IMG/VR virus record: IMGVR_UViG_3300033149_002731
Location: 1 to 44,599 of that record
DNA length: 44,599 nt
Direction: 5' to 3' (one strand)
Origin: a virus
Part shown: in pieces, positions 1 to 44,599 of the stretch
Position numbering within the stretch: position 1 is the stretch's first letter
Layout of the letters: every line of letters starts with the position of its first letter
Notes under the pieces: model-generated
Seen by the model: only the letters and a program-made list of their open reading frames with translations
Database searches by the model: none
What the model was told of the DNA's origin: nothing
Position numbers and translations under genes: made by a program

Positions 1-109
1 GTCTGGTATCCCCCACTCCTGAGGAATTTTACCCCCCCTACCCGTAGGTTGCTCCCCACTTTACCCCTCTACCGCTTATGTTTTTTGGGTTTATTCCCCA
101 CACTCTCCC
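1..109 (-). other. Non-coding edge of the window; candidate cos region
   Basis: No gene is seen here. On the minus strand the sequence is rich in G runs. In a closed circle it lies between the HNH/small-gene block and terS, where cohesive-ended HK97-like phages usually carry cos. I see no direct repeat shared with the right end of the window, so it could be either a true cos cut or an arbitrary opening of a circular assembly. Confidence 0.4.
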
Positions 110-328
110 TCATCGTGCCGCATTTGCTAGCTTAATGGCATTGATAATCATTGACTTCATAATTTCTGTATCCTTTATTTCTGCCCAAATTATCGCCTCT
201 ATCACGGAAACCTTATCAATATTTTCTGCAGCCTGCCCTATTTCTAATAAGCAGCCAATTCTTTCCCTTACCTCTTTTGCTTCGCTTTCATCTTTAATGT
301 AGTGTTTTCTGCAAACAGGACATATCAT
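110..328 (-). CDS. Small CxxC protein of the late operon
   Basis: A 72-residue protein of unknown function. It opens with a CPVC motif at residues 3-6, half of a zinc knuckle, followed by a charged, probably helical remainder. An AGGAGG ribosome site lies 9 bases before the ATG. It is the last gene before the window edge and sits just after the HNH nuclease in the transcription direction, so it belongs to the head of the late/packaging operon. No second metal-binding pair is visible, so metal binding would need a dimer or is only vestigial. Confidence 0.6.
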   Translation of the reverse strand: MICPVCRKHYIKDESEAKEVRERIGCLLEIGQAAENIDKVSVIEAIIWAEIKDTEIMKSMIINAIKLANAAR

Positions 329-348
329 TTTTGTTTCCCTCCTTGTTT

Positions 349-711
349 TTACTTCCCAAATCCCCCGTCCTCTTTGGCGGTCTTTTCATTATGGTGTCGT
401 TCACACAAACTTTGCCAATTATCTACATCCCAAAATAATCCATAATCCCCTTTGTGCGGTATAATATGATCAACTACCGTTGCTGCTGTAACTTGTCCTT
501 CTTCAAGGCACTTCACGCATAACGGATGCTCCCTTAAGTATATCTTCCTCGCTTTCTGCCATCTTGCCCCATAGCCTCTCTGTGCGGATGTTCCTCTTTC
601 GTTGTCGTATTTCTTCCTAATCTGTTTTTTATGTTTTTCACAGTACCCGCCTTTTTCTGCTTTCTCCGGGCAGCCTGGATGTCGGCAGGGTGTTTTAGGT
701 TTGTATGGCAT
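349..711 (-). CDS. HNH endonuclease beside the terminase genes
   Basis: A 120-residue HNH nuclease. An N-terminal cysteine/histidine cluster (C9, C14, C24, H27) precedes the HNH fold: C65 and C68, then D81-H82, N98, C103 and H106-H107. In HK97-type cos phages an HNH protein encoded just upstream of terS works with the terminase in cutting cos DNA. Here it is separated from terS only by one small gene and the window edge if the molecule is circular, so a packaging role is likely. It starts 3 bases after the stop of the preceding gene, with a GGAAG ribosome site inside that gene. Compared with the second HNH gene near 1.6 kb, this one has the typical packaging length and position. Confidence 0.85.
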   Translation of the reverse strand: MPYKPKTPCRHPGCPEKAEKGGYCEKHKKQIRKKYDNERGTSAQRGYGARWQKARKIYLREHPLCVKCLEEGQVTAATVVDHIIPHKGDYGLFWDVDNWQSLCERHHNEKTAKEDGGFGK

Positions 712-714
712 TGT

Positions 715-939
715 TTACAATCTTCCGTAGCTCTTCTCTTCTTTTTCCATAAGTTTAATGTCGTATTTTTCCAAACAAGACACAACCGCGTTTGCTTCTT
801 CGTCCGCGACTAATCTGGTTACATCTGCACAAAGCAACTTGCCAACCTCAACACGCAAATTAATTTTTTGAACTTTGTCTGGGTTTATACCAAGAATTTC
901 GCAAAGCTCCTTGCCAAACTTAATACTAACCATTGCCAT
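715..939 (-). CDS. Small late-operon protein of unknown function
   Basis: A 74-residue protein with no recognised domain. The first half alternates hydrophobic residues as a beta-rich fold would; the end is charged (KEEKSYGRL). Its ATG overlaps the stop codon of the preceding gene (TAATG) and the ribosome site GGAGG lies in that gene, so the two are translationally coupled. It sits in the block of small genes between the late promoter and the HNH/terminase genes. Confidence 0.6.
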   Translation of the reverse strand: MAMVSIKFGKELCEILGINPDKVQKINLRVEVGKLLCADVTRLVADEEANAVVSCLEKYDIKLMEKEEKSYGRL

Positions 940-1232
940 TATTTGTTTCCTCCCTCACTTTTAAATCTTTCTGGCAGTTTTTGCCTTTCTATTTCAAAAT
1001 ATTTAGTTAAATGTTTTTCTTCCAAATATGCTTCTAATTCTGCTCGTAAACATTCATCAGAACAAACGTCTCGTTCTTCTATGCTTTCAACGCTATCATT
1101 GCCCCAATCTTCATGCCCTGTGGTAATTTGATAAAAAAAATCTTTGTCTATTTTCCCCCCGCAAACATCACAAGATATTCCTATCTCGATATTCTTAACA
1201 ACTGTAACCTCTTTTTTTTCGTAAATCCTCAA
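939..1232 (-). CDS. Small zinc-ribbon-like protein
   Basis: A 97-residue protein. CDVCGGKID (residues 21-29) and CSDEC (about 57-61) form two CxxC/CxxxC pairs typical of a small zinc ribbon, followed by a long charged helix. The start is TTG, chosen because GGGGAGGAG lies about 9 bases upstream and no ATG or GTG is nearby. It is coupled to the next gene by a TAATG overlap. Role unknown; it may be a DNA- or protein-binding accessory of the late operon. Confidence 0.6.
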   Translation of the reverse strand: MRIYEKKEVTVVKNIEIGISCDVCGGKIDKDFFYQITTGHEDWGNDSVESIEERDVCSDECLRAELEAYLEEKHLTKYFEIERQKLPERFKSEGGNK

Positions 1233-1298
1233 ATTAATTCTCCTCCCCTAATTTTTTTTTAGTTTTTAAAATTTCTTCTGTATGGTTCTTCCTCCTTT

Positions 1299-1547
1299 TT
1301 AAACATTATTTTTTATACAACGGGTACGCTTGTCTATAAGAGACATCACTTTATCTGCCAAAGAATCGATATTGTCAGTTTCGTCCCCTTTTTTGGTTAC
1401 TCTCCTGTGGACACAGCTAGTTAAACATAGCTGCTCCCCTGTTATCAGGCAAATAAACTCAACCAAACCTTCGAACCGAGACGTATTTGCAAAGAACTCA
1501 CAACCATAACACTTTTGGTAATTCATTTTATCTTTTTTCTTTAACAT
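1299..1547 (-). CDS. Small cysteine-rich protein
   Basis: An 82-residue protein with cysteines at CYGCEF, CLITGEQLCLTSC and a late C, compatible with one zinc site. A GGGAGG ribosome site lies inside the end of the upstream HNH gene; the start is only 3 bases downstream of that gene's stop. Function unknown. Its tight coupling to the HNH gene suggests the HNH/RNA unit inserted without breaking the operon. Confidence 0.55.
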   Translation of the reverse strand: MLKKKDKMNYQKCYGCEFFANTSRFEGLVEFICLITGEQLCLTSCVHRRVTKKGDETDNIDSLADKVMSLIDKRTRCIKNNV

Positions 1548-1549
1548 TT

Positions 1550-1816
1550 TTATTTTCCTCCCTTTTTCTTTTTAAGCTCCTCCGGCTTAATTTTGCCTTC
1601 ATGCGCCTTCCCGTGACAATACACGCAAAGGTCGATCCTGTTCTCTTCCGTGTCCTCCCCGCCGCGCGATCTCGGTATGATGTGGTGTCTCTCGGTATAC
1701 CCTACTCTTCCGCAAAATTGGCAGTATGGGCTCGCCTTGCCCTTGAACCCTCGGCGTTTTTTCTTTTTGTAGGTGGGTTTGAGAACGGGATTGAAATTAA
1801 AGTCCATTTTTAACAT
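1550..1816 (-). CDS. Small HNH endonuclease with a structured RNA upstream
   Basis: An 88-residue stand-alone HNH nuclease. After a basic N-terminus (KKKKRRGFKG) comes YCQFC (C32, C35), RHH (H44, H45), N59 and CVYCHGKAH (C64, C67, H72), a complete beta-beta-alpha-metal fold with a second zinc site. The frame stays open to 1957, but the upstream codons run through a chain of perfect hairpins, so I take the ATG at 1816 (or 1807) as the start. The ribosome site is weak. The organisation, structured RNA then HNH ORF, recalls HEARO/omega-RNA elements, but no RuvC or PLMP part is present. It is probably a selfish homing-type element inside the late operon. Confidence 0.75.
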   Translation of the reverse strand: MLKMDFNFNPVLKPTYKKKKRRGFKGKASPYCQFCGRVGYTERHHIIPRSRGGEDTEENRIDLCVYCHGKAHEGKIKPEELKKKKGGK

Positions 1817-1831
1817 TCTTTCAAGGGTAAT

Positions 1832-1963
1832 GAAGCCGCCCCAGGTGTGGGCCAGGACGGCTCCTTCCACCGGTGGAAATTTTAGAGACGCCCTTATGGA
1901 CGTCGGGCCGGGGATGCTATCCCCGGTGCTGTTACAAACCCCGTGATTACTCACCAATCACGG
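1832..1963 (-). ncRNA. Structured RNA of five consecutive hairpins before the HNH ORF
   Basis: On the minus strand, five stems follow each other: 1941-1963 (8 bp, loop GGTGAGT), 1908-1926 (8 bp, loop AGC), 1887-1904 (7 bp, loop ATAA), 1865-1878 (14-base palindrome) and 1832-1864 (11 bp). Four of the pairs (1863/1833, 1857/1839, 1854/1842, 1900/1891) are G-U wobbles that pair only if the minus strand is the RNA; on the plus strand they would be A/C mismatches. This points to a selected minus-strand RNA. It ends 16 bases before the HNH start. I could not assign an Rfam family. Confidence 0.7.
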
Positions 1964-2161
1964 ACCTAATCCGGCTGGACAACGTTCTTTGTTAACCAAT
2001 TCCAACATGTATTCGTGCCAATTTGAAAGTATATGACTTTGGGAAATTATTGTAAGTTTTCCCTCGTACTCTCTATGTTGGTCTCGTATCAGCATAGCAG
2101 CCTGATCTTCATTGTTGGCAAAGATTCTGTTCTGGACGAAGTATCTCACCTCGGGGATCAT
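1958..2161 (-). CDS. Small late-operon protein; C-terminus may be altered by the HNH/RNA insertion
   Basis: A 67-residue protein of unknown function. Its ATG overlaps the stop of the preceding 55-residue gene (ATGA), so they are coupled. The body (to about residue 58) looks like an ordinary small alpha/beta protein. The last residues, RCPAGLGP, are encoded by sequence that runs into the first hairpin of the structured RNA and the stop codon lies in that hairpin. This suggests that the original C-terminus was replaced when the HNH/RNA element arrived; inference only. Confidence 0.55.
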   Translation of the reverse strand: MIPEVRYFVQNRIFANNEDQAAMLIRDQHREYEGKLTIISQSHILSNWHEYMLELVNKERCPAGLGP

Positions 2162-2325
2162 GCTTCCTCAATCGTAATCTTAAACGCCTTACCCCGCAAT
2201 GTTATTAATTTTACCGCTTCGGCAATGTCGCTCTCTGGAATGTCCAGCTTCACTCTGCATCCGTCAGCACCGTAATTCAACGCTGATTGTATAGGCGGCA
2301 AACTTGCCATGCATTGTATTTTCAT
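2158..2325 (-). CDS. 55-residue first gene of the late operon
   Basis: A short protein (MKIQCMASLPPIQ... ending ITIEEA) of unknown function. The reading frame is supported by a GGGAGGGAAGAGC ribosome site just upstream, its position right after the late promoter, and the ATGA overlap with the next gene. The middle, DGCRVKLDIPESD then AEAVKLITLRGK, looks like a beta-strand/helix mini-domain. Confidence 0.6.
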   Translation of the reverse strand: MKIQCMASLPPIQSALNYGADGCRVKLDIPESDIAEAVKLITLRGKAFKITIEEA

Positions 2326-2340
2326 GCTCTTCCCTCCCTT

Positions 2341-2377
2341 AAAATAAAAAGACGAACACGGGCAAAAACCGTATTCG
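2341..2377 (-). terminator. Terminator-like hairpin in the late-operon leader
   Basis: Minus-strand stem of 9 bp (CGAATACGG with CCGTGTTCG, one G-U pair), 7-base loop, then TCTTTTTATTTT. It sits only about 10 bases downstream of the predicted start of the late transcript and before the first gene. It may attenuate the late operon, be a target of antitermination, or protect the 5' end. Confidence 0.5.
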
Positions 2378-2394
2378 CCAATTCTTCCATTTTA

Positions 2395-2424
2395 ATTATA
2401 ATATAACTATTCTATCCATTGCAA
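2395..2424 (-). promoter_or_regulatory. Late promoter, sigma-70-like
   Basis: On the minus strand, TTGCAA (2419-2424) and TATAAT (2395-2400) are separated by 18 bases. It faces the late operon and directly follows the repeat array and the ArpU/RinA-like gene. The -35 box departs from TTGACA and the spacer is 18, as expected of a promoter needing an activator. Confidence 0.65.
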
Positions 2425-2434
2425 GAAAATTAGT

Positions 2435-2495
2435 CCCGATTTTTTCCCGAAAAATTCCCGATTTTTTCCCGAAAAATTCCCGATTACCGAAAAAT
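2435..2495 (-). repeat. Helically phased 22-bp repeats, likely late-activator operator
   Basis: Two identical 22-base units (2435-2456 and 2457-2478) and a third partial unit (2479-2495). Each unit holds two CCCGA boxes 11 bp apart, so CCCGA recurs at 2435, 2446, 2457, 2468 and 2479, about one helical turn each. The array lies just upstream of the -35 box of the late promoter and begins at the stop of the ArpU/RinA-like gene, the usual place for the activator's binding sites in Gram-positive phages. Confidence 0.65.
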
Positions 2496-2927
2496 GCTTG
2501 ACAATTCCCAAACTCTCTGACCCAGGCATTGCGCCACATCTTCAATAAATTCTTTCCTGATATCGCTAAACTTGGATTCGCCACAGCCAAGTTTCATCAT
2601 TATGTCTCCTCTGTCCAGTTCCTTATTGTATTTCAAATCCATAAAAATTTTTTCTTCCTTTTTCACAACTTCTAATAATTCGGTAATACTGCTATAGAAC
2701 CATTCCAAATGCTCTATTTCTTTGCTTAATTTACCTTCTGTTCGTTTAATAGCCCAATACTGAGTTGTGTCCTTGTTTCTTTTAGCGTTATGATCTAATT
2801 TAACCACACTAGAACTAGCTTTCGGCATAACTGTTTCAAGTTCATATTTTTTATTTTTAAGCATTAAGGGAATTTTTTTGTAAGTATATAATGTTTTTTC
2901 GATGTATTTAAATAAATTTTTATTCAT
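2484..2927 (-). CDS. ArpU/RinA-like late transcription activator
   Basis: A 147-residue protein whose length, charged helical make-up and position match the ArpU/RinA family of phage late-gene regulators. The C-terminal half (SSITELLEVV, then MMKLGCGESKFSDIRKEFIEDVAQCLGQ) looks like the sigma-region-4-like helix-turn-helix of that family. It is the last gene before the late promoter, and its stop codon abuts the phased repeats, so it probably switches on the operon running through the small genes, HNH, terminase, head, tail and lysis. The ATG has AGGGAGC as its ribosome site and overlaps the preceding gene. The family call rests on pattern and context. Confidence 0.65.
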   Translation of the reverse strand: MNKNLFKYIEKTLYTYKKIPLMLKNKKYELETVMPKASSSVVKLDHNAKRNKDTTQYWAIKRTEGKLSKEIEHLEWFYSSITELLEVVKKEEKIFMDLKYNKELDRGDIMMKLGCGESKFSDIRKEFIEDVAQCLGQRVWELSSIFR

Positions 2928-3117
2928 TTTGATGCTCCCTCTTATATTGTTCTAAAGACTGCATAAAGTCTTTATTCCAATTAGGATCGTTCGTAAACCC
3001 CCAACACTCTTTCCCGTCCCGCCAAAAAAAGGCAGGATCATCAAAAACACTACAATAGCCCGTCATTGTCTTTTTCTCACATTTTTTGCATTGTTCAACA
3101 ATTTTTCTACCTTTCAA
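2920..3117 (-). CDS. Small zinc-knuckle protein upstream of the late activator
   Basis: A protein of about 65 residues with CKKCEKK, then C and C further on, so a probable zinc site, followed by an aromatic stretch (FFWRDGKECWGF). I chose the second TTG (3117) because AGGAGGG lies 6 bases before it; the first TTG at 3123 has no spacing. It overlaps the start of the ArpU/RinA-like gene by 8 bases. Function unknown. Confidence 0.5.
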   Translation of the reverse strand: MKGRKIVEQCKKCEKKTMTGYCSVFDDPAFFWRDGKECWGFTNDPNWNKDFMQSLEQYKREHQNE

Positions 3118-3135
3118 GGTCAACCCTCCTGGAAA

Positions 3136-3294
3136 TTAATGCCCGTTCATTTTTTGAATCTGCAAATATCTTTCTTCCCCTAAATGCTTCTTCTGGACTT
3201 CATGCGTTGCCAACGTTGCCAACCCGCCGTAAGCCTGAACAATAAAACCGTATTTCCGCGCCAAAGCCATAACTTCTTTCCAGCCTTCTTCCAT
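3136..3294 (-). CDS. 52-residue protein between cysH and the late activator
   Basis: A short helical protein (MEEGWKEVMALARKYGF...) with a clear AGGGAGGG ribosome site 6 bases before the ATG. A basic helix and a glycine/alanine turn are seen; no domain is recognised. It is the first phage-type small gene after the type IV-B operon. Confidence 0.55.
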   Translation of the reverse strand: MEEGWKEVMALARKYGFIVQAYGGLATLATHEVQKKHLGEERYLQIQKMNGH

Positions 3295-3331
3295 GTTTAT
3301 CCCTCCCTAAGTGCGCTCCCTTATTTCAATA

Positions 3332-4030
3332 TTAAATCTCCTTCAAATGACGATCCTTCCACATAAGGATTCCGTCAAGTTGTTGTGCTCCAAGTTTATC
3401 AAATTCTGGATCAAAAAAGGTTGCAAACCGGGCCTGCTTTAATCCCTGTGCTTCAATATATTTATCATAAATAGAAGCATAAGGTAAGTTGTTTTTAAAA
3501 ATATAAGCCCAGACATCTTTATATGTCCAATCTTGAAGAGGCCAGCATTCCGGAATTACTGTTATGTTTTGCTTACTACGGATTCTTCTTTTTCTTTTAA
3601 GCGATTCTTCTTTTCGTATACCAACAAACGCTAAATCATATCCTTCTTTTTTAAGACACGGAATTAGCTTATTTAAATATTCCCTTCCTAAAACATTAAT
3701 TGCTAGCCGTTTCAACCTCAAGTATTCTTTTGATGTTTCCACTCGGACATTGGCACCGATTTTTCGTAAGTTGCTTAAAATTTCCTTATATAACCATCGC
3801 GGAATATAATACGGGCCATAATCCCAATGCAGAAACATAACATTAGAATTATGTTGCAATACTAAATGTGCCATTGCCGTACTATCCTTTCCACCAGAAA
3901 CAGCACAATAAGGTTTTTTTGCTTTTGCCAAAGCATTAGCAATTAACGCTTGTGTTATTTGAACTTTTTTTTTGTGTTCATCCATGTCAGCCCATTTTAT
4001 TAAAACTCTACGCCAAGTCTGTATGTTCAT
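3332..4030 (-). CDS. cysH: CysH-like PP-loop protein of the type IV-B CRISPR-Cas operon
   Basis: A 232-residue member of the PAPS reductase/ATP pyrophosphatase superfamily. SGGKDS (residues 45-50) is the PP-loop that binds ATP pyrophosphate. VGIRKEES and the C-terminal block CWPLQDWTYKDVWAYIF match the other conserved motifs of the family. The C-terminal ECGxH-type reductase cysteine of assimilatory CysH is not evident. Its ATG overlaps the csf3 stop (ATGA), so it is translated with the effector genes. Known type IV-B loci carry a cysH-like gene whose function is unresolved. The intact PP-loop suggests an adenylating or nucleotide-handling enzyme rather than sulfate assimilation. DndC-like proteins share the fold, but no dnd genes are present. 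Confidence 0.85.
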   Translation of the reverse strand: MNIQTWRRVLIKWADMDEHKKKVQITQALIANALAKAKKPYCAVSGGKDSTAMAHLVLQHNSNVMFLHWDYGPYYIPRWLYKEILSNLRKIGANVRVETSKEYLRLKRLAINVLGREYLNKLIPCLKKEGYDLAFVGIRKEESLKRKRRIRSKQNITVIPECWPLQDWTYKDVWAYIFKNNLPYASIYDKYIEAQGLKQARFATFFDPEFDKLGAQQLDGILMWKDRHLKEI

Positions 4031-4752
4031 TTCAAAACACACATTCCACCAGGCGGAACACATTCAGTAACATTGCGCGGATCCCAATATGGCGAACAAA
4101 AACTCATACTCACAACTTCTTCGTACCTAGCACACATTTGTATAGGAATAGGCCTCATGGCTCTCTCTTGCCAAATCAAAGACATATCTTCTTCTGTTTC
4201 TTCAATTTCCCAATCTCGAATCAGCCCAAACCCAATCCTAAAATCATTGCCTAGTCCAACAATTAACTCGTCTAACAATTTGCCAATAAAAACAATATCT
4301 CCGTTGCCAAAAAAGTTTACATAGCGAACAGCAAAAATAGGCTGCCGTAAAATGTAATCACGGAAATAACCCGATCCCCGATAAACTTTCTTCATATTAA
4401 GATTATCTGATCCACCTGTTTCAAATCGTTTATAAATATTTGTAGTTTTCACTGGCACGTCAGGTATAAGCTGTGAGACCGAAGCATGATATATGCTACC
4501 CGTTTTCTTAAACGGTAATTTCATCCATTTAGGCGGAAACTTAAGTATCTGCTTCTTCGGTAACAAAAAATATTCCTCGCCTAAGCCGTAAAATAAAAGT
4601 AAATGTGACATAAGCCCATCGAAATACATCCAGGGGTTTGTCAAACAAATTGGACTAGCTAATCGGAAAGTCAAACGAAATGGTTTAAAAATCCCCTGTT
4701 GTAACAAATCTTTTTTTTCTAGTAACTCCCAAAAATATTTTTGGTCACTCAT
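4027..4752 (-). CDS. csf3: Csf3, Cas5-like subunit of type IV-B CRISPR-Cas
   Basis: A 241-residue RAMP-type protein. The start FRLTFRLASPICLT resembles the first strand of a Cas5/Cas7 ferredoxin-like fold, and the end has the glycine-rich stretch NDFRIGFGLIRDWEIE found in RAMP proteins. Length, order and overlap match csf3 of type IV loci: it lies 2 bases after csf2 and overlaps cysH. In type IV complexes Csf3 takes the Cas5 place at the foot of the effector, next to the 5' end of the bound RNA. No Cas6 is encoded here, so the RNA would have to be processed otherwise. Assignment by fold-level pattern and operon order. Confidence 0.75.
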   Translation of the reverse strand: MSDQKYFWELLEKKDLLQQGIFKPFRLTFRLASPICLTNPWMYFDGLMSHLLLFYGLGEEYFLLPKKQILKFPPKWMKLPFKKTGSIYHASVSQLIPDVPVKTTNIYKRFETGGSDNLNMKKVYRGSGYFRDYILRQPIFAVRYVNFFGNGDIVFIGKLLDELIVGLGNDFRIGFGLIRDWEIEETEEDMSLIWQERAMRPIPIQMCARYEEVVSMSFCSPYWDPRNVTECVPPGGMCVLK

Positions 4753-4754
4753 GC

Positions 4755-5597
4755 CTACACCCGCTTTTCTATTTCATAAATTACACCCAAAATTTGTTCT
4801 TTGTTATCTCGCACAAATTGTAAATATTCATCGCCGGTATCGTTCATTTCGTACTGCAATTTAAGCTTCCCATCGCCACCCGCTGAACGGCTGCCAATAA
4901 AAGGTTCCTCTTTCCATAATTCAATTAAGCGAGCCAAGCAAGAAGCATGCAAATTATTTTTTATTTTCAAGGCCCAAGCATGGTAAAATTGCGTACCTAT
5001 TCCAAATGCTTCATAATCAACTTTCATTTGTACGGCTTGCTCTCCTTCGGTTCTTTCCGTTCGCAAATCATCTCGTCTAGTTAAAAACGCCCCGCCAATA
5101 AATTCCCGAACAGACATTTTTGCCCGAGGATTTTTTTGATAAACAGAAGAACTTGGAGCATAAAACGAATATTCTTCACAAATAGGCCACATATGCTCAA
5201 CAATCAAATTACCTTCAATTCCCTGATTACCAATTGAACATCCGAGCAAAGCTAACGGTAAAATCCATTTGTAAATCATTCGCCGAAATTCTAAATCAAT
5301 TGTTCCGCTTGCTCCTTCAGTACTTTCATACCCACCGCCACCTGAATTGAAAATATGGTGGACTTTTTTATGCTTACATTCATACCCTAAAATATCAAAA
5401 AATTCTTTTACCAATCTTCGGCGGTTACTGTTTCTTACTGAATTGCCCGAAATATAGGGAAAAGCAATAATCTGATCCAAGCTCTCAAGGTAAAGGGGTA
5501 TTGTTCGTAATATTGGAGTTGACCCCGTTTTTTCGTCACCACCTTGATGAATCGGAGCTACAGCGGTTAAAATTCCTTCTATTCTATATTTACTCAT
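4755..5597 (-). CDS. csf2: Csf2, Cas7-like backbone subunit of type IV-B CRISPR-Cas
   Basis: A 280-residue RAMP protein, the expected backbone. The N-terminus (YRIEGILTAVAPIHQGG) is a typical Cas7 first strand. GNSVRNSNRRRL is the post-strand helix; FNSGGGGYEST and GSRSAGGDGKLKLQYE are the glycine-rich loops of RAMP proteins. In type IV complexes several Csf2 copies line the guide RNA. A strong AGGAGG lies 9 bases before the ATG, which sits inside the end of the cas11 gene; this best ribosome site in the operon fits a subunit needed in excess. Confidence 0.8.
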   Translation of the reverse strand: MSKYRIEGILTAVAPIHQGGDEKTGSTPILRTIPLYLESLDQIIAFPYISGNSVRNSNRRRLVKEFFDILGYECKHKKVHHIFNSGGGGYESTEGASGTIDLEFRRMIYKWILPLALLGCSIGNQGIEGNLIVEHMWPICEEYSFYAPSSSVYQKNPRAKMSVREFIGGAFLTRRDDLRTERTEGEQAVQMKVDYEAFGIGTQFYHAWALKIKNNLHASCLARLIELWKEEPFIGSRSAGGDGKLKLQYEMNDTGDEYLQFVRDNKEQILGVIYEIEKRV

Positions 5598-5961
5598 TTA
5601 AAAATCCCTCCTGGTTTATTTTTTGTTTTTTCTTAATTTCCCTTAATTCTTTTGCTCGAATCACAGAAAGCATAGCATAAGCAACATGTTCCAAACGCAA
5701 GATATTTAAAACCCTTTTTTCGTTAAATCGTAACTGGTTAATTATTGGCACAGCGGCAATCGGTAAAGATTGTAATCCAAAAAAATTACATAACTTACTG
5801 GCAAATTGATTAATATTTGCTGCACTTGTTGCTGCCCTGATACGATGATTAAACACATCATGCGGGTTTCTTCCTCTCATGCGCTGCCAATTAATTTTGT
5901 TATAAATTAAAGCTAATAATTCTGTTACATCACTTTCCTCTTTTAGGGATAGCAAAGACAT
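5590..5961 (-). CDS. cas11: Cas11-like small subunit of type IV-B CRISPR-Cas
   Basis: A 123-residue, mostly helical and basic protein. Small subunits are too divergent to call on sequence alone; the evidence is its size, helical pattern and position between csf1 and csf2, exactly where type IV-B loci carry it. It starts inside the end of csf1 (32-base overlap) with AGGTG as ribosome site and overlaps csf2 by 8 bases. In the complex such subunits form the belly next to the backbone and stabilise RNA and target binding. Confidence 0.65.
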   Translation of the reverse strand: MSLLSLKEESDVTELLALIYNKINWQRMRGRNPHDVFNHRIRAATSAANINQFASKLCNFFGLQSLPIAAVPIINQLRFNEKRVLNILRLEHVAYAMLSVIRAKELREIKKKQKINQEGFLNE

Positions 5962-6604
5962 CGATCAACACCTCCCATAATGGATTTCCTTTATTTTTGC
6001 GAATTTCGTTTATCAATTTTAACTTTCCTGCCCGATATGCTTTTTTGCAATTATAAACATTCATATCACCCCTTAATGCTTTTTTGCTTATGCCTAGTTT
6101 TATTGCATTAACTATCAATTCCCAATATTTTTCCGCCTGTTTACGCTCAAACCAAATTGGAATATCAAATTCTTCATGTGCAAAATGATAATGGTCTTTG
6201 TTCCATGCAACTTTATGCAAACAAGCTAACCACCCTTGTTTTCTTCCTCCTGTCATTCCAGCCTTTCTAATATAAACAAAAAAGGGTGGTTCTGGCGGAT
6301 TAAACAATATTTCGCTTACTTCAGCACGCTCAAGAAAACACAGCTCTTTTGACACAACCCAACAATTACGACGAAATTCTTTTTGAAAAATAAATGCGCA
6401 TGATGGGCAAATACCATCCCCGGTAAACAATCTTCCCCAACCAGTAAAATTTTCAGATACTAATTCTTTCATTGATAAACCATTTTCCATTTTTAGTCCA
6501 CACATTACACAAATGCCATTTTTAGTTCCTTTTGGTATCTTTATCTCTTTGTTTTCTGGGTTTTTAGACTCGAATAAAAGTTTACTTAAATTCAATTTCT
6601 TCAT
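5930..6604 (-). CDS. csf1: Csf1, Cas8-like subunit of type IV-B CRISPR-Cas
   Basis: A 224-residue protein with the zinc finger expected of Csf1: C32-x2-C35 (GICVMCG) and C66-x2-C69 (GICPSC). Further on are PPEPPFFVYIRKAG and WLACLHKVAWN, then a basic C-terminal half. Csf1 is the signature of type IV CRISPR-Cas and takes the place of the large subunit. I use the ATG at 6604, preceded by AAGGGGGTG; the frame is open 13 codons further up without a better site. It is the first gene of the five-gene operon and follows the VRR-NUC gene by 16 bases, so it is probably transcribed from the phage early promoter. Confidence 0.75.
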   Translation of the reverse strand: MKKLNLSKLLFESKNPENKEIKIPKGTKNGICVMCGLKMENGLSMKELVSENFTGWGRLFTGDGICPSCAFIFQKEFRRNCWVVSKELCFLERAEVSEILFNPPEPPFFVYIRKAGMTGGRKQGWLACLHKVAWNKDHYHFAHEEFDIPIWFERKQAEKYWELIVNAIKLGISKKALRGDMNVYNCKKAYRAGKLKLINEIRKNKGNPLWEVLIDVFAIPKRGK

Positions 6605-6620
6605 CACCCCCTTATGTTTT

Positions 6621-6896
6621 TTATAAGTTTTCCACATCCTCAATCCCTCTCGCTATAACATACCTCCCACCGACAGCCTCCAAATCCGCTTGAAAAAGTT
6701 CCTGCTTTTCGCTCTGCCTGCCTTTCGGTTTTTTGATTTCGATATGGATGGCTTGTCCGTTTTTTATCGCCACGAGATCGCTTAGTCCCGGGTAACTACC
6801 TAGCGAAGCAAGGTTATAATACACGAAATAGCCTTTAAATCTTAAATAGTCTTGTATTTGCCTGCGAATATCAGTCTCGGTTATTTTACTTCTCAT
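6621..6896 (-). CDS. VRR-NUC domain nuclease
   Basis: A 91-residue stand-alone VRR-NUC protein of the PD-(D/E)xK superfamily. The active site reads G-x-S-D40, then E53-x-K55 in HIEIKKPKG and Q65. Phage members are thought to act on branched or flap DNA, like a Holliday-junction resolvase. The start at 6896 is fixed by the ATGA overlap with the preceding gene and GGAGGCGGG upstream. It is the last typical early gene before the CRISPR-Cas cassette. Confidence 0.85.
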   Translation of the reverse strand: MRSKITETDIRRQIQDYLRFKGYFVYYNLASLGSYPGLSDLVAIKNGQAIHIEIKKPKGRQSEKQELFQADLEAVGGRYVIARGIEDVENL

Positions 6897-7180
6897 ACCA
6901 CCCGCCTCCATTCCTTTATAAACCTTCCAATCTGCCCGTAATTCAGCTTTCCGTAGTCGTTGCTAAACTCCAGCAAGTCTCTCAGGAATACATGCACTAG
7001 TGAAAGAGGACGCTTCTTCTTTGGCTTTATTTCTGCTTTCCGCGGCTTTATTTCTGCTTTCCGCAAGTAGTTGTATACAGTCGCCTGGCTTGCGCCGCAC
7101 TCCCTGGCTATCTCAGGCACTTCTTTGCCTGCCATTCGCTGTTTTAGTAACCATTCCTTGTTTTGGTATAATTTAGTCAT
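6893..7180 (-). CDS. Small helix-turn-helix protein
   Basis: A 95-residue protein. The N-terminal half (MAGKEVPEIARECGASQATVYNYLRK) is a clear helix-turn-helix of the resolvase/sigma type. Two copies of KAEIKP follow as a linker (a 21-bp tandem repeat in the DNA), then a helical tail. The start at 7180 follows GAGGGTGAATCTC and overlaps the upstream gene by 8 bases. It may be a transcription regulator of the middle genes; it resembles terminase-small-like HTH proteins only at the HTH. Confidence 0.65.
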   Translation of the reverse strand: MTKLYQNKEWLLKQRMAGKEVPEIARECGASQATVYNYLRKAEIKPRKAEIKPKKKRPLSLVHVFLRDLLEFSNDYGKLNYGQIGRFIKEWRRVV

Positions 7181-7595
7181 GAGATTCACCCTCTAAACAA
7201 GGTATAGCAGTTGTACCTGGCAGCAACCAATCCTCACTCTTAAATACGCCTTTATGCCCTCCTGTTTTATGCCTTTCTGCAATCTCCCCAGCCAGCAGAA
7301 ACAAAATATTAATCGTATCCGCAAACCGCTGCTTCAGCCCCTCGCTACCGTCCTCTTTCTGCCAGCACCATTCGTACTTGCCGGCGTTCACCGCCCGCAC
7401 GATCGCGTCTATGTGTTTAGACAGGTCGGACAGGATTACTTTCGCCGGGCCGTCCACTCCCAACAAAACCGCCCGGTGCCGAAAGTTTTCCATGCGGTCA
7501 ACCGGGCCGTACTCCTGTGCCTTGCTTTCCATTATTTGTTCTGCCTTCTCCAAAATTTCAGCGCGGATTTCTCTTAATTTTTTGCTTGTTAACAT
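7173..7595 (-). CDS. DUF1599/Nmad-like protein
   Basis: A 140-residue helical protein. AQEYGPVDRMENFRHRA and the closing DTINILFLLAGEIAE resemble the DUF1599 family (nucleotide modification-associated domain 1), an all-helical fold related to MazG-type nucleotide hydrolases. It is therefore a candidate for handling modified or excess nucleotides during phage replication. AAGGAGG lies at the end of the preceding gene, with a small overlap. Confidence 0.55.
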   Translation of the reverse strand: MLTSKKLREIRAEILEKAEQIMESKAQEYGPVDRMENFRHRAVLLGVDGPAKVILSDLSKHIDAIVRAVNAGKYEWCWQKEDGSEGLKQRFADTINILFLLAGEIAERHKTGGHKGVFKSEDWLLPGTTAIPCLEGESHD

Positions 7596-7759
7596 TGTTC
7601 AGCCTCCTTAAGTAAATAGTTTATAACCTCGGTAGATTCTCCGGCATAAACCTTAATATTAAAAGCTTTTAATATCGCGATCACATCATCAAGCGTTGTG
7701 ACTTTATCAAAATCTATTACATAATGCGGGAATCCGGTCTTACCCAATATAATATCCAT
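7589..7759 (-). CDS. Small protein with the LDF-x-K-TL module
   Basis: A 56-residue protein containing IDFDKVTTLDDVIAILKAF. The same module pattern ends the protein at 10639-11073 (LDFTKIKTLEDIINILRTI), so this is a recurrent phage mini-domain. The ATG at 7759 follows AGGAGGAAGAATGAT; the longer frame to 7813 overlaps the methylase. Function unknown. Confidence 0.6.
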   Translation of the reverse strand: MDIILGKTGFPHYVIDFDKVTTLDDVIAILKAFNIKVYAGESTEVINYLLKEAEQC

Positions 7760-7778
7760 ATCATTCTTCCTCCTAGCA

Positions 7779-8330
7779 TTATTTTGAATCTGAGAATAAC
7801 TCTTTAATATCACAACCAGTGATGTCGCGCCCTATTACGCTCCACCCCGCCACCGCCTGTCTAGCAAACAACTCAATTCTAGGCTCGTAACTTACTTTTT
7901 CAATCATCTGCCGCATTTCCTCCGGTTTCTCACTGTGCCTGCCTTTTGGCGCATAGAACCCGGTTTTTCCCTGCTGCCGCTTGCCGTCGATGATTTTATA
8001 CGACAACTTTCCGCGAACACCAAACAGACAGCTCTCCGTCAAGCCTCGGAAGTATTGCCCTAGACCGATCTTGTCCTTAAACCAATCGATCTTCGTCACA
8101 TACCGGAATCCCCAGGCCGCCAGCACTCCAAGCCCGGCAAGCAGATAATTGTTTGTCACCCACAAGTAAAGGTGACAACCTTCCGGGTCAGCCAAATCCT
8201 GAACAGGCAAAGACATAATTTCCTTAACACCCATAAGCTCATAATGCCTATCTGCGCCTCTCTTAATCTTGCCTCCGCCACGCTCGGGCCAAGGCGGGTC
8301 CGCGTAAATGGTTTTGTATCTCTTATTCAA
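7779..8330 (-). CDS. MT-A70 family DNA adenine methyltransferase
   Basis: A 183-residue MT-A70 family enzyme. DPPW (residues 11-14) in KTIYADPPWPERGGGK is the catalytic motif that transfers a methyl group from SAM to N6 of adenine. Later blocks (HLYLWVTNNYL, FGVRGKL, ARQAVAGWSVIG) are typical of the family. The best start is TTG 8330, because GGAAGGTG lies 6 bases upstream; GTG 8339 has no room for a ribosome site. Phage copies usually protect the genome from restriction. No partner endonuclease is seen, so it is an orphan methylase. Confidence 0.88.
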   Translation of the reverse strand: MNKRYKTIYADPPWPERGGGKIKRGADRHYELMGVKEIMSLPVQDLADPEGCHLYLWVTNNYLLAGLGVLAAWGFRYVTKIDWFKDKIGLGQYFRGLTESCLFGVRGKLSYKIIDGKRQQGKTGFYAPKGRHSEKPEEMRQMIEKVSYEPRIELFARQAVAGWSVIGRDITGCDIKELFSDSK

Positions 8331-8481
8331 TTTGGTCACCTTCCAAATATTTCAAGTATTCCCTTAAAGCCACTTCCAATTCTCTGCCGGCCTTGATAAC
8401 CTCAGCGGTGTCTGTGTTTTTTGATTGCGCTTCGTCAAATGCAACTTCCTTCTGCGCCAGCGTTTTCGCCTCTATGCACAT
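8323..8481 (-). CDS. 52-residue helical protein
   Basis: A short acidic helical protein (MCIEAKTLAQKEV...). The ATG follows GGGGGTGGCGAAA and lies inside the end of the upstream gene; the stop overlaps the methylase start. Both overlaps support translation. Function unknown. Confidence 0.5.
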   Translation of the reverse strand: MCIEAKTLAQKEVAFDEAQSKNTDTAEVIKAGRELEVALREYLKYLEGDQIE

Positions 8482-8980
8482 TTTCGCCACCCCCTAATAA
8501 TTTTTTACCTCGTTCCCAATCCTCGAGGTCAGCCTTCTTAACATGTTTTTTCAGCTTCACTTGACCGGTTATAACGTCTATATGGAGCACGCTTTCCCTG
8601 ATACCCTTAGAAAGAACTTGGAAATAATGCCTGTTACTGTAAACAACCTCGCCCCTCACGGCAAAATGAAGGGTTGTTCTGTAGTACCCAGATATTACAA
8701 CCTCTACATAGTCCCCTACTTCGATTTCGGGAACTTGCTGTTTTCTTTTGTTCGTTGCTAGTTTTTTTGAAAATGGACTGACATATTTTTTGGGCTTCCG
8801 GCCCCGATCTGCGAAGTCTGAAGAAACTTGCTGGTGAGCCGATCTAATACCGTATTTTTGGGCATAGTATTGGATCGAGCCGGAAGAAACGCCCTGTTCT
8901 TTGCTCACCTGGGAGAACGACTTACCCTTAATCTCAACTTCATGTCTAAGCCATTTTTCAACTTTATACGCTGTTTCCAT
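8435..8980 (-). CDS. Helix-turn-helix protein with a beta-rich C-terminal part
   Basis: A 181-residue protein. Residues 10-45 (GKSFSQVSKEQGVSSGSIQYYAQKYG) form a helix-turn-helix. A basic linker with RGRKPKK follows, then a beta-rich part (IEVGDYVEVVISGYYRTTLHF) that may be a small SH3-like or KOW-like barrel. The start ATG directly follows the stop of the 53-residue gene. Probably a DNA-binding early regulator; family not identified. Confidence 0.55.
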   Translation of the reverse strand: METAYKVEKWLRHEVEIKGKSFSQVSKEQGVSSGSIQYYAQKYGIRSAHQQVSSDFADRGRKPKKYVSPFSKKLATNKRKQQVPEIEVGDYVEVVISGYYRTTLHFAVRGEVVYSNRHYFQVLSKGIRESVLHIDVITGQVKLKKHVKKADLEDWERGKKLLGGGENVHRGENAGAEGSCI

Positions 8981-9142
8981 TTAATTACTCCTTTCTGTCC
9001 TCTCTTTCTTCAGTTGCCGTAGCTGCTCCTCCACTTGCGCTGCACTCCCAACAGGAAAGCAGGTCAGCTCCCAGAGAATGAAGTCTGCTTCTTCGTTGGA
9101 AATGCCAGGAAAGTATTTTTTGGCAAGCTCAAGCCAGGTCAT
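8981..9142 (-). CDS. 53-residue early protein
   Basis: A short protein (MTWLELAKKYFPG...) with AAAGGAGC 7 bases before the ATG and a stop touching the next gene's start. Mixed acidic/basic, probably three short helices. Unknown function. Confidence 0.6.
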   Translation of the reverse strand: MTWLELAKKYFPGISNEEADFILWELTCFPVGSAAQVEEQLRQLKKERTERSN

Positions 9143-9164
9143 GGCTTTTGCTCCTTTCTGCTAT

Positions 9165-9449
9165 CTAAATGGAAACTGTTACTTCAATGCTCTTGTCCTT
9201 GTACTTATTGCACAAATGGCTTGTTCCATTTTGTAGTTTTTCTTTTACCATTTTTGCCATAATTTTTTTAAGTTTGTCCTCGTTATTCATGTCGCTCAGC
9301 AACTTTCTGCACCCCCTATAAGTCCAAGGAGCCCAATATTTATGCACGCTATATTTCTGGTTTTCGTGCTGGAAAGTAAAATCCAAGGATATATACTTGT
9401 TATCGCTGTAAAAATTCAGTTTCTCACAAACAACGCTCACAGTACGCAT
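9165..9449 (-). CDS. Early protein of unknown function
   Basis: A 94-residue protein. The first half alternates hydrophobic residues (KYISLDFTFQHENQKYSV) as a beta-sheet would; the second half is basic and helical. AGAAGGAGG precedes the ATG. It lies between the GH73 enzyme and the HTH genes in one close-packed early operon. Confidence 0.55.
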   Translation of the reverse strand: MRTVSVVCEKLNFYSDNKYISLDFTFQHENQKYSVHKYWAPWTYRGCRKLLSDMNNEDKLKKIMAKMVKEKLQNGTSHLCNKYKDKSIEVTVSI

Positions 9450-9496
9450 AATTTATTCCTCCTTCTCTTTGAAATTTTCAAATTCTGCCCAAAAAA

Positions 9497-10201
9497 TTAA
9501 GCGACCCTTTTCAAAATTGTCTGCATCACCCTGGCGACTTTTCTCGCCCATCTCGGATCGGTCGCATACCTCTTCCCAATGCCCTCTAAATCATGGCTAC
9601 CGCTGAAATATTTACCGCCTGGCGCATAGTCTACGGCCAGGAGCCGCGCCAGGAACAAGATATTGCTTGTCCTGCTGCTGAATGTGATTGCGCTGGAAGT
9701 TTCATTCCCGTCATACGCTCCCAGGCCGGCCAGGTTGTTTTTATCACGGGCGATTTCACTCCGTCCCCAGCCTGATTCGAGAACAACAACCCCGGCCAGC
9801 ACTAGAGAATTTATACCGTGTTCGGATTCGGCCATAATCAAGGCCTCGCCGATGCCGGCAAGGTTAGTGTTGGCAAAGGCCTGCTCGAACATTTCAGCAG
9901 AAAAACCTGACGGTTGAGTAATGGTCATAATCAAAGCAGTGTTCGTCCGGCCCGCCCTAGATATGGTATAACTGCGATCATAAAGAGTTTGCTTTAATTC
10001 CCGGTTTTCTTGCTCCAACTCCCGGTTTTCTTGCTCCAACACTTCTTTTTCTTGAAATTCGATATTAAGTTGTTTCTCAAACTTTAATTGTTGTTCAAGG
10101 AAAATATTTAAGTGTTTTTGTTCAACTAATTTGCTATTCAGAGTTAAAACTGTAGCTAGTAAAATAAGGATTATAATTGCCATTATTTTTGTCGTGCGCA
10201 T
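9497..10201 (-). CDS. Membrane-anchored GH73 (LytG-like) N-acetylglucosaminidase
   Basis: A 234-residue protein. Residues 5-21 form one hydrophobic membrane anchor, followed by a coiled coil (about 25-72) with the tandem repeat EQENREL encoded by a 21-bp duplication. The rest is a GH73 domain: VVVLESGWGRSEIA with the catalytic glutamate at E142, NNLAGLGAYDGN, and YATDPRWARKVARVM at the end. The family cleaves the GlcNAc-MurNAc bond of peptidoglycan. It is far from the holin/amidase genes and sits in the early region. That suggests a role other than final lysis, such as wall remodelling, superinfection exclusion or entry into a wall-bound state. Confidence 0.85.
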   Translation of the reverse strand: MRTTKIMAIIILILLATVLTLNSKLVEQKHLNIFLEQQLKFEKQLNIEFQEKEVLEQENRELEQENRELKQTLYDRSYTISRAGRTNTALIMTITQPSGFSAEMFEQAFANTNLAGIGEALIMAESEHGINSLVLAGVVVLESGWGRSEIARDKNNLAGLGAYDGNETSSAITFSSRTSNILFLARLLAVDYAPGGKYFSGSHDLEGIGKRYATDPRWARKVARVMQTILKRVA

Positions 10202-10241
10202 TTAATCAGTCCTTTCTAGCTTGTTACAACCACGCCGTCAA

Positions 10242-10322
10242 TCAGTGGTGGAGGCATACCAGCAGAACATACCCGCTTTTTTCGGGTGGTTCGGTTATCG
10301 GCTTCCAGTTATTATGATTCAT
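10242..10322 (-). CDS. Short ORF, possible truncated DUF551-like protein
   Basis: A 26-residue ORF starting MNHNNWKPITEPPEKSG, which resembles the start of DUF551-type phage proteins (W-x-P-I/V...LPE...G-x-V/Y). It has an AAGGTGA ribosome site and then stops abruptly, while a shifted frame continues for 13 codons to the TAG before the GH73 gene. Probably a degenerate gene. Confidence 0.35.
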   Translation of the reverse strand: MNHNNWKPITEPPEKSGYVLLVCLHH

Positions 10323-10646
10323 TTAATCGTCACCTTCTTCACATGGCACAACATAAATCACGCCCTTTCTAATTTTTAATCCTTTCTCGTGACATACTCC
10401 CACCACCTACGCTAACGCTGAGAGGTGGGGGCTTCTTGGGACGTACCGGCCAATGCCAGCATAATTACCAAGCTAACCCCGTTTGCCCAACGGTTCTTTT
10501 ACTTTGGGGGCGCAATTCATCTCCCGCCTACGCCCTCACTTCGTGAGTAAGGTAGGCTAAGAGGTGGGAGACTTCTTGCCGCTTTCTCTTAAAATCTCTA
10601 ACCCACTAGATATTTTTTTTACCGCGTCACTGACAAAGTCAATCAT
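10323..10646 (-). pseudogene. Small gene split by an IS200/IS605-type element
   Basis: The 5' part (from 10646) begins MIDFVSDAVKKISSG and reads well until about ESGKK at 10573, where the palindromic element starts. The 3' part resumes with CHEKGLKIRKGVIYVVPC and ends EEGDD at 10323. Only the outer parts look coding. Removing the roughly 180-base element would join two plausible halves of a protein of about 48 residues. The 5' part has GGGAGAGG as ribosome site and overlaps the preceding gene. Confidence 0.5.
10396..10577. mobile_element. IS200/IS605-derived non-autonomous palindromic element
   Basis: Two imperfect hairpins in the same orientation bound the element: 10398-10431 (CTCCCACC with GGTGGGGG) and 10522-10571 (CTCCCGCCT with AGGTGGGAG, containing nested stems CTCAC/GTGAG and GCCTAC/GTAGGC). 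Both are followed by a CTTCTTG tail, as at the ends of IS200/IS605 elements. A third small stem, CCGTT/AACGG, lies between. No tnpA or tnpB coding sequence remains, so this is a MITE/PATE-like remnant, perhaps including part of an omega-RNA. Exact ends are uncertain. Confidence 0.55.
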
Positions 10647-11073
10647 CCTCTCCCGTAAATTCAGAATATGCCAACAAATGTTCGATCCCGTATTGTCGTG
10701 CATGTTCTTTTGTAACTCTTATTTGAAAAGTTATAATTGTCCTTAGAATGTTAATTATATCCTCCAATGTTTTAATTTTTGTAAAGTCAAGCTCATGCGT
10801 AGTTAAAATAGGGGTTCTTTGCGTTGGCATTAAATCACAAGGCTTAAAATTAAAACTTTTTTGAACCGATCCATCTTTAAAATATCTTGGCTCGTCAAAC
10901 TTTACTCTAATACCTAAGTATCCACCCGTATTTTTAGTTACCTCCCCAGTCTCACCATAAAAGAAATTAAAATCCTGACAAGGAACTACAACCTTTACAT
11001 GTGTTCCAACTGGGAAATCGCTGTAATTATAATTTGTTTTTGTTTTTTGATAAAGTTCATGTAAACTACTCAT
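10639..11073 (-). CDS. Early protein with SH3-like part and LDF-x-K-TL module
   Basis: A 144-residue protein. The middle (FPVGTHVKVVVPCQDFN, then GETGEVTKN and GIRVKFD) has the look of a KOW/SH3-like barrel. The end carries LDFTKIKTLEDIINILRTI, the module seen also in the small protein at 7589-7759. GGGGAGG precedes the ATG. Function unknown; nucleic-acid binding is conceivable from the barrel. Confidence 0.6.
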   Translation of the reverse strand: MSSLHELYQKTKTNYNYSDFPVGTHVKVVVPCQDFNFFYGETGEVTKNTGGYLGIRVKFDEPRYFKDGSVQKSFNFKPCDLMPTQRTPILTTHELDFTKIKTLEDIINILRTIITFQIRVTKEHARQYGIEHLLAYSEFTGEDD

Positions 11074-11139
11074 AGCTTTTTACCTCCCCGTTCTTGTTTT
11101 ACTGTCAACTAAATTACACCAAATAAAATCACGTTCTTT

Positions 11140-11313
11140 CTATGGTTTTTCCTCTCCTTCACCAAAATATCTTTCACGTGTTTCTGGCCTAGTTATAGTT
11201 CCCTTGTTATCATCAAAACAGAACCAATCTCCCATATTTACTGCTGCCCCTGTTAGCCACCCCAGTAAAAAACACAACAATAGCGACACTGCAATGGTAA
11301 ATATTGTTTTCAT
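11140..11313 (-). CDS. Small membrane protein
   Basis: A 57-residue protein with one N-terminal hydrophobic segment (FTIAVSLLLCFLLGWLTGAA), then a polar tail. I start it at 11313, where ATGA overlaps the stop of the alanine-rich gene; the longer frame runs backwards through that gene's repeats and is spurious. Could be a signal-anchored protein facing the outside. Confidence 0.6.
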   Translation of the reverse strand: MKTIFTIAVSLLLCFLLGWLTGAAVNMGDWFCFDDNKGTITRPETRERYFGEGEEKP

Positions 11314-11834
11314 TTCTTGCTCTCCGCTTCCAGCAGTTCTTTGAGCTTCTCGCATTGTTCTGCTGCCCATGCTGCCCCTGCTGCTGCCCATGGTGCTAGC
11401 AATACTGCCCATGCTGCTGCCTCTGCTGCTGCCCCTGCTGCTGCCCATGGTGCTACCCATGCTGCATCTGCTGCTGCCCATGCTGCATCTGCTGCTGCCT
11501 TGAGTTCTTTATTGGTTATCTCACCACGTAGCCACTTTCTTTTAGCTTCAATCGCCGCCCAACTATCAGGGTGCGGCTCTCTGCCAGCTTCACGCTCTCG
11601 TATAAGAGCCTGCTCAGTCACAATACAGCCAAATTCATGCAAGGTTGCAGCAGGGATCAACTCTTCACGGCAAACAGCCCATAGCCGATCTACAGCGGGT
11701 ATGTCCATTTCTAGCACATCAATCGCGGTAACAGTTTCCCTGCCTGCAAAAAGTTCTTCAACCCTCGCTCTGGTGTACTCTTTGCAGGGAGACCAAACCA
11801 TGACTTGATCAACCGTAACTCGCAATTCACTCAC
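11310..11834 (-). CDS. Alanine/tryptophan-repeat protein
   Basis: A 174-residue protein. Residues 1-110 are an ordinary alpha/beta region (RVTVDQVMVW ... CREELIPAATLHEFG). Residues 112-160 are a low-complexity run of AADAAWAAA-type repeats, encoded by CTGCTGCCCATG-like minisatellite DNA. Such tails occur in some phage early proteins of unknown function and may form an amphipathic helix. The start is GTG with AAAGGGAG upstream. Repeat length could vary between relatives through slippage. Confidence 0.65.
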   Translation of the reverse strand: MSELRVTVDQVMVWSPCKEYTRARVEELFAGRETVTAIDVLEMDIPAVDRLWAVCREELIPAATLHEFGCIVTEQALIREREAGREPHPDSWAAIEAKRKWLRGEITNKELKAAADAAWAAADAAWVAPWAAAGAAAEAAAWAVLLAPWAAAGAAWAAEQCEKLKELLEAESKK

Positions 11835-11838
11835 TTTT

Positions 11839-12603
11839 TCACTCCCTTTCAGTTTTCCCCTCCGCCAACCGCCTGCGGTATGATTTCCCCGGCATGATCA
11901 CCAAGTCGCAAGTTTCAAGAATCCTGTCCGTGATTCTCTCCCAGCCAGGCGTTTTTTCTAAATCTTCTAAATACACGTTCGACGTAAACACGGTTGGCAG
12001 CATATTTGAATACCGCGCGTTCACTATCACGAACAGCCTTTCCGTCACCCAGGCGGTGTTTCTCTGCGCGCCTAAATCGTCAAGGAGTAAAAAGTCTATT
12101 CTTTTTAGAATCTCCATGCGAGTGTCGCCCTTCCTGTCCTCTTTAGGCTTCAAGTCGTCCAGGAGATCGGGCACGGTTGCAGCCATGCTTTTTATCTGTT
12201 TTTTAACCATTTCCCTTAAAATTCCATAAGCCAGGTGTGATTTGCCCGTGCCTACCGGACCGGTCAAAAACAACCCTCTCCCGGCGTTTGCGTTCCAGCT
12301 ATTCAAGTATTCCCGAACTTTTTTGTACGCTTTGAGTTGAAATTTTTGGTCAAAATTGTCCAGCGTTTTAGTTCTGAACCTCTTAGGAATTTGGGCAGAT
12401 CTGAACAGCGAGTATATATACTCCCGATTGACACACTCGCATTGCTTGCCGGTCTCCTTGTCGAACCCGGTATCAAGGCATTTCTTGCATTTGCACATAC
12501 TTGGGTCAGGTGTAAAGGTGCGCATATTTTCCAGGGCCTTTTCCTGGATTCTCAATATTTTCGCCCCGATTTGCTCCACCGTTACCACCCCTTTCATTGT
12601 CAT
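11839..12603 (-). CDS. DnaC-like helicase loader (AAA+ ATPase)
   Basis: A 254-residue ATPase. An N-terminal zinc-binding cluster (C37, C39, C42, C55, C57) is followed by an AAA+ core with Walker A GPVGTGKS (115-122) and Walker B FLLLDDLGA. FTSNVYLEDLE and ITDRILETC resemble sensor 1 and the arginine-finger helix. It loads the host replicative helicase at the phage origin; no phage helicase is seen, which fits. The ATG at 12603 follows GAGGGAATTT and lies inside the end of the initiator gene (98-base overlap). Together they form a lambda O/P-like replication pair. Confidence 0.88.
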   Translation of the reverse strand: MTMKGVVTVEQIGAKILRIQEKALENMRTFTPDPSMCKCKKCLDTGFDKETGKQCECVNREYIYSLFRSAQIPKRFRTKTLDNFDQKFQLKAYKKVREYLNSWNANAGRGLFLTGPVGTGKSHLAYGILREMVKKQIKSMAATVPDLLDDLKPKEDRKGDTRMEILKRIDFLLLDDLGAQRNTAWVTERLFVIVNARYSNMLPTVFTSNVYLEDLEKTPGWERITDRILETCDLVIMPGKSYRRRLAEGKTERE

Positions 12604-13315
12604 AAATTCCCTCTAAAACTTTAACCATGTTACTTTCTTTCAGCAGCCAGTCGAAGTTACAACTTGTCCATCGCCCGTTCCGGCCTGAAAGAAAGTCGCT
12701 GGCCTCGGCTTTTTTAAACAGTTTTTTGAAAATGTCCAGGGTATTATATTGCTTCCAACGCGAGCGCATAAGTTTTTTGCGGGATCCGGTTATTTGCTCA
12801 GCTCTTGGTAATGATTGGCAAGTTTTGTTGTAAAGATCAACAATTTTTTTATGGGGGGTTAGGGGGGTACTGTCTTTAATATTGTCTTTAGAGTACTGTC
12901 TTTCTTGGGGGGCAAATTCGCCCCCTGGGGGTGGTGTCTTTTTTGCCCCCTGGGGTGGTGTGCATTTGTCGCCTGGTGTCTTTTCTGCCCCCTGGTGTCT
13001 TTTTAGCCCCCACCTATCATAATTTTTGTTAAAGGCAAGAACCCGCGCGCTGCTAAATGTAGCGTTTTTTACTATAGTTATAACTTCCAGTTTTATAAGG
13101 TTTGCTATTTCTCTTTTAACCCGCCGAACATCTGCCCCCACAGCATCGGCGATAAAAGAGGTTGACATTTCATGCTCTTTGCGGTTGAACCCATAAGTGT
13201 AACGCCACACAACCATTAGAATTCTAAGTTGTATCCCGTTAAACTTAAATTTAGGTATATTTTCCAATAATTCGTTAGAAATTTTTGTATATTTATCGGG
13301 TTGTGGGTTTGCCAT
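12506..13315 (-). CDS. Phage replication initiator (O/DnaD-like) with internal origin
   Basis: A 269-residue protein. Residues 1-95 form a winged helix like phage replication protein O (KFKFNGIQLRILMVVWRYTYGFNRK, TSFIADAVGADVRRVKREIANL). Residues 105-145 are a proline/glycine-rich linker of repeated KTPP/GAKKTP units, encoded by iteron-like DNA. A DnaD-like C-terminal helical part (KKLMRSRWKQY, CNFDWLLKESNMVKVLEGIY) follows. As in lambda O, the origin probably lies inside the gene. The ATG follows AAAGGGGCGGG. It acts with the DnaC-like loader downstream. Confidence 0.8.
   Translation of the reverse strand: MANPQPDKYTKISNELLENIPKFKFNGIQLRILMVVWRYTYGFNRKEHEMSTSFIADAVGADVRRVKREIANLIKLEVITIVKNATFSSARVLAFNKNYDRWGLKRHQGAEKTPGDKCTPPQGAKKTPPPGGEFAPQERQYSKDNIKDSTPLTPHKKIVDLYNKTCQSLPRAEQITGSRKKLMRSRWKQYNTLDIFKKLFKKAEASDFLSGRNGRWTSCNFDWLLKESNMVKVLEGIYDNERGGNGGANRGENIENPGKGPGKYAHLYT
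12866..13011. other. Probable origin of replication: iterons inside the initiator gene
   Basis: Four direct repeats of TGGTGTCTTTTTNGCCCCC begin at 12932, 12956 (degenerate), 12974 and 12993, spaced 24, 18 and 19 bases. Next to them (12866-12905) is a more AT-rich stretch with TACTGTCTTT twice and TTGTCTTTA once. Iterons plus an unwinding-like region inside an O-type gene is the lambda arrangement. Confidence 0.65.
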
Positions 13316-13532
13316 CTTCCCGCCCCTTTACCTCTTCATAAATTTTCTCCAACTCCCCTAACCGCCCGCGCCTCTCAGCGGCCTTCACCAACGCGTCAAA
13401 TTCAATTCCGCGCATAAAGTGCTCCTTGTCGATCTGCTTCAGTGCGTCCTCGAAGTATGTATCGTCTGCTTCCGGCCCGGCCCCGCCCCATTCGCGGACA
13501 AGATAGTATAGGCACTCATTAAGAGGTTTCAT
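13293..13532 (-). CDS. Small early protein of unknown function
   Basis: A 79-residue acidic, helical protein (MKPLNECLYYLVREWGG...). The ATG at 13532 follows AGGTGGCGACA, and it overlaps both neighbours, the YopX-like gene upstream and the initiator downstream, so it is translated within the replication operon. No domain recognised. Confidence 0.6.
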   Translation of the reverse strand: MKPLNECLYYLVREWGGAGPEADDTYFEDALKQIDKEHFMRGIEFDALVKAAERRGRLGELEKIYEEVKGREDGKPTTR

Positions 13533-13923
13533 TGTCGCCACCTAGCAAATCACTGTCCTTATAGATATTGCCAAGTTTTTCAATGTATTTTTTTGGCATG
13601 TTTCCGAAAGTAATATGCGTTGCCTTCGTCTTACCCTGAATCCCGAAAGAACCCCATCTATACACAATCGGCCTAATAATATCAAGATCCCAGGGAATGT
13701 TAGTATAACGAATAATATCTCCCTCCCATAATTCCTGTTCGTTTTTGTCTCGCTCGCCGGTGAACTGCATCACCTCGAACCTCTCAATAACTGGGTGAAA
13801 TATATGGCCTTCATGTTCCCTTCCGTCAACATAGAAAGAAATTCCCCTTGACATTGTAGGCATTGCCTTGCTCCGCATTTTCTTTTTGTCTTTGTCCCAT
13901 GCCCGGAACTTAATTTCTCTCAT
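13519..13923 (-). CDS. YopX family protein
   Basis: A 134-residue protein starting MREIKFRAWDKDKKKM, with FEVMQFTGERDKNEQELWEGDIIRY in the middle and an ITFGNMPKKYIEKLGNIYKDSDLL end. These are the hallmark blocks of the YopX family, common in Firmicutes phages and of unknown function. Length is typical. Confidence 0.9.
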   Translation of the reverse strand: MREIKFRAWDKDKKKMRSKAMPTMSRGISFYVDGREHEGHIFHPVIERFEVMQFTGERDKNEQELWEGDIIRYTNIPWDLDIIRPIVYRWGSFGIQGKTKATHITFGNMPKKYIEKLGNIYKDSDLLGGDNETS

Positions 13924-13944
13924 GTTCTCCCCTCCTCAAATTCT

Positions 13945-13974
13945 CTTAGCCCAGGCGGTTAAACCTGGACTAAG
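13945..13974 (-). other. Intergenic RNA hairpin
   Basis: An 11-bp stem with an 8-base loop in the short gap between the DUF669 and YopX genes. One pair (13950/13969) is G-U on the minus-strand RNA but a C/A mismatch on the plus strand, which favours a role in the minus transcript. There is no T run, so it is not a terminator; it could be an RNA processing or stability element. Confidence 0.5.
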
Positions 13975-13982
13975 GGTTAAAA

Positions 13983-14444
13983 TTAAAACGGGCAATCATC
14001 TTCTGCAAATTCCGTAGATTCAAATTCATCAATATCAAGTAATTTATTAATAAAACAATTTTGGAATTCCCCGTTAGCGGTTTTCTTGGTTTTGAGCGTA
14101 ACTTCAATAATCGAATCAAGTATGCTAGGCAACTTATCCGGCAGATCAGAGATATTAGGAGAATCCAATCCGCAAATAAACATTTCCTTTTTCATCCATT
14201 TAACGCTTTCTTCGTTGTCAAGCCCCCTGTAGTGGAATATTTTTCTGCCTTTATTTTCCTGCGGAGAGATAACAGTAAGAACCCATGCTAACTGCAATCT
14301 TCCGCTTTTTTTGGCATTTTCAAATCTTATTTCATCAATACTTACCTGATATTTTCCGTCAGGCAAATTTTTAAATTCATCTTCTACAACCGCTTCTCGC
14401 CAAGCACTGTCAAATTCTTTTAACTGACTCCTAATATCGTCCAT
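13983..14444 (-). CDS. DUF669 family, single-strand DNA-binding-like protein
   Basis: A 153-residue protein of the DUF669 type: FKNLPDGKYQVSIDEIRFENAKKSGRLQLAWVLTV is an OB-fold-like start, followed by GRKIFHYRGLDNEESVKW. The protein ends FAEDDCPF, an acidic tip closing in PF like that of bacterial SSB proteins, which recruits replication and recombination partners. It lies directly between the Sak4-like ATPase and YopX, a common recombination module order. The ATG overlaps the ATPase stop (TAATG). Confidence 0.8.
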   Translation of the reverse strand: MDDIRSQLKEFDSAWREAVVEDEFKNLPDGKYQVSIDEIRFENAKKSGRLQLAWVLTVISPQENKGRKIFHYRGLDNEESVKWMKKEMFICGLDSPNISDLPDKLPSILDSIIEVTLKTKKTANGEFQNCFINKLLDIDEFESTEFAEDDCPF

Positions 14445-15139
14445 TAATTTTTCACTCCTTCATAAAATGCTTTACAAAATTTTTGAAAATCCAACGGGAG
14501 AACAGGAGGCAATTTACCCGTTCTATCTCCTGCTTCCCAGTTTTCCGATGGCTTAGTGCGGATAATTCTGACCTCTCCGTCATCAGTTATGGTGCTTTCA
14601 ACGAAAAGTATTATGTCGCTCATTCCCAGAACAATTTCCCTAGCTGATCTTTGCAGGGTAGGAACTGCTTTGTTTATTGTTGCTGTGCGAGTTTTAATTT
14701 CAATAGTGTCGGAATGACTAATCATAACTAAGCCATACGGCAACAAACTTAGTTTAGTTAAAGCCCTTGTAAATTCGTCTTTAACCAGTTGCCACCCCTT
14801 ACCCCAATCAAGATCAGACTCATGCTGTATGCCGTTTTTCTTTCGGACATATTCTGAGCAGGCCTTAAATAAGTTGTCTATTGTGTCAACGATAATTGTT
14901 TTAAATTGATGCTTTCCTTCGGCAATTTCTTTGCAGGAAACCAAGAACGCCTCCCATGTTGGAATAGGTGTTTGAAAAACCTCTAAGCTGTTTAACCCTG
15001 CTTCTGTCGCCAAAAACAAAGGCATATCAAATTGGCTTGCTAATGTAGATTTGCCAATTTTAGGTGGGCCATAAATTAAAATAACCTGTTCTTCTAGCTT
15101 TGTTTTTGTTGGTGTTTTAGAAATTGGCAACGCTGCCAT
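14444..15139 (-). CDS. Sak4-like RecA-fold ATPase (AAA_24)
   Basis: A 231-residue ATPase. Walker A GPPKIGKST (24-32) and Walker B TIIVDTID (81-88) frame a RecA-like core; a conserved LVMISHSD strand follows. Phage Sak4 proteins are short RecA/Rad51-like single-strand annealing recombinases that work with an SSB, here the adjacent DUF669 protein, and an exonuclease, here the Cas4-like enzyme upstream. AAGGAGGAGG precedes the ATG, which lies inside the nuclease gene. Confidence 0.85.
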   Translation of the reverse strand: MAALPISKTPTKTKLEEQVILIYGPPKIGKSTLASQFDMPLFLATEAGLNSLEVFQTPIPTWEAFLVSCKEIAEGKHQFKTIIVDTIDNLFKACSEYVRKKNGIQHESDLDWGKGWQLVKDEFTRALTKLSLLPYGLVMISHSDTIEIKTRTATINKAVPTLQRSAREIVLGMSDIILFVESTITDDGEVRIIRTKPSENWEAGDRTGKLPPVLPLDFQKFCKAFYEGVKN

Positions 15140-16034
15140 GTTCTTCCTCCTCCTTTAATTCAGAATTAACTTCCTTTTGTTTAAACAAATCTTTCGCATC
15201 TGGGTATTTAGCGCATAATGGAATATATTCACATTTCCCCCAGTCCTTACACCGGCTTGTATTTTTGTACCAAAGCCCTTCTCGTTGGCATTTAAGCATG
15301 TCTTGTGTGAGCCACCATAAATCAGCTTCAAATTCGGCTAAATCTTCCTGTGAGCGGTAGAGTTTTTCTTCGTAAAAATAAAACTCTGGACGGTTTTTGT
15401 AGTCTTGAATAAGGCGATTAATGAATTGGTTAACTGTTTCTTTTTTGGTTTGCCGGATAGAAGGCTTGCGGAGTATGCGGTAAATAACACCAGTTATTTT
15501 AATATTGCAGAATTTTTGAATAGCATATATATAGGTTGTTATTTGGGTATCAAGCATTAATTTATCAATGTAAGATTTGTCTACTGTGCCAGCCGTCTTA
15601 TACTCTACAAGCCACCACTGGCCATTTATCTTTACCAAATCATCAGGCTTGCCACCAAGCACAAAACTTCTGCTTTTTGCTCTTGTTATTGGATTAATAA
15701 TCGGAATTTCAAATATAAGCTCTGGTTTTCTTTCTTCTGCCTCCGGGAAACAGATACCAAACCGTTCAAAGTATCCTTCTAGCATAGCCTGTACTATAGC
15801 TTTGTTAACTTCTATTTTATTTGCTTCGTCTTGATCAAAAGGAAAAATATCATCAAATACTGTTAATGCTTCCTCAACATTACCAATTTCAAGTCCTTTA
15901 TGAACAGCAGAACCAATACCTTTAGGTTCTTTTTCGATTCGCGGTACTAATTGTAATGTATTCCGATAATAATAAGCTCTACGACAATTTTTAAATTGGC
16001 CAATGGTGCTGTTCGTGAGTAATGTCTTTTCCAC
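15117..16034 (-). CDS. Cas4/AddB-like Fe-S exonuclease
   Basis: A 305-residue PD-(D/E)xK nuclease. C17 near the start (FKNCRRAYYY) and C262, C268 and C274 near the end (RCKDWGKCEYIPLC) are placed as the four iron-sulfur ligands of Cas4/AddB nucleases. GKPDDLV and WWLVEYKTAG supply the catalytic D and E-x-K, and the motif Q-x-x-x-Y (DTQITTYIYA) follows. It likely resects DNA ends for the Sak4-like annealing system. It is not part of a CRISPR adaptation operon; no cas1 or cas2 is present. The start is GTG with GGGAGGGAG upstream. Confidence 0.85.
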   Translation of the reverse strand: MEKTLLTNSTIGQFKNCRRAYYYRNTLQLVPRIEKEPKGIGSAVHKGLEIGNVEEALTVFDDIFPFDQDEANKIEVNKAIVQAMLEGYFERFGICFPEAEERKPELIFEIPIINPITRAKSRSFVLGGKPDDLVKINGQWWLVEYKTAGTVDKSYIDKLMLDTQITTYIYAIQKFCNIKITGVIYRILRKPSIRQTKKETVNQFINRLIQDYKNRPEFYFYEEKLYRSQEDLAEFEADLWWLTQDMLKCQREGLWYKNTSRCKDWGKCEYIPLCAKYPDAKDLFKQKEVNSELKEEEEHGSVANF

Positions 16035-16049
16035 TTTTTCTCCCTCCCC

Positions 16050-16259
16050 TCAAATTTTCTCTAAAGCCTCTTCAACGGTTATAAGTTCCGGATCTATATA
16101 TTCCAACAAACAACTGTCAAATTCCGTACACAATATACGTCCATCTATAAAATAAACATCTTCGTCTGGATATATTTCTCTCCCACATTGATCGCACTTC
16201 GTTACAGGCGCTTCTGCCTGTGGGTCAGGTGCGCCCTGGCTATACATATCCAGGTTCAT
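16050..16259 (-). CDS. Small zinc-ribbon protein
   Basis: A 69-residue protein with CDQCGREIYPDEDVY and a later C pair region (LCTEFDSCLLEY), fitting one zinc ribbon, followed by an acidic tail. The start overlaps the stop of the preceding gene. Function unknown. Confidence 0.6.
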   Translation of the reverse strand: MNLDMYSQGAPDPQAEAPVTKCDQCGREIYPDEDVYFIDGRILCTEFDSCLLEYIDPELITVEEALEKI

Positions 16260-16501
16260 ATTGCCACCCCCTCGAATTTAGCTTTGAGTTCCTGGTATTT
16301 TTTCTGCTCATCCTTTTCTTTTTTGGCTACTAGATCGATTTCGCTGGCATCGGACACCATCTGCCCAACGCCTAAAACATAGTCATAAACCCAAATTTTA
16401 AGGTGATCCGGAATCCCGAACTCGCCAATTTTTATTGTTACGGCCCTCCGCTTGGGTGCTTCTTTTTGCCACTCTACAAACTTGTTCAGGTCGCCGTGCA
16501 T
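16256..16501 (-). CDS. Small early protein, coiled-coil tail
   Basis: An 81-residue protein (MHGDLNKFVEWQKEA...) with a beta-type middle (VTIKIGEFGIP) and a highly charged helical tail (AKKEKDEQKKYQELKAKFEG). AAGGAGAG precedes the ATG. Function unknown. Confidence 0.6.
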   Translation of the reverse strand: MHGDLNKFVEWQKEAPKRRAVTIKIGEFGIPDHLKIWVYDYVLGVGQMVSDASEIDLVAKKEKDEQKKYQELKAKFEGVAI

Positions 16502-16623
16502 TTAATTTCTCTCCTTTCTTTTTATTGGCCAGGCTTGCCGGGCAGCCCAGCCTACCCTTTGCACCCCCGGCGATACCTAGATATCCCATTCAGCCTTTTG
16601 CGGCATTGGGTTTTAATTATGTA

Positions 16624-16730
16624 CGGCAGGGGCAGGGACTCGAACCCTGCAGTGACTGCTTTTGGTAGTTATCTGGAATTTTCCCATGCTTTCCGCTATC
16701 CCATTGCGTCTACTGTTCCGCCACCCCGCC
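16624..16730 (-). tRNA. Degenerate tRNA-Leu-like sequence
   Basis: The minus strand starts with GGCGGGG and the tRNA-Leu-like D arm TGGCGGAACAGTAGACGC. It ends with a perfect T arm (CAGGG, TTCGAGT, CCCTG) and CCCTGCC, which pairs with the 5' end over 7 bases with one G-U. Between them a stem TGGGAT/ATTCCA encloses 18 bases instead of a 7-base anticodon loop, and an extra C separates the T stem from the acceptor. CCA is not encoded. It is about 20 bases too long for a tRNA-Leu. Probably a decayed tRNA, or a tRNA-like regulatory RNA. Confidence 0.45.
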
Positions 16731-16747
16731 CAAGCTTTAAAAATACA

Positions 16748-16948
16748 TTACCCGCGCAGGTTAGTAACCCAGTTGTCGTATTCCCTTTTTTCATGTGCGA
16801 TTCTGGGCTCTAGTTCTTGCTCAATCCTGAGGTTAGCAGAGTCTAACTTATCTCCTATTTTTTTGCATTCCGCTTGTAGTTTGTTATGCTTTTCTTGCAG
16901 CCGCCGGTACCTGGAAAGCAAATCTTCATACTTATCCTGATAATTCAC
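16748..16948 (-). CDS. Short coiled-coil protein
   Basis: A 66-residue, almost entirely helical and charged protein with heptad spacing (YRRLQEKHNKLQAECKKIGDKLDSANLRIEQEL). The start is GTG with AAGGAGC upstream. It may dimerise; role unknown. Confidence 0.55.
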   Translation of the reverse strand: MNYQDKYEDLLSRYRRLQEKHNKLQAECKKIGDKLDSANLRIEQELEPRIAHEKREYDNWVTNLRG

Positions 16949-16969
16949 TGTCTTGCTCCTTTCTTTGTT

Positions 16970-17074
16970 TTAGGCAGGGGCCGGGGCCACTCTCCCCGGC
17001 ACGGCAGCTTTTTCACATCTACGCCTTTTCGCGCGATTTCGTATCTGCCACAAGCACGTTATGTTCTCTTGCAT
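16970..17074 (-). CDS. Very small basic ORF
   Basis: A 34-residue ORF (MQENITCLWQIRNRAKRRR...) with GGCGGGGTG just before the ATG. The frame is open upstream to about 17112 without a better start. It is rich in arginine, then alanine and proline. Weak evidence; it may be a decayed gene end. Confidence 0.35.
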   Translation of the reverse strand: MQENITCLWQIRNRAKRRRCEKAAVPGRVAPAPA

Positions 17075-17137
17075 CACCCCGCCAAACTTTTCAGCAACAG
17101 GGGCAAAAGACGGCCCCTTGCCCTTGCCGCTGGTTTA

Positions 17138-17404
17138 CTACGCTGCGTCCTTCGGGCACATTTCGTTTAGTGCCCATGCCACCGGGCACATGGCACATTC
17201 GCCTTCCAATAGCTCAGTTATATGTAACAACTTTGCGACGTTCGCAACTATGTCGCGGGGAATTGGCCTAGTACTATTTTCGTACTGGCAAAGTGTTGCA
17301 GGGCTCACTCCGAGTTTGTGGGCTAGGTAAAATTGCGGGAAGCCTCTCTTCTCGCGCCCTATTCTGATTTGTTCTCCCAGGGTGAAGCGTCTAATGTTCT
17401 TCAC
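17138..17404 (-). CDS. XRE-family helix-turn-helix regulator
   Basis: An 88-residue protein. LGEQIRIGREKRGFPQFYLAHKLGVSPATLCQYENSTRPIP is a complete XRE helix-turn-helix. A cysteine-rich end (CAMCPVAWALNEMC) may bind metal. The GTG at 17404 is chosen because AAGGGAGGG ends 6 bases upstream. It is the third regulator of the early operon and may act as a second repressor, or as a Cro- or CII-like protein. Confidence 0.75.
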   Translation of the reverse strand: MKNIRRFTLGEQIRIGREKRGFPQFYLAHKLGVSPATLCQYENSTRPIPRDIVANVAKLLHITELLEGECAMCPVAWALNEMCPKDAA

Positions 17405-17480
17405 AGCCAACCCTCCCTTCTAGGTTTTTTGAAGTTTTCAAAAAAATGCAATATAAACTCCCGAAATGCGTATACTATAA

Positions 17481-17654
17481 CTAGGCCATTTTTCTAGCCA
17501 TTCTGAACAACCCGTCTCTGTCAATTCGGTATGGCTTGCCGTGTGGGGACAGTGGAAGAAGATGTAATTTACGGTACAAAGTATTCGGTTTCACGTCTAG
17601 CAGCTCAGCGGCTTCCTGGATCGTGAGCCAGAGGGGGAGCGAACGTCTATTCAA
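17481..17654 (-). CDS. Excisionase-like HTH protein
   Basis: A 57-residue protein with a MerR/excisionase-type helix-turn-helix: LWLTIQEAAELLDVKPNTLYRKLH, then HGKPYRIDRDGLFRMARKMA. Small basic proteins of this kind direct excision by the tyrosine integrase or recognise DNA in early control. The start is TTG, supported by a perfect AAAGGAGG 6 bases upstream that lies inside the end of the preceding gene. It has no ATG or GTG start. As second gene of the lytic operon opposite the repressor, it is well placed to act as Xis. Confidence 0.7.
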   Translation of the reverse strand: MNRRSLPLWLTIQEAAELLDVKPNTLYRKLHLLPLSPHGKPYRIDRDGLFRMARKMA

Positions 17655-17903
17655 TTAGGACACCTCCTTTTGGTCGCAACTATACGAAACGGACTGTTTT
17701 TCGGCAAAAAAAACTTCTTCTATGGTGAGATTAAATATGCAACTAATTTTATAGGCCAAATCAAGGGATATTTTTCTTTTTCCAGATTCTAAATGCGAAT
17801 AATAGGAGTTAGAAATATTAAGCTTTCTCGCCATATTTTCTTGTGATAATTTTAATGCCTTTCTTAATAGCTTTAAGTTTTTTATCGAAACTATTTTAAT
17901 CAC
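17655..17903 (-). CDS. Cro-like XRE regulator
   Basis: An 82-residue protein with the XRE helix-turn-helix LRKALKLSQENMARKLNISNSYYSHLESGKRKIS. It is the first gene of the leftward lytic operon, divergent from the CI-like repressor, so a Cro-like role is likely. The annotated start is GTG at 17903; the AAGGGG run directly touches it, so a slightly later non-standard start is possible. Confidence 0.75.
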   Translation of the reverse strand: MIKIVSIKNLKLLRKALKLSQENMARKLNISNSYYSHLESGKRKISLDLAYKISCIFNLTIEEVFFAEKQSVSYSCDQKEVS

Positions 17904-17935
17904 CCCTTTTTTGACTTTCCGCTTTGTATAGTTTT

Positions 17936-17964
17936 ATATTACCATACATAATGGAAAGCGTCAA
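17936..17964 (-). promoter_or_regulatory. Early lytic promoter with flanking inverted repeats
   Basis: TTGACG (17959-17964) and TAATAT (17936-17941) with a 17-base spacer face the Cro-like gene. GACTTTCCGC (17913-17922) upstream on the plus strand and GGAAAGCGTC (17953-17962) form an inverted pair around the promoter, likely operators for the CI/Cro proteins. Confidence 0.6.
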
Positions 17965-18045
17965 TACCTTTTGTAAAGAAAAATAGATATTTTTTTGTTT
18001 TTGAAGTAAAATCTGTACATAGCGTATGGAGGGTGTTATAAATAA

Positions 18046-18378
18046 ATGGAGTTTAAAGACAGGCTCAGAGAATTACGCATTAACGCAGGGTTAACACAAA
18101 AGGAACTTGGGCAAAAGCTTAATTTAGCAGAATCCACTATTTCTCACTATGAAAGCGGCATTAGAACTCCAGATCCAAAATCAATATTACGTTTAGCCGA
18201 TTTATTTAAATGTTCGATGGATTATATTTGCGGCCGATCAGATTCCCGCGATCAAATAACCCTGGCTGCCCATGATACCAAAGCCCCGCGCGAAATATCG
18301 CCGGAGGTTCGAGAATATATAATAAAGCTGGCAGAGAGCTTCATCGAAGAGGAGGAAAGGAAAAAGAAAGAAAGGTAA
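18046..18378 (+). CDS. CI-like XRE repressor
   Basis: A 110-residue protein. Residues 4-58 form an XRE helix-turn-helix (LRELRINAGLTQKELGQKLNLAESTISHYESGIRTP), followed by a charged helical tail (REYIIKLAESFIEEEERKK). It lacks the LexA-like self-cleaving domain. Together with the ImmA-like gene 6 bases downstream, this suggests repressor removal by the metalloprotease-type partner, as in ICEBs1. A GGAGGGTG site lies about 10 bases before the ATG. It heads the lysogenic plus-strand operon. Confidence 0.85.
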   Translation: MEFKDRLRELRINAGLTQKELGQKLNLAESTISHYESGIRTPDPKSILRLADLFKCSMDYICGRSDSRDQITLAAHDTKAPREISPEVREYIIKLAESFIEEEERKKKER

Positions 18379-18384
18379 AAAAAC

Positions 18385-18813
18385 ATGCCTGGTGAAATGT
18401 TTAAGCTGTCAAAGAAAGAAGGCATAATTGTTAAATTCTGGTCTTTGCCAGAAGATATTTTGGGGGCTTATTTCCGCAGGGGGGAAAGATCGCCAGTTAT
18501 AATTTTGGAAGAATTCTTAGAGCTTAAACCCAGGTTGTTACGCTGTATCTTCGCAGAGGAACTCGGGCATCATTTTACCACAGCTTTCGATCTGCTTGCA
18601 TTTGCCAGGGAATGTCAGTATATGTATATGAAATATGAAAAGCTGGCGTTGTGGTGGGCAGCAAAATATCTTCTGCCCTGGGAAAAAATTAAAGAAGCGG
18701 TTTACAAAGGGTATGAAACAGAATATGATCTAGCACGGCATTTCTACGTGACAGAAAGATTTGTCGGGACAAGCCTAAAGTTATATCGTGAGAAAGGTTA
18801 TTTATTTTTTTAG
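18385..18813 (+). CDS. ImmA/IrrE-like anti-repressor metalloprotease
   Basis: A 142-residue ImmA/IrrE-family protein. The motif reads AEELGHHFTT (57-66), so the first histidine of HExxH is a glutamate (E58-E59-L-G-H62). The same AEELGHH form is familiar in phage members, so this may be normal for the subgroup; whether it still binds zinc cannot be told. It lies 6 bases after the repressor gene, the usual ImmR-ImmA pairing, and would inactivate the repressor on induction. Confidence 0.8.
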   Translation: MPGEMFKLSKKEGIIVKFWSLPEDILGAYFRRGERSPVIILEEFLELKPRLLRCIFAEELGHHFTTAFDLLAFARECQYMYMKYEKLALWWAAKYLLPWEKIKEAVYKGYETEYDLARHFYVTERFVGTSLKLYREKGYLFF

Positions 18814-18871
18814 CTTTCCGGAAATTATTGTTAAATTTTAAAAAAATAAAGCAAAAGGAGAGGGATGGATA

Positions 18872-19774
18872 ATGAAAAGATTTTTTGTAATATTTGCTGT
18901 TTTAATTTTGGTTTCGCTCACTGGCTGCACCGTCGAAACAGTAACGCCTGAAAAAGAATCACAGGAAGAAGTTAAGCCTATAGAAATATACGAAGAAGGA
19001 ATCCAGCAATTTGAATCTGGCAATTATGAAAAAGCAATTGAATTTTTGGAAAAAATCGCTAGCAATGATCCAAAGTATACCGACGCTCAAAATAAAATTA
19101 AAGAAATAAACTTACTTTATTCCGCAGAAAATTACGCTGAAGGAATAAAGCAATTTGAGATAGAAAATTACGAAAAAGCACTCAGTTTTTTGGAAAAGGT
19201 TATTGACAGTGATCCAAATTACATTGATGCAGAAACAAAAATAACCAAAATCAACCATATAAAAGCTGATATCTGCCTGAAGGCAGCAAAAGAATATTTA
19301 TCCGACAACAATTTCATCAGAGCCAAATCAGAAGCGAATAAAGCATTAAATTATAATCCTGAACTTACTGAAGCCCAAAAATTGTTGCTGCAAATAGATT
19401 CAAAAGAACAGGCATATATTCAGGCTAAAAAAGAAAAAGAAATTGCCGATTACAAGGCTAGTTGTAAAACTTATGAATTTAGGGTACTAAAAAAAGATGC
19501 TGATTCATTGAAAGGTGAAAGAATAAAACTCAAAGGCGAAGTTCTTCAGATACTTGAACAAAGCGGGAGCGCTGATATCCGGTTAGCCGTTACCCGTACA
19601 AGCTACGGATGGAGCTATAACGATGTGGTTTATGTAGTTTACTTAGGTACTACAGATATTTACGAAGAAGATGTTATTACTGTTTGGGGAGAAGTTAGCG
19701 GTTCTTATACGTACGAATCGATCGCCGGTTATAATATTACCTTGCCACTTGTAAGAGCAAAATATTTGCAATAA
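18872..19774 (+). CDS. TPR-containing lipoprotein
   Basis: A 300-residue lipoprotein. The lipobox LTGC puts the lipidated cysteine at C19. Three TPR-like repeats follow (GIQQFESGNYEKAIEFLEKI, GIKQFEIENYEKALSFLEKV and LKAAKEYLSDNNFIRAKSEA), then a C-terminal beta-rich OB-like part (ERIKLKGEVLQIL ... VITVWGEVSG). It is exported and anchored on the outer membrane face of a Gram-positive cell. It lies in the repressor-integrase operon, so it is likely made in the lysogen as a lysogenic-conversion or superinfection-exclusion factor. Its signal peptide is nearly the same as that of the next gene. Confidence 0.8.
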   Translation: MKRFFVIFAVLILVSLTGCTVETVTPEKESQEEVKPIEIYEEGIQQFESGNYEKAIEFLEKIASNDPKYTDAQNKIKEINLLYSAENYAEGIKQFEIENYEKALSFLEKVIDSDPNYIDAETKITKINHIKADICLKAAKEYLSDNNFIRAKSEANKALNYNPELTEAQKLLLQIDSKEQAYIQAKKEKEIADYKASCKTYEFRVLKKDADSLKGERIKLKGEVLQILEQSGSADIRLAVTRTSYGWSYNDVVYVVYLGTTDIYEEDVITVWGEVSGSYTYESIAGYNITLPLVRAKYLQ

Positions 19775-19790
19775 ATAAGGAGAATAAAAC

Positions 19791-20333
19791 ATGAAGAGAT
19801 TTTTTGTATTACTTATCGTTTTGAGCTTAGTTTTGGTTGCCGGGTGCGCTTCGGGAACAGTAACACCAGAAAAGGTTGATCCCGAACAGTCCACAGAACA
19901 ACCCCAAGAAGAGCCCCAACCACAACAAGAAATATTCAAAATAGGTGATACCGTAAAAATGGGAAGCCTCATATTCACCCTCAATTCTGCCCGTTGGGAT
20001 ACTGGGGATCAATGGATAAGCCCCGAAGCTAACGAAAAATGGTTAGTTTTAGACTGCACAATAGAAAATACCGACAACAAATTTGCAGTAATTTCTAGTA
20101 TAATGATGTTTAAACTTTACGATGAAAATAATTATACAAGAAAACTTCAAATATTTGCTGACACAAAAGGGCAACTGGACGGAGAACTAGGCGCAGGACG
20201 TAAAATGAGCGGCGAAATAGCTTTTTCCGTTGAAAAAGGGCAAACCGAATGGGAGTTTATTTTCCAACCACAAGTTTTTGGCTTTGGGCAGGCTATATTT
20301 GAAATCACAGAAAAGGAAATTACCAGTAAATAG
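19791..20333 (+). CDS. DUF4352-like lipoprotein
   Basis: A 180-residue lipoprotein. Lipobox VAGC (C19) is followed by a proline/glutamate/glutamine linker (about residues 25-46). An immunoglobulin-like DUF4352-type domain follows (FKIGDTVKMGSLIFTLNSARW ... WLVLDCTIENTDNKFAVIS ... LGAGRKMSGEIAFSVEKG). This domain is common in exported Firmicutes lipoproteins. The first 11 residues after the cysteine share TVTPEK with the upstream lipoprotein, so the export module appears duplicated. Confidence 0.8.
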   Translation: MKRFFVLLIVLSLVLVAGCASGTVTPEKVDPEQSTEQPQEEPQPQQEIFKIGDTVKMGSLIFTLNSARWDTGDQWISPEANEKWLVLDCTIENTDNKFAVISSIMMFKLYDENNYTRKLQIFADTKGQLDGELGAGRKMSGEIAFSVEKGQTEWEFIFQPQVFGFGQAIFEITEKEITSK

Positions 20334-20348
20334 AAAGGGGAAATCTAT

Positions 20349-20564
20349 ATGGCTAAATGTCCAAAATGCAACGCAACCATCGAAGAAGGAGTTACCTTGT
20401 GCGGTAACTGTAAGGCCTCGATTGTTTGGAAAAACAAACAACCAAGATTAAGCGGGGCATATATAACAAAAGAAATAGGAAAAAACTTAACAATTATTGG
20501 TTGTTTAATACCACTTATAATTACAATTATATTTTTTCTTTATACTACAACTAAAATTTTCTAA
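20349..20564 (+). CDS. Zinc-ribbon membrane protein
   Basis: A 71-residue protein. CPKC (4-7) and CGNC (about 19-22) make an N-terminal zinc ribbon, and residues 48-66 (LTIIGCLIPLIITIIFFLY) are a single membrane segment. AGAAAGGGG precedes the ATG. Third cargo gene in the lysogenic operon. Confidence 0.7.
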   Translation: MAKCPKCNATIEEGVTLCGNCKASIVWKNKQPRLSGAYITKEIGKNLTIIGCLIPLIITIIFFLYTTTKIF

Positions 20565-20573
20565 GGAGAAGAC

Positions 20574-21806
20574 ATGCGCGGGCACATCCAAAAAAAAGGA
20601 AAAAATTACTACCTCATCTTGGAGCTTGATTCTGACACCCGAGACCGCCGGAGAAAAACCCTCTCTGTCCGAAAAGAGCTTGGCCTGAATAGACCGGCGA
20701 AATGGAAAGAGGCAGACGCGCTTCTGACGCGCAAATTGAGAGAGCTTCAAGACGGGGTGTTCTTTGAGTCAACGACACAAACGGTAGGAGAATATTTGAA
20801 ATATTGGCTAGAAAATTACGGTATTAATTTACGGCAAACAACGCACGAAAGTTATAAATCTTTCATAGATTTACATATAGTTCCTGAAATTGGCAGTATT
20901 CAGTTAGCCAAATTAAAGCCAACACACCTGGACAAGCTCTATACCAAGAAACTGAAAGAAGGTCGTGCTGATGGCAAACCAGGCGGCCTTTCGGCACGTT
21001 CTGTAAGATATATACATACGATCATACGGGAGGCGTTGAAACACGCTGTCAAGCGTGACTTGATCTTCCGGAACGTGGCAGAAAAAGTTGATCCCCCGAG
21101 GCAAAGGAAAAAAGAGCAAAAAGCATGGACAGCGAAGCAAGCGCAACAATTTTTACAGGCGGTTGCCGAACACCAGCACTACCCCCTTTATCTCCTTGCT
21201 TTGGCAACTGGCATGAGGCGCGGAGAACTTTTGGGCTTACATTGGGCTGATGTCGATTTGGATCGAGGAATAATTGTGGTCCGCAATTCTCTAGTTGCCA
21301 TCCGCAAGGGAGCGGTTTTGCAAGAAAATGTAAAAACGCAAGGGTCAAGAAGGGCAATAAAAATATCGCCCAACGTCACCCATGTTCTCAGAAAACACAA
21401 AGCCTTGCAGGAACAGGCAAGAATTGTTTTGGGGTATGACAACAAAGGCTTGGTTTTTTTAAGTTTAGCCGGAACACCAATTTCCCCTCGGAATTTAACC
21501 AGGCATTTTGAATCCGTCATAGAAAAAGAAAAACTCCCCAAAATTCCCTTTCACTCCCTCAGACACACCAACGCAACTATGCTTGCCCAAGCGAACGTCC
21601 ACATGAAAGTGATCTCCGGTAGACTGGGTCATTCCTCGATCTCAATCACCGACATATACGCGCACTTTGTCGCTGATATGCAGGACGAAGCATCCCAAAA
21701 AATAGATCAAGTTCTGAATCTAGATCAAAAAAGTTCTGCCAAAAGTTCTGCCCTAATCCAAAATGAAACACATGAAAACACGAAAAAAGCCCCCTACGTG
21801 CATTGA
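20574..21806 (+). CDS. int: Tyrosine integrase
   Basis: A 410-residue phage integrase. Residues 1-60 form an AP2-like arm-binding domain, 70-175 the SAM-like core-binding domain and 185-365 the catalytic domain. The catalytic residues are R215 (ATGMRRGEL), K254, H327 and R330 (HSLRH), H353 (LGHSS) and nucleophile Y362 (DIYAHF). AAGGAGAAG precedes the ATG. The last 40 residues include KSSAKSSA, encoded by a tandem 12-bp repeat that probably is the left arm of attP. It recombines attP, immediately downstream, with a host tRNA-Pro gene. Confidence 0.95.
   Translation: MRGHIQKKGKNYYLILELDSDTRDRRRKTLSVRKELGLNRPAKWKEADALLTRKLRELQDGVFFESTTQTVGEYLKYWLENYGINLRQTTHESYKSFIDLHIVPEIGSIQLAKLKPTHLDKLYTKKLKEGRADGKPGGLSARSVRYIHTIIREALKHAVKRDLIFRNVAEKVDPPRQRKKEQKAWTAKQAQQFLQAVAEHQHYPLYLLALATGMRRGELLGLHWADVDLDRGIIVVRNSLVAIRKGAVLQENVKTQGSRRAIKISPNVTHVLRKHKALQEQARIVLGYDNKGLVFLSLAGTPISPRNLTRHFESVIEKEKLPKIPFHSLRHTNATMLAQANVHMKVISGRLGHSSISITDIYAHFVADMQDEASQKIDQVLNLDQKSSAKSSALIQNETHENTKKAPYVH
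21729..21752. repeat. Left arm-type integrase sites of attP
   Basis: Two tandem exact copies of AAAAGTTCTGCC inside the 3' end of int, about 120-140 bases before the tRNA-like core. The same AAGTTCTGCC occurs twice on the other side of the core (21991-22013), as expected of arm sites. Confidence 0.65.
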
Positions 21807-21870
21807 TAAAACCCTTTATTCGTGGGAATCCGGGTTAATTCAGTACGAACAAAGATGAGGACAGCTTTCG

Positions 21871-21916
21871 CCTGGGGGTCAAGAGGTCGCTGGTTCAAAT
21901 CCAGTCGCTCCGACCA
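21871..21916 (+). other. attP core: 3' half of tRNA-Pro(GGG)
   Basis: CTGGGGG anticodon loop, the TCAAG half of the anticodon stem, T arm GCTGG-TTCAAAT-CCAGT, acceptor half CGCTCCG and ACCA match the 3' half of a bacterial tRNA-Pro (anticodon GGG). The 5' half is missing, so it is not a gene but a fragment that restores the host tRNA after integration. It lies about 65 bases after the integrase stop. Confidence 0.85.
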
Positions 21917-21928
21917 GCAAAACAAAGG

Positions 21929-21960
21929 AATTACGGGGCTTCGCGGCTCTGTAATTTTTT
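21929..21960 (+). terminator. Terminator of the integrase operon
   Basis: AATTAC with GTAATT, extended by five further pairs (GGGGC with GGCUCU region), small loop, followed by TTTTTT. It ends the plus-strand lysogenic transcript, or was carried along from the host tRNA gene. Confidence 0.75.
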
Positions 21961-21990
21961 GTATATGCTAAGAAAAACGGCAAAACTCGT

Positions 21991-22013
21991 GAAAGTTCTG
22001 CCGAAGTTCTGCC
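21991..22013. repeat. Right arm-type integrase sites of attP
   Basis: Two copies of AAGTTCTGCC (21993-22002 and 22004-22013), 11 bases apart, about 80-100 bases after the core and in the same orientation as the left pair. Confidence 0.65.
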
Positions 22014-22046
22014 ATCCAGTTTGTTCCAGAAAAAGATTGGTATTTT

Positions 22047-22265
22047 TTATTCTTCTTCATCCTTCCCTGGAAAATATTTCAACAATGCCGGTGCTTTTTT
22101 TGCCAACTTTTCATAAAACCTTGCTAAAATTCCCCGGCGGGCATGTTGCAAATTGGTACTATACGTTTTTATTAATATGTCCGGCAGCGTATCAGTTTCG
22201 TCAAAAATTGTGATAATAGTTTCGATTGCGGTGTCAACCTCTTTGTAGCTGTTCCAGATTCTCAT
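22047..22265 (-). CDS. Small protein next to attP
   Basis: A 72-residue helical protein (MRIWNSYKEVDTAIETI...) with an acidic end. GAGGGAGG precedes the ATG. It is the last of three small minus-strand genes between attP and the lysis terminators, probably one transcript. Unknown function. Confidence 0.55.
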   Translation of the reverse strand: MRIWNSYKEVDTAIETIITIFDETDTLPDILIKTYSTNLQHARRGILARFYEKLAKKAPALLKYFPGKDEEE

Positions 22266-22302
22266 CGTTCATCCTCCCTCAATTTTTTTTGAAGCTCTCA
22301 CG

Positions 22303-22338
22303 CTCCCCGAGACCTCCCATGCGGGAGGCTACGGGGAG
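22303..22338. other. Intergenic two-step hairpin
   Basis: CTCCCCG with CGGGGAG (7 bp) outside and CCTCCC with GGGAGG (6 bp, loop ATGC) inside, separated by a 3x3 internal loop. There is no T run on either side. It lies between two small genes and could be an RNA stability element. Confidence 0.45.
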
Positions 22339-22344
22339 GCAAGG

Positions 22345-22572
22345 CTAAAATGCGTCGCTGCTAATCAAGTGATAGGCCAAGTAATCTATCTCGCTTTCCG
22401 GAATAGCGTTTTTGCAAACGCCGATTTCCAAAAGCACAGGTTTTTGGGCTTCCCAACTACCAGAAACATAGCTGACGGTCCTATCTTTGAAAATTATAAC
22501 TGTCCCAGAGCTATATTTTTGACATAGCTCCCGCGCTCTCTCCAACAGCCTTAAGGCAGTTTCTTTTTTCAT
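22345..22572 (-). CDS. Small protein of the attP-side operon
   Basis: A 75-residue protein with an N-terminal helix (ALRLLERARELCQKY) and a beta-rich rest. I prefer the second ATG (22572): AGGAGG ends about 8 bases before it, while the first ATG is only 2 bases away. Function unknown. Confidence 0.55.
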   Translation of the reverse strand: MKKETALRLLERARELCQKYSSGTVIIFKDRTVSYVSGSWEAQKPVLLEIGVCKNAIPESEIDYLAYHLISSDAF

Positions 22573-22587
22573 TTTCATTCCTCCTGA

Positions 22588-22869
22588 CTAAAATCTTGCT
22601 TCGTATTCTTCCAATAACTTACATATAGCTTTTTCTAGCGGGTGATTTTCGGGCAAGCATGCCACAATTTTTATTACTTCGCTCTGCTTGGGAAAACTTT
22701 TTTCCAAGAGAAGCTTGTTGTTTTCCCAGATTTGGACCGGGGCGTGAGTTTGATCTGCATAGCTCATTCCAGTGCAAATTATGTACTCGTTGTTCCCCGC
22801 GCACACCTCTATTTTTTTCTCGATTAAGTCCCATACTCTGAATTTCGGCTTAATGGTGTATTTTTTCAT
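22588..22869 (-). CDS. First gene of the attP-side operon
   Basis: A 93-residue protein of unknown function (MKKYTIKPKFRVWDLIEKK...), mostly beta-strand pattern then a helix. AGGAGG lies before the ATG, and a near-consensus promoter is 40 bases upstream. It lies outside both the lytic and the lysogenic operons, so it may be expressed constitutively from the lysogen. Confidence 0.6.
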   Translation of the reverse strand: MKKYTIKPKFRVWDLIEKKIEVCAGNNEYIICTGMSYADQTHAPVQIWENNKLLLEKSFPKQSEVIKIVACLPENHPLEKAICKLLEEYEARF

Positions 22870-22910
22870 CTTTCTTCCTCCTCGTTTTTGTTCTTTTATC
22901 TTACACTTAC

Positions 22911-22939
22911 ATTATACACCTATACTCCCACCTTGTCAA
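22911..22939 (-). promoter_or_regulatory. Consensus sigma-70 promoter
   Basis: TTGACA (22934-22939) and TATAAT (22911-22916) with a 17-base spacer, a perfect vegetative promoter facing the three small genes 22869-22047. Confidence 0.85.
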
Positions 22940-23173
22940 CCCCTTTTGGAGAAAAAAACTAAAGTTTTTCATCTTTTTTTTATTTTTTTTCTGAAATTAG
23001 CCGTTTTTAACTTCTTATTTTTCTAGTTTCTGGCAACTCACACCATAAGCCAAATTTATACCGTTAGAATGGATTCCGGTATAAAGCAATACAAAGGTCT
23101 TGCCACGAAAGAGAAAGTTTAGCAGGGGAAGAATTTTTAGGGGTGGGAGGGCGAACAGGCGTTTGGTTCGTAG

Positions 23174-23210
23174 AAAAAAGAGAAGGGCGCCACTCGGACG
23201 CCCTTCTCTT
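23174..23210 (-). terminator. Strong intrinsic terminator
   Basis: A 12-bp perfect stem (AAGAGAAGGGCG with CGCCCTTCTCTT), 9-base loop, and a T6 run on the minus strand. It backs up the lysis terminator at 23279-23308. Confidence 0.85.
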
Positions 23211-23246
23211 GCTAAAGCTACTAAACGAAGTGTTAGCTGTAGGTTC
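23174..23246 (-). ncRNA. Candidate small RNA between two terminators
   Basis: TTGCCT (23276-23281) and TATAAT (23253-23258), 17 bases apart, predict a start near 23246. Transcription would end at the strong terminator about 73 bases later. No ORF with a ribosome site lies between. The unit stands alone after the lysis terminator. It could also be just a spare promoter. Confidence 0.4.
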
Positions 23247-23278
23247 AAATTTATTATAACATATTAGTTATAAAAAGG

Positions 23279-23308
23279 CAAAAAAAATATGCCTCCCCGG
23301 AGGGAGGC
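23279..23308 (-). terminator. Terminator after the lysis genes
   Basis: GCCTCCC with GGGAGGC, 3-4 base loop, followed on the minus strand by ATATTTTTTTT, 28 bases after the amidase stop. End of the late operon. Confidence 0.75.
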
Positions 23309-23335
23309 GTAGGAAGGAGGAAAAAGGGGAAGGAA

Positions 23336-24244
23336 TTAACTTAACAGTTTTACTAATTCGCTAATTTGCTTTCCTATATTTTTACATTCATTTATGCGTT
23401 TTTCATATTGGCTTTTTTCTTCTTGAAGCCTTGTAATAATTTTACTATTTTCTTCACAGTTTATTTTGGTTAAAATAATTTCCCGTTTTACGGCAGCGAG
23501 TTCTGCTTCAATCTGGCTAGGTTTTTCCAGGAAGATTATATCTCCCCCGTATTCTGCGTAAATGTAATTCGGGTCTTGTATATGCTGGTTAACCGTCAGG
23601 AGTTCTTCTATATTTACCTCAGTTTTTTTGGCTATTCCGTGAAAGGAATCGCCCGGCTGCACTACATAATATTTGGTTTCGCCAACTTCCCTATAAGTAA
23701 CCTCCAAATATTCACAAGTTGTCTGAACCAAAACTTTGGCAGCAAGTTCTCTTAGTTCTGGAGTTTTCAGCTTAGCCACATCTTCTTTGTTCGTGTGGAA
23801 CCCTGTCTCAAAAAGAATGGACGGCATCTTGGTTTCCCTTAAAACATGAAAATTCCTTTCACGTACTCCCCTGTCGTTCATAGGGATCAACTCTTGACAC
23901 CATTTTAACCCTATTTGAGCAAGGGCAAGGTTGCGCCCAGGATAACAATAAACCCCAAAACCGTTGGGGGTTGTCCACTCTTTACCGTCTCCGTAAGCAT
24001 TGCTGTGTTGAGATATGAACAGATCGGCCTTAGCTTCGTTGGCGAACTTAACTCTCTCTTCAAGGCTAACGGGGAAATCACTAAAATTCTTCGTTTTAAT
24101 GCAGATAATCCCAGGAATCTTTTTAAGCATGGCCTCTGCTCTGTTGCAAACGTCCTGGTTAAATTCCCACTCGTAGTACGAACCGTCAGGAGAGCGGTTT
24201 ACCGATCTAAAATCATGGCCAGGATCAAGGCATACTATTTTCAT
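23336..24244 (-). CDS. N-acetylmuramoyl-L-alanine amidase with LysM, endolysin
   Basis: A 302-residue Amidase_3 endolysin. Zinc ligands H10 (LDPGHD), E25 and H80 (ISQHSN) and catalytic E146 (ILFETGF) are all present. A LysM domain (about 193-236, YYVVQPGDSFHGIAKKTEVN) binds the wall glycan. A C-terminal coiled coil (240-302) is unusual for an endolysin and may mediate oligomerisation. No signal peptide is seen, so it leaves the cell through the holin encoded by the overlapping upstream gene. Confidence 0.92.
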   Translation of the reverse strand: MKIVCLDPGHDFRSVNRSPDGSYYEWEFNQDVCNRAEAMLKKIPGIICIKTKNFSDFPVSLEERVKFANEAKADLFISQHSNAYGDGKEWTTPNGFGVYCYPGRNLALAQIGLKWCQELIPMNDRGVRERNFHVLRETKMPSILFETGFHTNKEDVAKLKTPELRELAAKVLVQTTCEYLEVTYREVGETKYYVVQPGDSFHGIAKKTEVNIEELLTVNQHIQDPNYIYAEYGGDIIFLEKPSQIEAELAAVKREIILTKINCEENSKIITRLQEEKSQYEKRINECKNIGKQISELVKLLS

Positions 24245-24513
24245 TTTTTCGCTCCTTTTAACATTGGCTTAATTGCGTCGTATGCGCCTAACTGAACCAG
24301 GGCCACAACACAACCGATAATAGCCCCGCCGATGCTTACCTCAATCAACGCTAGACCAAGCCCTACTCCGAGGGGGAGCAACACCCAAGGGATTTTCTGG
24401 TTGTTTAAAGTCGTATATTCTTTCAAAAAATACCCTACTGCCCAGGTTGCCAAGAATAATAATACCCAGGGATCGCCCAACGCCTTTTCCAACACTTCAA
24501 CTATTTCTAACAC
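24241..24513 (-). CDS. Holin
   Basis: A 90-residue membrane protein with at least two hydrophobic segments (VLLFLATWAVGYFL and VLLPLGVGLGLALIEVSIGGAIIGCVVALV) and a short basic C-terminus (KGAKK), as in Gram-positive phage holins. It overlaps the amidase by 4 bases. The start is GTG with AAGGAGATG upstream. It times lysis by opening the membrane for the amidase. Confidence 0.85.
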   Translation of the reverse strand: MLEIVEVLEKALGDPWVLLFLATWAVGYFLKEYTTLNNQKIPWVLLPLGVGLGLALIEVSIGGAIIGCVVALVQLGAYDAIKPMLKGAKK

Positions 24514-24542
24514 AAAATCATCTCCTTAAAATAATTTACCGC

Positions 24543-24860
24543 CTATAGCGGTTTAACTCCAAAAACCTTATACCACATCAAGGCGAGGCTTACTATAGCA
24601 ATAATCCAGCCTCCCCACTCACGAATAGAGCGGCCTATGTTACCCTTTACCTTTGCCTCTTGTTCCGCATCGTTTACCTTTTTTTCTATAATGTCAACTT
24701 TAACTTCGACGCCATTTAAAGCTGCATGCAGATTGTTGTATTTTTTTACTGCCACCCTTGTTATTTCTAAATCTGATTTAAGGTCTTTCAAAGCATCTCT
24801 AAGGTCTGTTATTTTTTCGTGGAGTTCCTTGTTGCTGTACCATTGCTCTTTTTCAACCAA
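24543..24860 (-). CDS. XhlA-like lysis-associated membrane protein
   Basis: A 105-residue protein: a long charged coiled coil (about residues 10-75) and one C-terminal membrane segment (GGWIIAIVSLALMWYKVF), the architecture of XhlA/haemolysin-type partners of phage holins. The start is TTG after AGGAGGCAG. Next to the holin and amidase. Confidence 0.75.
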   Translation of the reverse strand: MVEKEQWYSNKELHEKITDLRDALKDLKSDLEITRVAVKKYNNLHAALNGVEVKVDIIEKKVNDAEQEAKVKGNIGRSIREWGGWIIAIVSLALMWYKVFGVKPL

Positions 24861-24902
24861 TTAAACTGCCTCCTGTAATTAAATTAAATCCGTTCCATTT
24901 TT

Positions 24903-25067
24903 TTATTTTTTCTTTTCTTTAACCGTTTCCGGTTTGGCCTTTTCTTTGAGTTCATTATTTTCTTTTCTGAGCGATTCGTTCTCCGTTTCCAAGACTGCGA
25001 TCCTCGCTGCCTGCTGGCCTACCTGACCAGCCATTTTCTTCATAACTTCATTAATGTCGATATTCAT
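24903..25067 (-). CDS. Small coiled-coil protein before the lysis genes
   Basis: A 54-residue protein, helical with heptads (ARIAVLETENESLRKENNELKEK). The ATG at 25067 follows GGGAGG; the longer frame runs antisense-like through the upstream membrane gene. Function unknown. Confidence 0.6.
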   Translation of the reverse strand: MNIDINEVMKKMAGQVGQQAARIAVLETENESLRKENNELKEKAKPETVKEKKK

Positions 25068-25182
25068 TTTTCTTCCTCCCTTTAAAATATTTGGTAATGA
25101 AATAAATGTTCGCCACAAACCAAACGAACAGTAGCAACCCAATGTAATACATGAATGGAACGTGCATGTAGCACAAGATCAT
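25051..25182 (-). CDS. 43-residue membrane protein
   Basis: One membrane segment (YYIGLLLFVWFVANIYFI) followed by a basic end (KYFKGRKK). AGGGAGG lies 6 bases before the ATG. The end overlaps the next gene by 17 bases. Its place just before the XhlA-like and holin genes suggests a lysis accessory or antiholin-like role. Confidence 0.55.
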   Translation of the reverse strand: MILCYMHVPFMYYIGLLLFVWFVANIYFITKYFKGRKKNEYRH

Positions 25183-25194
25183 GGTTTTGCCTCC

Positions 25195-27669
25195 CTACCA
25201 AGAATTTAATGCCGTCCTTTTCCAAGTGTTAGTTGCAACGCATCTATACATATAGTTCACATCGAAACATACGTCTCCCTCATTTCCTGGTGCCGAGGCC
25301 GAGGCCGGAGTTTCGGACGATCTTAATCGAAAGGTAGAACCACTCATATCAAACTTTCCCCACTTATCTATCCTAGCTCGTTCCGTGCCTGTGGTCGTTG
25401 TATCGCCTGTAGAGACGGTGTAAAAAATAATTTCAGTTGCTGCATTCCCCTGGCTTGTCCCTCCACCAATCTTGACAAAGTTGTCTGTCCCGTCTGAATC
25501 GCCCACAATAAGCGAAAAAGGCTCTTCCGCGTTAGTATAATGAGGCATGCCAATGCGAACAAATTTGCGGGTGTTGTTTGTCAAGGTATCGGCATCCACA
25601 TCTGCCCCTGCCCATATTGCAAACCCTGAGCCATCTTGGATGGAGACCTTGCCCACTGGCGCTGAAGTTCCAATCCCCACTTTGCCTCCTGCGCTGCCGT
25701 CAATTCGCATTGCCTCGCCGAAAGTTGATCCGCCAGCAACGCCGCGAGCAGAGAAAATAATATCAGAAATTGCCCCGGCAGTAGTGCGCTCAAATTTGAT
25801 CTGCGCGCTAGGAGTTGCGGCGGCATAAGCATCCGTAGACCCCCAAAAATTTATCGCGCTGTAGGTTGTCCCATCGTTGTTCGCGGAATAGTCGTGTAGA
25901 AGAAGTGCTGGCCCTCCAACTTTGCGGATGTGCAGTTCTTCTTCGGGGGAAGATTCCCCGATGCCGATGCTCCCGGCGGTTAGATTCCCCGTAACAGATG
26001 CATCGCCAGAAAGATAAAAATCTTTCCATTTACGGGTGGAACTGCCAAGGTCAACTGAATCGTTTGTATCAGGAATAAGGTCACTGCCTAATCGAACACT
26101 ATATGCCCCCGCGTGTATCTTTATATCTCTTTCTTGCGAATATAATTCAAAATTAGTATCCACATATCCTAGCCAAGCACGCTCAGTTACGACCCTATCT
26201 GCTTCACGAATAAAAATCCATTCCGACATATCAGGCTCATGGCTTACCATCCATCCATAGGCAGGATCGGTTTCGTAAATAACAGCCAAAGGCGTGATCT
26301 GAACCCTAGATGTAGCAGAAATTGTTAAGTCAGTATAAACATCTCTTGTTGTCGCCTCAATCGTAGCTCCTTTTATGCTGTTTTTCCAAAATTCTTGTCC
26401 GGTTGAAATCTGCCGAATACGTAAATCGTTATCGCTGTCATAAAAATCAATAAACGGCCCCGAATCATCGCCCATTTCCAGCCTTGCCGCGCCTTCTGTT
26501 CCGGCCATAAGTTCGGTGAACGTGCCCGCCATAGAAACAACGTTAGTTGCGGTCAACTCTCCAGCCTGGGTAACTCTGAAAGGAGCAGAAGCTGCTGTTG
26601 CGTGCCCCGCCCAAAACCTGATGTCGCCGCCGTCTGTTCCCACGCCGGAAATTCCTGCCAAGTCATTGCCAGTTCCGACTTTGAGTTCGCCTGAGAACCG
26701 GCCGTCAGTTCCGGCGATGGTAGGAGAGTATATCGTTTTTTCGCTTATGAATGTCCCACCCGGGTATATCCCTTCGGGAATCAGATCGGTATAGTCTACC
26801 GCGTGTTTCAAAGTTTTAACCGTGCTCCCTGCGAGCTTGGAGAAGTAGTCAATGTAATTTTCCGATCTCTGCGTGGAAAAATCTGTGTCGTCTTTCTTTG
26901 TGGCAGAGATGAGTGAACGTAAATTTCTCGCGCCCAGATCAACGATCGAAACTTCTTCGATCAGAAAATATGTGTCAGAGGATATGCCGAACGTGGGTAA
27001 ATTCGCCTTTAATTTCGTCCCCGGCCGCCAGTCAGTCTCATCTGAACTAAAACTCAGGTGAACAGGCACCCTGCCGTATTTTTTCAGAAGATTGTCCGCT
27101 GCTGTTTGTGCGTCTGCCTCTGTGATAATGCTGCTATCAGAGTACACGTTTTCGTGTATGCCTGATCCGCCCTCGATTGCCTGGCGTGCGGTTATCTCTG
27201 CGGCATCTTCCTTCGTGTAGACCAACATAGAGCCGTCGGCCATCACCCCGCCCCGGATCGTCTGTTTGTTCCGGTACAATTCGAGGCTTTCTTCGGTCTT
27301 TATGTTCGCAAATTCTCCGTCCTCCGTGAGATCGCGCGGGGCAGGACGGATCGTGGTGTCATCGAACCAAGCAGAAAACAAAGAGTTCATCTCATCTGCG
27401 TCTAAGTGATCTAGGTTGTGCGCTGTCATATCAATTACTAAAACTTCCTGCACTTCCATTACTTTCCCATTTGCTGTAGCACTATCAGCATATCCCTGAT
27501 ATACTTTTACAGAATTTGCAGATTCATCAGGTGTGTGTACACCGTACAGTGTGTACCATTCATTCTCTGATGGGTTCTCTTGCTCTACGACCACATTTGT
27601 TGCAAAAGTCTGCATTGTGATTCTCAGAGACAAAGCAACTGCATTGGTAACCCTCGCTTTCGCTCTCAA
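25195..27669 (-). CDS. Tail hub/fibre protein, C-terminal part (frame-shifted from its N-terminus)
   Basis: An 824-residue frame. It starts at a TTG without ribosome site, and its upstream sequence belongs to the gene ending at 27698; together they form one tail protein of about 1,050 residues. Residues 1-75 are a carbohydrate-binding-like module shared with the gene at 34864-35511. Then come tail-hub strands (ADNLLKKYGRVPVHLSFSS, WRPGTKLKANL), a long beta-rich fibre with tail-fibre repeats (VGIGTSAPVGKVSIQ, IGIGESSPEEELHIRKVGG) and a compact C-terminal tip. It probably binds the host receptor. Without frameshifting or reinitiation it would not be translated. Confidence 0.7.
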   Translation of the reverse strand: MRAKARVTNAVALSLRITMQTFATNVVVEQENPSENEWYTLYGVHTPDESANSVKVYQGYADSATANGKVMEVQEVLVIDMTAHNLDHLDADEMNSLFSAWFDDTTIRPAPRDLTEDGEFANIKTEESLELYRNKQTIRGGVMADGSMLVYTKEDAAEITARQAIEGGSGIHENVYSDSSIITEADAQTAADNLLKKYGRVPVHLSFSSDETDWRPGTKLKANLPTFGISSDTYFLIEEVSIVDLGARNLRSLISATKKDDTDFSTQRSENYIDYFSKLAGSTVKTLKHAVDYTDLIPEGIYPGGTFISEKTIYSPTIAGTDGRFSGELKVGTGNDLAGISGVGTDGGDIRFWAGHATAASAPFRVTQAGELTATNVVSMAGTFTELMAGTEGAARLEMGDDSGPFIDFYDSDNDLRIRQISTGQEFWKNSIKGATIEATTRDVYTDLTISATSRVQITPLAVIYETDPAYGWMVSHEPDMSEWIFIREADRVVTERAWLGYVDTNFELYSQERDIKIHAGAYSVRLGSDLIPDTNDSVDLGSSTRKWKDFYLSGDASVTGNLTAGSIGIGESSPEEELHIRKVGGPALLLHDYSANNDGTTYSAINFWGSTDAYAAATPSAQIKFERTTAGAISDIIFSARGVAGGSTFGEAMRIDGSAGGKVGIGTSAPVGKVSIQDGSGFAIWAGADVDADTLTNNTRKFVRIGMPHYTNAEEPFSLIVGDSDGTDNFVKIGGGTSQGNAATEIIFYTVSTGDTTTTGTERARIDKWGKFDMSGSTFRLRSSETPASASAPGNEGDVCFDVNYMYRCVATNTWKRTALNSW

Positions 27670-27808
27670 AAAATATTTGTGCGTGCTGTCTAGCGATTTA
27701 CTTTGGTAAAGTATCGCTTAAGATATTGTTTTCAGCTGACAAGGTAGAGGCGATTCCACCCCAACCTGTAGTGCCGTCCGAAAAGTCGCCGTTGGAGATC
27801 ATGTTTGT
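27439..27808 (-). repeat. Duplicated module, copy A, with 29-base deletion
   Basis: Close to identical to 35056-35455, differing at scattered positions. At 27708-27710 the 30 bases of copy B are replaced by a single A in the plus strand, giving AAA. An exact 30-base deletion would leave AA and keep the frame. Confidence 0.85.
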
Positions 27809-28348
27809 CACAGAATCGTCTTGCACGAACATCAGTTCTTTGTCGTTGTCAATGTACCACTTAAAACCGGAAATATCTGCTAATTCATCCAGCACCATTT
27901 TTATGGATTTTCCCTCTGCGCTGTATGAATCTAGCGTTGTCCCATCATTAATCGTTCCAGCGGTTATGCCGTCACTTGTAAGATATTGCGTGATCATATC
28001 GTTTGCGATATACCCACAAGTTTTGGACGAATATGAAAGATTTGCCACTCTACGGGCGGGAATAACCGAATACCCGGAGGCCATGACCTCTACATATATT
28101 GTTGTCGTGTCGCCTGTCCCTGTCCCCGGCCGTTCTTGGGGAGCGTTGGTTATGATCCCGCCGAACACGGTTTCGTCTCCGTCTACGACTTGAACGTCCA
28201 TACCAACGCGGGGAAGGAAACTCCCGGCGGTGGTCTTGACCGTGAACGAGCATGAATTACGCTCATCCGCGCGGGGTGAAACTTTTAAGGTCTTAGCTAA
28301 GACTATAGATGTTTTGTCTACAGAATCTATGTTAATTACATAACTCAT
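27698..28348 (-). CDS. Tail hub/distal tail protein, N-terminal part
   Basis: A 216-residue frame, the natural start of the tail gene after the tape measure: the ATG overlaps the tape-measure stop. The fold pattern (VINIDSVDKTSIV ... FTVKTTAGSFLPRVGMDVQVVDG ... VFGGIITNA) resembles the phage tail hub (gp27/Tal-like) proteins. It stops just after the start of the duplicated module, at SDTLPK, because of the frame change at 27708-27710. Alone it would be a truncated hub. Confidence 0.7.
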   Translation of the reverse strand: MSYVINIDSVDKTSIVLAKTLKVSPRADERNSCSFTVKTTAGSFLPRVGMDVQVVDGDETVFGGIITNAPQERPGTGTGDTTTIYVEVMASGYSVIPARRVANLSYSSKTCGYIANDMITQYLTSDGITAGTINDGTTLDSYSAEGKSIKMVLDELADISGFKWYIDNDKELMFVQDDSVTNMISNGDFSDGTTGWGGIASTLSAENNILSDTLPK

Positions 28349-30348
28349 TACGGCGTCACCCCTGCCAGTTGCAATTTCTTGATCATGTAGTTTGCGTAAT
28401 AATCAGCGTCTTTCTCGCTTGAGATATTTCCATTTATGTTAATAGTTATTTTTGTTCCTGCTTTACTCAACGGGGTTACCTGTGCGCCTCTAGGGAGGTT
28501 CAGAATTTCAGGCCCACGCTCGCCAACCATAGCCATACCCGAAGAAAAAATGTTACCGCCGGTGGCGAGCTTAGGATATCTATTTTCTTTGCTGCCAACC
28601 GGAAGAGGAGTCTCGCCAAGAGTTGGCAGGGTTAATTTGGAAATTGGCTTAATATTTATTCCAGGAATTTCATTCAATGCTCCGGTCATCCAATTTATAG
28701 CTTCAATTATTTGGTTAACAGTCCATTTAATACCATAAAGAATATCATCCCAAATGCCAAGAATCTGAGTTTTAAATTTTTCCCAATCTTGCGCTCTATA
28801 CAATTTGTGGACATCCCACATCTGGCTAATAATGCCCCATTCTTTTTCTAACCAAATTGCCAAACCTATAAGCGCAACCATAAGAACTCCTACGGAACCA
28901 GTAGACAGCCCTAACATAATTCCTAATTCTTCCAACATAACTATCACAAATCCAATAACTTTCGCCCCGCCTAGCATCATAAATAAATTGATCAGAGAAG
29001 TTACAGCAAATGCCAATTGCCCTGCCGCCCAAAGCGTTGGGCCTATGGCTGCAACCCATAGCCCCATCTGAATTATGTTTTGCTGCTCTTCTGTGGACAA
29101 ATTAGCGAAGCTGTTTGCAAGTTCTTCAACTTTCGTTATAAATTTTTCCAAAACAGGGAAAACCGAACTTTCAATAATTGAGGGAGCTAAAGTAGAATAA
29201 TCTCGCTGCTCTTTCGAGCCTACCGGCATAAAGTTTGTATTTGAAACAACTCTAGGCCCTGCGAACAATTCTCCCAACCCTATTGCAACATCAATAAGTC
29301 TGGACTTCATTAGCCCTAATTTATCCCAGAAATTTTGGAGTTGTTTGTTAGCTACTTTTTCAGTCGTGCCTCCTGCTTTTCTAAGCTCTCTTTCGTACTC
29401 ACGGATTGCGTCTGAAGTACTCAGCAACGTCATAAGATTGGAAACGCTCCTGTCCTGGAAACCCATTGTCATCAACGTTGCTCTGACCTGTTCATCGGAC
29501 ATTCCGCTTAATGCACCCTCAAGGTCGCCAACCACATCAGCTATATTCCTCATATTTCCATCTGTGTCGTAAACTTCAACCCCGAAACGTTTAAACTGAT
29601 CTCTGTTTTTGATTGAGGCGCGTTGTAAGTCCCGCAAAACAATATTCAGGGCATCTCCCGCTGCTGCACCTTTAAGCCCCTGATCAGCAAAGGCAGCCAG
29701 AACAGCAACGCCTTCCTCAACATCTTTATCGAGAATCCTCAACGCTGCCCCTGCTTTCGTGGTCAAAGATTCGGAAAACTGCTCAACCGTGGCATTTGAC
29801 AAAGTGTTGGCTTTAACCAAGACATCAGATACCCTTACCATATTTTTCATATTTTTTACAACATCATCCCGAATTGTCAGACCCAAAGCTGATTGTGCAT
29901 CGGTCAAAAGGTCGGTAGCCCTTGCCATATCGAAGTTGCCAGCCTGGGCAAATGCTGCCATTTTTGGCAACGCTTCTATAGACTGCGCCGCATCAAGGCC
30001 GGCAGAGGCGAGGTAATAATAGCTCTCAGCAGTTTCAATTGCGCTGAATCGAGTGGTTTTCGCCACCTCGCGGGCAGTTTTCTCCATTTTAGTTCTCATT
30101 TCATTGGACAGGTCGCCCATGATCGCAGTTGACCCAACCATAGCTTTTTCAAAATCGGCGTATGATTTTACTGTCGCTGCACCAAGTGCAAGGGCAGGCA
30201 GGGTAATGGCTTTGGTAAGGGTTGCGCCTGCCGAAGTCGCAACCCTGCCAAATTTTTTAAGTGCTTTTTCCTGTTTTTTTAACGCCTTTTCAAATGCGCT
30301 TGTCTTGGCGCCTATGACCACCATTAGCGAGGCCAAAGTTTTTGCCAT
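28348..30348 (-). CDS. Tape measure protein, TP901 family
   Basis: A 666-residue tape measure. The N-terminal coiled region (FEKALKKQEKALKKFGRV) leads to the TP901 core (STAIMGDLSNEMRTKMEKTAREVAKTT, FQDRSVSNLMTLL). Hydrophobic membrane-like segments lie in the middle (about 430-500) and the family's C-terminal box GMAMVGERGPEILNLPRGA is near the end. It fixes tail length and enters the host envelope. At 666 residues it predicts a fairly short tail, near 100 nm by the usual 1.5 angstrom per residue rule. Confidence 0.93.
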   Translation of the reverse strand: MAKTLASLMVVIGAKTSAFEKALKKQEKALKKFGRVATSAGATLTKAITLPALALGAATVKSYADFEKAMVGSTAIMGDLSNEMRTKMEKTAREVAKTTRFSAIETAESYYYLASAGLDAAQSIEALPKMAAFAQAGNFDMARATDLLTDAQSALGLTIRDDVVKNMKNMVRVSDVLVKANTLSNATVEQFSESLTTKAGAALRILDKDVEEGVAVLAAFADQGLKGAAAGDALNIVLRDLQRASIKNRDQFKRFGVEVYDTDGNMRNIADVVGDLEGALSGMSDEQVRATLMTMGFQDRSVSNLMTLLSTSDAIREYERELRKAGGTTEKVANKQLQNFWDKLGLMKSRLIDVAIGLGELFAGPRVVSNTNFMPVGSKEQRDYSTLAPSIIESSVFPVLEKFITKVEELANSFANLSTEEQQNIIQMGLWVAAIGPTLWAAGQLAFAVTSLINLFMMLGGAKVIGFVIVMLEELGIMLGLSTGSVGVLMVALIGLAIWLEKEWGIISQMWDVHKLYRAQDWEKFKTQILGIWDDILYGIKWTVNQIIEAINWMTGALNEIPGINIKPISKLTLPTLGETPLPVGSKENRYPKLATGGNIFSSGMAMVGERGPEILNLPRGAQVTPLSKAGTKITININGNISSEKDADYYANYMIKKLQLAGVTP

Positions 30349-30370
30349 TAAATCACCCCACTCAATTTAA

Positions 30371-30391
30371 AAGCACCCCTCAAGGGTGCTT
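30371..30391 (-). terminator. Hairpin just before the tape-measure gene
   Basis: AAGCACCC with GGGTGCTT, 5-base loop, followed by TTTT on the minus strand. It is a weak intrinsic terminator or processing stem that would lower tape-measure mRNA relative to the tail-tube and chaperone genes. Confidence 0.5.
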
Positions 30392-30457
30392 AGTATCTCT
30401 TTCCAATTTGGCTTTCGGGATATACGAACCATCGTTCAGTATAACCTTTTAGTTTGC

Positions 30458-30613
30458 TCAAACAGATCTGTTTACCATTTCCACAGTTGAAATATTAAAA
30501 CAACGCCCTAGCCACATTTGCCAAACGCAAAAATACCCCTTGCCATTTTGCCTATAGTGCGTACGGTATGTTAAAGGTAAAATCTGTCTCAAATACCAAG
30601 CAATCTTGCTCAT
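30458..30613 (-). CDS. 51-residue protein between chaperone and tape measure
   Basis: MSKIAWYLRQILPLTYRTHY ... FCVWQMWLGRCFNIS. This WYLRQ-LPLTY-FCVW-MW-GRCF pattern recurs in small phage proteins of Firmicutes. AAAGGATGG lies upstream of the ATG. Function unknown. Confidence 0.7.
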   Translation of the reverse strand: MSKIAWYLRQILPLTYRTHYRQNGKGYFCVWQMWLGRCFNISTVEMVNRSV

Positions 30614-30632
30614 TATCAACCATCCTTTCATT

Positions 30633-30800
30633 TTATTGCCGTGCTAAACTCCTATACTGGCTTTCTAATTTTTGGTATTTAGGCCCATTCTGAACCTTGC
30701 TTGACCGAAACGCCGCCTGTGTTGCGGCAGGGCTACGGTCAAATTTGGCAATATAAGGGGTAAGTACATGCTCGCAGTTCGGATGGATACTAGCATGTCC
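30633..30800 (-). pseudogene. Remnant of a minor capsid (SPP1 gp7/Mu F-like) protein
   Basis: A 55-codon open frame without any start codon, opening GHASIHPNCEHVLTPYIAKF. HPNC-x-H-x4-PYI is a hallmark of the C-terminal region of phage minor head proteins, which are normally encoded next to the portal. Here it lies inside the tail module between the chaperone and the tape measure. It is therefore a relic of recombination with another phage type. Confidence 0.55.
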
Positions 30801-30808
30801 TTATCCCG

Positions 30809-31018
30809 CTAGCCTCTTTTTCTTAGCTTCTCTGCCCGCGATTTTAGTTCCGTTTCTCGCATCCGCTCTTTTTCCGTTTCTTCCTTTATCCGAAAGTAAG
30901 CTACCCATTCAGATATTTCCCGGCTAGAGACAGAATTTAACAGTTGCGAAACCGGCATCCCGAAGACCTCCGCTAACTGAAAGTATAGGTATCTTCCGGG
31001 ACGCTCTCGGAGTTTTTT
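30809..31018 (-). CDS. gpT-like extension of the tail chaperone (-1 frame)
   Basis: The -1 frame relative to the chaperone gene reads from the slippery site to a stop at 30809: RYLYFQLAEVFGMPVSQL, then SSREISEWVAYFRI. This is the DUF4035-like T domain that many siphophages fuse to gpG by frameshifting. It has no start codon or ribosome site of its own. The fusion would be about 205 residues. It recruits the tail-tube protein to the tape measure during assembly. Confidence 0.85.
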   Translation of the reverse strand, partial: KKLRERPGRYLYFQLAEVFGMPVSQLLNSVSSREISEWVAYFRIKEETEKERMRETELKSRAEKLRKRG

Positions 31019-31425
31019 GTCAATTCCTCAACGTCCTCTTCACCAATGCCGGATAATTCAGAGGCAACCTCCCATATCCGGTTCAAGGCTTTAGCCGATT
31101 TACCGCCCAGTGCTTTTACATCTAACATAGAAAATACAGGGGCTTTGCTTTTTGGATCAACAACAGTCAAGGCAACGAGCTTGGCTCTGGCGTTGATCAT
31201 GTTTATATCCCTGTTTTTTCCTTTTCCTTCGAGGCAGGACTTTTCGTATGCATCCCTCTGGACGCCTGTCAACCCGCGCACCAGGACTTTCCCGCCCCAT
31301 TCCGGCACTTCGACAACCTTCTCTTCAATATCACTGGCTCCTAGAATTTGATCTTTGGTTAAAAATTCCACTTTATTTTCCTCATCGTTTGCGCTAAGAA
31401 CTTGGTCTTTGTTTAAAAATTTCAC
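30973..31425 (-). CDS. Tail assembly chaperone (gpG-like)
   Basis: A 150-residue protein placed between the tail tube and tape measure, the conserved position of gpG. Two N-terminal repeats (EFLTKDQILGA and KFLNKDQVLSA) precede the core VEVPEWGGKVLVRGLTGVQRDAYEKSC, typical of Gram-positive tail chaperones. Most product is this short form; a fraction is extended by -1 frameshifting at 31012-31018. Confidence 0.88.
   Translation of the reverse strand: MKFLNKDQVLSANDEENKVEFLTKDQILGASDIEEKVVEVPEWGGKVLVRGLTGVQRDAYEKSCLEGKGKNRDINMINARAKLVALTVVDPKSKAPVFSMLDVKALGGKSAKALNRIWEVASELSGIGEEDVEELTKNSESVPEDTYTFS
31012..31018 (-). promoter_or_regulatory. Programmed -1 ribosomal frameshift site
   Basis: A AAA AAC in the chaperone reading frame (ACA AAA AAC), the classical X XXY YYZ heptamer, 39 bases before the zero-frame stop. 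It leads into the T-domain frame. Confidence 0.88.
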
Positions 31426-31440
31426 TTTATTTTCCTCCCT

Positions 31441-31854
31441 TTAATCTGAAGTCGCTCTAGACAATGTCCCTGCCGATTGCAAGGTGATCGAGGTTGAAGC
31501 TATATCTCCTACCGTTCCGTCCATAGGAGAATAGCTTTCTAGCACAGCGTTGCCCGTGTATTTCGGATTGGTTGCGGAAGTCGTGTCGCCGTTCGCTTTC
31601 AAAATGATCGCGAAAGCAGCAGCACCAACAAGATCAAACAACGTAGCGTCAACTTCGCCGGCAGCGTAATCCTGCAAGAATTCAATGTCCACCGACCATT
31701 CTTTTAGCCCCGCCATATTCGACTTTGTGTCGTCGCCCATAACGGTATCGTCTAACATAGCTGCATTGTAGTTCAAAGTCACTTTCTTAACATGATCGCT
31801 TAAATCAACAGCGTTGATCGTTACGTGTGCATCGTTAAAGACTAAAGTTGCCAT
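31441..31854 (-). CDS. Major tail tube protein, paralogue 1
   Basis: A 137-residue beta-rich protein. LNYNAAMLDDTVMGDDTKSN followed by MAGLKEWSV is shared almost word for word with the next gene (GAEMKDDTVFGDDTKSN then KAGLLTVG). It is a plain tube subunit without extra domain and would stack as hexameric rings. AGGAGG precedes the ATG. Not a phage-typical fold change: length is normal for short tail tubes. Confidence 0.8.
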   Translation of the reverse strand: MATLVFNDAHVTINAVDLSDHVKKVTLNYNAAMLDDTVMGDDTKSNMAGLKEWSVDIEFLQDYAAGEVDATLFDLVGAAAFAIILKANGDTTSATNPKYTGNAVLESYSPMDGTVGDIASTSITLQSAGTLSRATSD

Positions 31855-31865
31855 TTTAACACCTC

Positions 31866-32597
31866 CTATAAAATTCCAACAAATAACACTACCGTAAAAC
31901 TTGGATCATCCGTACCGCCTATAGTCCAAGAAGCTCTCCACCAATCGTCAGTAATCGCCCCATCTGCCGTTTTCCATTCAGACGTGATCGCTGTTGCCTG
32001 GGTAAATGTGATCCTGGGTACGCCGGAAGCAAACCCTTCCGCATCATCGCTTTCAACGATCATGTCCAAAGTCGGGTCGGTTCCGGATACGGCGATAACA
32101 TGCATGGCAGCATAAACTTTTTGCGTTGCGGTCACTGCCCCCAATTGTCTGGCTGTTCCGTTGCCGGTTGTAGTTTTGGCACCGGTCGCCATGATCGTCC
32201 CTCGAGCGAGTTTTCCTGTCCCGTTGGCTTCGATAGTGAATTTCAGCAATTCGCCAACACTTTCACCAGGAACGTAATTTGCAAGAACTGATTTAAACGA
32301 AAACGCCCGCTCGCCGTCTGCTCCGGTGGTCGGGCATATCGTCATTGGCACATCTGCTGTTGCGAATTTAGACCAGATCACATCTTCAACCTGATAATCG
32401 TCTGCATCGGCCTGCCAAAACCCTTCTCCGCTCATGCCCACAGTCAGAAGCCCTGCCTTGTTTGACTTCGTGTCATCGCCGAATACCGTATCGTCTTTCA
32501 TTTCGGCACCGTAGCTCAAAGCGATTTTGTTGTGATCAGCAGAAAGGTTATACTGTGCTAGATATAATTTACAGTTTTTCAAAACTGAGGTTGCCAT
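31866..32597 (-). CDS. Major tail tube protein, paralogue 2, with C-terminal extension
   Basis: A 243-residue protein. The first 145 residues share the tube pattern with the smaller neighbour. The remaining part, after GTGKLARGTIMATGAK, is an extra domain (VYAAMHVIAVSGTDPTLDMIVESDDAEGF) that may decorate the tail surface. Two tube-like genes side by side suggest a tube built from two subunits, or a duplication with one surface-exposed copy. Confidence 0.75.
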   Translation of the reverse strand: MATSVLKNCKLYLAQYNLSADHNKIALSYGAEMKDDTVFGDDTKSNKAGLLTVGMSGEGFWQADADDYQVEDVIWSKFATADVPMTICPTTGADGERAFSFKSVLANYVPGESVGELLKFTIEANGTGKLARGTIMATGAKTTTGNGTARQLGAVTATQKVYAAMHVIAVSGTDPTLDMIVESDDAEGFASGVPRITFTQATAITSEWKTADGAITDDWWRASWTIGGTDDPSFTVVLFVGIL

Positions 32598-32791
32598 TAT
32601 TTCGCCTCCTCATACACATACCCACATACGCCGCATTGCCAACGTTTCGTGCCCATCGTGGAATGGTCTTTCCTTTTGTCAATCGGATGGTCACACTCTC
32701 CACTTTTTTCCAAAATGTCAAAAGCAGCCTCGATGGCTGCCCCTGCGGTGCTTAGCAAACTTGTCAATTTAATTTTGTCTTTATTGTTCAT
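32597..32791 (-). CDS. Small zinc-ribbon protein of the tail module
   Basis: A 64-residue protein: N-terminal helix, then CDHPIDKRKDHS and WQCGVCGYVYEEAK, giving a C/H and CxxC zinc ribbon. The stop overlaps the tail-tube start (TAATG). AGGGAG precedes the ATG. Unknown role. Confidence 0.65.
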   Translation of the reverse strand: MNNKDKIKLTSLLSTAGAAIEAAFDILEKSGECDHPIDKRKDHSTMGTKRWQCGVCGYVYEEAK

Positions 32792-32795
32792 GGCC

Positions 32796-33215
32796 TCACT
32801 CCCTATGATGGATAATAAATTCTGCCGATCTCATACGATATTTTTGAGCCGCATCTCCCTGGAGCAAACTGTCCGGTTCTTCGTCATATTCATCGTCTAC
32901 CCTGGAAAATAATACCTCTACGCCACTTTCCCCACCCATCGTCCCGGAATAATAATCAAGGGCAGCCCTCAGTTGATCAACAACATCAACCGCGCTTGTT
33001 TTTGTACTCGCAAGCGCAGTAAATTTGTAGCGAGGGTATGCGATCCCCGGCCTGCTGCCCATCGCCATTTCGCGCGGGCCGCTCTCCCGGGTGAACACAA
33101 CTGCCGGGGGAACGACCTCCTGGGGAAAGATGTCAGGGTAAATTCTGGTCGAGACAAGATCGGTTAAGCCCGAATAAGTCGACAAATACGTGTAAAGAGC
33201 GTCCTCGATGTCCAT
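32796..33215 (-). CDS. DUF3168 tail completion protein
   Basis: A 139-residue protein of the DUF3168/gp17-like type: MDIEDALYTYLSTYSGLTDLVSTRIYPD, then PPAVVFTRESG and RYKFTALASTKTSAVDVVDQLRAAL. It caps the tail tube at the head-proximal end. Overlaps its neighbours by a few bases or less. Confidence 0.88.
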   Translation of the reverse strand: MDIEDALYTYLSTYSGLTDLVSTRIYPDIFPQEVVPPAVVFTRESGPREMAMGSRPGIAYPRYKFTALASTKTSAVDVVDQLRAALDYYSGTMGGESGVEVLFSRVDDEYDEEPDSLLQGDAAQKYRMRSAEFIIHHRE

Positions 33216-33647
33216 CTAAACCGCCCCCTTAATCAACTTAGCGATCTCTGCTGAAACATAGGCAAGCACTCTTGCCTTGTTCTCGTCCCAGGCTTTTTTA
33301 TGAAAGGGTTGAGATGGCATTTTGCCAAAATGTTTCCCTCTATACGGTGGATATCCGCGCTTGCCTATCCGCTCTCCCGTGCCTTCATGGACTAAATATG
33401 CGTGCGGAGCTTTCTTCCGGTCTATAGCAGAAATGGAAGGTGCCGGAGAGGACATGAACCGCTTTAGCTTTTTTGTTTTTATTGCTTTTCTGAGGTTTTT
33501 CGTCAATCCGATTGGAACTTGCTTCCTGGATGCCCTGGAAATTATCTGCGCCGCTCTGTTCAAAATAGGCTCTATTTTAGCCGGCTTCACGGATCGGGCT
33601 AATTTATCCAACGCATCATAAAATTCTTGTTCTCCTTTAATTTCCAT
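33216..33647 (-). CDS. HK97 gp10-like tail component
   Basis: A 143-residue basic protein: MEIKGEQEFYDALDKLARSV, IISRASRKQVPIGLTKNLRKAI and APHAYLVHEGTGERIGK with PFHKKAWDENK at the end match HK97 gp10-like proteins at the head-tail joint. The start is fixed by TAATG overlap with the preceding gene. Confidence 0.88.
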   Translation of the reverse strand: MEIKGEQEFYDALDKLARSVKPAKIEPILNRAAQIISRASRKQVPIGLTKNLRKAIKTKKLKRFMSSPAPSISAIDRKKAPHAYLVHEGTGERIGKRGYPPYRGKHFGKMPSQPFHKKAWDENKARVLAYVSAEIAKLIKGAV

Positions 33648-33973
33648 TAGAGCACTTCCTTGCACAGCAAATGTATCTCTTTTTTCCGTCCGTCCGGATC
33701 GTTTGCCCCCACAATGTCGTAGTAACTCGACCCGTATTTAACCCTGTTTTTTGTCGTTACTCCGGTACGGTAGCGGATTATGAACAGATCGGTTGTTTCG
33801 CTGTTCACTTTCTGCGCTGCAAAGTACTCGCGTGAGTTTTTGTGCGCTTTCCGCGTCCAAACCGTGACTGTGTCTGCCCAAGAATCTACCTCCGCTCCGC
33901 TTGTCCCGCGAGTGGGAGTGTTGGTTTGGATCGTTAGTTGGTTTCTCATCTGTTCGCTGGTTAAATATGTCAT
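33647..33973 (-). CDS. Head-tail joining protein (head closure, SPP1 gp16-like)
   Basis: A 108-residue protein of the phage head-tail joining family: MRNQLTIQTNTPTRG then VDSWADTVTVWTRKAHKN and RVKYGSSYYDIVGANDPDGRKKEIHLLCKE. The ATGA overlap with the connector gene fixes the start at 33973. Confidence 0.88.
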   Translation of the reverse strand: MTYLTSEQMRNQLTIQTNTPTRGTSGAEVDSWADTVTVWTRKAHKNSREYFAAQKVNSETTDLFIIRYRTGVTTKNRVKYGSSYYDIVGANDPDGRKKEIHLLCKEVL

Positions 33974-34734
33974 ACCGCATACACCCGATCCATCCATAAT
34001 AGAGCGTCCCGTGCCTGCTTCATCCTGTCGCGGAGATTTGGCTCGTAGTCATCGTAGAGCATTTTAACATGCAAAATCATGGCTTGGACAATGTGTTCCG
34101 GCACATCATCGGCAAGAAAGGCTTGTCCCTCGCCATCAGTCGCGGAAGAAGCAATCACTAGCTCAGAATCGCTTGAAACAGAAGCGATCCGGTAAGGCGA
34201 TCCAGCAATATCAATAATTTTTCCCGCCTGCCAAGACGTGTCGAAATCATCGCCCGCTGTCTTGGTCACCGAAGTATCACTGGCAACCGTGACCGTGCTA
34301 GAATATGTTTCATACCCTGCTACAAACCGGATCACAACCCCGTTGGAAGGACGCAAAACATCCGAAGGCCAGGTTTCCCCGTATTTCAAAACTACTCTAC
34401 CAACGATCCCCTTGTCATCAACATCGTAATCATCCGTGCTAAACGTGTTTTCAGTATCATCAGTTTCGTAATATTTAATCGAAGTCACAGATTGCAAGGG
34501 CGACAAAGGAATGTCAATATAGTCAGAATCAGGAAAACCATCTAGCCATAAATCCCAAGTTTGTTGTAAATATGCCTTATTTTGGAACCCCTCACAGTAT
34601 CTACGCGCGGAAATGATCAGCCCCTGGATCATGTTATCATCTGCCGTGTAATCAGAATCAATTCTTAGGTGTTGCTTTGCGAGTGCGAGGCTTAACGGCT
34701 CTCTTGCCGGGGGCGTTATTAGGTTTAGTCTCAT
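33970..34734 (-). CDS. Head-tail connector (HK97 gp6-like) with inserted beta domain
   Basis: A 254-residue connector. REPLSLALAKQHLRIDSDYTADDNMIQGLI and the C-terminal VPEHIVQAMILHVKMLYDDYEPN are the paired helical halves of the gp6 fold. Between them, residues 145-205 (SSTVTVASDTSVTKT ... IDIAGSPYRIASVSSDSELVIA) look like a small immunoglobulin-like insertion, which makes the protein longer than typical members. Confidence 0.88.
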   Translation of the reverse strand: MRLNLITPPAREPLSLALAKQHLRIDSDYTADDNMIQGLIISARRYCEGFQNKAYLQQTWDLWLDGFPDSDYIDIPLSPLQSVTSIKYYETDDTENTFSTDDYDVDDKGIVGRVVLKYGETWPSDVLRPSNGVVIRFVAGYETYSSTVTVASDTSVTKTAGDDFDTSWQAGKIIDIAGSPYRIASVSSDSELVIASSATDGEGQAFLADDVPEHIVQAMILHVKMLYDDYEPNLRDRMKQARDALLWMDRVYAV

Positions 34735-34858
34735 CTGTCACCACCTCCGCGTGATCTCCTTCAATCAGGATTTTGGCTCGCTGCTGGTCTACTTCGATTA
34801 TTTGTTCGACCTCGTGATTGTTGTTCGGGCCTCTGGTCAGCATTTTAAGTCTGGTCAT
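34658..34858 (-). CDS. Small head protein
   Basis: A 66-residue protein. A beta-type N-terminal half (VEQIIEVDQQRAKILIEGDHAEVV) precedes a proline/lysine/arginine-rich tail (KRAVKPRTRKATPK). The start at 34858 follows GGAAGGAAG. It overlaps the connector by 77 bases. Such small proteins between the capsid genes and gp6 are common, with unknown role. Confidence 0.6.
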   Translation of the reverse strand: MTRLKMLTRGPNNNHEVEQIIEVDQQRAKILIEGDHAEVVTDETKPNNAPGKRAVKPRTRKATPKN

Positions 34859-34863
34859 ACGAT

Positions 34864-35511
34864 TTAACTTCCTTCCAATACAGCTATTGCTGCTGTATTT
34901 TCTCGTATCATCGCAAGCAACCAATTAAACATAACGATTTGGGTAGGCTTATACACTCCATCAAACCAGTTTTCAGGCACTATGCCGATTAAAGTTTCAA
35001 TCTCATCTGCTGTAGGTTCATTGCCCGCGCCAAAAGTTTCTGTGAGATCTATCGCTAAAACTTCCTGCACTTCCATTACTTTCCCATTTGCTGTAGCACT
35101 ATCAGCATATCCCTGATATACTTTTACAGAGTTTGCAGATTCATCAGGTGTGTGTACACCGTACAATGTGTACCACTCGTTTTCTGACGGATTTTCTTGT
35201 TCTACAACGATATTTGTTGCAAAAGTCTGCATTGTGATTCTCAGAGACAAAGCAACTGCATTGGTAACCCTCGCTTTCGCTCTCAAAAAATATTTGTGCG
35301 TGCTGTCTAGCGATTTACTTTGGTATGCAGCGCCAGCATAAAATTCTCCATTACAAGTATCGCTTAAGATGTTGTTTTCAGCTGACAAGGTAGAGGTGCT
35401 TCCACCCCAACCTGTAGTTCCGTCTGAGAAATCGCCGTTGGAAACAAGGTTTGTTATCTCGACATTCAATAAATTTAATTTTTCGCTATAAGAAGGTTTA
35501 AACCGCGACAT
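34864..35511 (-). CDS. Virion protein with carbohydrate-binding-like module
   Basis: A 215-residue protein. Residues 20-150 (LVSNGDFSDGTTGW, YFLRAKARVTNAVALSLRITM and YTLYGVHTPDESANSVKVYQGY) form a jelly-roll carbohydrate-binding-like module. The same module is nearly repeated in the tail hub gene near 27.6 kb. This copy is intact. The end has TFGAGNEPTADEIETLIG and a helical tail. It lies in the capsid block, so it may decorate the head or neck with a glycan-binding surface. Confidence 0.75.
   Translation of the reverse strand: MSRFKPSYSEKLNLLNVEITNLVSNGDFSDGTTGWGGSTSTLSAENNILSDTCNGEFYAGAAYQSKSLDSTHKYFLRAKARVTNAVALSLRITMQTFATNIVVEQENPSENEWYTLYGVHTPDESANSVKVYQGYADSATANGKVMEVQEVLAIDLTETFGAGNEPTADEIETLIGIVPENWFDGVYKPTQIVMFNWLLAMIRENTAAIAVLEGS
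35056..35455 (-). repeat. Duplicated module, copy B (intact)
   Basis: Partner of 27439-27808, about 370-400 bases, in the same orientation, 7.6 kb apart. Substitutions are mostly silent third-position changes. Confidence 0.85.
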
Positions 35512-36088
35512 ATGAAACGCCCTCCCCGCTAACAGAAGAATCGATATAAATCAAATTTAAATTATTAACGATAATTGTTATACTATCTTTCCCAGCAAGT
35601 TCTGCTCCATAAACAGAACTCGAAACATCAGAACCACCAACATAGATATAACCAGTATTTGCCCGTTTGGCAATTATTGTTACTTCCCTGCAATCATAAT
35701 CGGCGTGGAGCTGTTCTCTTGTCCCTGCTGTAGTGACATTTTTAACTGCGCCTTTTATTGTGTTGCTGCCAACAAGCTCAGCAGGAACTGGATTGTCCGA
35801 ATCAACATCGGCATCCCCTACCTGGATATTGGCGTTCAAATTACAGTTGTCGTGAGTAGAATTGGTCAAAGATTTTACGTCTACGTCCCCGATGTCCACG
35901 CCGGAATTTGCACCTAATTGAACAGTTTCTTTCGCCGAGGTAAACCAATCCGAGCCATCCCATTTGTAGATCAGGCCGGTGTCGGTTTCTTCAAACATCG
36001 ATCCCGCCTTAACTCCGGTCGTGCTCATGGCCGCTCTTTCAGCAGCCGTGCCAACCCATTTTTGTATATTTGTGACCAATGTAGCCAT
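35498..36088 (-). CDS. Virion-associated beta-rich protein
   Basis: A 196-residue protein. AAERAAMSTTGVKAGSMFEETDTGLIYKWDGSDW is a short fold seen at the start of several phage head-fibre-like proteins (a beta unit carrying a tyrosine/tryptophan tip). The rest is repetitive beta strands (GYIYVGGSDVSS, SITIIVNNLNLIYID). It is encoded with the 743-residue repeat protein, so both are likely surface structures of the head or neck. Function otherwise unknown. Confidence 0.65.
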   Translation of the reverse strand: MATLVTNIQKWVGTAAERAAMSTTGVKAGSMFEETDTGLIYKWDGSDWFTSAKETVQLGANSGVDIGDVDVKSLTNSTHDNCNLNANIQVGDADVDSDNPVPAELVGSNTIKGAVKNVTTAGTREQLHADYDCREVTIIAKRANTGYIYVGGSDVSSSVYGAELAGKDSITIIVNNLNLIYIDSSVSGEGVSYVAV

Positions 36089-36139
36089 TCATTCACCTTC
36101 TTTTTAGAGGGGAGGTTAACGCCTCCCCTCAAAGTCTGT

Positions 36140-38371
36140 TTATGCAGCTGCCGTTACCGCGCCATCGTTGGAAATCGGACGGTAAAAACAATAAAAGGTG
36201 ATCGCGCCCGAGTCAATGTTCGCCGTTCCGGTCAATTTTACGTCCGCGCCGTTGCCAATGAAAGCGGGAGAAGGACGCTGCCCGACCAAAGCGGGAGTAC
36301 CATCTACCCACATATCGTATTGATCAAAGGCGGTTCCAGCAGTTGCAGCAATTAAGCCAGCGGTGTCGCCAGTCACGCCAAGCGAAATGTTGTCCGCATG
36401 CGCTGCTACATCAGTCGTTACATATCCCACAATCGAGACTTCGACAACACCGGTAACGGTAAATACGTCATACGAGACTGAACCATCGAGAGTAATTGCT
36501 TTCTCTACCAGATATCCTTCGCCGTATTGCCGAACCATGTCGTAGAGAGACTTGCTGTCGGGCAATTCTGTGCCAAGCGCAGTTCCGCCAGAGGCAACAT
36601 ACCGCCCTACAGACCCAGCCACAGGAGCAGCGTCTAAGGTTGCCCCGTCAAGTTTGTCAACTTCACTCTGGACATTAGCTATATCGGTAGATACATCGGC
36701 GCCGGCAGGAGTGCCAATCTTGTCGACTTCCGTTTTTACGTTTGCTATATCAGTCGAAACATCGGTATCGGCAGGAGTTCCTATTTTATCCACTTCTGTT
36801 TTTACATTTGCTATATCGGTTGCTATGTCAGTATCTGTAGGAGTTCCGATTGTTTCTTGAACATATTCCTGCCGTTCTAACATCGATCCATCGGCATTAG
36901 ACGCAACGTTTGTGCTAGCAAATGCGTTATCCGCATCGTCCCGCCCAACTGCTATAGCGGATTCGTGCAAGACTAGGATGATGTCGTCCCCTTCAACATT
37001 CGCGCCGAAAGCACTAGTCGTAAATGTTCCGGTTGCGCTCACATAGTCAGTTATTTGCCTGACTTGCTTTTCAGGTGCATTCCCGGCAGAATTGTCATTG
37101 TGCAAAACCTGCATATAGTACTGGTTATTGAAGAAATCATCGCCATAACCAGCCAAATCATCGCATACTATGGTAGTTGTGCTTCCTGCCATGCCAGAAT
37201 CACACACGCCCTGCGAATAGACAGCGGATTTACCGACGGAAGCAGCAACGGCAGCGATGTCCGCCGAGACTGAAGCTCCAGCAGGGCTGCCTATCTTGTC
37301 TACCTCAGTTTGGACGTTTGCAATATCTGTCGCAATATCGGTATCTGTCGGCGAACCTATCTTGTCTACCTCAGTTTGGACGTTTGCAATATCTGTCGCA
37401 ATATCGGTATCTGTCGGTGTCCCAACTGTCGTAGTGAGAGTATCAATCTTTCCTTCTACTGACCCGCTTGGCATAGTCCCGATCTCTTCCGCGCCGGTGG
37501 CATCCGTGCCGGTTCCGTAACATTCAAACCATTGCATGTCATTGTCGGCGGTGATATACGTCGAACCACTGGCAACTCTCACGTGGCAGTTCCGGGCAGA
37601 GCCGGAAGAAGTTGCTTGCAGAAGTATGCCCACCACTGGGCCGGGTGCCTGGTTATCGATATGAACGTTTTCCAGGTAGGCATCTACCCAGGCGGTGCCG
37701 TTTTCTATCGCGCCGGTGTCAAAGTCGCCAACGATGTCAATGTTTTTCAATATCGGCTTCGTTGCCCCGGCAATTTGGATATGGGATTCCTGCTGCGTGC
37801 CAGCAGTACCTTTGAAATACCGCCAACCATCGATGAAAAGATAGTCGGCGTTTGCATCAGCAATGATACAATCTTTGGTCTGCTTCTGCGTCCCGTCATG
37901 CCATTCGCCATTTATAATCGTGAAATTGGCTGCGTTTACGTCAATCGGGCCGGTCAGTGCGTCAATATCGGCCTCAAAACGTGGATTAACTAAAGTGATA
38001 TTAGCAGCATCGACATCCATGTCCGCGTCAGCATCAGTCCCGAATTTAATTGTCGCTCTGTTTGAGCCTTCGCCCAGGAACACGATCTTAATTCCGGCAA
38101 CGTCTAAATCAAGCCCCCCGGCAGCTGATACTGTTTCGGTGTGGCCGGGTAAAGCATAGATCACATCGCCGTTATTCGCCGTGCATTTTCCTACTGCGTA
38201 ATCAATCGTAGCGAAAGGAGCATCCGGGTTTTGTCCAAATCCGGCGGTATCGGACGCGTCCGAATTACCGGAATCCACAAACCAAATATTTCCCGGGTGC
38301 TCTCCAAAATCGTCGATCGTGAAAACTCCTCCCGGTTGTTTTCGGGAGAATAAAGCTGTTCTAGTTCCCAT
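36140..38371 (-). CDS. 743-residue capsid-side fibre with beta-helix and 22-residue repeats
   Basis: A large structural protein. Residues 30-290 have the pattern of a right-handed beta-helix (IKIVFLGEGSNRATIKFG, ANITLVNPRFEADI, ANFTIINGEWHDG, NIDIVGDFDTGAI). Two groups of 22-residue repeats (GTPTDTDIATDIANVQTEVDKI type) follow around residues 315-375 and 510-580; these look like a trimeric coiled-coil stalk. A beta-rich C-terminal part follows. It lies right after the decoration-like and capsid genes, so it is probably a head fibre or neck whisker, not a tail fibre. AAGGAG precedes the ATG. Confidence 0.7.
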   Translation of the reverse strand: MGTRTALFSRKQPGGVFTIDDFGEHPGNIWFVDSGNSDASDTAGFGQNPDAPFATIDYAVGKCTANNGDVIYALPGHTETVSAAGGLDLDVAGIKIVFLGEGSNRATIKFGTDADADMDVDAANITLVNPRFEADIDALTGPIDVNAANFTIINGEWHDGTQKQTKDCIIADANADYLFIDGWRYFKGTAGTQQESHIQIAGATKPILKNIDIVGDFDTGAIENGTAWVDAYLENVHIDNQAPGPVVGILLQATSSGSARNCHVRVASGSTYITADNDMQWFECYGTGTDATGAEEIGTMPSGSVEGKIDTLTTTVGTPTDTDIATDIANVQTEVDKIGSPTDTDIATDIANVQTEVDKIGSPAGASVSADIAAVAASVGKSAVYSQGVCDSGMAGSTTTIVCDDLAGYGDDFFNNQYYMQVLHNDNSAGNAPEKQVRQITDYVSATGTFTTSAFGANVEGDDIILVLHESAIAVGRDDADNAFASTNVASNADGSMLERQEYVQETIGTPTDTDIATDIANVKTEVDKIGTPADTDVSTDIANVKTEVDKIGTPAGADVSTDIANVQSEVDKLDGATLDAAPVAGSVGRYVASGGTALGTELPDSKSLYDMVRQYGEGYLVEKAITLDGSVSYDVFTVTGVVEVSIVGYVTTDVAAHADNISLGVTGDTAGLIAATAGTAFDQYDMWVDGTPALVGQRPSPAFIGNGADVKLTGTANIDSGAITFYCFYRPISNDGAVTAAA
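36710..36850 (-). repeat. 66-bp coding repeats, first group
   Basis: Two to three diverged copies of the 66-base unit coding for the 22-residue stalk repeat. A second group of two nearly identical copies lies at 37290-37421. Confidence 0.8.
37290..37421 (-). repeat. 66-bp coding repeats, second group
   Basis: Two tandem 66-base units, identical over at least 61 bases. The near-perfect identity suggests a recent duplication, and repeat number may vary. Confidence 0.85.
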
Positions 38372-38441
38372 TTTATTACACTCCTTTGTTTTTCAGGGTT
38401 TTAACCTTAGTAAACTAAGGCCACCCGAAGGTGGCCCTTGA

Positions 38442-38912
38442 TTAAGCTATTTCTGTATTCTGGTTCTTGCCAGCATAAGAATAGCCAGAGAGAATTGCCA
38501 CTGCACTGCCGTATGTTGCACCACCGCAAGCACTCCAGCACAACCTGAGACATTCGTATCCCTCGGTAAGTTCTTCGGCGTCGATTTCAATCACATAGAA
38601 TATATTGTCGTTTCCGGATACATCAATGCCTGTGGTTTCGGCCGCTGTCCTATCGCCTAGAGTGTCACCAGAATCAGTTTCTTCTGCGTAATAATTAAAT
38701 GCTATCGCGGTTGAGTTGGAAGGCGTGAAGTTGTCGCATTCCTCAATCGTGACATTACCGGCATCAGCGTTTGTCGATCCGGCCTGCACGATTATTGTTA
38801 CATGAGAAGCATTCCGCATAGAGAACACATCGGAATTTACCGCTCCGGACACATCCTGCGGAACCAAGATATTGACAACATGGCACTCTTCAGCCATATT
38901 AATTCTAGCCAT
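38442..38912 (-). CDS. Putative capsid decoration protein
   Basis: A 156-residue protein directly after the major capsid gene, with a beta-rich pattern (CHVVNILVPQDVSG, HVTIIVQAGSTNADAGNVTIEEC) and a C-terminal region (CLRLCWSACGG). Size and position fit a head decoration or stabilising protein; the sequence itself is not diagnostic. AGGAGG precedes the ATG. Confidence 0.55.
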   Translation of the reverse strand: MARINMAEECHVVNILVPQDVSGAVNSDVFSMRNASHVTIIVQAGSTNADAGNVTIEECDNFTPSNSTAIAFNYYAEETDSGDTLGDRTAAETTGIDVSGNDNIFYVIEIDAEELTEGYECLRLCWSACGGATYGSAVAILSGYSYAGKNQNTEIA

Positions 38913-38938
38913 TTTAATACCTCCTAATTTTTTCTAAA

Positions 38939-40252
38939 TTACCTACTCGCTAAAGTGACAAACGGGGAAAGATCGTTCGCGCCTTTATACGGAGTTAGTT
39001 TTGCTTTCCATTTTGGTTTGCCGTTTACGCGCATATTGAATTTGAATACCATCTCGTCATATATGAATCTCACATGGATCGAGCTGGCGCTCTTTAACCC
39101 ACCCTTGCGGACTAAAGCATACTGCGAAAAATCGGCAAGAATTAAGTCACCGACAGTTCCTACGCTTGCTGCCTGTTCTACAGGAATCATCGGACGTCCC
39201 ATCAAAGTTGCATAAGGAGAACCGCTCAGGCCATTGGCAGGCAGAAAAACAGGAACTCCGCTTGTGCCAGCCGACAAAACCATTGAAAATAATTGCGGCT
39301 CTGCATCCTGGTTGTACAGCCAAACCGAATTAGGCCGCCCACGTCCCCATGCTCGCGACCACATTTTTACAATATTCTCAAACACAATTGTACTAGAGGC
39401 CTGTCCCGTTTCTTTGGTCACAGAAACGGTTGCAGTATCCCCGATTATTCCTTTGCATTGATTCCCGCCCGTCCCGTTTAAGATTTCATCTTCGAGTTTG
39501 AACTCGTATTCTTGCGGCATTAAATCCATAATCCAAGATTCCATTGCGGGAGCATCATTTAATAGTCTTTCAGTCACGTAAACAAGGGCCTTCGCGTCCT
39601 CTACCCGGCATTCCCATTTACCGATAGCGGTTTTGCTGGAAGTCGGAGAATCAACCTCGCCTTCGCGATACACCCTCAGTCCACCCCAGCGTGAACCAGC
39701 CGCCCTGCTGGTTTCTTCAACATAGGGAATTTCGAGGCTGTCTGAGTATTCACCAATCTCATACGTTGCACAGCGACCAACAATGGCTCCCTGTTCGTAC
39801 AGTTTTTGCATAATTTCCTTCGATAAAGTTGGACTGATCAAAAAACCGCCATCAGAGGGAACGTTTGCTGAATGTCCCGTTGCAGCGGCCTTTATTTTAT
39901 TGACTTTGTTCATTATTTCGCTTCCGTTACGGAGCTTCATGTTTGGGTTAGCCTGCAAGGCAGCAGCCACACACGCCTCGCCAAAACTTATTTCCGGCTC
40001 CGGTTCGCTGGTTTTGACGGGTTTGGATAAACTAATAGGGTTATAGGTTTCGTCTAGGCTTGACAAACGATCCTGGACTTTTTTGTCTGCATCGATTGTA
40101 GCCTCAAGATTAACAATTTCTTCATCCATTTTTTTAAAAGATTCGTACTCGTCGACATTCATGTTGCGCTTTTCATCATAAGCAGTTTTAAGCATTTCTT
40201 CCTGCTTATGGATAAGTGCAGCGCGTTTCTGCAGTAATTCCTGTGTGCTCAT
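38939..40252 (-). CDS. Major capsid protein, HK97 fold
   Basis: A 437-residue HK97-type capsid protein. Residues 1-110 are a charged coiled-coil delta domain, removed by the protease (LLQKRAALIHKQEEML ... MNVDEYESFKKMDEEI). The mature part starts near KAAATGHSANVPSDGGFLIS. E-loop (RAAGSRWGGLRVYREGEVDSP), P-domain and A-domain blocks (DLILADFSQYALVRKGGLK) are typical. The start directly follows the protease stop with a single base between. Confidence 0.95.
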   Translation of the reverse strand: MSTQELLQKRAALIHKQEEMLKTAYDEKRNMNVDEYESFKKMDEEIVNLEATIDADKKVQDRLSSLDETYNPISLSKPVKTSEPEPEISFGEACVAAALQANPNMKLRNGSEIMNKVNKIKAAATGHSANVPSDGGFLISPTLSKEIMQKLYEQGAIVGRCATYEIGEYSDSLEIPYVEETSRAAGSRWGGLRVYREGEVDSPTSSKTAIGKWECRVEDAKALVYVTERLLNDAPAMESWIMDLMPQEYEFKLEDEILNGTGGNQCKGIIGDTATVSVTKETGQASSTIVFENIVKMWSRAWGRGRPNSVWLYNQDAEPQLFSMVLSAGTSGVPVFLPANGLSGSPYATLMGRPMIPVEQAASVGTVGDLILADFSQYALVRKGGLKSASSIHVRFIYDEMVFKFNMRVNGKPKWKAKLTPYKGANDLSPFVTLASR

Positions 40253-41065
40253 TTAATTACCTCCTAAATATTTTTTCTTTCTGACGTTTACCGTTTCTTG
40301 ACATAAAAAAAGCAGGTCAATTGCCTGCTCTTCTTGTGTTTGCTGCTCTTCTTGTTGCTCCCTTTCGGGTGGATCATCGACCAAAATGTTTGATAACTCA
40401 GGTTGCGTTGAATATTTCGATAGATCCATTTTTATTCCATTTATGACCAATGTTCCCCATTTCAATTGCGCTGCTATTTTCTTTTCTTGTTCTAACTCAT
40501 CTGCAAACCCTAGTTCAACTGCCTCTTCCGCAGTAAACCAAGTCTCTGAATCCAAGAATTCAATGATTTTGTCCTTTTCGAGTCCGGTTTTTGTTTCATA
40601 GACGCTAATGATAGCGTTTCTAATCTTGTCCAGATCATCGGCTAATTTGCGAAAGTCCTCAGCGTTCCCTAGCGCAATAGTCCAAGGATTATGAATCATC
40701 ATCATTGCGTTCTGAGGCATATATATAACGTCCCCCGCCATCGCAATGACAGAAGCAGCGGAAGCAGCAAGCCCATCAATGAATACAACAACTTTAGCTT
40801 TATGCCTTTTTAACATGGAATAAATTGCCTGTGCTGCAAATACATCCCCGCCATCGGAATTGATGTAAACATTTAAAGAATCGATCTCACCTAATGCGTC
40901 TAAGTCTTTTTTGAATTGCTTGGGGGTTATTTCGTCGCCCCACCAAGTTTGACTTTCAATGATTCCATACAACAAAAGATCGCCCGTTTTTTCTTCTTTT
41001 GCTTTAAATTGCCAAAATTTATGCCTTTTTTTGATCGCCCTCACCTCCCGTCGGCAGTTCTTCAT
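40253..41065 (-). CDS. ClpP-like (S14) head maturation protease
   Basis: A 270-residue protease. INSDGGDVFAAQAI is the oxyanion region, S102 in GLAASAASVIAMAG the nucleophile, and H125 in MIHNPW the base; the third member is an aspartate near 171. It cleaves the delta domain of the capsid protein. The first in-frame ATG (41065) has no ribosome site. The strong GGGAGGTGAGG lies just before an in-frame ATC (41035), which would be an unusual start. It overlaps the end of the portal gene. Confidence 0.92.
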   Translation of the reverse strand: MKNCRREVRAIKKRHKFWQFKAKEEKTGDLLLYGIIESQTWWGDEITPKQFKKDLDALGEIDSLNVYINSDGGDVFAAQAIYSMLKRHKAKVVVFIDGLAASAASVIAMAGDVIYMPQNAMMMIHNPWTIALGNAEDFRKLADDLDKIRNAIISVYETKTGLEKDKIIEFLDSETWFTAEEAVELGFADELEQEKKIAAQLKWGTLVINGIKMDLSKYSTQPELSNILVDDPPEREQQEEQQTQEEQAIDLLFLCQETVNVRKKKYLGGN

Positions 41066-42278
41066 CCATTATTGCACTGATCTGCCTCATGTTGCCATTT
41101 ACAATCAGCATGTCCGCTTCCGGTTCCGGTCGCGGATTCATGTTGTCTTCTGCTCTCCATTCATTTGCTGTTATAACCCCATCTTGTCGCTTGATATGAT
41201 TCACGTTTGCCCTGCTTGCTGCATCGCCCCTGAGCATTTCGTCTACATTAAATCTGGCAAAATAACCTTGTGCCCTCTCCGCTCTGGTCAAAAGTCTATT
41301 GTTTATGCTCTGCTCCCATCTCACGATCCAAGGCATCAACGTGTGCTTCACATAGTCAAGTTCTTGTTGCTCGTTGTTGCTATACGTAGAGCGATCGTGG
41401 TCTTGGATCATTTTCAAGGGCATGCGGTAAATTGAAGCTATTTCCTGTTTCTGGAATTTACGAACTTCAATAAATTGCGCTTCCCGGAGCGGCATAACCA
41501 GTTTTTGGAATTTCATACCTTCTTCGAGGAATAAAACTTTATGGGCCTTACCCAGTCCGGCAAACTTTTTTTCAAATTCTTTTTTTAATGAATCCTGGTC
41601 TTTTACTTTTCCTGGAACTTCAAGAAAACCGCCAACGTTCGCGCCATTTGAATAAAAATAAGACGCGAATTGCTCAGCTGCTATGCCTAAGCCTATTGCG
41701 TCCATAGCCATTTTGATCGGGGAATATCCGCTTATTCCGTCATACCCAAGTCCAGGAATATGGAAAATATAGTCAAAGGGGAAGATTATTTCTTTCCCCC
41801 GGTCGTTGAAAATGTATTCGATCTCTCCGGTATCCTCGTTTCGCTGAGGCTTAATGTCGTACCAATCCAAAAGTTTGAGATGTTTTGTCCGGCCTCTGCC
41901 GTCCATTTCCTTGTATGCATATCCGTTCCCGGAAGCAAGAACGTGGGACTGCAGGGTCTCTTCGAAAATCATGGCGATCATTTCAGAGTTAGGAGCGTTA
42001 TATAGGGCATCATAAAGCGGATGATCGAAAGCAAAGTCAGAACCTTGCGCCTTGTTTCTTACGTTTCGCCATTTTCTGATCTCAATCGGCAACATGCCGA
42101 TATCCTCGGAGATAATTTTTATACAAGTAAAAACGGCCGAAAATTTCATGGCAGTTTCTTCGTTGACAGTTACACCTGACGTTGATTTCCATCCACCGTA
42201 GAAGTGCCGGAAAAAGTCGTTCTCAAAGTCTCTCAGTGAGTACCCCGTCTTATTCAAAATTCTTCTTATCAATGCCAT
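41019..42278 (-). CDS. Portal protein, HK97 family
   Basis: A 419-residue phage portal of the HK97 type: WKSTSGVTVNEETAMKFSAVFTCIKIISEDIGMLPIEI, YNAPNSEMIAMIFEETLQSHVLASGNGYAY, then IYRMPLKMIQDHDRSTYSNNEQQELDYVKHTL. The dodecameric portal is the DNA gate and motor dock. ATG 42278 is set by AGGGAGGCG and the overlap with the stop of the small membrane protein. Confidence 0.95.
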   Translation of the reverse strand: MALIRRILNKTGYSLRDFENDFFRHFYGGWKSTSGVTVNEETAMKFSAVFTCIKIISEDIGMLPIEIRKWRNVRNKAQGSDFAFDHPLYDALYNAPNSEMIAMIFEETLQSHVLASGNGYAYKEMDGRGRTKHLKLLDWYDIKPQRNEDTGEIEYIFNDRGKEIIFPFDYIFHIPGLGYDGISGYSPIKMAMDAIGLGIAAEQFASYFYSNGANVGGFLEVPGKVKDQDSLKKEFEKKFAGLGKAHKVLFLEEGMKFQKLVMPLREAQFIEVRKFQKQEIASIYRMPLKMIQDHDRSTYSNNEQQELDYVKHTLMPWIVRWEQSINNRLLTRAERAQGYFARFNVDEMLRGDAASRANVNHIKRQDGVITANEWRAEDNMNPRPEPEADMLIVNGNMRQISAIMDEELPTGGEGDQKKA

Positions 42279-42430
42279 TATTTCGCCTCCCTGAGACCAA
42301 ACAGCATTAGCATGATTCCGCACACAACCCACATAGCAGGTTTATAAATTTGGTACAAGCCAAAACCAAACATAAAAAAACCCGCTATTATAGCGGATTC
42401 CTGAATCCAGTCTTCCATTTTTTTAGGCAT
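42278..42430 (-). CDS. Small membrane protein between terL and portal
   Basis: A 50-residue protein with two hydrophobic stretches (IIAGFFMFGFGLYQIY and MWVVCGIMLMLFGL). The ATG at 42430 follows a perfect AGGAGG; the frame further upstream overlaps terL and is not used. Its stop overlaps the portal start. Unknown role; similar tiny genes occur at this place in other Firmicutes phages. Confidence 0.65.
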   Translation of the reverse strand: MPKKMEDWIQESAIIAGFFMFGFGLYQIYKPAMWVVCGIMLMLFGLREAK

Positions 42431-42440
42431 GGTTGGCCTC

Positions 42441-44054
42441 CTATACTGAGAATATTTTTTCACCTTTCGGGCGTTCGTCATAGACAGAGGTACCTTCGTA
42501 TAACATAGCCCTTGCCATTGCATTAATTAACGCCACCAAGCCGTCAATCCGCTCTGTCCCCCTACCCTTGACCGGACGAATATTTTCGTTTTCGTCCATT
42601 TTCACCTCAACGTTTCCTACATTCCAACGAAGGACAGGGTGTCCGCTGTGGATCAGTTTCTTGCCTCTGACAAGCTGTTCAATTTCTTTCATTGCCCCGG
42701 ACATGGTTTTATATCCTTGTCTAACTTCGTTAACTTCTGCTCCTTTTTCTTCAAGCCTAATAGCAGTCTGCATAGCATTCCAGGGATCGTAACCCAAATC
42801 CTGGATATCATACAAATCATAAGAATCAAAAATTTCCTGTTCAATAAAATCATAATCAATTACATTTCCAGGCGTTGTTTGCAAAAAACCTCGCTGAACC
42901 CATTCATCATATTTAACTTTATCTGTTTCAACTCTTTCTCTTATCCTGTCCTCCGGCAGCCAAAACTTGGGCAACACGATCCATTTTTTGTTTATATCAT
43001 CGGGAGGAAAAAGCAAGACAAAAGCAGTCATATCTATCTTAGTTGACAAATCCAACCCAGCATAACAGGGCCGTCCTCTCAGTCTCTCTATGTCTACTTT
43101 TCCTTTGCACAAGTCCCAAAAGTCTACACCCAACCACTTAGAGGTTTTAATTTTCTCCCACGAGTTCAAGCGCAGCCAGCGAAAATTCTTTTCTTTGGCA
43201 AGGTTACCTTGTGCGCGGGTAAACTGATCTCTAGCTTTCTCCCAGGACACAGTGTGCCCAAGGGATGGGTTAACCTTCGCCCATAACTTCTCATCTTTCC
43301 AGTCCAATTTTTCTTTTGTCGTTTCGCATTCACGGCCTGTCCAAATTCTTCTATTTTCTCGGTCAATTCCATAAATCATAGCATAAAACGTAGGATCGGC
43401 CTTGTTCCCCGTCAAGATATCTACTGCTGTTTGATGCACTTCCCATCCTATGCTCTCACGATCCGGATCATCTCCGGCGGTCGTGACAAAGAAAAAAAGC
43501 GGTTGCACACGAGCGTCACCGCTTCCTTCCGTCATAACATCGTAAAGTCCTCGGTTCGGTTGTGCGTGAATCTCATCGAACACAACAGCATGGACATTCA
43601 AACCATGCTTTGTATAAGTTTCTGCACTTAAAACTTGGTAGAATGATTTCGTCGGCAAATAAACCAGCCTTTTTTGCGACAGAATAGGTTTAATTTTCTT
43701 CTTTAGCGTTGGATTTTGGTCTACCATGTCAACCGCAACGTCAAATATAATACTTGCCTGCGCCCGATCTGAAGCACATCCGTAAACCTCTGCTGCCCAT
43801 TCATCGTCAGCAGTCAAGCAATAAAGGGCTATTGCTGCACCATACTCCGATTTTCCCATTTTTTTGGGAATTTCTAGATATGCTGTATTATATTGTCTAT
43901 AACCCGATTCTCGCATCGTTCCGAAGATATCTTGCGTTGCTTTTGTCTGCCAATCAAGCACAGTAAAAGGAACGCCTCGCCAGCGTCCCTTTGTGTGTTT
44001 TAGCTGTTTTATAAAATTTAAGGCACGATCTGCCTTAGTCTGATCGAAGTACAT
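42441..44054 (-). CDS. terL: Terminase large subunit
   Basis: A 537-residue large terminase. The ATPase has a Walker A-like IPKKMGKSE (62-70) and Walker B VVFDEIHAQP; the nuclease half starts with YAGLDLSTKIDMTAFVLL, whose aspartates bind the metal. It translocates and cuts phage DNA at the portal. The ATG at 44054 is preceded by AGGTGAGG overlapping the terS stop; GTG 44063 has no ribosome site. HK97-like TerL with HNH nearby points to cos packaging. Confidence 0.95.
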   Translation of the reverse strand: MYFDQTKADRALNFIKQLKHTKGRWRGVPFTVLDWQTKATQDIFGTMRESGYRQYNTAYLEIPKKMGKSEYGAAIALYCLTADDEWAAEVYGCASDRAQASIIFDVAVDMVDQNPTLKKKIKPILSQKRLVYLPTKSFYQVLSAETYTKHGLNVHAVVFDEIHAQPNRGLYDVMTEGSGDARVQPLFFFVTTAGDDPDRESIGWEVHQTAVDILTGNKADPTFYAMIYGIDRENRRIWTGRECETTKEKLDWKDEKLWAKVNPSLGHTVSWEKARDQFTRAQGNLAKEKNFRWLRLNSWEKIKTSKWLGVDFWDLCKGKVDIERLRGRPCYAGLDLSTKIDMTAFVLLFPPDDINKKWIVLPKFWLPEDRIRERVETDKVKYDEWVQRGFLQTTPGNVIDYDFIEQEIFDSYDLYDIQDLGYDPWNAMQTAIRLEEKGAEVNEVRQGYKTMSGAMKEIEQLVRGKKLIHSGHPVLRWNVGNVEVKMDENENIRPVKGRGTERIDGLVALINAMARAMLYEGTSVYDERPKGEKIFSV

Positions 44055-44059
44055 ACACC

Positions 44060-44533
44060 TCACCTGCTTAATAATGCTTCTATAGGATCAATTTCCGGTT
44101 CGTTTTTAATTTCTATTTTAGTTTTTGCGGCGGGAGTTAACCCAAACTCAGTACACATAGATTTATATCTCTCGTAAGCTCTATGGGCCATCCTAACCAT
44201 TGGCCTTTCAGTTTCGTTCTCTGCCCCAGCTTTGTTTGTATAAACATAGAATTTACCATTCTTTTTTATGTCTTTAACTGCTTCAACATATTCACCCCAT
44301 GATTGACAAAGAATGGAAAAAGATTCAATGTCGATTGTTGTTAACAGGCCTATCCTTATGAGTTCCGGCGCTCTTTGCCTCCACATTTTTTTACCATCTT
44401 TGTTCATCCACGACGGAGGGCCAGGTGCTTGAACAACAGGTGCAGGCTTGGGTTCGTACTTTCCTAAGTTTTTTATTTTAGATGGGTTACCATTAAGTAA
44501 GTGAATTTGTGTCGGCTTTCTCGATCTACCCAT
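44060..44533 (-). CDS. terS: Terminase small subunit, P27 family
   Basis: A 157-residue P27-type TerS: MGRSRKPTQIHLLNGNPSK, then PPSWMNKDGKKMWRQRAPELIRIGLLTTIDIESFSILCQSWGEYVEA. It recognises the packaging site and brings in TerL. ATG 44533 follows AGAGGTG with 6 bases spacing; GTG 44542 overlaps that site. It is the first gene after the window edge in the direction of late transcription. Confidence 0.92.
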   Translation of the reverse strand: MGRSRKPTQIHLLNGNPSKIKNLGKYEPKPAPVVQAPGPPSWMNKDGKKMWRQRAPELIRIGLLTTIDIESFSILCQSWGEYVEAVKDIKKNGKFYVYTNKAGAENETERPMVRMAHRAYERYKSMCTEFGLTPAAKTKIEIKNEPEIDPIEALLSR

Positions 44534-44573
44534 ATATACCACCTCTTTGAATTTCCATTTTTCCCCTTTAAGA

Positions 44574-44589
44574 AGATTTCCCGAAATCT
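44574..44589. repeat. Perfect inverted repeat upstream of terS
   Basis: AGATTTC-CC-GAAATCT, 7-bp arms, 10 bases from the window end. Its centre, TTTCCCGAAA, recurs in the repeat array before the late promoter. Possibly a TerS/cos or activator site. Confidence 0.45.
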
Positions 44590-44599
44590 CGCGCTGTGC

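Follow-up and report, generated by a model that had tools for sequence, protein, structure and literature searches.

A structured RNA and its HNH neighbour

The question raised by this locus is what a strongly folded RNA lying just ahead of a small HNH endonuclease gene might be, and whether that gene is its partner. The window, i.e. the whole 44.6-kb virus record that was analysed (classed in IMG/VR as linear), looks like a temperate tailed phage, judging from its predicted integrase, terminase, portal, major head and tape-measure genes, and its DNA is distantly similar to phages of Firmicutes. On the minus strand, the RNA locus is downstream of a regulator-like ORF (2484-2927) and upstream of another HNH gene (349-711), after which the terminase genes would come if the record were circular or permuted. 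This other HNH gene is of a kind found adjoining terminase genes and is kept in loci L083, L084, L087 and L111. The features of the locus are as follows.

1550-1816, minus strand: gene for an 88-aa free-standing HNH endonuclease (PF01844, E 1.3e-11), a neighbour of the RNA and no conserved partner
1832-1878, minus strand: hairpins H4 and H5, which separate the RNA core from the HNH gene, absent from aligned family relatives
1878-1941, minus strand: conserved RNA core from the family alignments, comprising 5' AACAGCACC, stem S1, CCC linker, stem S2 and UCU
1884-1904, minus strand: stem S2, GACGUCC-AUAA-GGGCGUC, then UCU; the window copy has no U-tract
1905-1907, minus strand: CCC linker joining S1 and S2, invariant in alignment A4 (it belonged to the search pattern, yet was already present in the first BLAST homologue)
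1908-1926, minus strand: stem S1, CCGGGGAU-AGC-AUCCCCGG
1940-1964, minus strand: upstream hairpin H1, which overlaps the 67-aa ORF at its stop codon, absent from aligned family relatives
1958-2161, minus strand: 67-aa ORF upstream of the RNA, sharing the reading frame of the HNH ORF, from which a single UGA separates it

The HNH ORF starts at the ATG at 1816 (or 1807), with its reading frame open to 1957. Readthrough of the UGA, which would join the 67-aa ORF to the HNH frame, was considered and set aside for want of homologue support, and a search of viral contigs returned no relatives of the 67-aa ORF. Further upstream, 2351-2424 on the minus strand combines a promoter-like site (TTGCAA-18-TATAAT) with a strong terminator-like hairpin no more than about 20 nt beyond it; the two may mark a very short RNA of its own ahead of the late genes. 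The adjacent 2435-2490 carries TTCCCGAAAAA/TTTTTTCCCG tandem repeats directly downstream of the regulator-like ORF, which are possible binding sites for the regulator.

An earlier note on this DNA had likened the layout to HEARO/omega-RNA plus ORF, and had proposed either a minimal RNA-associated HNH element or a group-I-like mobile RNA. The RNA does terminate shortly ahead of the HNH gene, and the only families matched by the 88-aa protein are generic HNH ones, in agreement with the observation that it lacks RuvC and PLMP parts; it is not a protein of the IscB type, in which PLMP, RuvC and HNH are combined. A dedicated search with RF02033 gave no match at E<=10, no Rfam family reached its gathering score, and neither HEARO nor any intron family appeared in the Rfam search at E<=10. 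Homologous HNH genes without the upstream structure, which the earlier note regarded as speaking against the pairing, are what was found, with the RNA present in 0 of 80 related-HNH loci by BLAST and covariance model. Conversely, relatives of the RNA have no HNH partner apart from one phage type (L136/L143). An RNA-guided HNH element or a group I-like mobile RNA is thus scarcely credible, and the simplest view of the adjoining gene is that it encodes an ordinary free-standing endonuclease of the homing type.

The window also encodes, at 3332-6643, a complete type IV-B-like CRISPR-Cas cassette (Csf1/Cas8, Cas11, Csf2/Cas7 and Csf3/Cas5 by PADLOC), followed by a CysH-like gene. Most of the 24 viral relatives of Csf2 have the same gene order, and in L111 the cassette is directly upstream of HNH-TerS-TerL. 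Virus-encoded type IV-B systems have already been reported (PMC10848311). A link between the RNA and this upstream cassette was rejected, as none of the 24 csf2-bearing viral loci carries the RNA and the RNA-bearing plasmids have no csf2.

The conserved two-stem RNA family

The earlier note described five stems in 132 bases, and these were recovered on the minus strand at 1964-1940, 1926-1908, 1904-1887, 1878-1865 and 1864-1832, all five appearing in both the minimum-free-energy and the centroid structure. The 137-nt fold has an energy of -63.7 kcal/mol, compared with -49.3 +/- 3.9 for shuffled sequences (z -3.75). Its G-U pairs are strand-specific as claimed, becoming mismatches on the opposite strand, and in a 160-nt comparison of the two strands the energy is -69.1 (z -2.98) for the minus strand, compared with -59.5 (z -1.65) for the plus strand. 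The stretch has the lowest energy among the contig's 1370 windows of 130 nt, with a z-score that is not unique, since 14 of the others score lower; folding alone therefore proves little.

Homology was more informative. The first homologue was a weak BLAST match on a Sulfuricystis plasmid, in which stems two and three recur with a compensatory change in the stems and an identical CCCGACG linker, and the family was gathered from this match by pattern and BLAST searches. An initial exact-pattern scan for the 5' linker gave no matches, and blastn for the family in E. coli genomes gave none. The members comprise about 20 virus contigs, a complete cyanobacterial (Dolichospermum) phage, and Thermus, Microbacterium and Sulfuricystis plasmids; one bacterial genome, G010, carries the RNA as well (E 1e-18), and several phyla are represented. 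They share a C-rich or ACAGC 5' end, S1, the CCC linker, S2 and UCU. Since conservation outside the window is confined to stems two and three, the unit measures about 64 nt, so that the hairpin unit of the earlier note stands as a real, strand-specific and covarying RNA while its 132-nt extent does not.

The linker and S2 were prescribed by the search patterns, which leaves S1 and the 5' segment as the only unbiased evidence; the second search pattern excluded the 5' strand of S1. Covariation, which the earlier note had proposed as a check on the RNA, is present in S1, where four of the eight pairs are changed on both sides across 23 members and 86% of cells are paired, and it held against both controls, shuffling and slid partners. 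The whole-structure covariation score is 0.327, compared with 0.158 when shuffled, and S1 and S2 together contain 37 cells with both-side changes compared with 11.5 in shuffles. Pairing stands at 92%, and sliding the partners lowers it to at most 48%. A leave-one-out covariance model (R3, built without the window) recovers the window copy at 45.8 bits, E 8.9e-13, and across 380 unrelated genomes the best unlinked matches of the covariance model reach 22-23 bits. Two of these weak genome matches (L165, L166; 22-23 bits) were dismissed as ordinary terminators without NYN, as was a second match within the window (23279-23339, 15.5 bits), which is an ordinary terminator after a gene with amidase-looking sequence.

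There is a weak possible second copy of the RNA within one phage (L135 2521-2593, 19.2 bits, E 0.008). In L125 and L127, a perfect GCCCCGCCGA/TCGGCGGGGC hairpin lies about 30 nt ahead, directly preceding the RNA, and its first 10 bases are common to the RNA's own 5' end.

Linkage to NYN ribonuclease genes

The conserved protein neighbour of the RNA is an NYN-domain (PIN-like) ribonuclease, PF01936, which the window does not have. On the Thermus and Microbacterium plasmids and in genome G010, a divergent NYN gene is within about 130 nt of the RNA. With plasmid-borne NYN homologues as the starting point, the RNA was found upstream of NYN on two Streptomyces plasmids (E 2e-8 and 2e-5), one of which runs promoter, RNA, terminator, NYN. 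Among 35 NYN-bearing viral contigs, the virus-classed contig L178 has a divergent RNA at the expected place (E 9e-4). NYN linkage thus holds for five of the six copies from bacteria or plasmids and for one viral contig, although two of those five were found from the NYN side and so do not sample the RNA copies independently; the exception is the Sulfuricystis plasmid, where NYN is not nearby. The acidic residues of NYN are invariant across the aligned proteins. The 5' segment of the window copy, AACAGCACC, resembles those of the NYN-linked copies in G010 (AACAGCCCC) and L178 (CACAGCGCC), and in Thermus and both Streptomyces plasmids the NYN-linked RNA has a well-placed sigma-70-like promoter ahead of it (p<=0.02), with weaker ones in L178 and G010. 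No Rfam family covers the members; this is an RNA family absent from Rfam that has a consistent protein partner, whatever role its phage copies play.

The layout upstream of NYN genes was examined in 29 non-redundant NYN genes, with 150 other ORFs from the same loci as controls. Under a strict test requiring a hairpin and a terminator hairpin with U-tract within 75 nt upstream, the layout is present in 18 of the 29 NYN genes and 5 of the 150 controls (p 4e-13), an under-count in that L168, L169 and L178 score zero because their RNA, found by the RNA model, is farther away or divergent. A terminator alone is upstream of 20/29 NYN genes, compared with 12/150 control ORFs. Most NYN genes have this layout without detectable RNA sequence similarity, the detectable RNA subfamily being a minority. 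The order RNA, terminator, nuclease gene is that by which type III toxin-antitoxin loci are defined (PMC5086642). In the open-access literature that was searched, no paper joined NYN with type III toxin-antitoxin. It is possible, in a tentative reading held at rather less than even probability, that NYN ribonucleases and their two-hairpin RNAs make up a type III-like system for defence or addiction, not described so far and carried by plasmids and phages, with orphan phage copies across many host phyla serving as RNA-based inhibitors.

Three E. coli and Klebsiella mini-plasmids of about 3.5-4.2 kb (L170, L173 and L174) have an NYN gene as their main cargo, with a terminator-like hairpin directly upstream, and offer a convenient laboratory model. 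Plasmid copies of the RNA in L152, L153 and L154 are within or beside defence islands of the DUF1156/helicase/DUF499 type. The DUF499-type island was rejected as the partner, eight further plasmid islands being without the RNA.

Orphan phage copies and known parallels

In a whole-record profile search, no NYN gene was detected in any of the 21 virus records that carry the RNA, among which are the window and the complete Dolichospermum phage, with the proviso that the roughly 20 known RNA-bearing phage contigs are mostly fragments and an NYN gene could lie beyond the contig ends; the positive controls (Thermus, Microbacterium and L178) were all three matched. Most phage copies have no recognisable promoter (p 0.48 for the window), so that they probably ride on read-through transcripts. 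Many lie at gene ends with a U-tract, several of them after structural genes and ending UCUUUUU, while several others, the window's among them, have no U-tract, and some come immediately after another terminator-like hairpin. In L145 and L147 the RNA is directly upstream of a TerS-like gene.

The preferred reading, to which we would give somewhat less than even probability, is that the window RNA is an orphan phage copy of an NYN-partner RNA, derived from a type III-like module, and that the phage copies act as decoy antidotes. Such a module would consist of a promoter, a short structured RNA, a terminator and the nuclease gene, or of an RNA divergent from the gene. The RNA would probably bind and restrain the NYN nuclease, which would itself act against phages, and a phage that expressed the RNA without the nuclease could bind the host NYN and keep it neutralised during infection. 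By analogy with pseudo-ToxI of phage PhiTE, a precedent for a decoy against ToxIN (PMC3475682), the phage copies would then be RNA decoys; active forms of pseudo-ToxI arose as laboratory escape mutants (PMC3475682).

The association of the RNA with NYN would also fit if the RNA served the nuclease as cofactor, guide or substrate, or acted as a sensor that activates it when lost; the phage copies would then be a competitor, a trigger or a mark of immunity. RNA processing is within the reach of NYN enzymes, and a CRISPR-associated NYN ribonuclease is described in PMC11346440. This explanation is nevertheless considered unlikely, as the order RNA, terminator, nuclease is the defining type III antitoxin order (PMC5086642). 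We also regard as rather unlikely that the phage copies amount to no more than a conserved intrinsic terminator or a stabiliser of 3' ends, swapped among mobile elements without any phage link to NYN. The copies ending UCUUUUU after phage structural genes, and the scarcity of promoters, are consistent with this, and a terminator role would be enough for the many U-tract-bearing copies at gene ends. However, terminators need neither an invariant GGCCCGACG nor a covarying second stem, the copies lacking a U-tract or directly following another terminator-like hairpin are not readily accommodated, and ordinary terminators score 10-23 bits with the covariance model compared with 45.8 for the window copy.

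A decayed remnant of a lost NYN/RNA module, now inactive, would account for the lack of an NYN gene, promoter and U-tract in the window, but both stems, the linker and the 5' segment are intact and the same orphan state recurs in about 20 unrelated phage contigs, making this improbable. The location of the RNA, which in the window lies downstream of a gene related to a regulator-like ORF of L111 and precedes the packaging genes, and in L145/L147 is directly upstream of the TerS-like gene, would suit an antitermination RNA of the put kind that heads the late operon and acts on RNA polymerase. The plasmid members, however, are short RNA genes that either converge on the next gene or bear no relation to it, and the linkage to NYN would be left unexplained, so that antitermination is very improbable.

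If the decoy reading is true, the NYN nuclease class joins the RNA-neutralised toxin systems, and natural, wide-ranging phage RNAs may disarm a defence by mimicry, pseudo-ToxI being the comparable case. An unannotated 64-nt phage sequence thereby becomes a directly testable prediction.

Among known systems, HEARO/omega-RNA with IscB (RF02033) resembles the window in that a structured RNA is directly upstream of an HNH-coding ORF, but differs in that neither sequence nor structure matches, RuvC and PLMP are missing, and HNH is not conserved as the partner. The DUF499-centred BREX-related loci (PMC12839542) are similar insofar as the Thermus, Microbacterium and Sulfuricystis copies are in or beside helicase, DUF1156 or DUF499/Swt1-type islands, whereas most examined plasmid loci of this type have no RNA and NYN is the closer partner. 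Type III systems (ToxIN, CptIN, TenpIN, AbiQ) share with the NYN loci a small structured RNA, a Rho-independent terminator and a nuclease gene, and an occurrence on plasmids and phages; the NYN loci differ in having an NYN/PIN-like nuclease (PF01936) in place of the ToxN fold, a single two-hairpin unit (by inspection) in place of tandem repeats, and in some loci a divergent RNA. Relative to pseudo-ToxI of PhiTE, an expanded repeat, the window RNA is a single copy belonging to a different RNA family with a different nuclease and a putative decoy role, but in both cases the phage holds only the RNA half of an RNA-nuclease module.
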